From contig JASANH010001723.1 of NCBI GenBank assembly GCA_030248295.1, positions 682,001-746,000 of the forward strand: 64,000 nucleotides of DNA, read 5' to 3'. A program made the translations under genes and the position numbers. The notes below the pieces were generated by a model that was not told the origin of the DNA, did no database searches, and saw nothing but the letters and a program-made list of their open reading frames with translations. Of the stretch, positions 1-64,000 are shown in pieces (positions within the stretch are counted from its first letter, which is position 1; each line of letters starts with the position of its first letter). The stretch comes from Mesodorylaimus sp. YZB2_4 (taxonomy: Eukaryota; Nematoda; Enoplea; Dorylaimida; Dorylaimidae).

Positions 1-370
1 AGAGGACTGTTTGGAGTCGCTGCTCCGGGACACATCGGACAAAGCACGCCTCGAACATTACGATAACACCGGCGCCCGTGAGCGCAGGCCCTTGAATGCA
101 TGCATTTCTCTCCATGCGATACAAGAACAGTGCACAAAACCGGGAACTTTCGCCGTCCAGTAGTCACCTCCTGATGGCACCCAGGGGCAAACCAAAAGCA
201 CGGGTTTACGAAATCCTAAAAATCGATATCTCTCGACAAAGAAACTCACGAAGGAGCGTGCTGCCGGGATTAATCCACTGCATGTCCATTCAGTACTGCG
301 AATCATATCTCAGCATCAAGTCACACTCAACATTCAAATCACTATCACCAGCATCCCGCGCACCAGAAGT
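1..370. other. Downstream flank of the TRIM-like gene
   Basis: No further exon or repeat can be supported. Short frames on both strands show no recognisable motif. Confidence 0.5.
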
Positions 371-1818
371 TCATTCATTGTCTTCGGCATCGACTGCGCT
401 CAGTTCTTCCAGCCCTTCCGTCAAGCGACTGATAGCGGCGTCCAACGTTTTCAGTTGCCCATTGCTTTTCTCCAGTTGGCTGCAGAACACATCGAAGACC
501 TCGGCGCTGGTGTCGTTGATCAGACTAGTGTCCAGGTTGAACTGCTTGACCACCTCCTCGCATTTTCTGACCAAGCTGGCCAACAGCTGATTGGCGTGCT
601 CGAACAATTGATTGAATTCGGTGGCCAGCACTTTGGCCCTAGCGCCCAGTCCCTGCAATGAAACAAGGTCGATGCATAACGTGGTTCCAAATCCCTTTTC
701 CTCGTGGCGACCTCTTTTTTCTGTTTCAGACGCCAGGCCTCGGCTTTCCTAACCGCCACCACCTTGCCGTACTCGTGCATGGCCTTGACGATGGTCTCGC
801 GAGAACGCAGTTCGTGATTGAGGTGTCCTTCCACTGCGCACACGGGGCACACGATCATCTTGCACGTCTCGCAGAACTCGTAGTCCTTCTTGTCCACGAT
901 GCACCGAGAGTCGCTGCACACTCGGCACTTGGGACCAGTCTCGTCGAGCGATATCAGCATGGCTGCCTGAACACCATTCCTGGACAGGGCTCGACATCGA
1001 ACCGAAGTCTTACCTGGCGCAAGGCGACCGGTCGATACGCCCTGGCGGCTTCCAAGCACGAGAACCTCTGCTGACACACGTCGCACGTGATCGTCCGAAT
1101 CTGCTGCGCCAGTTCGTCCCTGTCGATGGCGGCCACCACTCCGGCGGGTATTTGCGGGTCGAGGTTGGTCGGAGCGGCCATGGCACTTCGAATCTTCTGG
1201 GTCAGACACGTTGCGCATAATGAGTGACCACAGCGAAGCAGACGGGGATTCCTGCACACGTCACTGCACGTCCGGCACTGAACCGCGTCCCTCGCTTGCC
1301 GCCACAGATTCCCAATTTCGGCTGAAAGTGTCAGCCGCTCAAAGAATGGACGGAAGTGATTTCAGGCGACTCACCTGGCAGACTGCACAGAACGTAGGCT
1401 TGGTGGCCCAGCTGCACTCGACTGCCCTCATCCAACACGGACGAGCCTCCTTTCGCGACTTGGACATCGTTTATCTTGACTGGCACGCTGCTATCGGCCC
1501 TCACGTCCAGCTTCACCTGCACTCGACAGGCTGGCTGCCTTGAGGCTTGAAAGTAAATCATCCCGATCTTACCAGAGACTCTCGATTCACAGAAATGGTC
1601 ACACCGATCGCATCTTCGGGTCTCGGGTCGTCACTGAGAATGAACACGCTCGAACTCCTGTCAGAGAACGATAGAGCCAATGTGAATAAGAAGTTGGTCC
1701 TTGCTCACTTCACGATCGAGTAGCAGCCTTCCACCAAGGCAGGGAACGTCATGGACAAGGCCAGACTCTCTTCCTCCGATCCGCCGACTGGTTTAAATTG
1801 AAACCAAGGCCTCGTCAT
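371..1818 (-). CDS. TRIM-like E3 ligase: FHA-like, RING, B-box, coiled coil
   Basis: Likely a ubiquitin ligase of the tripartite-motif type. Six exons join in phase: 1818-1709, 1657-1573, 1516-1375, 1321-1014, 966-712 and 652-371, giving about 393 residues with introns of 47-59 bp. Residues 1-112 are beta-rich and end in an FHA-like turn (KINDVQV, then LDEGSRVQLG). A C3HC4 RING follows at about 128-195: CRTC, then CGHSLCATC, then TCDVC after a long insert. A B-box-type zinc site lies at about 229-267 (CRVC, CETC, CPVC, GHLNH), and the C-terminal 93 residues look like coiled coil. The start is the first ATG in frame with the FHA-like exon; an earlier exon cannot be excluded. The donor at 711 is GTCGCC, which is weak, but it is the only phase-compatible GT I found. 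The RING/B-box call is firm; fusion with the first three exons rests on phase alone. Confidence 0.7.
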
Positions 1819-4800
1819 AACTCACCGTTGAACCACGCCTGGCGACTGCAAATGACCGCCGGCCGATTAGCAGCTTATCTCAAAACTGGTACGCAGACTC
1901 TGTATCCGCCGATCAGCCTGAGGACACTTTACAACGCTTGTTTTGTGGCCTTCTGGTAATACGATGGTTGTGCGTTTAGGGTGGTCACGTTTTGTGCTGA
2001 CAGCTCCTTTTGTAGAGGTGGGTTCACATTGGCCACAGCAGACTTGGCTGGCCGCAGACCGCAACATCTGCAAAGTCAGTGTGAACAATCCTGGGCTAGC
2101 TCAGACACCGTCATCTCAGCCAGCTGGGCTTGCAAATGTTGGATGTATGACGAAAAACTCTAAGTAAGCAGTACTTTTCAGGCGATTCGGGACGACCTTC
2201 TTGCGGGGAGAGAGTCGATCTCCAGAATGCTGGTTACACTTTTCTCTGCTGATGACCTCGTCGGCTAGCATATGCTTAGGCGATATCGATAAGACCATGG
2301 CAATCACTGACGAGAAACATGAAGAGACTTTTCGACCGCACTCGCGAATCGGTTTAGAAATGCGGTTGTTTTGTCCCTAGCTACCGTACAGTATGTTGCT
2401 GTGAATATTGCCTCCCTGCTGTATGTACTGCAAACAGTCCTTTGCCTCGTCTGTTGAGACTCACGGACGATATCTAAATCAAGCTGCCGGTCTTCTCTCC
2501 AACAGCAGCACGTCGATGAACAGTCCTAAGAAACGGGAAATCGAGAAGTTTAACGACATTGATTTGCAGAAACTGCGATAACATGTTTCCACCGTCATAC
2601 GTTTTTGATGGCAAAAACTCAACTTGCTCCAGTGGTGAAATACACTGGACTACACTTCATGGCATTTGCGATATCGACACAATGTTTAGAAAAGAAGATA
2701 GCTTTTGGTGTGCACGAGAAAGCACTTCTAACACTGGCCCTAAAATGGTTCTAACAATAATCACTCATTCCTGTCACGTCACGATTAAAACATCGTCTTA
2801 TCGTTAACACCTCGCTTCATTCTTCAGAATATGCGGAGTAAAGGCGCCTGGTAGCAATTCCTTTACAGTCGTCTTTTGATGACGTTGACCGTCAGGCTGC
2901 ACCAAATACACATCAAAGTCGCCGAACTGAAACAAGGAATCATTGCGTCAAATCCTCGCTTACGCTTTTATCCTCAGGTTAGCCCCCTTGAATATTTAGG
3001 CCATCTTTCAGCATCTTGGACACGGCATGTCTTAAGCGATTGTGAAAGCGGCCCCAGGTGACAAACTACGGTAGGATTTACGATAGTTGAGCACCCCCAA
3101 CATGCTCATCCTACCTCGATCATAAACTGCCGACAAGGCCCGCACGGACTGGCCAGCACTTCCGCCAAATCGCTAAAATGAAACAGGAATGTTCAGCAAA
3201 AGAGTTGGGCCGGAATATGTCGGGAGAAGTAGTGGTGTTGGCCCTAGCAATACTGTGAATGATGATGCGAAATGAACAGGGCAGAACGTTCTAACTGTAT
3301 GCTCATGCCCAATATTCGAAAAATGTTCAGCAACTAAATTCTGTATGCTGAATGGATGCCAGCACGAGGTCAAACTACTGACTGTGCTGCGCTGTAGCTG
3401 GTCCAACAAGCCGGATCGCCTCTAAGCCCTTACGTACCTGCTTACTGCAACAGCGGTGAACTTGCGGTGTCCTTCCGATATGGCTTTGACCATAGCAACG
3501 CGCTCAGCGCATATGGTCAAACCGTAAACAGCATTTTCTACGTTACACCCTAAAAGTATAATAAGATAAGATAAGAAGGCGTGACGCCCCTCGATGTACT
3601 ACTACACCAAGGTAAGCCGTAAGCCAAAGAATTCAAAAAGGGGCGCAACAGAGGCAAAACAAATACAGCTAAATGCGCAAGAAGAGACGGGGCGAAGGGG
3701 AATACGTACACCGTATGATGTTTCTATAATAACGTCAGAGCACCGGCCAGAATGCCACGTGTTACAGACACTCTGCTTTACTGCAAGACCATTCGCGTTG
3801 ACGATGACCTGCCTCATGGTTGCACAAAACACACCAGGCAATCTACAGCACGCATTACACAAACTAGGGGGCGCTGATGGCACATATATATGGACCCAAG
3901 GAATAATTAGAATTGACTTAATTACAGCCCCTCCCATCGGCGAGAGACGCATGGGCAGATCTCGAGTACTTTACTGTCGTACTGGTCCCCGAGCTCACCC
4001 TCCTCAGAGTCCGAACTGATGACATCTGCCAAACCAAAGTTACCCTTAAAAACCATCAACTCTTCGGCTTACCCGTAAAGACCTTCCCATCATCACACAA
4101 TAAAGCGGCACCCACTCGAAACTTGCTGTAAGCCGAGTATGCATTTTCTCTTGCACCGATCGCAGCCTTTAGCAAACTTTTAATCGTATTGTCGCTCATT
4201 ATCGTAATAAATAAAATTTTAAACCTTTAACGCAACGGACGACCAGACAGCAGAGCACGGTTCACTTCAAATGAATGAACCGCCTCTACTTGAATGCAAG
4301 CAGACCACGCACTGAGATTGTTATCGGTAGCTACCGTATGCCGAGGCCGAGCTAGGTGTGCGATTGCGCAACGAGCTCCTTCTTTCTCCAAACAAAAAAA
4401 ATGCGCGCCACTGTACTAATTTCGGTCCTAATTTCGACCTCGAACTCTCCTCGATTTCGACCACGTGCCTAGTTTTATAAGCGATCAAATATTAAAAGCA
4501 AGTGAATTATAGAATTTATCAAGGAAATTCGACAAGGTTAAAAGGTAGGCCTTCTTTGAAACAAGGCTTTTTGGGTGTCTTAGAACTAGAATCGTTTTCG
4601 GCTTGGCATTTTGCCAATTTAGGCCTGACTGGATGAGAGCCTATGTGTACTATTTCGGCAAGATGAGCTGTAGGCAGGTCTATATAAATGGGAAATGCAA
4701 CGAAGCGTGAGCCGATTCATTTTGAAGCTATGGAAATTCAGAAAGGCGAATGTATCAAGGTGGACTTGGGTGCAGGTCCAGGGCATCCTAGATATTTTCT

Positions 4801-5377
4801 TGCTCATTCTTTATTCTCATGTATGTACGTACAGTGTGAATAGTTGTTTTAATTTAGACTCGAACCGCTCGTATGCCTCGACTGTTGAACGATAAGACGA
4901 TCGGATTCCGGCGAACGAGTGGACGATAATCGCGGCACAAGACGATGTGGAAAGTTTGCCAGCTGCTAAAAGGTGAGCAAATTTGGATGGGGAATCTTTT
5001 TTAGACACTCTTAAATATACCTCTGATACCTCTGAATTAGTCGAGTTCCTGTGTCTGAATGTGACGTTCTCATCGTCAGTTCAGGTAGTGCACCAACAGT
5101 AGTGACCCCTGCATAAAGAATGGTGATAGTCCTGTGTAAACGATAACCGATAGACATTTATACTGTAGTGCTAGGTGTTTGTTAATCGCCAAAACTCCGG
5201 CGTCAAGGGTCATGAGGATTATTAATTATCGAGACAGTAGACCCCCAAATGCTAGTTTCGAGGAAATGCAGGGGCGTTTCCCTTGTTCCTTGACAAAGCC
5301 GATGACCAGAATATGAGAACGGGGGATCGTAATTAGACATCCAGTTGCATTGGAATGACCCAACTTGCTAGATTTGT
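1819..5377. other. Gene-free spacer
   Basis: It lies between the divergently transcribed TRIM-like and DELE1-like genes and should hold both promoters. Short frames (for example 2559-2807, 3594-4019) lack motifs and splice support. A GATAA repeat is at 3557-3575. Confidence 0.5.
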
Positions 5378-7719
5378 ATGCCATGTTCTTCGTTAGGTGG
5401 CCGCTCTCACATATCTCTCGGTCGCAATGCGAACAGTTTCTGTTCCCCTGGTCAATCATCGCCCTCTTCCGCTACTCACATTAACCAAGAACATGGTGGC
5501 CCAAGCAGATGTCGCTCGACCAGACGCCCAGTGGCCTTGACACCATCCCGGCTTCGATTCTTCGATAACCATAGCAGACACTGCCATCATCACACTTTGG
5601 CACGTGTGTTCTCCTTGGACGAGTGAGATTTTGACTTCAGATTTGTGTTGCGCTGGTTCATTCTCTTTGTTTCAGAGATCGCTCTCTGAGCGGAAAGAGG
5701 TCGAACGCAAGTGAAAAGTTTAGCCATGACCGAAGCGATAGTGGAAATGGGCGTCGTCGACCTGATCATGAGCACGATGGCTGGGATTGTCGTTGTCGCT
5801 GCCGGTTTGGAGAATGGCTTGGATTTGTAAGCTGGCTGTAGCGAGTTTTGTTCTTTTTGCTGAAATTATAGACCCCTTGATTTAGACTACCATGGTGGCT
5901 GCTACTATTCATTTGAGTCGTGTCACTATTCACTTGATTCCCGACAATGAGAACTTGGAAATACGACGCGTCGATTCTGGCCATCGTAATGTCGAACGAG
6001 TGACAATTTTTGCTGACTTCAAAGACGCTGTTCAGAATGGTTGGCGTCGATTCCTGTTCCAAGCCGCGCCCGTTCTGTTTCCCGACGTGTTCAAACGCTG
6101 GTACGTTATGCCAACGACACGTCAACGTCGCCTCAGTTCGTCGACCGCTGATATGACGGACAACCAGAGCACACTAGAAGAAAATAATGACACAAATTCA
6201 TTGTTGATACGCGAAGAATCGTCGCCTTCTTCCTCTTCGTCTTTGGTATCTGTGGCCCGCGCAGCAAATTTAGGAGAGTGTGCAGTGCAAACGGATTCAG
6301 CGGGTCTTGGAACACCATTCGACGTAAGTACTGAAGTTCCTGCAGGCATTGGGAAAATGTTTCAGCGGCCAAATCATGTGCCGTGCTGGAATTTTCCTGT
6401 TTAAAAGATTGATCCGTTTGCTTTCAGAATTTTATTCTGGAATCGGGTCGACGCCTTGCTGCTCTTACTCGCATGAACGATGTTGGATTGGAACATGCGA
6501 TTGGCGTCGACTTCTTAAAGCGCCATTTATATGATGAAGCCATCGACTACTTACTCGGTGCCGCCAGATCCAGTCACGCGGGGGCATTATATAATTTGGG
6601 AATATGCTACAGTCGAGGATACGGAGTGCGACGTGATATGACTAAGGTAGGCGGGATGGATTTCTCAGGGATGAGCTTACTCACAGGATTGCATTTTCCA
6701 GGCGGTTGAAATGTGGAGGGCTGCGGCAGATCAAGGTCACGGTCTAGCGAAGTACCAAATGGGGGTGTGTCACGCTCGCGGTTTGGGTGGTCTGGCGATG
6801 GATCATGCTCGAGCTATCCGTTATATGGAGGCTGCATCGTCAGCCGGAGTGCCCGAGGTAAGGGTCTTTATCATCTCAGGGTTCATACAAGGTTGGAAAA
6901 CCTGCAAATCAGAGAGCCCTAAAAGTTCCTGGAAAATGGGAACTTTAGAGCCAAAATTTGGGAAACCTGTGCGAGCCTGCATTCTGAGGTTTTGAATCAC
7001 CAAATTCTGGGTCAAATTTTGAATCACCTCCCGCCTTTTTTGCGTACTTATTGTTGATCATGTGAAAACCAATAAATCGGTTGAAACTAGTTTAGCGATG
7101 CTAAGACAGCGTGAAAATAATTAGGGAAAATCAAAATTCTGTCTGGAAAACCTCGAAACTCATTTTCCACTTCTTGTATGAACCCTGTACCTGTGACTGC
7201 GACGTTCTAGTAATGTTTATGTTTCAGGCCAAAACGTACCTCGCTGCTCACGAGTACAAGGAAGGCCGCGTTAAAGGCGCTTTGGAACTGCTACGAGAGG
7301 CGATAGCCGGTGGGGACGAAAAAGCGAAGGAGTTATTTCAAGACTGGCCGCACGACAAGACAAGCAATATGAACAAACCGAATACTTCTGACGGGTACGT
7401 GTTTGAGAAATTAGCGAACGTTAAAGTAGCACTGCCTGCGCCATCGACTGCTATCAAGCGCATACACAATGGACGACGACGCTTCTGGGCGAGCAGCAGC
7501 AGCGAGAAAGAGGACAGTGTGTCCACTTCGTCTTCCATTCACGTCATGTCGAAGAAGAGCACGAGCAGCTCTTCGGTCGTATTTTGCGACGAAGATTCAT
7601 TCGAACGTGAAGAAATGAAAAAATTGCCTTCACACGCAATTGAAACGGTAGCTTCGTTGTTGACCCTGGGATCAATGCGTCGTTCAAAAACTGCTCCTAG
7701 TTTTAGCGTTTATGAGTGA
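5378..7719 (+). CDS. DELE1: DELE1-like mitochondrial stress-signalling protein with Sel1 repeats
   Basis: DELE1 is a mitochondrial protein that, after cleavage by OMA1, activates the integrated stress response in the cytosol (known in mammals). Seven exons join in phase: 5378-5622, 5676-5826, 5886-6323, 6428-6646, 6702-6857 and 7228-7719, with 5886-6323 holding a long S/T-rich linker; total about 566 residues against 515 in human. That is six blocks by my count of boundaries. The first 40 residues contain Arg, Ser and hydrophobic residues and no acid, as in a mitochondrial presequence. Sel1/TPR-like repeats run from about 295 to 430, with motifs ALYNLGICYSRGYG, AVEMWRAAADQGHGLAKYQ and AKTYLAAHEYKEG. 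The C-terminal tail ends in a TLGSMRRSKTAPSF segment, placed like the LNTLLAGTSR segment of DELE1. Upstream exons were chosen because frame and phase stay open through both joins. The intron at 6858-7227 holds an inverted-repeat element. An alternative is another Sel1-repeat protein. Confidence 0.65.
6877..7187. mobile_element. 311-bp MITE-like element inside a DELE1 intron
   Basis: The stretch is bounded by a perfect 15-bp inverted repeat, CAGGGTTCATACAAG at 6877-6891 and its complement at 7173-7187, and similarity continues imperfectly inward (GGAAAA on both sides). There is no long ORF, so it would be non-autonomous. A CAGGG start is common in hAT-type termini. I do not see a clear 8-bp target duplication at the edges. 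Removing it leaves a 59-bp intron, the usual size here. Confidence 0.6.
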
Positions 7720-8060
7720 GTGTGGGGTTGCTATTGTAAGTGACGGGTATGGTCTGAGGATTGTTGTATAGAACTTTACTAGAATAACTCGATCTATCTA
7801 GGCTATCTAATCGAGATGTTGCTGCTTACGAGTGCGTGCGATAGGTTTGGGGTTTGTGAAACCTGAATTGTCTGAATGAGAAGCGTGTCTTGTTTCCCTG
7901 TGCTGTGTGTCCCTGGGCATTGAAATTATGCAAAAACATTGTTTTGGTTGGCAGTGTCGGTTCATTGTCGCTCTCAGGAAAGCGCTTTTGCATAGCGATT
8001 ACGAGAGAGGGAACACAAACGAGTAGCGGAAATCGGTTCAGGTCATCGCAGATTCCTCTA

Positions 8061-9114
8061 CTACGGCTTCTTCTCGGATTGGCCTTCATCAGCTTTCGGT
8101 TTGAAGCGCACTTCGAAGTTGATATTGAATTCGAACGTGCCGTCGGCCGTTTCGACCGTTTTCGTCACCGTTTGGACGTTGCCGTCGGAGGAGTACGGTT
8201 GCACGACGATGTTCGCCTTTGGACTGGGCGGCGAAACGGGTGGCTTCTTGGTCGCTTTTGGGCTGGAAGAACGAGCCTAGAAGACGGTTCAGGTGAGTTA
8301 CCTGCGTAAAACAATGAGAAAATAACTAATTAAAATCTTACTGGCGGATCTTGGCGATTCGGAGACGGCAAGCGCTCATTTTCACTGCTACTCGAAGTCG
8401 AGGGGCGGCCAGTCAACATGGTCGATGAAGTCTCCGATGGACCCTCACCCACGACTTCCACAGTCCGGCATATCTGTAAGACGGGCATCGATAACGAAAG
8501 CTACGAGTCACTCGATCGACCGACCTTGATGTGGGGTCCCTTTTTCTTGCCTTCCAGAACGTCCCTGTTCAGGAAGCACACGGTCTCGAGTTGCCTGTGG
8601 GCCTTCATGCCGAGTTCGCGGGCCTTCTGCATCTTCTCTTCGTCGACCTCGGCCAGGTGATGGTGGCCCTCGGAATCGACCAATCCGAGTTTCTTCAAGC
8701 GCACCTCGTCAGGCAGGGGGCAGTTGGCAAAGTGGTGGCACTGCCGATCGAGCAGACTGTGCTTCTTCAGTTCCACTTCGTCCCACGGTACGTGATGCCA
8801 TTCTACCGGCAGGTGTTCCTGGTCCACGTCGAAGGTCGGTGGCTTGCACACGGAACAGGTCTCGTCGTGGAGACCGTGGAACGGATCGTCGTCTTCCTCT
8901 GGCTGAAAATGGACACTCCATCCCCTACATCTGCCCAGCGCCACTGTCTACTCACCTTCTTCCTTTCGGCGTCGATCTTGGCCAGGGCGATCACTTGGCT
9001 CATGGACAGTTTCGGTAGCGAATCGTCGAGGAGTACGGACTCGACTCGATTCTTGCCAAAGCGGGCCCTCCTTGGCGCCGGACTGCCACCGCTCCTCGAA
9101 GCAATTTGGTCCAT
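8061..9114 (-). CDS. Unrecognised 294-residue protein with internal DEV-LKK repeat
   Basis: I do not recognise this family. Four exons join in phase 0: 9114-8956, 8902-8525, 8473-8342 and 8276-8061, with introns of 53, 51 and 65 bp. The first ATG after a 5' splice acceptor (TTTCAG ending about 9134) begins MDQIAS. Residues 94-113 and 118-137 form a tandem repeat with period 24: DEVELKKHSLLDRQCHH and DEVRLKKLGLVDSEGHHH. A CSVC pair lies at about 69-72. Residues 180-245 are Ser/Pro rich, and the C-terminus carries a beta-like segment (QTVTKTVETADGTFEFN) before a Lys-rich end. There is no signal peptide or membrane segment. The donor at 8524 is GTCGGT, unusual at +3, but every other frame through the next exon stops. 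Expression is inferred from coordinated open frames, not from homology. Confidence 0.6.
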
Positions 9115-10785
9115 CGGAGCAGAACTCCTGAAATTGGTCTGTGTCGCAGAGCCAAGTGAAAGGCTTTCTAAAACTCACATTCGTGCTAAACACAATAGGC
9201 ACTCGCACCGACCGACGGCTCGCAACGGCTATCGTAGCGACAATGCGCACGAGCAAAAAAGAGTAAGGTTAGGTAGGCTACTAGTGCTGTAAAGTGTCAG
9301 CTCCTCTGACCGCCAGTCACACATCGTAAACAACGAAGGTGGTCTTCTCCTGTAGTCTTTATATCGAAAGTTCTGACCGTCTCCATCGCCATGGCAGTCG
9401 TGAAAAACATATGCAGACAGCGTTTACTTACGTCATCTTAGGAGGGGGCCTAACTAGAGACTGAATAGGTATTCGGGCAGGGCCAACCCAGCAGGTTAGG
9501 TCGTCGTCTAGCCCAGTTCCTTGTCTCAGTTAGCAAGTCTAAGGCGGGGGGTAGAGTAAGGGTGGGCGTTGGAAAGTCCCACAGGCACTAACGTAAGCAC
9601 TGCCGCTCAATATCACGGATATCTTCTCACGTCAGACCAGGTACTTGGGGCTCAGGCTGATTCAGTCGATCCAGCCGTGTATTTTTGCAGTCAGGCACTC
9701 GTCATTTTAGCGTATTTAGCACAGACTCCAAAACTATGCGAATCTTTTAGTGGTAGCTGACAAACGCTGACCCTTGTTTGCATGAGTATGCTCTGATAAG
9801 AAAAGATCAAACATATGTTGCTCAAATCCATGCACCAAGACAGTGATGATATGGTGTTAAGCTGAAGTATCGATACACTGGCCCACAATGCGCACTATTG
9901 AGCACCCCATATGACCGCTTATTCATGGAACTCAAGATGCAATTGAGAAAAGAGCATCAGGGGGCCCCGCTTGCGGGTCCCTCAACTTGTGCGATTTAGT
10001 CGCACTCTGATAATGCATCCGCAAAACTAGTGAAGACGTATTCTTATCGTACGCGCCCGAGAAGTACCAAACCCGCGAAACAGTTCAATCGTGGTAATGG
10101 GAGCAGTCGGTGGGCCATCCTCTATAGCACGAATACGTCATTAGGCGTAGAACCATAAGTAGGTGTACGTGGAGTAAAAACCAACTTTAAAAGCGAACCA
10201 CTTATAATTGAAGGAGATTCGAACAGAGAAGCCCCAAACTTTAGCCATAAGAAAGATGACCACGACCATTAGAAACACCTAAGGACATAGAGGACCAAAC
10301 ATGAATGCCCTCCGAAATGACAGACTCGTTGTCAAGACAACAACGTGTGTACTTCACCCTAATCTCACAATCAGCTCAGTAGGTAATAAACTTACCAAGC
10401 GGACCTGTGACTCTATGGAACGCGTTTACCCTAGGCTCCACGCGCAGGTGCCTAGCTGCTATAAGCCCGGGTGTTTGACCACGACGTCGCCAGGGATGTT
10501 AGGATGTCTATCGTAATTGCTATCTTCGGACTCAGAACTCTGCTACCTCTGCATGCGGGCGTAGAAATGGGTAATGGGGGTCGCAGTCCAACCGTCTCTC
10601 AACCTCACACTAACATTACTGCACCATGGCTCTCTGTCAATAATTACTGCAACGAGTTCACTGTACACGAGTCGTAAAGCACTACAGAAAATATGTCACA
10701 ACAAACCGATAGAGCACACAATGTTTGGCTGCAGCACTTTGTTCTCACACTTGTCGGCCATCTTACCCGCGGAGACTCCCCAAAT
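9115..10785. other. Spacer with GC-rich repeat fragments
   Basis: The 5' leader of the 294-residue gene is probably near 9130-9250. The segment 9430-9570 is GC rich and resembles retroelement debris by composition, but no frame supports it. Nothing else recognised. Confidence 0.4.
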
Positions 10786-13109
10786 TTATATTTTCACAAT
10801 TTGATCGGGTCGGACACCAAAGAAATAAACTGGCCAATAGATTCCGTTAAACACAGCAAAAAGGGCAGGGAATAGGAACAAGCAGACATGATCGAGCACC
10901 TGAGCCGTCAGATGCCATTTCTTATACCTTTCCCTCATTCGGCTCGTATAGGAGCGGAAATTGGCAACGAGACGCCGATAAAACAATGGTTTCGATCGTG
11001 GTAATAATGAATCCTTTTCGGTGCCCCTCATAACACCCAGCACAGCGGCGCCAGCAGTCAATGGTGTCGATACTGGGGGAGGCGTGAAGGGTGGACTGGA
11101 GGATGGTGATGGAGCGGAGGCTGTCGCAGTCTGCGGCTGTGTGGGCACCGGTATAGACACTGCTGGAACGCAACTCTCCGACCTTCTTGTCTTTGCACGC
11201 CCCTGATCCGGATTTAACTTGTCGTGGCTATTGCTTAATAATTCTGTGACTGGACTGGGCTGCCTCTGTACATTTGTTGGTCGACTGGTGCCAGCTTGAA
11301 GACCCGATACTATGGACAGTCGGGGTCTGTTACGTACCATACGACGAAGGGCTTCGGCAGCCTTCATTTCCATACCACCAGTCCCGTTCTGCAAATTACG
11401 TTTGGCATCCGCCGCCGACTGCATGGCTTTTATGCGTTTCTTGGCTCTAACCATCTCCAACCATCTCTTGCACACTTGAGTGCCGAGCTCCCTCTCTCGC
11501 TGCCTCTGCAATAATTGACACACCATGGCCAGTTCGATGAGCGTGAAGAATATGAACGAGACGCACACGATCATCCAGACGTCCAAACACTTGATATAGC
11601 TCACTCTGGGGAGATGCTTGAGGACGGTGCCGAATTGAAACGTCAGTGCTAATAAGCTGCTTACACCCAAGGTAATACGGGCACTCACGGACCTGGCATC
11701 CAAGAAAAACCCGACCCAACTCGAGATCACTGTCAGCGTGGTGGGGAAATAGACTTGAAACAAATAAAATCCATAACGACGACTGAACGTGAATGTGACG
11801 CGCAGTTCGTCCCACAGTCCGTTCGGGTATTGGCTAAAAGAACAAGGCAGCGTAAAGTGAGAGCGCTCCTTTGTAAACAACTCTTATCTTCATACAGAGT
11901 TTGCCTAACGGCTGTGAAATCTTGTAGTTGGAAATCGGGGAGTTCCACCGGATTGATGAATGTGACCGGCTCCGAGTGCCATGACAATTCCACTTCCTGT
12001 TTATTGTAACTGTAACTTTCAAACACCAGCGAACACTCCTGGTGGTCGAACGGGAACATCTTCAAGTCCATACGACACGGTGCCTTCACCTTCATACGGT
12101 AGTTCGACCAGACCATGCCTGCAGAAAACGAGAATGCGAGTAGGCGCAGGTCATTTATTGCCTTTTTATGCAAATACGAAACAAGGTTAATTAGCATACT
12201 GTAGTTAACGTTAGGCACAGCTTGGCACTCCTTGTTTATCTAGCTTCGCAACTGGGGGTCGACCTGTCAAGGAGGGGAGCCTCATGCGTTGCCCACCCAT
12301 GTAGATAGCAAAGAAGCTTATAGGCACCTAACGACCATGCCTACTGTACAGTATGCAATGTTGATTATCGGGCAGTTTGCTCAAAGTCTTACTCCCCTCC
12401 CCCCCCCTTGGTGCACGCCGGGCATCCCCTCGACACCAATATTCGGGCCAAGGAACCACGGTTCTTTACTCCACACTCAAATATCCAACTGGGGTCTTAC
12501 CATCCTCATAAACGATGACAAACATATTCTCCGAAGGGGATTTGTGTATCTCTGCACTCTTTGAATTGATGATGCACGTGTCCGGGTTCCATAGTCTGTC
12601 TCTGAATTGCGACTTCAAAGTAATGTTTGTTGCGCATATGGACAGATTTCGAAAACTGAGACGTGGTTCAATCCTGAAACAAAAACCCCTTGCTGGAAGG
12701 CAGGAGCATAATCTGGCGCTCTTCGAACTGACCAAATCTCACTGTACATCAGATCGAGTTCGAAATCGGATGTCAGCTCAGAAATGGATGATATCTCCTG
12801 TACGTGTATTTCCATGGTGACGTTGACCCCGTACGGATCTGGCAGCAGGTGCTTATCGTATTTGTGCAACAAGGCCTCGATGATATGACTCAAGTTCATC
12901 ATATTCCGGTTACAATGCGCCAAGTGAGGATTCGCTCGGGTTGTCTCTTGCCCCGCACCCCCGAATTCCGACGGCAGCCCTGACGATTGCACCAAACTGC
13001 GCAAATCGCTTTGTTGCTTATATGGCTGAGCAACAACCTGAAAAAGTTGTGTTTGAATGCAGTGAGATGCGGGAAGCAAGAGCAAGGTAAATGAAAGTGC
13101 ACAAAGCAT
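10786..13109 (-). CDS. Cys-loop ligand-gated anion (chloride) channel subunit
   Basis: Pentameric ligand-gated channel subunit for the plasma membrane. Exons 13109-12733, 12673-12501, 12118-11896 and 11833-10786 join in phase, giving about 606 residues. The start ATG opens a signal peptide (MLCALSFTLLLLPASHC). The extracellular domain has the W-x-PRLSF loop, and the Cys-loop has exactly 13 residues between Cys198 and Cys212. M1 to M3 lie at about 279-300, 305-325 and 338-360. M2 carries SARITLGVSSLLALTFQFG, the anion-selective AR signature; the following LPRVSYIK-DVWM block resembles nematode acetylcholine-gated chloride channels (ACC/LGC-46 group). The M3-M4 loop is long, about 200 residues and rich in Pro and Ser. 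M4 is near the C-terminus. The ligand cannot be assigned from sequence alone. The exon 1 donor is GTCAGT; exon 3 ends at GTATGA. Confidence 0.9.
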
Positions 13110-16100
13110 GGACAATCCTGCGGAGGCACAGATAATGGTTCCAGAACACCCTAATTGCACATAATGAACCAAGGAGCACCCTCGCTTGCCGTCATCATAT
13201 TTCTATTTGCTGTTCCTTAGACTGTTATCATGGTGGGCGATGGAGACCAGCGTCTCCTCGAAAAGCCGAGGTGCCCCATGACAAAGTACCCCAGCGGCGT
13301 GCCACGCGCGTGCTCGTCAATATTAGGCCGAAATAACTCATTCCTCCTCCACAGCGATCAGACACTATAATCTCGGTACCAAAAAGACAAACTTCGCACG
13401 CCCTAGGGCCTAAGCAAGGCCTAATGTTGGATTAACCAGGTCAAAATTTGAGTTGTTCTCTCTTTGAACTGAAAAGAAACACAACCACCTGTTCTTTGAA
13501 ACAGTGATGAATCCTCAGGGTCTCATCGTCAGCCCCGGAATAAACGAAGGGATATCGTCTAACTGCTCATTTGTTCCATTTGCGAAAGGTGACAAGTTTG
13601 AATGCTCTCATTTCGGACTAAGTATAACAAAAAAGTATAAAGAACATTGAAAAGTTTTGACACATGACAGCATCGTATTACAACCACTGACAATATTCGT
13701 ATCGTCATCGAGGTTTTTGAGTCAGTGCTTTCTTAAACGAGCAAGCAGAAGCCCGAGTCACCCACGAGACGACACCTTACCTGCCTATTCCTACGCATTT
13801 GTCCACCCAGAGGACGAAACGAATGTACAAATCAACGTGATGTACACTGAGGCAGTAACGAAGGCACAAATTACATACAAAGATAAAAGAAGTTTCTTCA
13901 CTCCGAAACTGCGCATTGCCTGCACCTCATCCAAACGTCAAACACCACCACTAGCACATCTGTGCTAGCTGAGCTGGCTAATGGTACCGCGCTGAATTTC
14001 TCTCGGGCTCACCTCCCGTTGTGCTACGGCATGATCAAGCCAGGTGCTATTTTCTAGGGTCCCTAAGAAAAACTCTACGAAATTGGTTCCGATAGGCCCT
14101 TCGACAAAAATCTATCCAAGACCCCCGCCACTATTAGGGGACAGCAAACAACACAGTAAGCCGATGGGAGAAGGAGCCATCAAAAAGTGGGAATGGGTAT
14201 GACTGTAAAAAGTGTGGACTCACCAATATTTGAGTCAACAATAATAATAAATCGGTAGTCATGCTTCGATGATGATGTGAAGAAACGGAAACGGGCCCGT
14301 CTCGGCTAGGCCGTATTGCTGGAGCTGGAGAGAAGACGAGCGAGTAAACGTGTCCGTTTACAGACTCAATAAAAAGCTTGCGCGAAAATGCACCTTCTTT
14401 CCAAGGATTCCGTGTCGTTTTCGTTAAACCCGACTTCCGGGAGTTTCACACTCGTCCGAGGAAACGATGAGAGAATCGGACGATGGCGAACGGAAATTTG
14501 ACGAAAGCTAAAAAGCCAGGCGCAGCCTTTTGACAGGCCGGCTTTGCGATTTGACTATTCTTTAAGTCCGGCTAGAAAAGCTTTGGATGACGAAAGGATT
14601 TTCCAAGCTAAATCTCTTCGGGGACGAAATTCGCGCTTCGTCAATCGAACCCGGCTCGGACAAGAAAAAATGTCACTTTCTAACGATGAGACTAGTGCTC
14701 GTGTCTTTTCGACGAACGGCTAATTTCTGCAGCTCTCTTTTATGTAACACTTTCATCGTCTGCACTGACGTCACTCACTCAGCCAGACTGGCCAGATACG
14801 GTCATTCAATGATCAGAGGCAACTTTTTCAATAACTTCTCCTCTCGCCTTTCGAGCGAGCCCTGGCTTCGATGATAAGAAATCTACCTTGTCGTCGTTTG
14901 AACACAAAGAAGGTATAGCCAATTCATTCGCACCAAACCGCACCTCTCTTCAATCAATTATCCAAACTAGGCTGGGGACTAAGAGAACTTGGCCGAAGCT
15001 AGATGCCGTTTTTGATCTTTAAAAATGCTCCTTTTTTTAATTATTCACAAGACGCTGACGTTGTCCACGAACCGAAAATCCAATTCGTTCTTCTCTTTCT
15101 TAAATTGCCTCGCCTCTTCAACGCCACCGATGCGCTACGATTAGGAAAAAGGACGTTCCGTTAGCACCCACTCTACGAATGAAGTCTTTGGGAAAAAGTT
15201 ATGCTAAATTATGTACTTAGGAATGTAAGTAGAGCTGTCATAGCTATAACATCAATTCCAACCTAAAACATATTCCATTTTTCCACCATCTTTGAGGCCA
15301 AACTAAAAGACGGATACCTTGCGAGTGTAAAAATTTTTGAAAACCTGAGTTGATGCCACGTTTTGAAAAGAAGTTCGAAAAAAGGATTCATCTAGGACCT
15401 ATTACATTTCAGTTCTGTCGTTGCATCTCTCACGGCAGGAAATCAAAGAAGCTAGCAGACCGACGTCAGTGAGTAAAAGATGTGCTAGCCTCGCCACCTG
15501 TCGTGTATAAAAGTATACAGTCCATCCACCTTCGTTACCTTAACTTTCTCAGAAGAAAACGCTAATTAGTCTCGAATGAATTTGAAAAACTTTTAATACC
15601 GACCGTGCTTATTTCCGATTGGAAGTGCTATCGGACATCGTCTTATTGCCTACTCCGACGCAAGAACGGGTCCTCATTCTTATACTATGGCGAAAGGGGT
15701 CTTCTCAAAATCGACTTTGATCTCGCATTACCTGGTGTGGGCTGCACGAGCCGATGCCATATTTTTACTCTATAAATTCACTACCCGTTAGCGGATCACG
15801 TCCTGGCAGTGAGATGTTTTGACCTCGGATCAAGGGACTCGTTAGACAAGAATGAGGTTATTAGATCGACTCGGCATGACATCGAGACGATGCTTGTCCT
15901 TTCAAAACAGCTAAGCAATAACAAGAAAGACGAGTTCGAACTTCAAATTTAAAAGATAGCTGACAAGGCGCCGGCGAGGTAAGGCATATAAAATGGACGT
16001 TTCGCCATGCCGCAAGTGCCAACTTTGTGTAATCGTCTCTCTTTGCATCATTAGCAGGAAAAGTCAGTTTTAGTTGCACATGGTCGGGCAGACGGGGATT

Positions 16101-18949
16101 CTCCATCTCCTGTAAGCCTTGTTCATACATCCTGCTGGTAATGTAGTTTGAACTGAATCGATACTCGTCTCCATGTTTCCACAGTATAATGTTTTTAAAG
16201 GCATATTCTCCCGTTCCCTGGACGAATAACTAGCGTGATAGGACGCATAAAAAGTTTTAGCTAAGCTTATAACGATTTCAAATTATGATTCGCTCGCCTT
16301 TTTTTCAACGCCCAAAAAGGCAACGTCGCCTTGTCATCATTCGGATGCCTCTATTCGACTTTCTCAGGAGACGGCATCAGTGTAACTTGGTCAAGAGCTC
16401 TTCACATCTGCTATTTTAGCACCTTTGAAAAAAACGGACGTCATCAAGCGAGCTTGCATAACGAAATTTTTTTCTTTTCTACAACACCGAAAGGAGCAGT
16501 GATGCGAGTGAGCGAAAATGGTTTTCTTAATGAAGGTGGCACCGAACAAGACTTCCTCCCAGGCAAGAATAGGATTCCTTCGGGATGCGAGAATGGGCCA
16601 GATCGGAATTTTGCTTTTTCACCGACTCGAAAAAGCTCGTCATTAATGGCTGAAATACTCGATAAGCGCATTGGGGGCTCGGAGTGTGATGACGCAAGTG
16701 GGAGCCAAGGGCGCCAACTTGACTGCGTATAATCGGCGGATACGAGTTCCGAGGTGCCGTCGAATCAGCGAGGGGTTATCTTTTTAAAAGCGCATAAATG
16801 CTTGTTTTTTTGCTTTACTGCTATTTAGGGACCATGCTCGGAGCCGATGTAATTGTTCCTTTTCATTATAATGGACTGATAAGGTGCAATTATTTTCTGT
16901 ACCAGGCATGTATGCACATTAAGTGTGGGTGTTGGGACATGAATGCATAAATTTCAAGGCCTGTCTTCCCTGAATAGGTAGGTGTGGTTGTTTTATGCTG
17001 CCAACATTGTCAAGCAGGAGTCACCAGAGCGTATGATCATGACAGAATGAAAACCGTATTTCCCATTTTGTAACTCATACGGCTCACGATCAGATTATAT
17101 GCTACCACAAATTACCTACTTTACTACATTATGCGAAGTACGATTTTCAGTGGCCTATCATAAAAAAGTAATTGTCTCCACAAGTTTCACGGAGGAGTTC
17201 AAGGTGTCTGACCCATGGAGTATAAGTTAGGGAACAAGTTTTGCTGATGCTTGAGTGCCCACTATTTGTACAGTATGACCTGGCCTAGCCTGTCAGTCCC
17301 GGGCTCAATATCCATTTTAATACCTTGCTTACTGTCATCAGTTTTATCATCTGCACATTGAACACGAATATATAACCTGCGTCCTATCCCTATATCCCTG
17401 AAAAACTGTTGCCTCAGGTGGTATATTTGGTGAAAAGAGCGAGTGAAGATTTAGCACAGGCAAGCGCATCACTTTCGGCTTTCGCCCTGCCTAAGCGCCA
17501 TGGCATAAACATTGCTCCAGAGCATCTTTGGGTCTGTTTATCTGTCTATGTCATCCTCTTTACAAACTACTCAACCTACCAGGTCTCGCAAAAATTTTTG
17601 TGGGCCAAGCCACCCTCAGTTTCCTTAAGGGCTTCCAACCCGTTTTGCCGAAAGCCAGCAGCCGTTGGTATGATGCGAAGCCGTGAGGCGACCTGGCTCT
17701 CACTGCAGGTTCCCTCTGTGTGTCTCCGCTAGGAGCACCTCCACCGAGGGCATCCTGGGCCAGCAGCAGCGTCCCAGGATAATACTGGGCGAGAAGGGAG
17801 TGGTCTTCCCAGGACCAGTTTCCTGATTCTCTCTCTACTCGTTCGCCGCCCGCCACTCGACGGCTACTGGGTGAGTCGCCCAGAGCCAGGTGTGCAAGGC
17901 CAGCGACGAACTTACTGAATAGCCTTCAAAGACCAGGTCCCAACGGGCTTACTAAACTGCCGTCCTCAGCCTCCTTGCATACAATTGCGCAGTATAGTCT
18001 AAAATTTACAAGTCTCGCGGCATAAAGCACAAAGCAGAACTGCCAGCTACAGTAGGTACTGCTAATGCATACAGGCCTTATGTACATTAAGTAACACTGT
18101 AACTAACACTCTGACATGTTATGGCGGGAGTGATCACTGGAGGGACTGGAAGAACTTTCAGGGCAGCCAACCAAGTCTTTCAGTCTGATCCCAGGCTGAA
18201 CCATCACCCTGACGGGTGACACTCTCAGCTATCGGCGCTGTTAAGAGTATCGATTGCCAGTCGACCCTCTACAACAGAACATATAACATATTGTAGATCT
18301 AATATCAGCACGCAAGCCAGAACCACAAATGCTGGCTTTTAGGTTTCTTGCTTGATGGCCCCTTGGACGATTTCTTTTCGAAACTGACAGTGCCTGCTCT
18401 GAACAGCCCCGGCTCTTCAAGGACTTTGGACTTTGAGCTCGGTTGTCATGTTTCCAATGTCCGCCCGTGTTGCTGTAACCTGAGAGCACTGAAGACACGG
18501 CTCCTCCTGCTCAATGCGGAGACCAAGGACACTGCATGTTCATGTTCATGTTTTACCACATCACCAAACGCTTATGCGCACTCGAGGGTGAAGGGACACA
18601 TTTTACACGAAATGACACTGCTCGCGTAGGCGCTCCTCCAATGTGTTACCAAACTGACAGCCGAAGCATAACTGATATGTATTGGACAACGGCTTGCTTT
18701 GGTCAACAAAAACACTCCCCAAACTTCACGCGCTCCAACTCACGCGGTTGGCTTGTAATAGCCGTCCAAGAGATTTTGATTCTACCCTAACTCTGCCGCA
18801 CCGCACCTGGTCTTCTCTTTTTTTGGACCCGTCCTGGTCGTTCCAGGAAAGGGTCGATTTTTGGCCCTTTTCCCGCGGGCTAGGGGGCTTGTTAGTTGAC
18901 CCTATCTTGCCGTCGACCAGGCTCCATCCGGGATGCATGCCGGGCAAGA
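13110..18949. other. Gene-poor region upstream of the channel gene
   Basis: No exon chain could be built. A box A-like TAGCTGAGCTGG is at 13966. The part 14.3-16.7 kb is rich in CGAA and TTCG words with no ORF over 135 codons. GC-rich stretches at 17560-17900 and 18780-18950 look like repeat fragments. Confidence 0.4.
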
Positions 18950-18977
18950 GCGCATGTTAGTCGCAGCCCCGCGATGT

Positions 18978-19688
18978 CGGTGGTTACCCCGTGGGGGCAA
19001 CCATAGCTTACAGTATCATCCGCAGTGTGATGGTCAGGTCGAAAGATACAACAAAGTTTTGATCGATTGCACAGCCGTGTATACGAGTGCACATCAACAA
19101 GATTTAGACTTGTTTATTTCATTTGCTTTGTTCGCATTCCGCACGAGTGTTCATTCTTCGACTGGGTACTCACCTGCAATGCTCGTGTATGGGCGTGACA
19201 TGGCTTTTCCATTGGATCGCACGTTTGCGCTGGATAGCAGTCAACAATTTTTGCATATCGATTACGTGGTCCAGATGAAACAGCAGTTAGCGGAGGCGTA
19301 CACTGTAGTCACTCAGGAAATCACGAAGGCTCAACAAGCACAGGCTCGGCAGTACAACAAGTCGATTCATCAGATTCCCTTCAGAGTTGGCTCTCTGGTC
19401 ATGATCAGGCGTTTGGCGGCATCTCGAGGTTTATCGACCAAACTACTGGACCGTTTTTTGGGACCTTATCGTATTATCGCTTTGCCATCACCAGTCACCG
19501 CATGTATCCGACCTATCGTGCAACCTGGCGCGGACAAAGTGGTTCATGTCAATCACTGGACTGATTTTTGGGACCTTATCGTATTGTCGCTACCACCAAC
19601 TTCGCCTTGGTACAGTTGCCAAGGCCACTGTACTAAGACGAAGTTGGTGGCAAACCACATGCACCCGCGACAAAATCGGAATCGATAG
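18978..19688 (+). pseudogene. Ty3/gypsy integrase fragment (core end plus GPY/F)
   Basis: The frame contains the hallmark YHPQCDGQVERYN, whose Glu is the third catalytic residue of the DDE integrase fold, then an FRTSVHSSTGYSPAMLVYG block typical of Ty3/gypsy integrase. The GPY/F module (LDRFLGPYRI) follows at about 19446-19475. The Asp-Asp half of the active site is absent. About 110 bp after the GPY/F codons the same stretch (TTTTGGGACCTTATCGTATT) recurs in another frame, so the tail has suffered a local duplication. The frame stops at 19688, before the PWWP frame opens. Confidence 0.85.
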
Positions 19689-19700
19689 CAGCGTGTTCAG

Positions 19701-20070
19701 ATGATGCAGTGCAAGGTCCAATGTCGATGTCGAAGACGGGGATGAGGATCATTCGGATTACACTGGGTCAGTGACATATCAACCTGGATCTTTGGTATGG
19801 GCTAAAATGAAGTATCTGCCTTGGTGGCCTGCTGGCGTCTTGCCTGAACCGGAAGCGCTATGTCCCAAACCATCATCCAAAGGTCCGTGGGTCTTGGTCT
19901 GTTTCTTCAATGATCACGGCAGGCAGGCGTTTGTGCAGCAGAAAGATACTGTGGAGTATTTCGCTAACAAAGATCGACTTTTCCCGAAGAAACAGCACCT
20001 GCTAGTGGCTATGGCAGAACTGGAACAATTCGCGGAATCGCAAGCTCGCAATTTAGCTATAGAATCGTAG
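19701..20070 (+). pseudogene. PWWP domain frame within the Ty3/gypsy element
   Basis: PWWP domains bind DNA and methylated histone tails, notably H3K36me. The open frame starts after a stop at about 19699. An acidic linker (VEDGDEDHSD) leads into the domain proper: PGSLVWAKMKYLPWWPAGV with the full P-W-W-P motif coded at about 19819-19830, then a VLVCFFNDHG strand and a helical end (MAELEQFAES). The order of these elements matches the family. It sits downstream of GPY/F and upstream of the element's polypurine tract, the place chromoviral integrases keep their chromodomain. No ATG with good context precedes it, and the integrase frame differs, so a frameshift probably separates one original polyprotein. 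A nested host exon is the alternative. Confidence 0.8.
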
Positions 20071-20206
20071 TGATTTTTGCAGCTCTGATAGAACTTTGTG
20101 TGTTGTGTTTTCGGTTTAGCGGCGGCTGTCCGGAGTGTATTACTTAATTTCTGTTGTACTTCCAGAGTTTGAAATGATCACTGATCTTCATTTTTGTGTG
20201 ATTATA

Positions 20207-21109
20207 GATGAGTCACCATTTCGGGCGTCAGTATCGCCGGCGCCAGTCTGTCAGTCGTCCTCAATAACGCCTGGTAGGCGCATCTTCGGGACGATTCAAC
20301 CAATCGACCGACAACTATCGTGGACGGCTATCTTCAGGGGTTCTTATACCGATACCTCCCTCGGCCCGAGATCTTCCTCCCTTGCCGGGTCCTGGATCAG
20401 AGGATTTGGATCCACAATTCCCGAAATTCTGGGAGGCGCCTTTGGAGGGCACCACAGTGTCAAATCGAGAAAGGGATCTTTTGAAACGTGCTTATCGCAT
20501 CTACAGGTCCCCTGCCGTCCGCACCCTAGCGGATTTCGATAATTCTGAGCAGTCTCGAAAGAACCTGAGTGAATTTGAGCACTCCTCCTTGGTTTGGGCG
20601 GCTTGTTCCTTTTGGGAGGCGGGTCTGAATCGGAACAGATTCGAGTTCTTGTGCTTGCGATTCTTGGCTTTCCAGGGTCTAGTAAGGCATGAGGCGATTC
20701 CCCGTCTGGTCAAGCAGCGTCTTCGCCGTTTGAAGTTCGATTCTTTTGCGTGCGGTGCCTTGGTGGGGCCGCGGGAGGATCGGGATCGTACTTATCAACT
20801 CCTGGAGCCAGTTGAGGCTCGTTCAGAATGCTCCTTGCCGTCCTCATCCACAATTGCAATCGGTATATCGCCCGTGGGCGTAGGCCATCAACCGCCAGTT
20901 ATCAGTGGTCACCGTCACCCGAATCGGCTCAATTACCTCCTCATCGCCTCGCCTCTCAGTCTCCGAGTCCACGCTACGACCGTTTTCGTTCCTCCCGCCC
21001 TCGCTCACCATCTCCCTCCCGCAATGGTCAGCAATCAAGCCACGGTCGCAGGGACCAGCATAAGCCCAAAAGCCATCACCGTTCCCGCAGCAGTCGTCGT
21101 CGTCGTTGA
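20207..21109 (+). pseudogene. Basic, RS-rich ORF of the LTR element (unknown role)
   Basis: Starting at an ATG just after an acceptor-like TTATAG, the frame reads MSHHFGRQYRRRQSV, meets one TAA at about 20264-20266, then stays open through a Trp/Arg-rich region (EFEHSSLVWAACSFWEAG, LVKQRLRRLKFD). Near 20828 coding character passes to another frame that ends in an Arg/Ser-rich tail (RSRSSRRRR) and stops at 21109. It is a third ORF between pol and the 3' LTR. A basic tail could bind nucleic acid, as a nucleocapsid does, but I recognise no Gag zinc knuckle and no envelope features. At least two breaks separate it from an intact gene. Confidence 0.5.
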
Positions 21110-21220
21110 TAACGTTGCTTTTTCTTTTTTTCCTTTTTTGCCCCATACGGTCTTGGTTTTGTTTGTTTTTGCTTTCGATGTTTGAAGTGTTTCTTGGTGC
21201 ACAACGGGGTGTGCACATAC

Positions 21221-21232
21221 AGGAGGGGGCAT
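21221..21232 (+). other. Polypurine tract of the Ty3/gypsy element
   Basis: AGGAGGGGGCAT lies directly before TGTAGTGA. Such a purine run primes plus-strand DNA synthesis in LTR retrotransposons and marks the LTR start. Confidence 0.65.
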
Positions 21233-21707
21233 TGTAGTGATAATGGGGTTTATGGCCAAACCGGTTGCTCGTTAGCATAAGTCTCATTTATGAGTCTAAC
21301 CAGTTTGGGCCTGTCTCGTTCTTTGGTTCATGTGGGTGCCTTTTTCCCTACTCACTCTCTGTTGCTGCCGGTGCCAAGAACAGCCGCCTTATCTTCGTCT
21401 CTTGTCTACACGTAGACCGACCACCGGGTACCCGTGGCAAGGTAGGATATCTGCACGACTACAAGGGGACCCGGATTAGAGAGCCTCCCGCCCCCCTAAG
21501 GTCCTCCTCCTTTATCTATCCCGGAGGGATGAAGGGCGAGTCACCCACCGCTAGGAGTGCAAGGCGTAGAGAGAACTTGACCAAGTTCTCAGACGGCCAG
21601 AGTTAAACTCAGGGCCGACCGGCTTCCAGCTCTGCCAAATAAGCTGTAACACACGCCTTTCACCGCTACACTACCGAGGCGGTTTCTGCTCTTCTCTTGC
21701 TGCTGTA
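21233..21707 (+). repeat. Putative 3' LTR
   Basis: It starts with TGTAGTGATAATGG after the polypurine tract. The 3' edge is a guess, placed near TGCTGTAATGTA, because the partner LTR is not in the window. It holds no ORF of note. Confidence 0.45.
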
Positions 21708-23107
21708 ATGTAGGCGACCAGGTCCATTGGGTCCAAAAACCAACCCCAGTGGGTTTTTCGTTTGGGTGGACTACTGTAGTCAAAATTTCTGGGTTGGGCT
21801 GGGTCAAATAGCCAAACGCAGATATCCAACTTCTTTATTAAAATTCCCAAACGCCCACTACAAATGCAGCTAGGAGTCTGTTTCCGGTAGCGCTGGTAGG
21901 GGGTCGCCGATTATTCGCCTACAAGGCGAATAGTAGTTTCATCTACTGTTGTGTTATTTCATCAAGTGAATGTTTATCTACTGTGGTCCTTACCAGCCCC
22001 TGGCGAGCGGTTACAGTATCTGAGGTCCCACATCTCCCAGGACAAACACTGGTGTGAACAGGCCTCTTTGCACACAGCCGTCTGTTTCAAATCTAGCCAG
22101 TATTTATTCATCATGACTATCCCATGCGTGACGCAAGCATGGGCAACGAGCATGCACAATCATCAGCCGGCCCTGATCATGCATTACGCTCTGATTTTCA
22201 AAGGTATAGTTCACCATTTCATAAACCATCGGTCCCCTGCGCCTGCATTACAATCACACATACACAGCTCAAGGTCAACCAACTTTCCGTTTCTAAAAAC
22301 GTATTGCATCACTGCGGGCACTAACTGCCTAGCAAACACCACGGTCTCCAGCCGCAGCAGATACTGGTGATTCGTCGGTTTACACAGCCCAGCACTGAAC
22401 GCGCATAAGCTGCGTTAGCTCAGGTGCTAGCCAGCAGCTCTCACAAAGCTCACATGACGCAATGCAAACAGTAATTCCCAGTTTCACAGAACCCATACCG
22501 CTCGGCCATCGTACATTCCACTCCACTCCAACGTCACCACGCAATGCCAGACTAGGCCAGCACTGCGGACTTTGAAACCTGATCCCCGTTCGCTCGTCCC
22601 GCCTGCTAAGCACGAGTATAGATCAGTCAGCAACCCAGTTTCTACTTGCTGCTGAGCAAAGTCCGTCACGTTCTATTTAGCCGTCACGCCAATTTATTCT
22701 CCCAGTCAGCCATTTTATACGTTCTGTTCACCAATCTCACAATCATACATACATAAGCACTCCAAACCAGTGTCTCCGATACACACACCGAATTTCGCAA
22801 AGAAAAGAGCAGAACCACAGATGAACATCACTTGACGAAAAGCCTGTGCAAGAAAAGTCAAACTTTCCACGAAAGAGCCTGGTAAGGCCTTAGAAAGACA
22901 GAGCATACACGCCCCATATCAAGCCGTACTCAATACTAGTGAGATACAGAAAACATAGAATACACCCTAGAGATTAAAAGCTAGTAATTAAATAGAATAC
23001 ATCTCCCTAAGCAAATAACCAATCTTACAAACCAAAGAATGCCATCAAAAAATTCTTACCCCGTACTCTAACTGTCTTTCGTCCCTTTCAATCGTCCTAC
23101 TTGAAAG
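21708..23107. other. Spacer between the LTR and VMP1
   Basis: Only a short hairpin (ATTCGCCT, 3-base loop, AGGCGAAT, near 21913-21931) is notable. No coding support. Confidence 0.4.
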
Positions 23108-26100
23108 CTAGTGTAATTTGGCTTCAAGCTCTCGTTTTCGTGCTTGCCACTGGCGTCGATGATAATTCTGAGCCAACGAATTCACCAGCGAAATCACAAA
23201 AAATCCGATCATAACTACCACGATCAATTCGAAAAACTTGCCCAGCAGACTGCTTTTCTAAAAACACGAACCATTTTCACAGTGGCTGCTGCCGTGGTTT
23301 AGGTCATTCTTAAGTATGAGCAAGGGGGGAAGGAGGGGTTGGCGGGGTAACCACCCCCACCTACCTCAGGTCCAGCAGGAAGAAAGAAAAGGAAGGAAGC
23401 AAAAGCGATCAAATTGTATCTGGGCTGGACCTGACTGACCAAGCCCTGGTTTCCAAGCAGAGGCCGATTGTCCAGCCAGCATACAGTTCTGTATGTAAAC
23501 AGTCATACAACTCACTCACTCACTGAACTCGACTCGAACCTGACCTGCCTCACACGCGATCAGATCAGGCTTAGGCGATCTGATCTGATCTGGTCTCTAC
23601 CTACTCCCCCAAAACCCCCCGCCTAACCCAGCCGACCTTGCCCATACTTGGTCCTTCTTCGAACTCCCAGAACACTCTCTCACCGAGTGACAGCAAACAA
23701 TCCCAACGCCAACAAGCAAGCTACTCACGGTGGGAACAGGATCTCCTGGTTTCCTATGCAGTTTCACTTTCTGCTGCTTCAAGTAATCTTTGAATGGCGC
23801 TTGCAACGACGGACCAATAACGGGAATGTATCTGCAACATCAGAGCATATGCCGTCTCTCCTGCCTACCACAGCCCACCTCCAAATAAACCTACTTAATA
23901 CGGCTAACCATTGCCTCCATATGGTGCTCGCTAAACGCCAAAATAATAAACACCTGCTGAATGGTCATCTTTATAATGGCCTTGCCAATCAAAGTAGCCG
24001 CGAAGAAGGTCGCAAATGGCACCAAGAAATGACCGCAAGTGATACCAGCCAAGTCGAAAAATGGATTTGGAATCTGCAATCGTCACAAATCATGCCCACT
24101 AAGAAACCAGATACACCTGACAATTCGACTTACAGAAGCGCAAGCCAAAATTCCCCAAAAGCCAGCGTACTCCACCAACTTTTCGACATATATTTTGCCT
24201 CGTGAAAAGAACCCCTACAATAATAAATGCTTTATTAAATTAAAAACTATATTAAAATTTTTAAAAAACCAATACCTCTTCCTCCGCAGGCCTGGTAGCA
24301 CGAATATATTGAATGTACTCCTGATAATCCTCATCATCCGGTTCTTGTCCAGAAAGACGAGCTGAAATGCAAAGCGAGCTAAGTCGAGTGTTACTTCCAC
24401 TTCTTCCACGAATATCCTCCCACACAAATTAGAACAATTGATCGAGACAACAGAAAAGCTTCGTCAGCTTGTCTTCGAGAAAACCTTTTGGAAAATATCC
24501 AACCGACGAGAAAAATGTAAGAATAACTCTCTCACCTGCCCGCGCCATAAAATACGGAGGCAGTTCGCCCAAAGCGGTTCCAGCTCCCCACATAAATGAC
24601 TCCAAAGCAACTTTGTACATGATCTGCCACAAGGACACTACGGCCGTCGTAGCCACCAACGACGACAACGTATTAGAGCCATCGTCCACGCTGCCGGAAT
24701 GCGTTTCTTGCTGCTGCGCGTACGTGCTCGAGTTAGGAGGCAAGTTCGTCGTCGACATTGGACAAATAATTCTGAAATAAACAAAAACACCCTCTCGTTA
24801 TCGATACACATTAAACCGGTTCCGATGTCACACGGTTGACATTGCTATCATGCATCGAATGTAAACAGGATAAGATTGCGACGAGTGTTTCTAAAAAGCG
24901 ATTCAACACAAAACGACAACACCTCAAGTTTCCCAAAAAACCTTTGACGCGGTTTTAAATTTTGGCCACAAGCATGCTTGGAAGTCTTATCATACTAGCG
25001 TCTGTGCGGTTGATCCATTCGCAAACAAAACATGGCAACAAGCTAAAAAAAGGCGCTTACTGATCGGGATATGGCGGTTCAGGGAACTTTAGGCTATGGC
25101 ATTCATAAGCGGCCAAAGTCACCGACGCGATATGCGGTCCCAAATAGAGCAAGAAAGTGTGCAATCCAGTGCCCAAACCGACCGACGATAAAACGCCCAA
25201 GCCGACCCAATAGGAGCACCAGAATAGCTTCTTTTCAAAATAACGAAGAGCCTTTGAAAAAAGAGTAAAATTTATTGTTGTCTAAGGATCAAGCACAAAA
25301 GTCCTCCCGATATGACATTTTTCACGAACACGATACCCGTACGATTGGAAAAGTGGATTGTGGGCCAGCAGGACCAAGGGACCATAAATCCTGTCCGTTC
25401 CCAAATGACTAAGGAAACGAATAGCCTGTTCACTTACCATTTGATGAGGCCCAGGTAGATTATAAGCGAAATATCCCACCAACGACATTAGCACGGCTAA
25501 GACAACATATTTACGATTCGTCCACAATCTGAAAAATTGAAAAAAGATTTATGAAGAATAATAAACAGAAATAAAAACCTTACTTGAGCGTATTTTCGTA
25601 AACGAGCCAGGCCAATTCCAAAAAGAAAAACTTCAGCGTTTGAAATGGACGACGCCAAATTACAATGTCGTGACGCTCCAATCGATTGAGCGTATTGGCG
25701 CTTGGTACTGGTCGCATGCCGAGGCCGTACGGAGGCAAATAATAATCGTCCGAATTCGACGATGCGTCACTCATTTTTGTCGTTTGACGCACCTTTGAAC
25801 AAGGCAAATCGTCGTCGTTCGTGGACGGATCCAAAAGAAAAGAAACGGCAAAATTTTGCTTCAATTTTCGTTTGATCGCTGCCCCAACGTCGGAGATCTT
25901 ACGAGCTGGGGTTTTTAAAATACCACCCGACGCCGATGACCAGAATGACGACGAAGTTGAATGACTATTGGGAGATAAGCAAGTGGGACCTGATAAGCTA
26001 GACTTCACCTTTTTCGCAGGACTACGTTCGCCGATTTCGAATATAGGATTGGGTGATTCGGAGAGCGCCCGTTCGTATCCTACGGGCCGATTTCGTGTTT

Positions 26101-26254
26101 GCTTTTTGCTAGCTGTGGTAACGGCGGCAGCATGTTTGACGCTTTCCGATTGCACTGATGACAATGACGAGGACGACTGCGACGGGCGATTCTGGTCGTT
26201 GTTGCTTGAAGCGCTGGCAGACGCGCCCTTAGCCTTTCGACGACTTCGAGGCAT
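23108..26254 (-). CDS. VMP1: Vacuole membrane protein 1 (VMP1/EPG-3)
   Basis: VMP1 is an ER multipass scramblase with a VTT (DedA-like) domain needed for autophagosome formation and ER contact sites. Nine exons join in phase: 26254-25584, 25528-25438, 25251-25061, 24771-24536, 24361-24276, 24214-24134, 24073-23895, 23831-23729 and 23257-23108, giving about 595 residues. Near-identical family blocks are visible: [42 protein letters not shown], then [16 protein letters not shown] at about 453 and LIGKAIIKM. Human VMP1 has 406 residues. The surplus is a Ser/Lys-rich N-terminal extension of about 150 residues in exon 1; an internal Met at 25772 would give a human-like N-terminus. Intron 8 (471 bp) contains GATCTGATCTG repeats. 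Confidence 0.96.
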
Positions 26255-27297
26255 ATACGAAGACTAATACCGACGAGACAGACTACTACAAAGGCGATCG
26301 AACAACCCAACCACTACGACCGCGAAGAGAATAAACTCAGCCAAACGTCTACGCACGAGCGAAAGGCGTGTTAGCAGCCGGTCTTCTCTGAAAGTATAAA
26401 GAGCCGTGATCGATTTCCTCCTTACAAGGCCAACGCCGCTAACCAAGCAACAACGCGGTTAGCTACACCCGTCGTAAATTCGCCCAAAATTAAGCATCTT
26501 CGCCATATATCAGCGGCAGACAATCGATACCCAAGTCGTCTCCAAGTAACGTCATTAGCCAACTACGCGCCTGTTTTAACCGCGTTTTATAGAAAAAATC
26601 CACGTCGATAAAAGCCCAACACAAAAGCTGAAACAATTCTTCGAATCACAACCACTCCTCTAAAATCGAAAGGTAAAGGATCACAAGCAACGAAGGTTAC
26701 CGACTGACGACGTTGCATTGTGAAACAAGACCACCATAAACCAACTAAAATAGGCAGCGGACAAAAGCCTAAAAACAGTCACGATTAGGATAGTTCCTGC
26801 TCCCTTCCATTTTGTGACACGTGGTACAGCTGGCCGTGTGGGTGTCGTGGCTTCTAGTCACGCCATACGTTCCATCCACCAATCAATGCCAACCGAAGCT
26901 TAGGAGCACACAGGGAACAGCCTGCTTGTGTAAAATTAACTCTCAGATAGGTACACCCTTCCGCATTGTAAAGCGATCATCCAGGTAATATGAGTAACCC
27001 CGTATCCAACACCGCAGTGATCGAAATCAGCAGAAAAAGCCGAGATGTTGTTTCTGATAAAAAGGGTGTAGTGTCTTATTTCTAAACCTACTTTTACCCA
27101 CCTTTCCCATTCATCTTTTTTCCTCAAACCTGAAAATCACTGATCCATAAGATACCCTCTTTCCTTTGTTTCTTCGCTTTACTATTTTTTTTTTAAATTC
27201 AGTGCTAGGAATCAGCAAATTTTATGTAACCTAAAATTATCAATTGGCCCCTTCATACTGGTTTGAAGGGCCGTTTCTGTGATTTAGGCCAAAGCGA
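26255..27297. other. Divergent promoter region of VMP1 and PCNP
   Basis: The two genes are transcribed away from each other across about 1 kb. It probably contains 5' leaders of both; no core promoter motif is convincing. Confidence 0.4.
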
Positions 27298-27894
27298 ATG
27301 GCAGCATCGCAAACGGTCAGTGCAAACTCACCAGTGGACACTTCGGAAGGAGGCAACGACGACAGTAGCAGCGCACGATCCGTCCCCCGTCCGTCCGATC
27401 CGTGTTTGGCTTTTTACGCCTCTCGGGTACCATCGACCTCGGAGGCATCAAAAATAATGAATCCAGGTAAAAGAAAGGAGGCGCCAATGGACAACTCATC
27501 GTTTAAAGAAAGACAAGACGCGCAACCGGCACTCAAGAAGTTGGCTATTAGCCTAAGATCTCGACCTCCTTCGACCTTGAAACCTAGTGCAACTCCGACT
27601 ACGTGCCCTTCCTCCGCCAAAGCATTGGAAAGAAAATCCTCCGATTCTGCCATCTCTGAAACAAAGAACAAAGACGTAAAAGTTATCTTCAACTCGGATT
27701 CGGATTCTGATCATGCTGAAGAAATGCCAGCCGAATGCCGAATGAAAATGCGCAATGTTGGTAGGGATACGCCCACATCATCCGGGCCCAATTCATTTCG
27801 AAAGGGTAAACAAGGTTTTGTCGATGGGAGGAAAATTGCCGAACGGCGAATTCAGGAAATGATAAACAAAGTGGACGAGCAAGGCAAGAAGTGA
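27298..27894 (+). CDS. PCNP: PEST proteolytic signal-containing nuclear protein
   Basis: PCNP is a small nuclear protein with PEST features, a substrate of the E3 ligase UHRF2 in mammals. This single-exon frame codes for 198 residues (178 in human). The conserved core is clear: EEMPAECRMKMRNVGRDTPT, then SSGPNSFRKGKQGF, at about residues 141-176. The N-terminal half is Ser/Pro/Thr rich and poorly conserved, as in the family. An acceptor-like GATTTAG lies about 12 bp before the ATG, so a 5' leader exon or trans-spliced leader is likely. A start at a later Met (27457) is possible but would remove part of the PEST-like region. Confidence 0.9.
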   Translation: MAASQTVSANSPVDTSEGGNDDSSSARSVPRPSDPCLAFYASRVPSTSEASKIMNPGKRKEAPMDNSSFKERQDAQPALKKLAISLRSRPPSTLKPSATPTTCPSSAKALERKSSDSAISETKNKDVKVIFNSDSDSDHAEEMPAECRMKMRNVGRDTPTSSGPNSFRKGKQGFVDGRKIAERRIQEMINKVDEQGKK

Positions 27895-28076
27895 AATGCT
27901 CAAGTGGGGTCTGCTGTACGAGTGGCCCATACATTTGTTTATAGGATGTGAATTTTTATGTTATTACAGCATATTTATTTTTCTACTCATCTAAAACTAA
28001 AATTTTGTGTTGCAGTGTAAAGTATGAGGTCTGTTTAGGTACCGTGGAAGGAAACTGATCAACCTGGAAACTAGTT

Positions 28077-28145
28077 ACAGGCACCATTGGTATTACAACA
28101 GCTAATTACAGGTAACAGGCACCATTGATATTACAACAGCTAATT
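28077..28145. repeat. 38-bp tandem duplication
   Basis: ACAGGCACCATTGGTATTAC at 28077 recurs at 28115 with one change, and both are followed by AACAGCTAATT. The period is 38 bp. Confidence 0.8.
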
Positions 28146-28639
28146 TTGAACAAGAGTCGCATAAGAATCACAAAGTCACAAAATTTTGATTTCCCGCGCC
28201 TTTTCAACGTCTTTTGCGTAACTAGTTCCCCTACGGACAATTGGCCTTGTAATTATTTCTAACCCACGATCAATGCCATCGCTCTGCCTGACCGGAGCCA
28301 GTCCACCAACCGCGAGCCGTGATCGCACTTGTTTGGGGTCATACTTCGTGGTAGCTATTGGGAAGGCGGATGGCACGTGGGACCCAAAACCCAAACCCAC
28401 TTGGCCTGGTATCGTCTCCAAAATCAAAGATCGGTCAGGTGGGTTCAGAGCCCACCTGATGAAACTAGTGTCTGTCCAGGATTCATAAATAAATGGTGAG
28501 TAGAGCTCGGAAGTCGTCGCTTTAGTAGCGCTGTAACACATGTTAGTACAGCGCAGCGAAGTTCATGTTAGTACAAAGCACGAAGGGAGTCACCAAAGAG
28601 ATCACGATCAAAGCGGTTGATTTTCCACTGCTAGATTTC

Positions 28640-30310
28640 TCTTTTGACTGCAATTCGGAAGTTGGCGCATTCGAGGGAAAATTGGGGTTGGCAGGAGTGG
28701 GATTCACGGCCTTTTCCCAGCGATCGACCATGGGCCCATCTTCACTGCTCGATTGTCGGGGAACGTCGCTCCAGGCGCTTGGTTCATCGGCGTACTGGTG
28801 CCAGGAGAGGCGGGACTCACGACCTGGACACTTTTCCCAGCACAACGACGGTTTCAAACCCCAGTAATGGACGTTCTGAAACCGTGCAAGGCTTCCTAAA
28901 CAGTGGTAGCCTCCGAAGTTATATCTCGCAGATCCTGGAAAAGAAGCTCATGCAGTCCATTGCAACCAGGAAATACCTCACCTACACGTTCGGATCCGCC
29001 TGACCCAAAGAAATAGATGTCAACGAAACAACAATACGCCTGCGCCTCCGGGACGGCAGCACCTTTTCCATGCACTTGACAATCATCCCGGTCATCACTG
29101 GTCGCCTCCGGGGAAACGACCTCAGCCCACAGCTCCTCTCGGACTTGAACCATATTCAGCTTGCCTAGCTGACCCGCTTCACCAGCGCTCCACGCACCTG
29201 ACGGTCGACTTCCTTATCGGAGCCAGTTACATGTGGGACCTCATTACAATGGACAAGCGAGCCATTAACAACAGCATCTATACCTTATCAGCTCTAAACT
29301 CGGATGGCTTTTCTGCAGACGCACCCCCCCCCTTATGGCACCAAGGGCGACGCCAACTCGACAGCCACTGCTCTCCCCGCGATCCAATTCAGCCCCGAAG
29401 GAGGTCCAGATGCAGCCCCCCAGCCTTTGACCCCAAATTCCTCTGGGACCTGGAAACCATAGGAATCAAGGACATTTCGAATGAGGATAACGACGACGAC
29501 AAAGCCGCCATGCAATCCTTCCTCAAAACCATCCAATATGTGGACGGTCGCTATTCTGTGAAATGGCCCTGGAAGGACCCCACTGCCACAATCCCCTCCA
29601 ACTATGGCATAGCCTTGGACTCCTGACCAGCATCATCCGACGTTTCCGTGCGGGACCCCAGGTCTTCCAGCAATACCAGGAGGTGATCGATAAAATTAGC
29701 CAAAGGGATCATCGAGAAGGTCGATAGCCAAGCTCCCGAGGGATGCCGTATCCACTACATCCCTCACCACGCGGTCATCACACCAGGACCCAACACCAAG
29801 CTCCGTGCAGTGTACGATAGTTCTGCCAAAGCCGGGAAGGATGATAGGAGCCTGAATGAATGGATGCACCGTGGACCAGTCATTTTGGATGATGTGGTCG
29901 CGATTCTCGTTCGCTTCCGGATGCAACCCATTGCCATGATTGCGGACATCGAAAAGGCCTTCCTCCCGGTAGGACTTTAGGAAAAGGATCGGGACGTCAC
30001 TTCTCTGGCTAAAGGACTCTAACATCTCAACGACACATGGGAACATTCAAATCTACCGCTTCGCTCGAGTACCATGTGAGATTATCTCCAGTCCCTTCTC
30101 CTCAGTGCCACCATTCAACACCTTCTCACGCAGTCGAAAAGCGTCACTGCAGAAAAGATTATGCAGAACATTCACGTTGACAACTTGATCATTGGCACTG
30201 AAGCCGAAGATGAGGCGCTCGAATTCTACAAGCATGCGAAATCCCTCCTCCAGTCCGCCTCCATGAACCTGCGAGAATGGCTTTCCAATTCCTCAACCGT
30301 GGTAACCTAA
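28640..30310 (+). mobile_element. Decayed BEL/Pao retrotransposon pol
   Basis: Pieces of a BEL/Pao polyprotein occur in order on the plus strand but in shifting frames with many stops. At 28890-29250 is the retropepsin-like region: LNSGSLRSYI, in which the active-site Asp of the usual DSGS is Asn, and FLIGASYMWDL. At 29420-29625 is the typical pre-RT block (FLWDLETIGI, then DGRYSVKWPWK). The RT part follows at 29640-30000, with YIPHHAVITPG-like, NTKLRAVYDSSAK and IADIEKAF motifs. At 30165-30295 are HVDNLIIGTEAEDEALEFY, where the catalytic YVDD is altered to HVDN, and MNLREWLSNS. I see no RNase H, integrase or LTR. The copy is dead. Confidence 0.85.
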
Positions 30311-30465
30311 ATTCCCCTGGCCCCACCGTGGCCTTCGCCTACAGCCTGGCATCCTGATCGCGAGTGGTTCAAGCAGTGTAAAGTGGCACTTGTGGCTCCT
30401 GGATGCCTAGTTAATGGTCAGTCGCAGTCATTCGCCTGGCCAGGGGCGGCTCGTCGTCGATCACC

Positions 30466-30975
30466 ATGAACTTGAGCACGACCTCGGCAGTGCTGGTTGT
30501 GGGGGCATCAGTCACACCAGTGATATTATTCCCAGCTCCTAAAGATCAAAGCACTCGTCTGCCGTGGTGGATCCCGTTGCTGATCGTGGCCGTAGTCATC
30601 CTGGCTGTCATTCCTGTCGTCGTCGTGCTTGTGAAGAAATCGCAAAAACGAAAGAAGCAGAAAGAAGAAATGCGTGTATTGCGAGCCCAGAAGAAACTCA
30701 AACGATCGAACCGACGTGAAGAAACCAAAATGAAAAGTAATTTAGACAGGTTTTTCTCCCGGAAAGTGAGTTTGGAGAAGTCGGAGGGTGGCATAGTCAA
30801 GGATGGATCGCCATTGGGAGGAAAACGCACGATAGCTGAAAGCGGCGGTGTCGTAAAGGCCGATGTGGTGACTCGTGGCAGCATCAAAATAAGTCCGAAA
30901 CAAGAACCCATCAAAAAAGGATCGTCGCCTGTCATCAAAGCAAAGAAATCCAACAACGCCGTGAGCCCCGTGTGA
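30466..30975 (+). CDS. Small single-pass membrane protein, Lys/Arg-rich tail
   Basis: I do not recognise it. The 169-residue frame has a Ser/Thr-rich N-terminus of about 30 residues, one strong membrane segment at about 33-57 (LPWWIPLLIVAVVILAVIP), and a basic cytosolic-looking tail (KKSQKRKKQKEEMRVLRAQKK). By the positive-inside rule the N-terminus would be outside. The frame is open upstream of the ATG back to about 30414 without another ATG, and CCTGGCCAG just upstream could be a splice acceptor, so a longer N-terminus is possible. It ends 138 bp from the convergent BNIP1 gene. It follows the dead BEL/Pao element, but nothing in the protein looks retroviral. Confidence 0.55.
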   Translation: MNLSTTSAVLVVGASVTPVILFPAPKDQSTRLPWWIPLLIVAVVILAVIPVVVVLVKKSQKRKKQKEEMRVLRAQKKLKRSNRREETKMKSNLDRFFSRKVSLEKSEGGIVKDGSPLGGKRTIAESGGVVKADVVTRGSIKISPKQEPIKKGSSPVIKAKKSNNAVSPV

Positions 30976-31097
30976 ACATATCGGTGACACGGGTGGTGAA
31001 ATTTTTGCGCGTCTTTGGAGCTTTGTCGAAGCATTTTTCCGCTTTAAGTGCCCAGAAAAAAAGCATCACTGATTCCATAGTTATCCTTCAACAAAAA

Positions 31098-31103
31098 TTT
31101 ATT
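31098..31103 (-). promoter_or_regulatory. Poly(A) signal AATAAA for BNIP1
   Basis: AATAAA on the minus strand lies about 10 bp past the BNIP1 stop, within ATAATAAATTT. It is the nearest canonical signal for BNIP1. Confidence 0.5.
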
Positions 31104-31113
31104 ATACCACCCC

Positions 31114-31866
31114 TCAGAACAAATGACCTAAGAATCTCTTTTTCACGATGTAAACGCATGTTCCGAAGAAGAATAGCAACGCCAAAAAAATCAGAAGCTT
31201 ATCCGTTATCTCTCGCCGGCCGTACTTTGATAATAACTTGCCCGAACTCTTGATCGTGGCACCCATATCTTTGAATTCCGTCTCAGTTTCGCCCAATACT
31301 TGCGACGATCCGATCAATGCCGTCAACGTAGCTTCGCTTTGCCTGACTTGACCATCCATTTGTTTGACCAAAGATGTCAAACTTTCCGTCAATTCCGAAC
31401 TTTGACTTGTCAAACCCGTTCCCGAATTTGAACCTTGAACTTGACGCTGACGCAAATTGGTGTCATTCTCAGGGTGTTGCTTTTGAAATAACTGCTCACG
31501 TTCACGTTTTTCGATCGCCTGCATGACGCTTAGCGTAGCGCGACGTAAATTTTGAAGATTAGTGCTCGACTCCGATCGATATCGATCGATGGCGGCCAGG
31601 GAAGCTAATACATTCTTATCGTCGACACCACCCTTTTTGCTTTGATCGATCAATTGCTCGAATTCGGCCACTTTATTATCAAATTGAGTCAACCGTTCGC
31701 GAACGGCATGCGAATATCGATTTAATTCCACCAAAGACGAGTCGCGACATCGATCGGGCAATTGGGAAATTTTTGATTTGATGTCGGCGTCCAACTGAGC
31801 AAGGTCATTTTGAATTGAACGGACTGGTTGGTCGGCGGTACCAATAGATTTCACTTTCGAAGTCAT
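31114..31866 (-). CDS. BNIP1: BNIP1/SEC20 Qb-SNARE for Golgi-to-ER fusion
   Basis: SEC20/BNIP1 is an ER tail-anchored SNARE that acts with syntaxin 18, USE1 and SEC22B in retrograde fusion, and also in mitochondrial and apoptosis regulation in mammals. The single exon encodes 250 residues (228 in human). The N-terminal part is helical. The Sec20 domain runs from about 155 to the C-terminus with heptad-like LTESLTSLVKQMDGQV and FKDMGATIKSSGKLLSKYGR. It is followed by the family signature REITDKLLIFLALLFFFG, a membrane anchor, and a short lysine-bearing end (VKKRFLGHLF). The start follows CCCCTAAG, a possible splice acceptor, by five bases. It lies 134 bp downstream of COX17 on the same strand. 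Confidence 0.95.
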   Translation of the reverse strand: MTSKVKSIGTADQPVRSIQNDLAQLDADIKSKISQLPDRCRDSSLVELNRYSHAVRERLTQFDNKVAEFEQLIDQSKKGGVDDKNVLASLAAIDRYRSESSTNLQNLRRATLSVMQAIEKREREQLFQKQHPENDTNLRQRQVQGSNSGTGLTSQSSELTESLTSLVKQMDGQVRQSEATLTALIGSSQVLGETETEFKDMGATIKSSGKLLSKYGRREITDKLLIFLALLFFFGTCVYIVKKRFLGHLF

Positions 31867-32000
31867 TTTTGCTTAGGGGATAAACTTGAATATAAAAGGA
31901 CAAAAGCGGTTGGATGCTGACACTAACTCACGCAGGGCACACACGTCGTCGACAAGACTACACTAGGCTAAAAGCGGAATAACGATCGACGACGAACTAC

Positions 32001-32213
32001 TCAAATATTGAAACCCAATTTGCGCATGCACTCGCGATGAGCTTCGATGAATTCTTTGCACTTTTCTTCGTCACCGTATTCCATCATACAATCATCGCGA
32101 AGTTTCCTCGTTTCCGGACACGAACAACAAGGTTTCGGTTTTTCGGCCGACGAAGACGATGACTTTGTGTCGATTTCGCGATGAGCAGAATCACCTTTTT
32201 TGGCGTCGGGCAT
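32001..32213 (-). CDS. COX17: Cytochrome c oxidase copper chaperone COX17
   Basis: COX17 carries Cu(I) in the mitochondrial intermembrane space to SCO1 and COX11 for cytochrome c oxidase assembly. The 70-residue frame is intact and has all the expected cysteines: the copper site CCSC at residues 29-32 and a twin Cx9C motif (Cys32/Cys42 and Cys52/Cys62) that Mia40 oxidises on import. The family ending [12 protein letters not shown] is present. The N-terminal 25 residues are Ser/Lys rich and variable. The length is typical (63 in human). There is no intron. Tight spacing to the downstream BNIP1 gene raises the possibility of joint transcription. Confidence 0.96.
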
Positions 32214-32710
32214 AGTACAGAAATTACATCAAATTGACACTTTCATGTACTGTATTTTTCAATCGACTGCCCCTTGTCTTTTGATGACGTCATACCACAA
32301 TTACGCGCTCAAAGCAGACATCTGAACATGCGCAGCGCGGCTTTGCGCGAAAACAAACTTGCTAAGCGCGATTTGCATTTTCTTGAGGCGAGTGTGGGGC
32401 GAAGATTCGAGTCAGATGACGAGCATTCCGCTATAGTTCTAATCGTATGTTTTTATGGGCTATTCGTCTCAATAGGCCGTACCTGGTCAACGGCAGAAGA
32501 AGGCTTCATTTGAAGTTTACGTCAAGACATAAGCAAAATCTTAAATAAGGAAAATCGCTTGGGTCACAAGCCACCGAATACACTGAGTAAACATCGACGT
32601 ATCAGTCATCCAAGTATACACATTTACATCAAATCACAACAAAATGCCAAGAAGTCGAAAAATAGAAGTCGCAGCGAGCCGAAGATTAAAAATGTTCCAG
32701 ACCCGCTTCA

Positions 32711-35069
32711 CTAAGCGTCAGTCTTTCCAGACGCAGTGTTTCTTTTACGAAGTTCAGTTTCCTTCGGTTCGCTGACGTCTTGCTCCGATCCTTGTTGATC
32801 ATCAAAGTCGCTCTGACTTTGATCACCAGCCCCGTCTTTGCCACCCTCGGGCAACCATAAGCCGCTATCGATACATCGCTTCAGATGATAGCGGAATTCT
32901 TCAGGTGACATGCTAGCAGCGACGTCTTGCAACGCGGCGATATCCTTCTCTTCGAAACAGCGTTGCATTTCCTAAAATAAAACATCAGGTAAAACAAGGG
33001 GGGTCCGTGGCGTCTCACGGAAAAGACAAGCTATCCCCCATGAAGATCATAGAAACAAACAGTATCGCCAACGGGTGCAATAATCGCACGGTTTCTTTTG
33101 AAATAAGGCCTAAATCTTTCAACACCCAGATAATTTGCACAATTTGCAAATCACCTTGGCCAGCCATGCGTTGCCCATACATGAGGGGCTGCATAAAATC
33201 AGCACACTATTAAAAGTTCTAAGATGTTGAAAACCTATGTTTTTGGAATCCGCATCCTACCAATGGGAGCGTGAGTGATGAAGGACGGACTGTTTCACCC
33301 GACCCGGAATACTCGACACGTCCACTTACTGCAGGCAAGGTTTCGAATACCTCAACCGGATCCAATCCGCCTGGTCCTAAACGCTTCTTGCGCTCTTCTT
33401 CCTCGTATTCTTTCATCGCCTCTTCCAGTTTTTCCTTTGCACGACGGACAATGCGCTCCTTGAAGGACTTCAATTCGTCTTCAAAAGCATCGTGATACGC
33501 TTTCTCCGCCTTCTTCAACCTGGAATCAAACAACATCTTTCAAGTCTCAGTTTACAATAGGCTTGCGCAATCTTACTTGTCAAAAAACATTGATATTAAT
33601 TGAGGAGCTTGCGGAGAATACTTTAGCTCCTTGGCCAATTCGAGAAGGAAATTCATAACGATTGCTTGATGTGCGATGTGTTCCATCAAATCGTGCTTCT
33701 AAAAGAGAAAGCCCGTCATTCAGAAAATAGTCAACTATCTTTTCTTCATTTCGCTCAAAATTGTAATCTTTCGTTTTTGCAATCCCCCAAACCACACAAG
33801 TGCCCATTTTAGGCTAGCTTAAATGCCCGTAACATGCATGCATAAATGCAATAGTGACTTACTCCTTCCATCTCGTTATTCAAACATTCGATTGTCAAAT
33901 AATTTGCCGTGTCTTCGCAACAGAGATGGTGGTTATCAAGTAAGAACTGCTTGCTGTCGTCCCATTTATGCAGCATCGAATATTCCATAATCAGTTTCTT
34001 ATTGTCCTTGAAAAACTTGGTCTAAAATAAGGCCAGGCCACTATTCAGAGCAAGGAAAGACCACCAGTGCCACTAAAGCGCTTACCGCTTTCGCTTGACG
34101 TTCTGCTTCGCTAAGAGTCTGTTCCTGCGCGGCGGCAGGTTGGATTTTGTTGATACGACTTTTGCTGAATCCTTCCTGACCGATAGTATCTACATTCCAG
34201 GGTTCCAGCTAAAAACCCACGCAAAATGCGCTGATTAGGTAGAAATCAGAGTCAGGACTTTATGAATGGCACATGATAAGGAAATAATTTCTAGCCGCCT
34301 TACTCGTTCTTTTCGCTCCAAATCCGCTTCCTTTGCTCGAAATTCTTCGTCTTGTCTTTTCAACTCGCTCAGCTTCGTGCTGAGTTTTTCTCTTTCCGTC
34401 TGAAACAGCTCCTAATTAAGTTTCTTTGACGGACAGTTCACCGTGAAAAGTATCCCTAAGAACACTAGAAGCGGGAAAAACCATCGTCCAACTTTGATCT
34501 AGCCAAGATCTGGTGCAGGCAATCAACCTGCGGGACCAATTAGGATAGCATCGGTGATCGGCGATCAAGGACTGCTCAACTGAGCCTCTTAGAAATTATT
34601 GAAATAGTGACGGGCATTAAAAAGTTTTTAACCGGGTCAAATAAGCGTAAAGGATTTTAGTGGGAATACAGTAGTCCGAGGTGAATCATTAGAAGCGCCA
34701 TTTCAGAACACTCACTTCTTCCAATGCAGCTGCTTCGGCCAATTTACGTTGCAATTCGGCTATTTCCCGCTGCGTTTTCGTTTTGCCTTCTTCTAGCTCT
34801 TCGCGTTCTTTCTTTTTCTGTTCCATTCGTTCTAAGCGCGCCTGATGCCTCCATCGAAACAAGGACGGCGTATCGACGTTAGGATGCGTATCGTCTTCAT
34901 CGTCGGATACCTGAACTAAGTACTGTAGACACAGAACGCAAATCATTCAACATCATGATTCACGATTGCACGGAATCAAGATTCGTTCAGTAGGCTACAG
35001 TATGTATTGCCAAAGGTGGAACCTGCAACTTACTTCAATGTTTTTCCACTTTGAATAATCAATCGGCAT
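32711..35069 (-). CDS. CDC37: Hsp90 co-chaperone CDC37
   Basis: CDC37 delivers protein kinases to Hsp90. Eight exons join in phase: 35069-35034, 34910-34716, 34411-34304, 34208-34086, 34021-33863, 33698-33577, 33519-33330 and 32971-32711, for about 397 residues (378 in human). The start [12 protein letters not shown] with [11 protein letters not shown] is diagnostic: the Ser of SDDED is the CK2 site needed for kinase binding. [17 protein letters not shown] follows, then a coiled coil. The central Hsp90-binding domain holds CLNNEMEG and [20 protein letters not shown]. The strongly conserved [19 protein letters not shown] precedes the C-terminal [10 protein letters not shown] and RCIDSGLW. All key segments are present and no frame is broken. 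Confidence 0.97.
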
Positions 35070-35754
35070 TTTTTTTGGAATTTGGAGTAAACAAGGAGAG
35101 CAAAGGTTAGTGAAACAGTGACAAACCACCGTCGAAAAGTCGAAAATGTCGACAACTTTCGAGAAATTCTGCAAAACTCACCGCCATGTAAATGTAATGT
35201 ATTTGCGCACTCCTGAACTTTCTAGCAATAATAATAATGATACTCAGGCAGCGGGAAATTTAAATCTGAAGTTCGAGATTTCTCGACCGTTTCTCTAATA
35301 AGAGTGCTTGTGATTCGACACTTCCATACGACCGTTGTGATTCGCAAGAGATTGCGAGTCGGATATTGCAACAAGGATGGACATTATGCACAGCCTATTG
35401 AAAATAAAGGTTTCAAGAATTCGCCATAAGTCAAGGGACAGTAAGTGGCCATCCTTACCCTTCGATTTTGTCTCTTGAACTGGAGCAACATACGCGCTCC
35501 ATGGATACTCACCTCGACTCAATCTCCGCGGCCACATGCCCGAGGTGTGAGAGGCGAGGATGCACAGTGGGTCACAGGGAATCCAAGGACCTCGTTTCAC
35601 TCAACAAAAGAGAAATTGGGTTTGGCCCTGGGTTAGTGTGTATTTATGTCATTCTTTGTGTCTCTCACTTTCCAAAACAGTGTTTGTATGATTCTTGACT
35701 TCAGTCTCACTTGTCTTTCCATAGCTGAGTGTGCAATACAGTTTTCAAGGAACC
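35070..35754. other. Divergent region between CDC37 and the secreted-protein gene
   Basis: It holds both promoters. TTTCCATAG at about 35716-35724 looks like an acceptor for a 5' leader of the secreted-protein gene. A CPRCERRGC-containing frame at 35468-35698 has no other support. Confidence 0.4.
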
Positions 35755-37192
35755 ATGATCACGACTGTGGTCGGTTTGTTTCTCTTTCTAACCATTGATC
35801 AAGCCCAGGCCGTTGTCTCGGTCTCCAGTCGTACATGCAATGCCTCGGAATTGTTCGACGTTCTTCTTCGTGATTTTTGGCTTCTTCAATTCGGGCATAG
35901 TTATTTGGGTGGTCAGCTGCCAGACACCGAGTCCTCGTATTCACTGGCCGTTGCGTCATGTAAAATGTACAGCGCTCAATTTGAGAAGCATCGATTTCTT
36001 ATCCAAGCCTGTTTCCAAGCTGGCGAGTACAAGTCCACGGCATTGCAACATCGCATGGCTGGTTTGTGCAATCCACAAGTATTGGATTCATTGAAACCCA
36101 ATTTGGTCTGTTTGCGTACCATCTATTCCAGTCGGAGTTACGACGTGTGCATGGCTTCGGCGCTGCAACAACTGTCAACTCATGTTCTGACCCAAAGTCC
36201 AGCTCCCCTGCGATATAGCGATGTTCCTTACAACTGTATTAATGTACGTCAGAGTGTTATGTGCAGCCAGCACGCAATGCATGTGCACTGTGTTGACGAA
36301 GAACCCAGCACAGCCAAGTCCATGTTCGAGACAGTGTGGACCAACAACGCTAATGTGGAGGGCCATTTCGAATGCCCTTTAACTCCACTGGCGCCTTTCG
36401 CGAGACGACAAACGAGCGAAGACGCACGTAAGTACCCTCTCCCAGCCAGTAATGACCTCAATCGTCGCTGTCCTTGCTTCAGACACCTCTGATCTTCGAC
36501 GACTCTATGGATTCTGTCGCTTGAAAGCCAAGGCCGCTTCAGATCCCTTGACCACAACAATCAGCATCTATCCCAATCAAGTCGTTCGCGAGCTACTGAT
36601 AGAGGAGAAGGCACCAGTGGTGGCCAACATGACCACCCGACTAGCCGCCTACATGCGATGCGCTCGTGTAGCCCTGTTCGGAACAAATCTTGGCGGGCGC
36701 GGGTCTTCACTTTCTCCTTTGCACGATTGGATGAGCGTTCTCGAGACATTCGTGGACATAGCGCAGAATTTGCGTCGTTCTGTGACCTCCAACTTCACGT
36801 GTACTCCTCTCCTCCTCTCCCATCAACCCACCACTCCCTGCTTCCAATGCAACCACAAGCTGATCCCGCCTTTTGCTCTGGCAGACTATCGTTACAGCCG
36901 GTTTTCCTTGCCAGCTTACGTCGATGCCGTGGTCCAGGACAACGACCCCTTGGCCTTCTGTCGAGCTGCGTTAGTGCTGACCAAGTTCCTGAGCTGTTTG
37001 ATCGAGTCAGCGCGTCAAACGTGCCATGTGCAGCTGGACAGTATTGCCGCACAAGTCAAAGGTTTGAGACACGAAATCGACGCCGTTTATGGATGCCCAC
37101 AGTTCGATCCATGGTATGCAGATTTGGAACAGATGCCTGTCTTTGAGGAAGAGAAGCTAGCACCACCAAGGGCAAGTTATTGTGATTCTTAG
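35755..37192 (+). CDS. Secreted protein with 20 cysteines, family unknown
   Basis: Two exons, 35755-36427 and 36483-37192, joined over a 55-bp intron (GTAAGT to CTTCAG), give about 460 residues. The N-terminus is a clear signal peptide (MITTVVGLFLFLTIDQAQA). The mature part has 20 cysteines, an even number that fits ten disulfides, including one CxxC (CFQC) in the second half, and possible N-glycosylation sites (NAS, NMT, NFT). There is no later membrane segment, so secretion is likely. The spacing looks like two related halves of ten cysteines each, but I cannot align them convincingly by eye. An acceptor (TTTCCATAG) ends 31 bp before the ATG, implying a 5' leader exon. No function is assigned. 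Confidence 0.75.
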
Positions 37193-38665
37193 AGAGGGGG
37201 TGGCTTCTGCTTGTTTTGAAGTGCACAGTACTCGCTATTGATATGCTTCTTTGGTCACAGTAGGCGGCGTTTATTCGAGTCGCTGGTCATTTACCTAGTA
37301 CCAGTGTCCGCGACTAATGAACGCCCAAACATTGTGAGCGTTTGAAATCGTAAATGCGAACTCAGGTCAAAGTCAAGCAAGAACCATCATGTCTACTTTT
37401 TCCTGTTGTAATTGGTGTGTTTGGTCTGTGGAGATGGTAGCGCATCAGTTGCCTTCGTTGGCCGCTCGTTCGGGCGAGGCAGAAACCAGTCGGCTCTGGC
37501 TCCTACGTTAGGTGCCCCGAAGGGTTTTTGAGACCATCCGCTCCCCGCGGTATATCTCCAATGCAGGACTATCCCGCCAATTGCACTGTGGAAGTATCCC
37601 CCTGCAATACGCCTGGGCCTGATTGATCGAGGCGACACCAGAAACCGACCGGCCTTCTAATAACAAGGTCTTCTAACCTGGTGTCCGCAGTTGAAACATC
37701 ACTCTGACGGCTCCAAACTGCGACTCACGATCAGGCCGGCTCTGAACTCCGATGTGCATTCACACCCTTCCTGACTGAACCGTAACCTGGCCTATGCAAA
37801 AAGTAGCAAGAGCAGCTGCACTGGCATATTGTTGACTTAACTCACTCGCCCTACTTATGCTAACAATAGACACCCGATAAGGCTGTTAAGCGAATACGAT
37901 CAATGCCACTTCGGCGTGCAAGCAGGCATTCAAGCTTGTTTGCATTGACATTGCCTAATGTACTTCCTTACACTGGATTCACTTGTCACTCGGACTGGTG
38001 GAGCGATGCACCGAATGTCTTCTCAGAGTAGACAGAGCCAAGTTCACGATTATATTATAGAACACAGAACCAGTTTGGACCATGGAATATTTGCAATACA
38101 TACACATCTGATACAGACCATAGTCGGCTACGCACTAGCGTGTCCCACTTCAGGGTGACACTCTAACCACGCATTTTGTATGTACAACCTAGCAAGGTCG
38201 TCCTATCACAAATATCAAAGTTCACTCGCCCTCAACCATCAGGTACCAATATTAAAAATACGTAAGACAATACATTCTGTGTCAGCCTCTAATGCACTTG
38301 GCAAGTCCGTATAAGGGACTGAAAATCAAGAGGCAAAGGCTCAATACCAGGCCATCGATCAAAGTATAAAGAGCACGAGGACAGAAGAACACTTCAGCAC
38401 AAACCCCCTGAAAACCCGCTCAGCTTAAATCCAATGTCACTGATTGTTGATACGTAATAAAAAGCTGCACAGCCATACCACTCACGCGCATCTAACTACG
38501 CTTGTCTGACATGTTGGAAAAGAAAGTCCATATTATACTGTCGGGTCAAAAAGAGCAAAAAAAGCCGCCAGTGCAAATCACCGGTTTGGCAAAACAACTC
38601 AAACCACCTGAAAATACAATGGTATGTGAAGTAAAGCGCGAACAGTAAACTGAAATTTGATCACT
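37193..38665. other. Spacer with repeat-like segment
   Basis: The stretch 37390-37640 is GC rich with a minus-strand frame of 81 codons (GGYFHSAIGGIVLHWRYTAG) that looks repeat-derived but is not assignable. Nothing else recognised. Confidence 0.3.
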
Positions 38666-41600
38666 CTATTCCATCTCCTTGACGGACAGGTTGAGATAAG
38701 TCATCGGATGCGAGTAATATTGTGCCGACGGTGCCGACTTTGGCTGCCTCGAATGCTCATCCTCGTCGAACTCGACCCCGCTGTTAGTCTCCATCAACAT
38801 AGTCGAGTCGCCTGACTTGTCACTGCGATTCGGGAATTCGTAGCCTTCATCGTACTCGCCTCCCCCAGGGATGTCCACAAATTGATAGACCAGGCGCTGA
38901 CCATCGACTTTTGACAAGATACCACGTTGGTAGTAGTAGCTGAAAAACGGAGGTATGTCAGTTGATGTCGACTGCTAAGGCAGAACACTGACTCACCGCA
39001 ATGCTCGGCCCATGGTCTCGTAATTCATGCCAGGCTTGTTTTTATGCATTCCCCACAGCCGAGAAACCGCTTTCGAGTCGACCAGCTTGAACACACCTTT
39101 CTTTTTGTCCACCCATTTGATGTAGCGAGGGCAATAGTCCTTGCTTTGGAGCAGTTGGAGCAGGAATTCCCACAAGTAGGTAACATGGCCTGAAAAGAGA
39201 AAGCAATAAGGATGCGCCAAGGGGTGCCGATGGGATATGAGACATCCGATAAGGGGAGCAATCGGTTTCCTCCCTGGACTATCTAATCCTCCGCCTACCT
39301 TCTCGAGATCTCCTTTGTTTAGTCGAATTAGGCGCACTGGAACCTGGGCTTCCAAAGCCCATTGAGGGCACGACAGGTTCGCTGCGTCGTCGAATGCCAG
39401 CTGCTTCCAGCGCGGCTGCATCGCGAGCCGCAGTCGAGGAACAAAATAAGTTCTGCCGTAGACGGAGATCCGTGGCCGAAATAGCTGCCGAATGCTGCAC
39501 TTGAGCTGCCGTAACGTTTGCAGACGCTGCCAGTTTGGCGATGGCGGGTGTCGTTATCACTGGTGTCGGTATGCCACTGCGGGCAGCGCAATCGGGGCGC
39601 TTGTCTTGCTGATAAAGCGGTGACGAAAAGTAATTAACTTGCCGCTGTTGAGCCGATTCATTGGCAGCCGCTGCCAGTGCCGCCGCCGCAGTGGCCGCTG
39701 CTGCTGCGTGTAGATTCGACAAATAAGGTAGAAGCCAAGGGAATTGATGAATCTGATGCATCAGCGCCGGGTTTGTCGCGTTCATCGATGAGAGCCAAGG
39801 ATTCATTGAAGGCGGGACAGGTCGTTGGCCGAAATCGGGTCCAGTTGTACTGACGCTTGGAACTGAAACGGAATAAACCGCATGAGGTTCCTGCTCATTG
39901 CGCTGTTCTAAATCACGGCCGCACATTTTGCTTTGATGGGGAGCAGTTGAAGTAGCAATGCCTATCGGGAACGGGAGCTCGATTATATCCATGGAGGGAG
40001 ACCCCCAGTGCAAACGTGCCGCCTTATCACTGGCTACAGTGGGCGAGAGAGAATGCTCGCTGCGTCACAGCCTTTATCAGCTTAGCACTCTGTCAAATCC
40101 TGCAGTGCGTTATCAGCGATTCGCGTCCGGGATGTCGTCAAAAGGAAGGAAAGATGGTGTCATAAGCATCACGCGCATACAACTAACGGCATTAAATAAC
40201 AAAACGATAAAACACGAGCAAATCGGGGAAGGCAGCGACGTCAGTCGGCGAAAGTCAAAACTCAAACAAACAACTCGTATGAAAAGTGACATGATCAAAC
40301 GAAGAAAAGTTAGTTTTACGACTTTGCTAAGTCCCGCCCGATTCACGAAATCGCGTTCCTAGGAACAAGATAAAATGATCAAATGACGACTTTCAAGTTC
40401 GGCTGCAGCTCTACTGGCTGAGAAAGACGGCTTCCCTTTCTTATTTCCTCTCAGTTCGCCTTACAGGAAATGAAAGTTTCCTATTCTTCTTATCATCCAC
40501 CACCGAACACGTGGGCGTAAGGTGCATCAGCATTAGTCTAACCATCCTATCCAAGAAGTCCCGCTTCATATTCAACTAACGAAGGGGACCGAGTCCAAAA
40601 TCTCTCCTATGTCACTACTTTGTTAGCAGCGTGCCACAATCAGATACCGCCTGTCCAATCGCCTCAAAATGTATCACTCGAGTTGAGAAGCAGCGGAGGC
40701 CCAATCTGGTGTGCACCCACCAATGTCGCCATAATACTTGATCAAATCGTCACAGCCAAGTCCGTCGCATACACACCTCAAAATTCCCATCTCCGTCAAG
40801 GGCGACATATCCTACCAACCCCACCCTCCCTTTCTCTAGTTCAACTACTCCACCAAAAACCAGTCAATTTCTAAATATGCAAACCGGTCCATGTTTTTCC
40901 AAAACGCTTCCGTAATTAGCTGCCTTCGACATAGGCATTACTGCCAATTCGCCTCGGACAAGTCGTATTGACGCCTTTGCCCAAAGGCGAATCTGTTTAC
41001 TGCATTCCCAGGGAAAAATGATCGTCCTGTCGATAAATCACAGGAAAACCCTAAAGTCGTGGAACGACGATGGAAATTTTCTGACGACCCACCACTCAAT
41101 CAGAGGCGTGTTCTCCCATTAGTCATCAGTCGCATTTCTGCCCACAGTCCTCCCGTCTGCACCCATGCTTTGTACAGAGTACTTGATGCGTCCGCCCACC
41201 GATCGTCGAGCAGGAAATAGCAAGGAGTCCAGCAACTCTTCCATGTAAAATAGAGTAAGGGCAACTCACCAACTTCAATTGCTCCAAACAGGACGCTCAT
41301 TGCGGAACGAATGAAAGAGAACGATTTGGCTGGTGTTCTTGTTTTTGGGCTTTTTATGCCTCGAATGCGGAGAGATATTTTAAAAATAAAACAGCCACAT
41401 TTACTTCTCTCCTCCAACAGCAGCCAAGGCCGAGCACACGTACACAAACAAAGCAACTGTATTTACCGAGTAGCCTTGCGTCTTTGTGGCCAACCCAAAG
41501 AACAGTTCTGTAGGCGGTAGATTTACCGATTTACTATTCGTCAAAAACGCTAACCTCTTTCCTCAAAATCCTTCTGCTGTTGGCGGCTATTTTCGTTTTC

Positions 41601-44600
41601 CAGTAATAGCAGCTAAGCAAACACACATTGCCGCCCCTATGCAATGTTTCTTTGACCGATCGGAGACTAAGACTTGTTGACGAAACGACCCACAGAACAA
41701 GCATTCTAGAATTGGAACACGAGAAACACTGCCAGAAGTCCCGAGTTAATAGAAACGTAATCGGCTAACCAGATGTGCTCTCACGCGCATAAACCTATAA
41801 ACACCAAATTTGGCCACTTGCGAGCGGAATAAGCCCAACGCAAACAGACCACCCGACTCCCTTCTACTCTATGACCCATACAAAATGGATGTCATACCGC
41901 GCCAAGTCATGGAACCCGATCAAAAACTCGAGCCACCATTCCTGATCCTGCACGATGCTTCTCTCCTGGTTTACAGTATCAGCAAACAACAAAAGGCCTG
42001 CTTGCTATTTTTGAAAAGCTAAAAATTCCTGACGATCGATCAACAGCTCAGAGTTCATAAACGTCATCCACATTCCGATCGCACCTAACATTTGTGTGTT
42101 ATCCAGCCTCGCTGCATGGAAAACCGGAAACGCTGATGACGCAAAGCTCACTCAGTCTTCTACGCCATGTCGACAAAGTTTACCTCCAACTATGCAACGA
42201 AGTCTATGCTTGTCTTCGACGCACCTAGTTCGCTGAACGTCAGCTTGAGCAAAGATAGAATGCCAAATACCAAACATCGTCTGCCGACAACTTTTTGATT
42301 GCCTTACTCTCCGACAAACAAAAATAATAACCCTTTTCCGTCCTCACTCGAGCGCACTATATCGGGCCAACACGGATGTTGCGTCAGAAGAGTACGTACT
42401 GTACACAAAGAGCTCGGAGATTACCCGGCTCATCCGAAGAGAGAGCATCCTGCTCTAAATGGAGCTAGTACACAGGAAAACTAGCACATTGCTATCCGGA
42501 TTGTACGTACATCATTTTACCATGTAATTGTGGAACACACGATAATCGTGCCAAAAGTGGATATAGGATGTAGTTATTTAGGCGAGTCACACGATTCGCA
42601 CCATGAGATCGTCGTAAGCGCCGGTGCACAATGTTCAAAACATGACTATAGCGACAAGGGGAAAAGAGAACCGTAATCGGCCTACCTGTGTTGTGCAGAG
42701 CCGGCGGAATGATGCCCAGTGCCATAGTCGAGGACGGTGGGCGCAGAAATCCACTGGCGCAACCAGCTTGAAATGCCAGGGCATCCAGCATTGGCGCAGT
42801 CTTAGCCACAGCATCCAGGCCAGTTGAACTGTGGTGCATGGGATGGAGAGGCGAGGAGTGTCCTGCGGGTAGGAAAGGTGTCAAGAGAAATACTCCGACA
42901 AAGTGCCCAACAGCCACATCTCTACAGACACAGAGCGCTCATCAGAGACCCAGTGCATACCTGTATTATCTGCCTTATGCAGCGATAAACGACCAGTTTG
43001 CAACGAGCTTTCGTGATCACTTTCGCCCAAGCCGCTGTCTGGACTGGAAGGGCTGGAACCTGCAATGCGAGCACAGCATTAGGACTGTCACAAAAGCTAC
43101 GGCGTTGGAGACATACCTGAGGCGTCTGAAGCTGCGGGCGGCTTCGCGCCATGCAGCTGCTTAGCTGCAGCAGCAGCAGCTGCACTTGTCGTCCGTAACC
43201 AATCCCAATACAGCTGTTGCTGCTTCTTCTGACCAATTAGTAGCTTCTGTAAAAGCTCAACGTCATCCAGGCGTTTGATGGGAGCAGCGTCCATTTGAGC
43301 GCTAGCCACGAATGATCGCAAGCTATTCTGGTGCAACAGAGAATTCCGTTCGTGCGCTAGAGCCATATCTCTCAATGTCGATGGAGCCTTATCGTCGAGT
43401 AGTCTTTCCGCTTTGTCCTCCGTCCCCTTATAGTTGTTCAGAGCCGGATTCGGAATTGCTGGCGCGCAAGTACTCACTTTGTTTGTGGCTGATGCCGGAA
43501 TCACATGAGCAGCCGAAGTATTAATGCCCTGTTCCGTTTCTGGTTTCTCCATCGGTATCGTCTCCGGTTTTGGTGACGAGCGAGCGGACGTAATCGTCGA
43601 TGCCGTTGTCGAGACATACGGCTCGCTGACACTTTGCTCCTGTTTCAATGCTACCATAGCGGAATCGTCTCCGTCGACAGCCGAGACTGCGCAAGCCAGT
43701 TTGTGCAGCTGAAACTGGCGATGCGGGAAGTGAGGTGACGCTGACAATAGCGATGTCCTCGATGCTGTTGTTGACGATGAGCTCGAAGAAGCGGAGACAA
43801 AATCGGCTCCCGAAGTAAGTTCACACGCAACCGGTACAGGTCGTTTGTCTTCAAATGACAAAACCAAGTCGTGCGACGACGAAGTGCGATCCAGTGTGCC
43901 TCGGGCTCTCAGCGGGCTTGTACCAACCAAAACAGGGTTTGGAGAAGTAACGTTAGGCCCGCACACCGTAACGGCCGTTCCAGAGTCTGCCAGGGGTAAG
44001 GAGCACGACGCGGGCTTTCGGAGAATAGCAGTCTGCTTGCACTCGCTGCTTTCATCGAACTCTAACATGGCCTGTAACACGTGGTTCCCTTGTTCGGCTT
44101 TGTTCAAGGCTTGGTTGCCGTCGCAACGTTCCGCAGCTCGACTCGGTCCCGGTAGCAGCGTCTCGTCCGAGGCTGTATTCTGATGCGCTTTATGATCTTC
44201 GTTCAATGCACAGTCGTCTTCGAAGCGTCTTTTCTGCCTGATGGGTTCGTCGGAGCACTGATCACCGCTTCCGCTCACTGAAAAGATAAACGTGTAGTGT
44301 CAAATAGGACGGCAGAGAATGGTCGCGAAAGAGGAGTCTGTTTCTGGCGTGAACATCCCAAGAAATACCCTAAAAGGCCAAGGATCAGATAGCCACTGAC
44401 GCAAAAATGGAGGCCTAGATAGACTATTCGTCCTCTATATATGGTCTGCACAAAAGACGCGACTAGCAGGCCGTTCAATGGGGTCCTTATTCACAATATA
44501 CGCCTTCATTAAGCCGCTATTGCCAGTCGCGTGAAACGATGCAAAAGGGGGCGACTCGCAAATCACGGATACATTGGATGTGCATCCTTTTTTGGTCATT

Positions 44601-47600
44601 TCCTCACAGCGAGCATGGGGGCGGAAGGGGTTCAGATGAGTGGTCAAAGAGGGCGAGCCCCGGGTGAAGCCGGGCGCGTGAAATCAAATCAACCTACTCT
44701 ACTGACCTATCCAGCTCCAGGCCACTTTTCCGCCTTTACCCGACCGCGATTGTGCCCAAGGTGTTGGTGTTTGGAAAGTAGGCCGAATTTTGCGTACACT
44801 GCCAATCAACCTTGCCAAAAAGCGACTACCGTAAGGTAGTGGTGTTCATGAATAGGAAATTATTCCTCTAACGACATTATAAAACTAGCCTATCTATCCA
44901 TGATTTCCAGGCAAAAATGGGAAGCGCGCGCGTCGAGGCGTCGTCTCCGCGTGAATGGATGCAACTAGCCTCATTTCCCTCGCGTACGTTTATAACATAT
45001 GACTTGGAATTTGCGTCTGTGAATAGCTCGAAAGAATACACGAAACCATGCAATGCAATGCCAACCTCGTTTCCAAAGCGACAGCGCGGTTCACGCCGAA
45101 TGCAGCTCTATTGCACAATAACAATGGAATGGCCCTCTCTCAGGTTCTTTCCTTTTGTCGCCGCAGGAAATATCGAAAGATATTTTTAACCCATTTATGC
45201 GGCCCTTCTCCATCCATCTACGAGCTTCCGGAATTTGCTGACGGCCGCTCTCTCAAACACGACCCCATACGCATTGTTGTGTACTAACTAGTACACATAG
45301 CTCGCTTGTACAGTTGACACCGATTTAGAATTCTCCTCGTTATGGGCTTAAAAAACCATTTTGATCTAGCACGCGCCACTAGTCACATCGAAAGGCGAGT
45401 GAAAAACGCACTAGTACCCTTGTTTACACCAGTCCATACAAGGCTATTATAAATTTGTCAAAAGTGATGCCACAAAAAGCTCAGCACGCTTCCGACGTTG
45501 TCGACAATGGCTTCACCCAACCTCCGCCCTCTGGCAGAACAGAGGGCAGTGTACAAAATAGGCATGCCGACACCACAATATTTACCAAACTGTCTGTCAG
45601 GCGTAAATGGCTACTTTTCGCCCTCGCTCTGGACTACAGTATTATTGCTGGAGAAAGCATGTGAGCAAGCGATGCCCAGCCAGACCATTTGCATGCTGTC
45701 TCATCAGTGCCAATGTACTTGGCAACATCGCTAATGTAGCCATGATTCTTGCAATGTGGAGGGGAGGACAATCGCACGACCTTTCCAGGGGCGTATGCGC
45801 GAATAAGACAAGGGCTCCACCTGCTGAGCCTAGAGATTACACTTGATCGATTCTCCCGCCGATATCAAAATGTTGCATCCCTGAAAGAATGTGTTCATGC
45901 CTAAACAGAACCGGGCCAGACTGGCTTGTCAGCAGTAACGATCGACGCTATTCGGGGTTCGCTGGCAACCTCCCCCATTCCAAACACGAAAACAGGAAAC
46001 GATCACGTGTCCCGTGGAGCTGTGGACAACGTCCGTTCAAGCGGTCAAGGTGAACACCTCGGTCACTCATGTTCGAGACACTTCCGTTGGAGGTCGGGTG
46101 GGCCTTCGATTCGAATTTACGACTTCCTTATTGCGAACGAGCCCGACTGAGGTTGTTGATGTTTTGATCGAGACTGGTGTCCTTGGCCGCTTCCTCGTTC
46201 CTACATCTTCCTGCTTTCTGACTCAACGCCTGCCTGACAGATGACCTTGATTTTCTTTTTCGCCTTCCCGTCCTTTCTCACGATTCGAAAGGGACAACGA
46301 AGGGCGAGAACTCCAACACGCCTTTGAACAGCCTTGACACCGCCTATGGTCACACTCTCACATTTCGACGCACCGGTTAAAATGGACTCAAATTAAAAGT
46401 AGCACTGATTCGATGCGGGCGACTCGTTCAATGTCAGCGTTTCCTGTTTTGACACCGAATGCCTAATGCGTAAATGATTTCCAGACAACTAGTTCCCAAA
46501 CAGTTATTCGAGCATGCCTTAGTCTTTACCATGCATTCGGATGGGACCCAAAGCGGGAGATCATTCCCAAGGCATCGCAAAGATTCTTAGCATTCCAGGA
46601 GATTTCTCCAAAAACTTCGCCAGTGCCAATTTACGCAATGTTTACGTACGCGAGGGATGACATGCATATTTTTAGCCGTCGACAGTAGGCATTCACAGCG
46701 ATCATAGCGATCGGTGCCACCCATGGCTAAGTGGTAGCAGTTACGTAAAACTTGAGCGCGTCTGGCGATCCTAAGAAATAAGGAATCTTTGCTTGAATGA
46801 CGTCATTCAAGCGCATACTCGGGCTTCCTGGCGAGTCTGAGAACGGCTCGCCGACTTTCGACAACAACATAAAACCGCAAATCGCCGCAGTTGTAGCAAA
46901 TGTATCTATTTGACGAATGCTTGGGCGCCCCGATTGGAACGCTCTTTTTCCAAAGTCTACAAGGGGCGAATATTTTCTTTAAAATTCCAAAATTCTCTTT
47001 GGAACACGATGAAAAATGGAGGAATGTTGAGAGGGATGACGGGTTCAGCCTGAATGCTTCCTGTTTCTTCGTTACGCAATCTCTCCGTAAACAGTTGCTT
47101 CTTAGAGCGCCTGAAATTCTTGGCGAGATTGGCGGATGCTGTTTCTGGCCTCTATGTACACGAATTCGGAACTCGGTTAGAAAGGAACGAACGACAAGTG
47201 CATCGATGAGCAACGTCGCCTGACGATCGTTCATTAAGATTCGTAATAATGAACGAGTTTCAAGCATTCGCTCGTCATCGACCAACATTCTTTTCGACGT
47301 TCGAGCAAACAGGCGAACGAAAGAAGAAGACGGAAAACTCCCAATCTCCGCATTCCAATCGTGCAAGACGCCCTGCCGCCGCCGCATTCCTCCCTTTCTT
47401 CACCCCCTTTTCCGCGTTTTTCCATTTCTCAGAGTCTTACTGTAGTTTCAACTACGGAATTCGAGGTGATACGAGCCAACACAAGGCACTCTCTCGACTG
47501 CCAACGCATGTCGGAAGAAGCAATAAGCGACGAAAACAGAACCCTGAAGACGGCCAGGAATGCACTTTTTCAAACTACGACGCATCCTCGTCATTCTTCA

Positions 47601-48815
47601 CGCACGCTTATTTCTAAAAATTCTTTTAGGCTCTTGCAACTGGAATTCTTGAAAAAGTGGACTTTCACGTTAGCGAGATAATTAGCGCCCAATTTCACGC
47701 CACTCCCATAAATACGACAGCACAACAAACTGCTGCAAATTGTATTCGCACAACTAAAACACCTATTTTTATACTCGAACGTGAGGCCGAGCGAGAAAGT
47801 TTTGTTTTCTTGGCCATCTATTCGCAGCGCAGTCTATTGTGAAACAGGTACGAGAAGCGTGACTGGTGAAAGCGGAAGAAAATGTTGACCGAGTCGCGCC
47901 AAGATCTGCCTAACAAACTTGACAAAAAAAGAGTGGGGACCGTCGAAAATAGAATTACCTATTGAAAAATTAGAATGCACACAATCGGTAAAACTGCCTT
48001 TATGAGCAGCTCATCTTTATTAATCTTTGACAGCTACCTGAACTCATTAGCTGATGGGATGCTCATATTTCGATTAGGTTTTCTCAGGGGTGAAGTCACT
48101 AGGCACACCATTTTTGCCTGATTTAGCTAATGATGCTAACTACCCGTCAGATGCTACTCGATAATGAAAGCCTCATTATCTAGGACCGCCGCTTTTACGG
48201 TCTCAAAAGCAGACTAACAATGACTATGACGTGCCCTAATTCACACACGTAAGCTACCCTATTTGACTCCTAACTTGTTACAGTTCCGAGTCCCCGTTAC
48301 ATATCCTGGCCTCTGCGCATATCATGTTTTTGCCGAAAATGGTGCAGCATGACTCAGCCACCCACCAGCCGCGGGATAGATGCACATTTATCAAAAACTA
48401 GATTTGATAGAGAGCGAGTACAAATAAACAAAGACTCCACCAGTTCCAATCACGCCAACTCACACCGGAACAGAGAGCTTCGCCCCAGTGGCTGTACCCA
48501 GGTATATTCTAAACCAGTCCTGCCTATTGTACACTGCACTGTGCTTCCCCCGCCAGACTCGTCATGCTGGTCTTGTTTCCAGATCATAAGCTGGCGGCGG
48601 AAAGATTAGGCATGCAAATGGTACTTACGATATCGTTTCATGAGTGTCTTCTTGACTGATGGGTAGGACTTGGATGGTGCAGCGGATGATGTGTCGAGTG
48701 GTGGTGACTCGCTGCTGGATCGAGCCAGTGCGAAGGAAGGACCGTTGTCAGCCATTGAAACCAAATGTTGCCCAGCGACCATCACTTGCAAGTTGGCCAG
48801 CTTGTGACAGTCCAT
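38666..48815 (-). CDS. ETS-domain transcription factor, ELF/E74 type
   Basis: Nuclear DNA-binding factor recognising GGAA sites. Exons 48815-48629, 44277-43117, 43059-42961, 42862-42686, 39862-39299, 39189-38997 and 38939-38666 all join in phase, about 884 residues. The ETS domain is at about 731-815: [39 protein letters not shown], the recognition helix [19 protein letters not shown], and [11 protein letters not shown], closest to the ELF1/2/4 and E74 group. The rest is disordered-looking, Ser/Pro rich, with alanine tracts ([15 protein letters not shown] near the middle). Introns of 4351 and 2823 bp are far larger than usual here. The first exon is assigned by phase and by a good donor (GTAAGT). 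An acceptor (TTGCTAG) lies before its ATG. The ETS part is certain; the first exon is less so. Confidence 0.85.
39863..42685 (-). other. Fourth intron of the ETS gene
   Basis: 2823 bp. No nested gene is evident. A separated inverted repeat with ATTCGCCT and AGGCGAAT lies near 40945-40995. Confidence 0.6.
44278..48628 (-). other. First long intron of the ETS gene
   Basis: 4351 bp between the assigned first and second coding exons. A box A-like TGGCTAAGTGG lies at 46724. Long overlapping frames occur on both strands at 46803-47387, without motifs. Such an intron could hold enhancers. Confidence 0.5.
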
Positions 48816-51800
48816 ACGAATTTGCTAGCAATAAGAAACGGGAATTTCGCACGGCTTGTATGTGAGCACTGCAAAACAATAAGTAAACGCGATTTTGGCG
48901 CTTGTACGCGGGCCAACAGTCAAAGCAAAGAAATGTGAAATGAATGACGGGATGGCGAAGGTGGCGTTTTGAAAAATGAAAAAACCTTGTCACTGCTGTT
49001 GGATGCGACGAATCTGTTGGCCGAATATAAAAACGGGACGACGACAGCCAAATGTCAACACGAGACCATACGCCACCCAAAACGTGCAACCTGAGTTTCC
49101 AGGAGGAGGAGAGGGATGCGTTTGAGGCGCGTGGGTGGGCCTTGAACACTTTATTATTATCGCCAGCCGACCGTTCGTCGACTCTTTAATCGACACACTC
49201 GTCCCGACCCGCTTCGCCACTCGTGCTACTTCTGGAACAGCAGAAGCAGCAGCAAAAACAGAAGCAGAAGGAGAAAGTGCGACAAGTTGGCTAAGCAGGC
49301 GTTCTATATTTTGCCACCTTCTGCTATCAAATAATGAATTCAAAACACGACTGTCGCGCTGCATTCACCAAAGGCGGCACCCTGACCAAGTGCGAAATGA
49401 TAGGCTTTTCGTGTCCGATTTATAAATATATGCACTGAGGACATACCCGCCGCGAGTTTTAAAGGCAACTGGCTTTACTCGTACGTTTCCCAAGACAAAG
49501 CTACTGTCTCATCGTCAGCTCAAAGAAACGTCGGCCCTTCGATTGGCTCAGCACCTAAACAATGCTCAGTTGCATAAAAGTGCTCGAGCCGAGAACAACT
49601 TCTAATGCCAATAATAATCACTAATCGAAACAAGCCTACCAACCAAAAGCTGTCAGGTGAGCGAGCAGAGACACAATGAGCACACGGCTGGCGCCAATCG
49701 AGTTTAAATAAGATTCGAGGAGACAAGTTTTGCCGAGTGTCTCCTTATTATTCACGAGTTCGGCTTAGAAACTTGTTCGACAAGTTGTCGTCGGCTGACT
49801 GACTATGAGCGACTGCCTTATTTTCTGATGGGTCTATAAGAAATGAAAACGGATGCACGCATTCGGGCTCTAAAAGTGCAGAGAACAGGTACGCCCAATG
49901 GCCAATCGCACTATAAGAAATCGTCAACATAGACTTCAGAGCAGTTTACTCCAATCGCCTAGCCCAGCCCAAATTGGTAACGCAAACCAGATTTTGAGGG
50001 CGGTAAAGGATAAGTGCGGAGGAGGACGAGGTGGCGAGATCTGCGGAGGTGGCTTAACATGCTCAAGGCAAAAGAAAGTTCTTCGCCAACGCACCGAATT
50101 TTCGAAAATCGGTGGGCGGGCTCGCCTATTTAAGAAACAGAAAAAGCCATGTCGGGTCAAAAGGAAGTGCTGTAACCTGAGGCCTTTTTGTCAGCACCCA
50201 CTCTGTCTTGGTTTCCTGGGAAAAAGTACTCGATCACTTGGATCCCCATAACGTCAATGTGTTCCAACGAACCCACGCATTGCTGGAGGACCGCTACATC
50301 TGTCTTTCTGCCTTGATCCCTAGGCCCCAGCTTCTCCAGCTATTAGTACAACCTTTCTTCATATGCCTTGGCCCACTGTAAGTGCACTTTCGCAGCATTG
50401 CCACGTCTGACTGTAGGAGCTTTTTCCATCGTGCGTAAGCTGCCACAAGGGGTCAGCAAAACGTCACTGGTATAGCTTCCTTTCAAAGTCGCCATGATGC
50501 CTCATCACCAAAGCCACCCACGACCCCTCTCCAGAAACTCGAGATTCATCGATCTGAAAAAGAAAGTTGCCGCAGCTGGTACATTTTATCTTCCAAGCAG
50601 CGGGAATAGCTAGCTGCACTCTACTGGAAGGTTCACCTCCCCTTAGTGACATCGAGAAATTTCTCTCGCGCATTGACGATGAATGAGTCGTACACGACAA
50701 TCATCGACCTAAAAGCTCGTCACGACAGAAGTATTCTAGAACATGAGATTATTTGGAATGATATCAGACAATAAAAATGACAAGGAGCTCCGACAAAAGG
50801 GCTACTGCATTGACATCGGTCAGCAGGACTCACTAGTAACGCTTTTTGGTTGGGTCTACCGTTTTGCAACTTTCCCGCTAAGAGGTATGCGAGGTGAAGC
50901 AGTGTGAGATTCTATTTGCGATCACGAATTACTACAATCGACTTGCAATATGGCAGAAATTTTGTTACCCTCACTTTAGTTGCGGGCCAAACTGGCGTGT
51001 ACCGTAAGCAGAGCACTGTGCCAGCCACCATGTTTCTTCCGTTCTATCCATATTCTATTTTGGGAGTGTGGACAGAAACTTGAGTTGTCTCGAGAAGGTG
51101 CCAGCTCTTCGTCTACATGGGCTTAATTAAGACGACGCGAAATGTTCTTCCTTCCGTTCATTATTTCTGTTGCTATTACTGACTTGCGCACATACAATGT
51201 GCCTGATGGCTCGCCGCGCATACTGTAAATCGACAAATTTTCGTTTCGTGCTCAGACATTTTTGCTGAAAGATAACCACGTAGTTCCACGTGCGAAAAGC
51301 CTATGGTTGCGAGTGGACATAAATCTATCTCTGCCATCTTGGCGACACTCACATCCATATACCTGAAACACGATTGCCAGAAAAGGCGGGCCCCTCAATT
51401 TACAACCATTAACCGCAGATGAATGTTAAAACTCGTTACAAAATTTTATCTCATGGAATAACCATTTTTGCAGTTTCATCTGCATATCATACATAGAGCG
51501 GTCTCTTTTATTTCATCCACAGAAACTAGAACGTCACCCTCGAATGCAGCATTTTCGTCCAGCAACGGTCACTGATTTTTGCTGATCTGTCACCACAAGA
51601 CCCAAGCTGCATGATGGCTTCAAACTGATGCATCAAATTTCTTGAACACTTGTCCGACTTGGATGCTCATTGCGCACATGGGCCCCACCACATAATAAGC
51701 GATTTTACAGTGCATACCGCCAGTACAGTACACACGATTTTACGGGTCGCCAAGAACACTTACGATGTGATTCCCCTTCTCCCTTGTTCGAAACATGGCT

Positions 51801-53282
51801 TTGCCTCCCTTGAATACCATTCGCGTTGTATGCCACCAAATTAAATTTTGGAATACTTAGAGCTGGTTAGCTACACTTGACTGTCGTCACGAGCCCCTCC
51901 GTCAACTTTTTGTGCCCATCTTGCACCCACCGACCGAGTCCGCTTCACTGACCATTTTGATGATTTCTTTTCGAATGTAAATTGATGGCATATTATTCGC
52001 CTATATCTGCAGCAGACATGCTGACAACTCATGAACCTGGTCTGATCTCTTACGTGTACCTCTACTCTAGTCTCATCTGTTTGCACTTGCTCCTTCCAGT
52101 CGAGAGTCGAGTACAGTTTTGTAAAAAACGCATGAGTCATGAGCCCCGCGTGATGAATTTCCGTCTGTACATCGTACGCAGGAAGGAAACCCTGTTTATG
52201 AACAAACCAGCCACCCAGACCCACAATTCTAAAGGTTTACTTTTTGAGGATGGTTTTTTCAAATTTAGCTGTGCTACATGCTCCTCACTTTAAACTGAAC
52301 TGCCTTGAGCGGTTATTTAAATTCGAGAGCATGATTTTTGCGATATCTCACCATGATAGCAATATTTTACATTTGTAACCCGTTAGACGCAATTTTGCAC
52401 CAGATCGAGTCAATTTCAGGTCAGGTCGATCAATTTCAGATCGGTCATGCATAGATGTCACGAGAAGCCAACCAGTTTGCGACAAGTTTTTGGACGATTC
52501 CAATTAGGACGAAACATGGACTGGCGCCTCATCTTTGCCACTGCTAAAGTCTTATCAGAATGGACTCCATCAAAATTAGATCGTATCCGAATCGGCTCTC
52601 ACACACACTGAAGACTTCAAAAATTCTGACAGAATTCATGAAACATTTCAAAAACCTTGTTGCAGTCTACCCCGTGGCGAATCGTGAGGGCGATTTTTCT
52701 TGATGCCCAGCGGCAGGAAATTAGACAGGGGCACACATCGCATGTCTTGGCGGGTGAACACCAGACACGGTAAGGGAATTGGAATTGCCACCACTGCAGA
52801 GCATTGATGAGCGTTGTCTCTTGCCTACTGTATCCTCTTCCCCAATGAGACCATCGTGAGAGCATCGCTAGATCTGAGTCACCGTGCATACTGTCGCAGT
52901 CATACAGTAGGTGCCCATACTTGGTACAGTACCTAGGGAACTATTTGAGGGGAGCTGTATCCGGAGGGCCCTAAAAGTCGAGGGGGAACTGAATGAGTAG
53001 CCACAGTCACGCATAGCAAGCCGCCTCGCATCAAGTCTGTAAACGCGGATAGATTGTACTGTATATCTGCAAAACCTGCCATAAACGCCTGCACCTTAGT
53101 TGGCTCGCTACGCAACCTACCACCTACGCATTGGGGCTTGCAAGACGAATTTCAGTTGCTTTTACAATGACCACTGATCCCACTGATCGTGAGTTGCTGT
53201 CGTCAAATCCTTTCAAATTTTTTGCGCCCTAATTCATACCGTATGTCATCAGTGCGAATCCCCCAATCAGTAATCGACTGTG

Positions 53283-53420
53283 AGACTTGGGCACGCACTA
53301 TTGCTCTCGTGACCTGCGCCACTTGGGCACGAACCGACTTCGCACACCTGCAAAGTATAGGCTCGTGCCCAAGTGGCGCGGGTCACCAAAAAAATGGCGC
53401 GTGCCCAAGTGGCACAGGCC
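53283..53420. repeat. Inverted-repeat cluster built on CCACTTGGGCAC
   Basis: Arms of 24 bp at 53309-53332 and 53363-53386 are inverted copies with a single mismatch and a 30-bp loop. Partial copies of the same core lie outside them at about 53284 (direct) and 53400 (inverted), making a nested hairpin. It resembles a small foldback element. No ORF is involved. Confidence 0.75.
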
Positions 53421-53838
53421 CTCAGTAATCAACGGTGCGGTTCCCCTTTTTTCCAAAGAAAATTTGGTATTATCCGCTACGTACGTAACAAGCGGGGAGC
53501 GAGCTGACATCGTCAACATCGAGTCTCAGGCATTTTTGAGGACCGATAACAGAGAGAAAAAATGAATGTACATCCCAGGGCAGTCTCCCAATGACTCTTT
53601 AAACAAGACAACTAGGCCACTACATGGGCTGAGCAACTACCATTTTCTCATCTGATAGTCTTTTATGTGCTGAATGTGGGAAGTTTTCTAACGTTGGACA
53701 GTTACTTCACTGATCTTGAGTAGTTATTTAGTATAAACCGTCGCATTTAAATCAGTTTCATCAACTTTTGTACAATCCCTTACCCCAAAAAGCATGAAAA
53801 ATCCGCGCAAAATCCTTAACGCTAAAGCCGTCAAACTT

Positions 53839-53862
53839 GGGGGGGGGGGGGGGGGGGGGGGG
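53839..53862 (+). repeat. Run of 24 G
   Basis: An uninterrupted poly-G of 24 bases. It could form a quadruplex, and its length may be inaccurate because homopolymers are error prone. A shorter run of 14 G lies at 62134-62147. Confidence 0.9.
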
Positions 53863-54136
53863 TAAATTTGGGAAGCAGTCACAATAAAGAATGTTTTGAG
53901 GATCAGTTGGGCTTCCATGTAGTTTGCTCTTATTTTCATCAACATCTTAGAATCTAGAGGCACTAATTTCTTATTGCAGACCAATGGATACACCAACCTA
54001 CGCATTCACCTCGGCCAACTTCGTTCGCATGTACACATTCTCGTACGGATATGCTTCCTGACCCGACAGATACATGTGCTCTTTAGTTCGGAATTCTGTA
54101 GTCGCTATTTTGGTTTCTGCAGAAAAACAATGCACA

Positions 54137-54160
54137 AGCGGGACGAATATTCGTCCCGCT
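54137..54160. repeat. Perfect 24-bp palindrome
   Basis: AGCGGGACGAAT is followed directly by its reverse complement with no loop. No gene is nearby. Confidence 0.95.
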
Positions 54161-55435
54161 GGATCAGTGTTTGGTACAGCGGATGGAAGTAAAGCTTGCA
54201 AGTCTTTCTACCTTTCTACCCCGGATGGGCTCATCTCCCATGGGGCTTAATCCTCGGCAAAGGAGGTCGGTTTGTAAACCATAAATTCTCGCTGACCTGC
54301 CAATCCAATGCACTCGCCTGGAATTGTCAAAGAGGGGAGCCAAAAGAGCACAGCCGCAGTCTTGGCTGTCGAACAAGACAGGGTTCACTATTGGAAAAAC
54401 GGGCTCCGCTTACGGGGCAAGACTCAAAAACAAAAGCAAGGTCCTTACGAATATGCTCCATTGTTTCGAACAAAATAATAGAAGTACAAGCTTGCAAGCC
54501 TTTCTACCGCTCATCTTCCCATAACTAATACCACGATGGTAGGGTAACCCGTTGTCATCATTCAATAGCCCCAGTGAGCACAATCCAAAAGCCATTACCC
54601 CAGTCACCACAGCCTTCTTATTCCACCACCTAACAATAGGGCCATACAATTTGCATTGGGGCTCGGGAGTTGAAAAGGATCCGTCGACTTTTGTTGTCAG
54701 AGTGCGTGCGTTTTCCACCGCCTTGACTGCTCCCAGAATTGATCCACTGACGCTCTGCAGAGCCGGAGGGCGCTCCGGATCCGAGGAATGGTTTTAGGTA
54801 GGCTTCCTCACCATTTTGAAATTTTCATGTTAGGAATAGCCAGCATGAAACTATGACGCTCTGATATTTCTCTTAAGGAGATAGAAAGGGTGCTTATGAG
54901 AACAGAGAGGCCCCAGAAGGGTGGGGTACTAATGGGCATGTACAGATTGTTGATCGCCTTTATACGACTAGTCCGCGCGTGAGTCCACCGTTATCCGTCC
55001 CCATTCCAGGTGCAAATAACAAGTACGGGTGAAACAAATTAACTCTAGCACATCAGCGGCCTCCTTATTCTTTTACCCATCATATTCACGAAAACTGTTG
55101 CGCGACAGTACTCGAACGATGCTTCGAGCCAGCTGATGACTTCAAATTTGGTAAGTAATTTGGATTATACGGATTCAAGTAACCTCCCAGCCAACTCAGC
55201 CCACCGCACAAAAAACTAGGAGCTTTGGCTCAAATAAGCGGACTACTTCTGGAATGAAAAACCGCGTAGGTTGTAGGCTGAGTAACGAGCCAACTAAGGT
55301 GTCATTGAACTAACGTATACGCTAACTGGCGGGGATTATTTCGCGCGACTTGGACAGTCTTTTAAAAAAAAGTCACGTCACAAGCCATTGTCAGATTAAG
55401 TACGGATAGCATCGCAGTTAGGAAAGTCTTTTTAC

Positions 55436-55519
55436 TGGCCGAGTGGCCTAGAGTTGGAAAGTGAAATAGGGCAATGAAATAGGCTCCAGCATTTACTGCT
55501 GGACGGAGCGATCGATTCC
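55436..55519 (+). repeat. Possible tRNA-derived SINE head (box A and box B like)
   Basis: TGGCCGAGTGG matches the polymerase III box A of Ser/Leu tRNAs, and CGATCGATTCC 62 bp later is close to box B. I cannot fold a proper cloverleaf, so this is not called a tRNA gene. A GATCGATT repeat follows. Confidence 0.3.
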
Positions 55520-58500
55520 TGACGATAATCGATCGCAAGGCGGTCTGGCTATAACTTTGTTTCCGGAATAGGCAAATATCATCATCCGGATAGCATCATC
55601 ATCAGATTTCGCCAATAAATATTTTTTCCATCACTTTTGTTGCAGTTATGAGGCTGGCAGTTTCTGACTGAATTTAGGACTCCCTTAGAGATAGAGAAAG
55701 TAAAGTGAATGTGGCGTTGCGTCTTCTGCAATTTACTCGTACGATACCTGGCTACGCAGTACGTGAGTCGCGTCTGTCATGTTAGGTGTTTCAGTTGACC
55801 CTTTGTCACGGGTAACTTGCATCCGTTTTTGTGTAGAGAGCTGGCCCGCGAATACAATCCCTATAATAATCAGTCCCCGGAATTCAAAAGGTGCATCAGA
55901 TTAGCTATCCTTGAAAGGACTAATACAGTCCCCTCAATCGTCAGTTTTGCCCTAGGTTATATAGGTTATATTTCGATAGAGTACTTGATAAACGACCGTA
56001 CACTCGCTTCCCATAAAACGACACTCTCACCATCTCTAGAATCCTCTATCATCGCCTTTACATTCTGACTTTACATCACTAGCATTCCTATGCTATAACA
56101 ACCTTTATCCTTGCGCGCGTTCGCGACACTCTTTAGGATTTCCAAGGGTCCAACCAAGAGGGTTCAAAGGCTCAATCAGATCATGCGTACAATATTTTCG
56201 CCTATTATTCCACCATACTGTCATGTACCAGACCCTAATATGCATTTCTGTCAGCGATGACAATACAAATTGTAAGTAAGGGCAAAATTATGTGAAGAAA
56301 ATTATGGTGGGTGCGCAAAATGTACCTTATAATATTGGTACCCACACTTCACATGATGGTTATACACCCAGACTAAGAGTATCTATCAAGTGAGGGGTGG
56401 CTTAGGATTTCAATACGCTCTGACCCGGGGGATGAGTGAGGAGATACAGGCGAGAACGTACTGCATTAGTCAAACGTGAATGAGGCCGTTTACCACTTTC
56501 TGCCCGAGCCAAGAAACGGTACCTACCGATGTTCTGGCTTTGTGCAACTCCATTAGCAACAAAGCGTTGGATGGCTTTGTTGCTTACTCGGCGAGAGTGA
56601 ATCAGTAAGGTGTATCGTGTCGGTTATATTTACAGTAGTTACGCGAAGCAATGTAGGTACCTATCTGTCATATAACCTTGAATATTTGACCCCTAGGCGT
56701 CGCTCGAATCGTGAGCATAGGCACTATGCTGTAGTCCAGAGGCGTGGCTTAGAAGTGGCTCAAGGAAAATGGGTGGAGTCCACCTCTCTTTCGCCCCTTC
56801 GCCCTGGTTTTCACTAGAATCAATTGATCTTCGGTCCTGCAGTACGCACGGGAATGTCCCGACCATTGGCCATCTCTTCAGCCGTAACCGGAGAAGACTC
56901 AGATTAATCGCAAGTTGTTGCTGGAGGGTTGGTATAGGAAAAAGGATTGGCACCCATTGCAAGATACAAGATTTCTGAGAGCCACGCGGTTCAAGTCACA
57001 AAATTTTGACCTCAAGCCCAGGTACATGCCCACATGTTTTTATACGATTTCAATCGAGATGTATATGCACAATTCGGTTATTTCGGTTGCTGTGAGTTGA
57101 AAAATGCTGCATCTCTAAAGTGCTGGTTTGATCAAATCATTCTTTCAGTATTCAAATTTGGCGCATTTCTTGTTCCTGGGTTTTAAGATACGTTCATTTA
57201 TTGGCCCCTTTCCTGTGGGATCGCGGAGAGCGCATTTATTCCTGGGTACCGCAGGATCAATTGTTGATTCACTTGGTATAGGGGCCCGTAGGATAAACAC
57301 TTTGTTTGAGTTTTCATGACCATGCCATTGACAAGTAAAAAGTATTGAACTTGCTGCAGTATTTTTAAATTTTGCTAAGAGATCTGAGATCTGCTTTAAG
57401 ATCTGAGCTGCTTCAGTGCTCTTAACCTAATCACGCAGATCACCCAGATCACGCAATCTCCTAGGTCATTCAGATTTCTCAATTTCAATCTAGCCATAAT
57501 TCCTGACAAATGATCAAGTTGTAGAATTGAAAATGCAAAGATTATTGGTTCCTTGGTAATTTTTGTGCAATGAGAAAGAAAACTTCGTTTTGGGGAAATT
57601 AAAGAGTCTTATGGGTTTCAAGCATCCCCAAAGAGGTTTCGATCTCATGTCTATTACGGTCGTCAGAATGTGTTGAATTGGGTTGAAAATAAATGGGGTG
57701 TTTTTATGTCGATTATAACGCATGAAGTGCTCGGCCAGAAGATGGCGCGAGCTAACGCAAGTCTCTAGCAGTTTCTTGAAGGTGCCAGGGAAGGAATGAC
57801 GTCAGTCTGCTACACGGCACTAATGCTAAAAATTTTCCTTGCGAATTGCACAGAAATGGTCAGCATAGCCTAGTCTTTCTTGACGATTCATCTTCAGCCT
57901 GGCGGCCAGACATTTAGATGGTCTAGAAGTGTTGAATGGTCTACTGCCTACTAGAGCTCGAAGGAAGTTATCCGAATCAAATTCTAGTTACCTAGATAAT
58001 ATTTACGGTATTATTCGATAGACCCTGATTCGGTGATTTCATGATGCTCCTGTTGTGGCCAGTGCTTTTAACCAATAATAGTGCGTGATTTTTGTTCTCC
58101 AGCAAACTGCTATCGCTAAAATGCGGCTACATCGTCGTGGAAGTCAGAAAAGTAACAAGATAAATGTCCAAAGAATAAAAAATGCCGTGTAATCAACCTC
58201 CACAAAAACTGAGGAAAATTCCACCAAAAGGCCCTCACTTATTTTATGACCGAGGCCATCCTCTCACGTTACAGTATGACAAGATAAAGTGAGACTACCA
58301 AGTTGATGTAGTGTCACCAAAAATTATGTAAGTACTATCAAAATTAGAGTAAATTTGGCGTTTAAAAAAATTCATCAGTTTTTTTATGTGTCCTCAGTAA
58401 AAGCAAGCACATCATTCAAGCAAGGCTGCCGCCACGGCCCTAAAAATTCAAAGTTTCGCCTCCTATTCCGTTACGCGGGTACCTATACTGTCTCCCTCTG

Positions 58501-58659
58501 TGCCTGACGAGTGTGGTTATAGTGAGGGTGTGGCAATAAGTGCGCTTTCAGTGGATCGTATTTGATTTCCAGACATCCGTTAGAGACACTTTCTGGGAAC
58601 TGTCTCGCGACACATACGTACATATACTGTGCAAGTACATGGCTTGCTGTTGTTTGAGT

Positions 58660-58984
58660 GAGCGGCTGCCTTACTAATTTTTTCTTTTATAGCGTTGAAG
58701 CATCAGTAATCGCATCTCGGTATTTGTCTTTCTATAAGCAATCGAACCGATCGCACAATGTACCCGTAGCTGCCACTGAAGTCAAAAAGTGTCGGATTTC
58801 TCATTTCTCAAAAAGTGATGACAATTCTAAATCAGGATTGATGGAAAAATAAACTACAGATCAGCTTTGGCTGATCAAGACTTGGATGGGCCAGACACTG
58901 ATCGTGAGAAGTGGAAAGATACGGACTCATTGTCTTTGAATCAGTTTTTCCCTCAGCGACTTTTGCCCGGAGACGAAGTTTAAA
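58660..58984 (+). pseudogene. Coding-like remnant in two frames, unknown
   Basis: After a strong acceptor-like TTTTCTTTTATAG, one frame reads VEASVIASRYLSFYKQSN and ends at a TAA near 58850. A second frame, open from about 58830, continues with SALADQDLDGPDTDREKW and ends with LLPGDEV and a stop at 58984. Both stretches have protein-like composition. I found no splice pair that joins them in phase, so a frameshifted relic, perhaps of a mobile element, is the likeliest reading. No family recognised. Confidence 0.25.
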
Positions 58985-60307
58985 TACCTAGCAGAACCAG
59001 AATGAGGTTTCGAAATCAAAATTTTCGTTCTCCTGCGACCTGAATCCTCGTCTACCCTCGTCAGACAAATCTAGCGAGGGAAATTATGTCTATTCTAGCC
59101 GTTTTCGATGCCGATTAATCAGTTTTTAGCATACGTAGATACTAGTCGATCGATTTCTGACCTTAGACCTCGCTTATCGGAAACGTGTAATTCGGAGTGT
59201 ATCGATTATGATGGTGAGAAATGCTGATGCCTCTGAGCTTTGCAGAGTTACGAGCTTGCATTTAATAGGCCCCCTGCTTTTTTACTCAGGCGTCCCAGAA
59301 CTGCGCTACAGAAAAAAGCCATTCTGTTTGTCCTTTCATTTCACGCATGGAGGCTCACGGGGACCACTTGATATGTTGTTTTTGGAGGACCATTGGATCC
59401 GAGGACTATTTTCATAAGTTTCAGTACTTTCAATGGACAAGATTTTATGGCAGTTGACTAGAGGTCGAGAAGCACTGCACTGCATTGTACAGTGGTACAC
59501 AGTGGCATACGTAGTGGTACAGTCAGCATATGGGTACAGTAAAGCTTGTCGGGATATCCTGGGCTGTGCGTAAGGGATCTCCTGGGACCAGATCCTGGGA
59601 TCCTGGGATCTCCGTTTGTTATCCGCATATGAATTTATGTTGCCCATGACTCAAAATCAAACTTTGTCTACATTCGGCTGTTGATCTTATGGGGTCAGGC
59701 ACAGTAGATATGACAAAAAAGCATAGCGTAGTTACACTCGATTTCTCACTTGCTAATTCTAAGCCAATGTATATTTTGAATTGCCATTCCGAAAAATGCT
59801 TGGCTCAACATACTGTAGCGAGCAACTCGGTGCCGCTTTAGCGTTTCAGCTTCCTGTGAAACGCCTATTTTAAAAGAGAATATGATCGGCGCACAAGTTA
59901 AGCGAAGTCGCACGAGCCGACTAAACGGCTGTGCATAGATTGTCCTCTTACTTGTGCTTGTTTCTGATGATCGCTCTTAGCTAACGTCCCATGATCAGTT
60001 TGACCGATGGGGCTCTGCCAGGATGTGATGTTCGGCTAAAAGCGGCTGAGGAAGTGACGCCGCTAGCGTCGATAACGATCTGCCTCATTCCATGGATAGT
60101 TATCCACGACATTCAATTATGTAGGCGCCGCTGGCTCAGAGACGCACCCGTTCGACAGGAGCTGCGATGTCAATAAGATAATTACATGGTGAGTATAGCT
60201 GAAACAGGATTGGCTGGCATCGTTTGCCCTCCTTATCCGCACTTTCCGAGTTTGGGCTCATCATTGGGACGAAGATCGTTGGCGCTGACAAGGCGTAGAC
60301 AGGAGAA

Positions 60308-61425
60308 ATGACTGAGCAGCAAGTTCAATTGCGTCGTCCGCTCTCCCTTTCGAAGCGAACCCTGAACATGGCCCACAAAATACCATACGTCGATGTCATA
60401 TCGGACGCCATCTTGGAGTCGCCTCATCAACGTTTGACGGCCAAGGAAATCTTTGATCAAGTTTCGGCCAAGTACGGGCCCATGAAGAAGGCTGAAACTC
60501 TGAAAGTAAGTAAGGCTCCTTAACCTGAGCCAATGCCGTTGAGTAGGGGCAGCATTGAGCGTCATGTGACACATCGTCGCTCTTCCTCTTCGTACACCTC
60601 TTACTGTAGATGTAGGAGGGGGCAGTACAGTAGGGTGGGCGGCGCAGTACATAATGGGGAACAGAAGTTATGACAAAGCAATTGAACTCGATCAGCAATC
60701 TCAACTTGACACATTTTCATTTTCAACTTGGGTTTTCCACAAAAAGTAGGTGCGCCTTTCAGAATACCATTCGTCACACTCTGTCGCGCTACAAAGTATT
60801 CCGTAAAGTTCAACGCGGTCGTCAGAAGAAACCAAACTGGTGGACAGTGGACCAAGGAGCCCTTCACGCCATGAGCAATGAAGAAGGGCAAGTCGAATGG
60901 CGAGCTCATTCCCCCGTCTCGATCGGTCATCCCAGCCACCCCATACAGCCGAAAAACCCTTCATATTGCGGGGCGCCTGCTTGCTTGCCAGCCAGTCGAC
61001 CACTGGTTTTCTTGGGTAACAGCTCGTTGGGGCATGCGTCGAGTTTCAAGCCGGTTTCAAGAGGTTTCAAGAGCCAACCAAGTTTGGCCAAGTTTGCGGG
61101 TAAGATCAGAGTGGACACACAAGTTTCGCGCAACACGTGCCACTTTCAGCACCAGTTGCTTCGGGCAGCCAAATTTGTTAACTTCAGCCCGTGTTGCTGG
61201 CATCAACACGGTTGGTCCAGGTCATTCATACGAGCAGTCAGTTGCCGAGTTACGCGCTCGTAGTGGCCGCTACGTTATTTCAGTGGACGTAAGGAGATTT
61301 GAATGGAATCAGGGAACAAGAATCAGGGAACTTCTGTTCGTTTTCAGGATTTCGCAGCAGCTGCTGCGTTGAACGCGACCACATCGGCCATGTTGCCCAT
61401 TCAGCCAGCGATCGCCTTCAATTGA
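60308..61425 (+). CDS. Divergent forkhead-domain transcription factor
   Basis: Four exons join in phase: 60308-60505, 60763-61099, 61188-61288 and 61348-61425, for about 237 residues. The winged-helix domain covers about 23-102: KIPYVDVISDAILESPHQRL, LTAKEIFDQV, then NTIRHTLSRYKVFRKV across the first intron and the wing region NWWTVDQGAL. The recognition helix keeps the I-R-H core but has Thr where most forkheads have Asn (NSIRHNLS), and the Trp before it is missing. The N-terminus is very short, so the domain is nearly at the start, and the C-terminal part carries an alanine stretch (AAAAAL). Subfamily cannot be given. The exon 2 donor (GTAAGA at 61100) and exon 3 acceptor are chosen by phase; reading through exon 2 would instead stop at 61263. 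Confidence 0.8.
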
Positions 61426-64000
61426 TCTAAGGTGGTATCAATTGTCGCTAAAATCTTAACAATCCTTACCCTATCATTAAACGTAACGTTATCATTATCA
61501 CAAATTTCAAGTGGCTTGTTATGTCAGTCGTTCGGCTAAGATAAAAGTATTTATATCTTTTGTCCAAGGCACTAAAGTAGTGCGATAGGCTTCTATATTT
61601 TCCTCGATGGTATTCGCTTTTGGTCGAAGAATCTAACAGTATTATTCTGCTCTTACAGCAAACCACCCGTGATTGACACGTTCTGGTGTTTGCCCTGCGC
61701 ACATGTGCACGCGCGCGTGTGCGCACGTACACATGTGTACGTTTGAGATTCTAGAAGTGATGATTCCTATGTGATGTTTCATGGACTTCGATGTGAAATA
61801 AGCCGATTGATTTGCCCGACTCTCGCCTTGAGAGGGTCATTTACGTGTCTCTCGATGATTCTGATGTTCTTTCTTGCTTCAACAAAACCATCCTCTCTCG
61901 TGCTCCTCGTGCTTTCTGGTTCGTGGAAGTCTGTTGGCTGTCCAGAGAAGGAACTAGTGCAACTTACAAGTAATCCTCTCAAAATTTTTCGGGGTCCTGC
62001 TTTTTTTAATTTTTGCTCCACCTCTGATCGAGCGAATCCCGTTGGCAGTGGAAAATTGTTGTAGATGACATTTTCTGGATTTGATTTGTGGGCTGTGTAT
62101 TCCTAAACTCGATTCGATTTTCTGCCATGTTGCGGGGGGGGGGGGGGAACCCGTTTTCGGTTTTCAGTAGTTGGCGTCTCCGGCATACGTCAAATTGGAG
62201 GCCAGCGCCGAGTAAGGTATGGACGTACCAGTTCGTGCAAAATCATCAATCAGTATCGAAAGCCAATCAACTCAATCCATAAAAATACTCGGAAACACTG
62301 ATAGGATGTGTGTGGTCAGGCTGTCTTACGCAGTTCCCCCAGCTCCTGCTGATCAGCATGTTGAGTATTTGGTGACATACCTAATTTGAAAGTGTCATTG
62401 TAGTCCTTCATTTGGAATAATTGCACGGGCAAATTATTATTCAAACGTTTTCCTGGACAAGGAAAACCAGGAAAACGTCAGCACCCAACGTCCTTGTACC
62501 CTGACTGCTGGCCTGACCTCTTATCCGAGTTATTCGGCTAGTGATGCAGGTGAAAATCATTCGTAAGCTTTCAGTTTGAATCAGATATGGTCATACTATT
62601 AACCAGCGCAGCCACAAGTTTTGCTCTCAACTTGCATAGAAAAGTTCTGTTCTCATGGCCAAAGCTTTGACCGAAACAATGTCTCCAAATGTTCTGAATG
62701 CCCCGATTTTCGAGAGCCAAATGCAATCGGTAAAATTCGAAACGTGGAATCCGAGATGGTTCACAGGTTCGTACCTACAAGCATGGACAGTTAGCTCATA
62801 GCTTAGAAACCTCAATTTATAATTTCCTCTTTGTCGTCTCAGTCTCACATGTCAAAATGTATCCGAGCAGTAACTAATAGGATATATCAGCATGTAATAG
62901 TGCCCACGGCTTAAAATTTTTGGTTGTTGCAAAACGTTTTCAACCCGATCATGAGAATTTCTTGGGAGCTGGGAGCTTTATCAAACCCCAAACCACGTTT
63001 TAAAATTGGCCCAAGCCCGACCCTATTTCTAAAAGGTCAAAACCGAACCTGATTAAACCAAAACTTAAATTTGATTTCAAGCCTGAGTTTTGAGGTTTCA
63101 GGCGTATAGCGTATGCAATCAACAATTATTCGCTTTGATTGCCCTCTAGTGGGAGTACCATTCGATTCGGACGTATTTTAGAGGGGTACTAGATACTTGC
63201 AGGCTTACTGGTTGACTGTACGTTGACGAAAGTTTTCTAAAAATTAAAATGCGAGTGCACGGTTTCTGCAAAGTGACACATAATCGAATTGCTACTATAT
63301 GACACTATATGATGTGCTAAAAGACCTGCACCTGCCAAATGTGCTCTTATCGTTAGCGCCTTCAAATAACCGTGCATACATACATACAGTAGGAATTCGA
63401 TAAGCATCCATATAACTAATGAAAACCTGTCTCAAATACAATCGAAAACACTTTTGGTTCGACGTATCAAAATGTTCAGAATGTCCTGGTTTTTGAAAAA
63501 CCAGATGTGGAAATTCAAAAGGGACTGGCTTGCCGATAAATACTTGCTCCATACGCTAGCTCATGCAGTTTACCTCCTTTTTGGAAGAAGTCAGAAGATC
63601 GGAATCATCTAGGATCGAAATAACGTTAGCAGAGGCTACTCTCGAGCAGACCACGGTTCCCATCTTGATTCGTTTGAACATTCTCTTACTTGTGAGAAAT
63701 GCGGTACGTGAAGTATAGCACAATCTCTTTCAAAGTTTTGTCTACAAACTCTTCAGAAGATACAAACATAAACAAAGACGTAGGACATGTAGAGGGGTCT
63801 AGTGCTCTCCTATGGTTAGCTCGTGGGCGAATGTTTCCCTGTAGATCGCAAGCTACGTACATCCACACCGACAGGACCAGTGGAAAGTAACAAACAATGC
63901 ATCGACTTTTCGTTCGTGCATCATTGGACCGCACTCACACACGGGGAGAGACACACACTAGCAGAGCCCCAGGCGTGAATTATGCCAGTCGATAAGTCCT
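61426..64000. other. Right end without a supported gene
   Basis: It contains the alternating tract and the G14 run. A TACAGTAGGAATTCGATAAG sequence at 63386 resembles the terminus of a pogo/Tigger-type element, but no partner was found. Confidence 0.4.
61696..61742. repeat. 47-bp alternating purine-pyrimidine tract
   Basis: From TGCGCACATG to TGTGTACGT, pyrimidine and purine alternate without a break, with a CGCGCGCG core flanked by near-symmetric ACATGTG segments. Such tracts favour Z-DNA. It lies about 270 bp after the forkhead stop. Confidence 0.85.

What the first reader, a model, noticed from the sequence alone, without database searches (positions are those of the whole stretch)
18950..20070. 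Ty3/gypsy integrase followed by a PWWP domain
The sequence shows an integrase end with GPY/F module, then about 100 codons later a complete PWWP domain (LVWAKMKYLPWWPAGV), then a polypurine tract and LTR start, so the PWWP lies inside the element. Chromoviruses carry a chromodomain at this place to steer integration to marked histones. A PWWP would point instead to H3K36-methylated chromatin, meaning gene bodies, much as host LEDGF does for lentiviruses. I know of no described Ty3/gypsy group with its own PWWP. This copy is broken by a frameshift.
Basis: partly seen in the sequence, partly recalled or inferred. Interest (0 to 1): 0.88.

Follow-up and report, generated by a model that had tools for sequence, protein, structure and literature searches.

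The report
Nematode Ty3/gypsy integrases carry PWWP domain
A large and varied group of jumping genes in a nematode worm carries, fused to the enzyme that pastes them into DNA, a chromatin-reading PWWP domain, which may steer where they insert; such a fusion was not found in the papers and proteins that could be searched.

Summary
The window copy is a 5'-truncated, decayed Ty3/gypsy element (about 18998-21463): integrase C-terminus, PWWP (Pfam E 2.1e-13), decayed third ORF, polypurine tract and 3' LTR. The host, most likely a nematode, holds 149 PWWP matches; 93 lie within 1.5 kb downstream, same strand, of a related Ty3 integrase. In at least 21 of 29 loci integrase and PWWP share one frame, with near-identical LTRs and 4-bp target duplications in many. 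The PWWP is under purifying selection (dN/dS 0.09-0.21 in five pairs), in some lineages weaker than on integrase. Six divergent lineages carry it; most form one supported clade, and one origin for all is not rejected. At least one related family lacks it. So it is an integral C-terminal module of integrase, where chromoviruses have a chromodomain. Tethering to H3K36-methylated nucleosomes is the likeliest function but is inferred: two of six lineages lack the key cage tryptophan, and insertion preference was not tested. No Ty3 element with its own PWWP turned up in the open-access papers or proteins searched.

The parts
18998..19557 (+). C-terminal half of a Ty3/gypsy integrase (late catalytic core to GPY/F module), 5'-truncated
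   Evidence: 93.8-95.5% DNA identity to L028-L031 and L039; Integrase_p58_C E 7.5e-4, below cut-off
19555..19623 (+). Disrupted stretch: 38-bp duplicated piece plus bases unmatched in relatives; integrase and PWWP are in different frames
   Evidence: blastn against family A loci; ORF list
19624..19785 (+). Linker between integrase and PWWP
   Evidence: alignment with family A
19786..20010 (+). PWWP domain (ORF 19705-20070 includes the tail)
   Evidence: PF00855 E 2.1e-13
20208..21109 (+). Decayed ORF3 (unknown protein, Arg/Ser-rich C-terminus) between PWWP and 3' LTR
   Evidence: homologous ORFs in L025-L028, L031, L036, L038, L039; no Pfam match to the window piece or to L025 and L039
21221..21229 (+). 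Polypurine tract
   Evidence: sequence; same place in other copies
21233..21463 (+). 3' LTR (TGTAG...CTACA)
   Evidence: 91.6-94.1% identity to the 5' LTRs of L029-L031 and L039

Best explanation
The window holds a decayed copy of one family within a radiation of nematode Ty3/gypsy LTR retrotransposons whose Gag-Pol polyprotein ends, after the integrase GPY/F module and a fast-evolving linker, in a PWWP domain. Shown: the fusion, its spread over divergent families, purifying selection, and integrase-type insertion of the elements. Inferred: the PWWP, still attached to integrase, docks the intasome on nucleosomes carrying methylated H3 (most likely H3K36me, typical of transcribed gene bodies) and so biases insertion, doing in cis what LEDGF/p75 does in trans for lentiviruses and what the chromodomain is thought to do for chromoviruses.
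For: Pfam on pieces of one-frame polyproteins of 2153, 2104 and 1873 aa gives RT, RNase H, H2C2, rve and PWWP in order; integrase and PWWP lie in one frame in at least 21 of 29 loci. 96 of 163 related integrase places have a PWWP match within 1.5 kb downstream on the same strand, 93 of these 96 at 30-389 bp. Independently, 40 of 150 rve matches have a PWWP 599-751 bp downstream on the same strand, 0 upstream, 2 on the opposite strand. PWWP dN/dS 0.089-0.211 in the five pairs where it is defined and non-trivial; Fisher p 2e-10 to 3e-25 over five pairs. LTR pairs 94.9-100% identical in 14 loci; perfect 4-bp TSDs in 11 of these 14, read by eye. PDB matches are PWWPs of MSH6, LEDGF, NSD2/3, DNMT3B, HDGF. 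The W21-equivalent is kept in 11 of 14 and F44 in 13 of 14 aligned sequences; in PSIP1 both are cage residues, and W21A or F44A abolished binding, perhaps by unfolding (PMC3663649 passages).
Against: Family E has L and family K has A at the W21 position, so methyl-lysine reading is unlikely to be common to all lineages. Position 18 is aromatic in only 5 of 14. In some pairs the PWWP changes faster at nonsynonymous sites than integrase (L041/L043 pN 0.339 against 0.176; L043/L045 0.475 against 0.253). No binding data, no chromatin map, no gene annotation; insertion preference untested. The single-sequence AlphaFold model is too poor to show a cage (mean pLDDT 40.5). 67 of 163 related integrase places show no PWWP match nearby, 18 of them at least 60% identical to a PWWP-family integrase; whether these are truncations, contig ends or true losses was not examined.
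Confidence: 0.6

Rival explanations
1. The PWWP is a general nucleosome or DNA tether without methyl-lysine specificity, raising integration efficiency or retention on chromatin rather than choosing gene bodies.
For: Families E and K lack the W21-equivalent yet keep the domain; the E-family PWWP is under constraint (dN/dS 0.104). PSIP1 PWWP contacts nucleosomal DNA through a basic surface (PMC3663649 passages).
Against: W21 and F44 equivalents are kept in most aligned sequences across deep divergence.
Confidence: 0.25
2. The PWWP is used at another step (for example nuclear retention, protection of integrase, or expression of the integrated copy), or is released by the protease and acts separately.
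For: Variable linker; no cleavage or localisation data exist here.
Against: Constant place after integrase in six lineages suggests it works with integrase.
Confidence: 0.12
3. Captured or nested host exon in a single broken copy, or chance adjacency.
For: In the window copy the two parts are in different frames.
Against: Dozens of copies in six lineages, one-frame ORFs, tight spacing, purifying selection.
Confidence: 0.01

Closest known systems
Chromoviruses (Ty3/gypsy with a C-terminal chromodomain on integrase)
   Same: A royal-family chromatin reader fused after the integrase in the Pol polyprotein (chromodomain place: PMC3605345, abstract start)
   Different: PWWP instead of chromodomain; no Chromo match in the Pfam-scanned pieces, and by eye none of the 70 genomic Chromo matches lies within 2 kb of the 163 integrase places; whether the RT falls among chromoviruses was not tested
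LEDGF/p75 (PSIP1) tethering of lentiviral integrase
   Same: PWWP reader linked to an integrase; the PSIP1 PWWP is among the better PDB matches
   Different: LEDGF is a host protein acting in trans through an integrase-binding domain (PMC8149907 passages); here the PWWP is encoded in cis in the element
Ty3/gypsy families without PWWP (C657 family and L050 in the own genome; 81 outside relatives)
   Same: Related integrase: C657 45% identical to L022; RT and integrase matches in many of the 81
   Different: C657 shows no PWWP in the 0.6 kb read after integrase and its frame ends ...PYNLRPRTRQS; L050 (C132:156617) has no PWWP match near it (its downstream part was not read); none of the 81 lists PF00855, though several are fragments

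Membership tests
Ty3/gypsy LTR retrotransposon (Metaviridae) | PR-RT-RNase H-integrase order | tested here: met
   Pfam order in pieces of L022, L025, L032, L039; the protease match is just under its cut-off in L022 and above it in L025, L032, L039
Ty3/gypsy LTR retrotransposon (Metaviridae) | LTRs TG..CA with short target duplication, PBS and PPT | tested here: met
   14 loci with LTR pairs; 4-bp TSD in 11 of 14, the others one contig start (L025) and two unclear (L033, L034); TGG-starting PBS 0-4 bases from the LTR end (read by eye)
Ty3/gypsy LTR retrotransposon (Metaviridae) | Integrase with HHCC zinc finger, DDE triad and GPY/F module | tested here: met
   Invariant H6, H13, C43, C46; D75, D135, E171; G311 P312 Y313 in the 11 sequences aligned
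PWWP domain family | Score above the Pfam gathering cut-off | tested here: met
   51, 58.4, 56.7 and 48 bits in window, L022, L025, L032; cut-off 25.6; 148 of 149 genomic matches over it
PWWP domain family | Beta-barrel plus helices in a confident model | tested here: inconclusive
   Single-sequence model, mean pLDDT 40.5; not used for a fold search
H3K36me-reading PWWP | Aromatic cage (M15, Y18, W21, F44 in PSIP1) | tested here: inconclusive
   W21 in 11 of 14, F44 in 13 of 14, F or Y at 18 in 5 of 14, M at 15 in 5 of 14
H3K36me-reading PWWP | Binding to H3K36me nucleosomes | not testable with these tools
   needs binding assays
Chromovirus | Chromodomain at the integrase C-terminus | tested here: not met
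   no Chromo match in Pfam-scanned pieces; none of 70 genomic Chromo matches within 2 kb of the 163 integrase places (compared by eye)
Chromovirus | RT placed in the chromovirus clade | not tested
   no reference RT set at hand

The most novel reading that the evidence does not exclude
A whole radiation of nematode Ty3/gypsy elements carries its own H3K36me reader on integrase, a cis-encoded counterpart of LEDGF that sends insertions into transcribed gene bodies, and swaps this targeting module between elements by recombination (L047 and L049 share pol but differ sharply in linker and PWWP), with some lineages retuned or blinded by cage changes.
Probability: 0.45. Interest if true: 0.92.

Novelty: new variant of a known kind. 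Interest (0 to 1): 0.85.

Why it matters
Chromodomain integrases and LEDGF are the textbook cases of retroelements reading chromatin to choose insertion sites. A Ty3 radiation with a PWWP fused to integrase would add a further reader used in cis, pointing to active rather than silent chromatin, and would link transposons to the lentiviral strategy. Lineages with intact and altered cages in one genome, beside PWWP-less relatives, form a natural comparison for asking how a reader domain shapes insertion patterns, in a phylum where H3K36 methylation has a germline role (recalled).

Tried and rejected
Host exon or single-copy chimera: rejected. Chromodomain in disguise: rejected, Pfam gives PWWP and the PDB matches are PWWP proteins. 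Search for the fusion in other organisms: 81 outside integrase relatives, none listing PF00855 and none with a convincing match to a PWWP profile built from the elements (best E 0.29); two searches by the PWWP-side region gave no hit at E 0.01 (147 and 780 candidates); one IMG/VR scan with the integrase alignment confirmed no relative. These searches need shared short words and limit candidate length, and several of the 81 are fragments, so absence elsewhere is not shown. AlphaFold on the window PWWP alone: uninformative. SL1 search for host identity: uninformative, the control rang nowhere; Rfam scan of the window: no match. Host as nematode rests on 133 Col_cuticle_N matches; that this family is nematode-typical is recalled. 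Tree: the free ML tree does not hold all PWWP rows together (family E unplaced, two changes; one change in 16% of 200 bootstrap trees), but one clade is not rejected (AU p 0.427); FastTree shows one clade with support 87. The first tree run did not finish. Rows left out of the FastTree: 6 near-copies, L028 (no RT), and 13 outside proteins that failed the length filter. C657 (45% integrase identity, no PWWP) could not be put in the tree, so a loss or separate gains remain possible.

Full report
Observation. The window copy is a 3' fragment of a Ty3/gypsy element. Homology to full-length relatives begins at 18998 and ends at 21463-21466. It contains the integrase C-terminus (18998-19557), a disrupted stretch (19555-19623), linker and PWWP (PF00855 E 2.1e-13), a decayed third ORF, a polypurine tract and one 3' LTR (21233-21463). 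Integrase and PWWP are in different frames in this copy.

The family in the genome. The window's own genome is held (145,146,385 bases, 1067 contigs) and is most likely a nematode: 133 matches to Col_cuticle_N (that this family is nematode-typical is recalled). The window PWWP ORF has 69 tblastn-type matches there and the Pfam PWWP model 149, 148 of them over the cut-off (173 candidates, 150 scored). Long loci were taken for 20 places and shorter ones for 9 more. For ORF-based comparison I used the 21 of these 29 whose longest ORF carries both integrase and PWWP. The other 8 (L029, L030, L031, L035, L037, L038, L039, L040) were left out; some of them keep part of the integrase in frame with the PWWP, while L039 has the PWWP in another frame. 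Pfam on pieces of natural ORFs gives protease, RT, RNase H, H2C2, rve and PWWP in L022 (2153 aa), L025 (2104 aa) and L032 (1873 aa); the protease match of L022 and the gag match of L025 are just below their cut-offs; CCHC knuckles match in L022 and L032.

Not chance adjacency. Of 150 scored rve matches (526 candidates), 40 have a PWWP 599-751 bp downstream on the same strand, none upstream on the same strand, and 2 on the opposite strand within 2 kb. With integrase pieces of two families as queries (115 of 915 and 116 of 849 candidates scored), 96 of 163 distinct integrase places have a PWWP within 1.5 kb downstream on the same strand, 93 of them at 30-389 bp, and 93 of 149 PWWP places are so explained. 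The remaining 67 integrase places have none: 39 are under 40% identical to the queries (other families), but 18 are at least 60% identical, among them C432 (99%) and C47 (96%). I could not read those, so truncation, contig ends and loss are not separated. The remaining 56 PWWP places may be decayed elements, other families or host genes; they were not examined.

Mobile elements. Of 20 long loci, 16 show a direct repeat pair; 14 were taken as LTR pairs (94.9-100% identity; L028, with an 85% pair of 143 bp, and L035 were left out). Read by eye, 11 of 14 have perfect 4-bp target duplications, one begins at a contig start, two are unclear. LTRs run TG..CA, a TGG-starting primer-binding site follows, and a purine-rich tract precedes the 3' LTR in the clear cases. 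Integrase alignments of 11 sequences keep H6, H13, C43, C46, D75, D135, E171 and GPY.

Selection. Pairwise dN/dS of the PWWP is 0.090 (L022/L025), 0.127 (L041/L042), 0.211 (L041/L043), 0.089 (L047/L049) and 0.104 (L032/L033); in three of these dS is above 2, so the ratio is rough, and in five pairs of the 13 it is undefined by saturation; three pairs of recent copies have 0-1 changes in the PWWP. Integrase in L041/L042, L047/L049 and L032/L033: 0.153, 0.162, 0.095; RT: 0.286, 1.088 (only five differences) and 0.077. Linker values, where more than one change is seen, are 0.28-1.6. At nonsynonymous sites the PWWP equals integrase in the A/C/D pairs (for example pN 0.198 against 0.191) but is faster in L041/L043, L043/L045 and L044/L047 (0.339/0.176, 0.475/0.253, 0.537/0.378). 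Excess of synonymous change in the PWWP: Fisher p from 2.4e-10 to 3.1e-25 in five pairs.

Origin. By my grouping the sampled elements fall into six lineages (A/C/D, E, F/G/H/J, I, K, L/P). A FastTree of RT to rve with 50 rows puts all 14 PWWP rows in one clade (support 87) and the own element L050, which has no PWWP match near it, outside. A smaller ML tree gives a clade of eight PWWP rows (96/99) with family E unplaced; one clade for all ten is not the best tree but is not rejected (AU p 0.427). The outside rows were chosen by similarity to L022, and C657 (45% integrase identity, no PWWP, frame ending ...PYNLRPRTRQS) is not in the tree. PWWP identity between lineages is 17-41%, so the association looks old. 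L047 and L049 have third-position identity of 0.90-1.0 in all but one 40-codon block before the end of integrase (0.75 in that one and in the block at the GPY/F end), falling to 0.38-0.55 in linker and PWWP: a recombination that exchanged the C-terminal module is the simplest reading.

Function. The nearest solved relatives are MSH6, LEDGF/PSIP1, NSD2/3, DNMT3B and HDGF PWWPs. PMC3663649 (passages) names M15, Y18, W21 and F44 as the PSIP1 cage, reports no binding by W21A and F44A (possibly by unfolding), and describes a DNA-binding basic surface. In 14 aligned element PWWPs, W21 is kept in 11 (L in the two family E rows, A in the family K row), F44 in 13, position 18 is F or Y in 5, and position 15 is M in 5. 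PMC8149907 (passages) describes LEDGF PWWP binding H3K36me3 and a tethering model for HIV-1, and reports that LEDGF fusions with other readers redirected integration. From this I infer an in-cis tether; methyl specificity is likely for most lineages and doubtful for E and K. Insertion preference could not be tested.

Novelty. Of 81 outside integrase relatives from 5.8 billion proteins none lists PF00855, a PWWP profile finds none convincingly in them, region searches found nothing, and IMG/VR found nothing. Seven PMC searches with PWWP as a term and one on reader domains without it listed, as far as titles and abstract starts show, papers on LEDGF and HIV, host PWWP proteins, Ty3 elements in general and unrelated topics; two searches showed only 30 of 434 and 15 of 52 papers. 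Passages were read in four papers; the others were not opened. bioRxiv, subscription journals and Repbase were not searched, so the claim is limited to these sources. The elements meet the Ty3/gypsy features tested, resemble chromoviruses in domain layout, and fail the chromovirus chromodomain test.

Noticed in passing
window 20208-21109; L025:6840-7829, L028:924-1838: A third ORF of about 300-360 aa follows the PWWP in families A and D, while in family C only about 0.4 kb separates PWWP ORF and LTR; in the window it starts right after an acceptor-like TTTTTGTGTGATTATAG, and it has a conserved core, an Arg/Ser-rich C-terminus in several copies and no Pfam match.
   Followed up: partly
L047, L049: Two elements share nearly identical RT to integrase but have strongly diverged linker and PWWP, suggesting exchange of the C-terminal module by recombination.
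   Followed up: partly
G000 contigs C78, C128, C174, C192, C538, C111, C372, C847 and others: rve matches lie at about 707-718 bp from contig ends, several in very long ORFs: many contigs end inside the same retroelement, probably assembly breaks in a high-copy family.
   Followed up: no
G000 C682, C268, C851, C1059: A different integrase family (319-aa frames, 249 aa on C1059) has a Chromo match about 520 bp downstream, so chromodomain-linked integrases seem to exist in the same genome.
   Followed up: no
window 10786-12239, minus strand: Neurotransmitter-gated ion channel gene (Neur_chan_LBD and Neur_chan_memb) upstream of the element.
   Followed up: no
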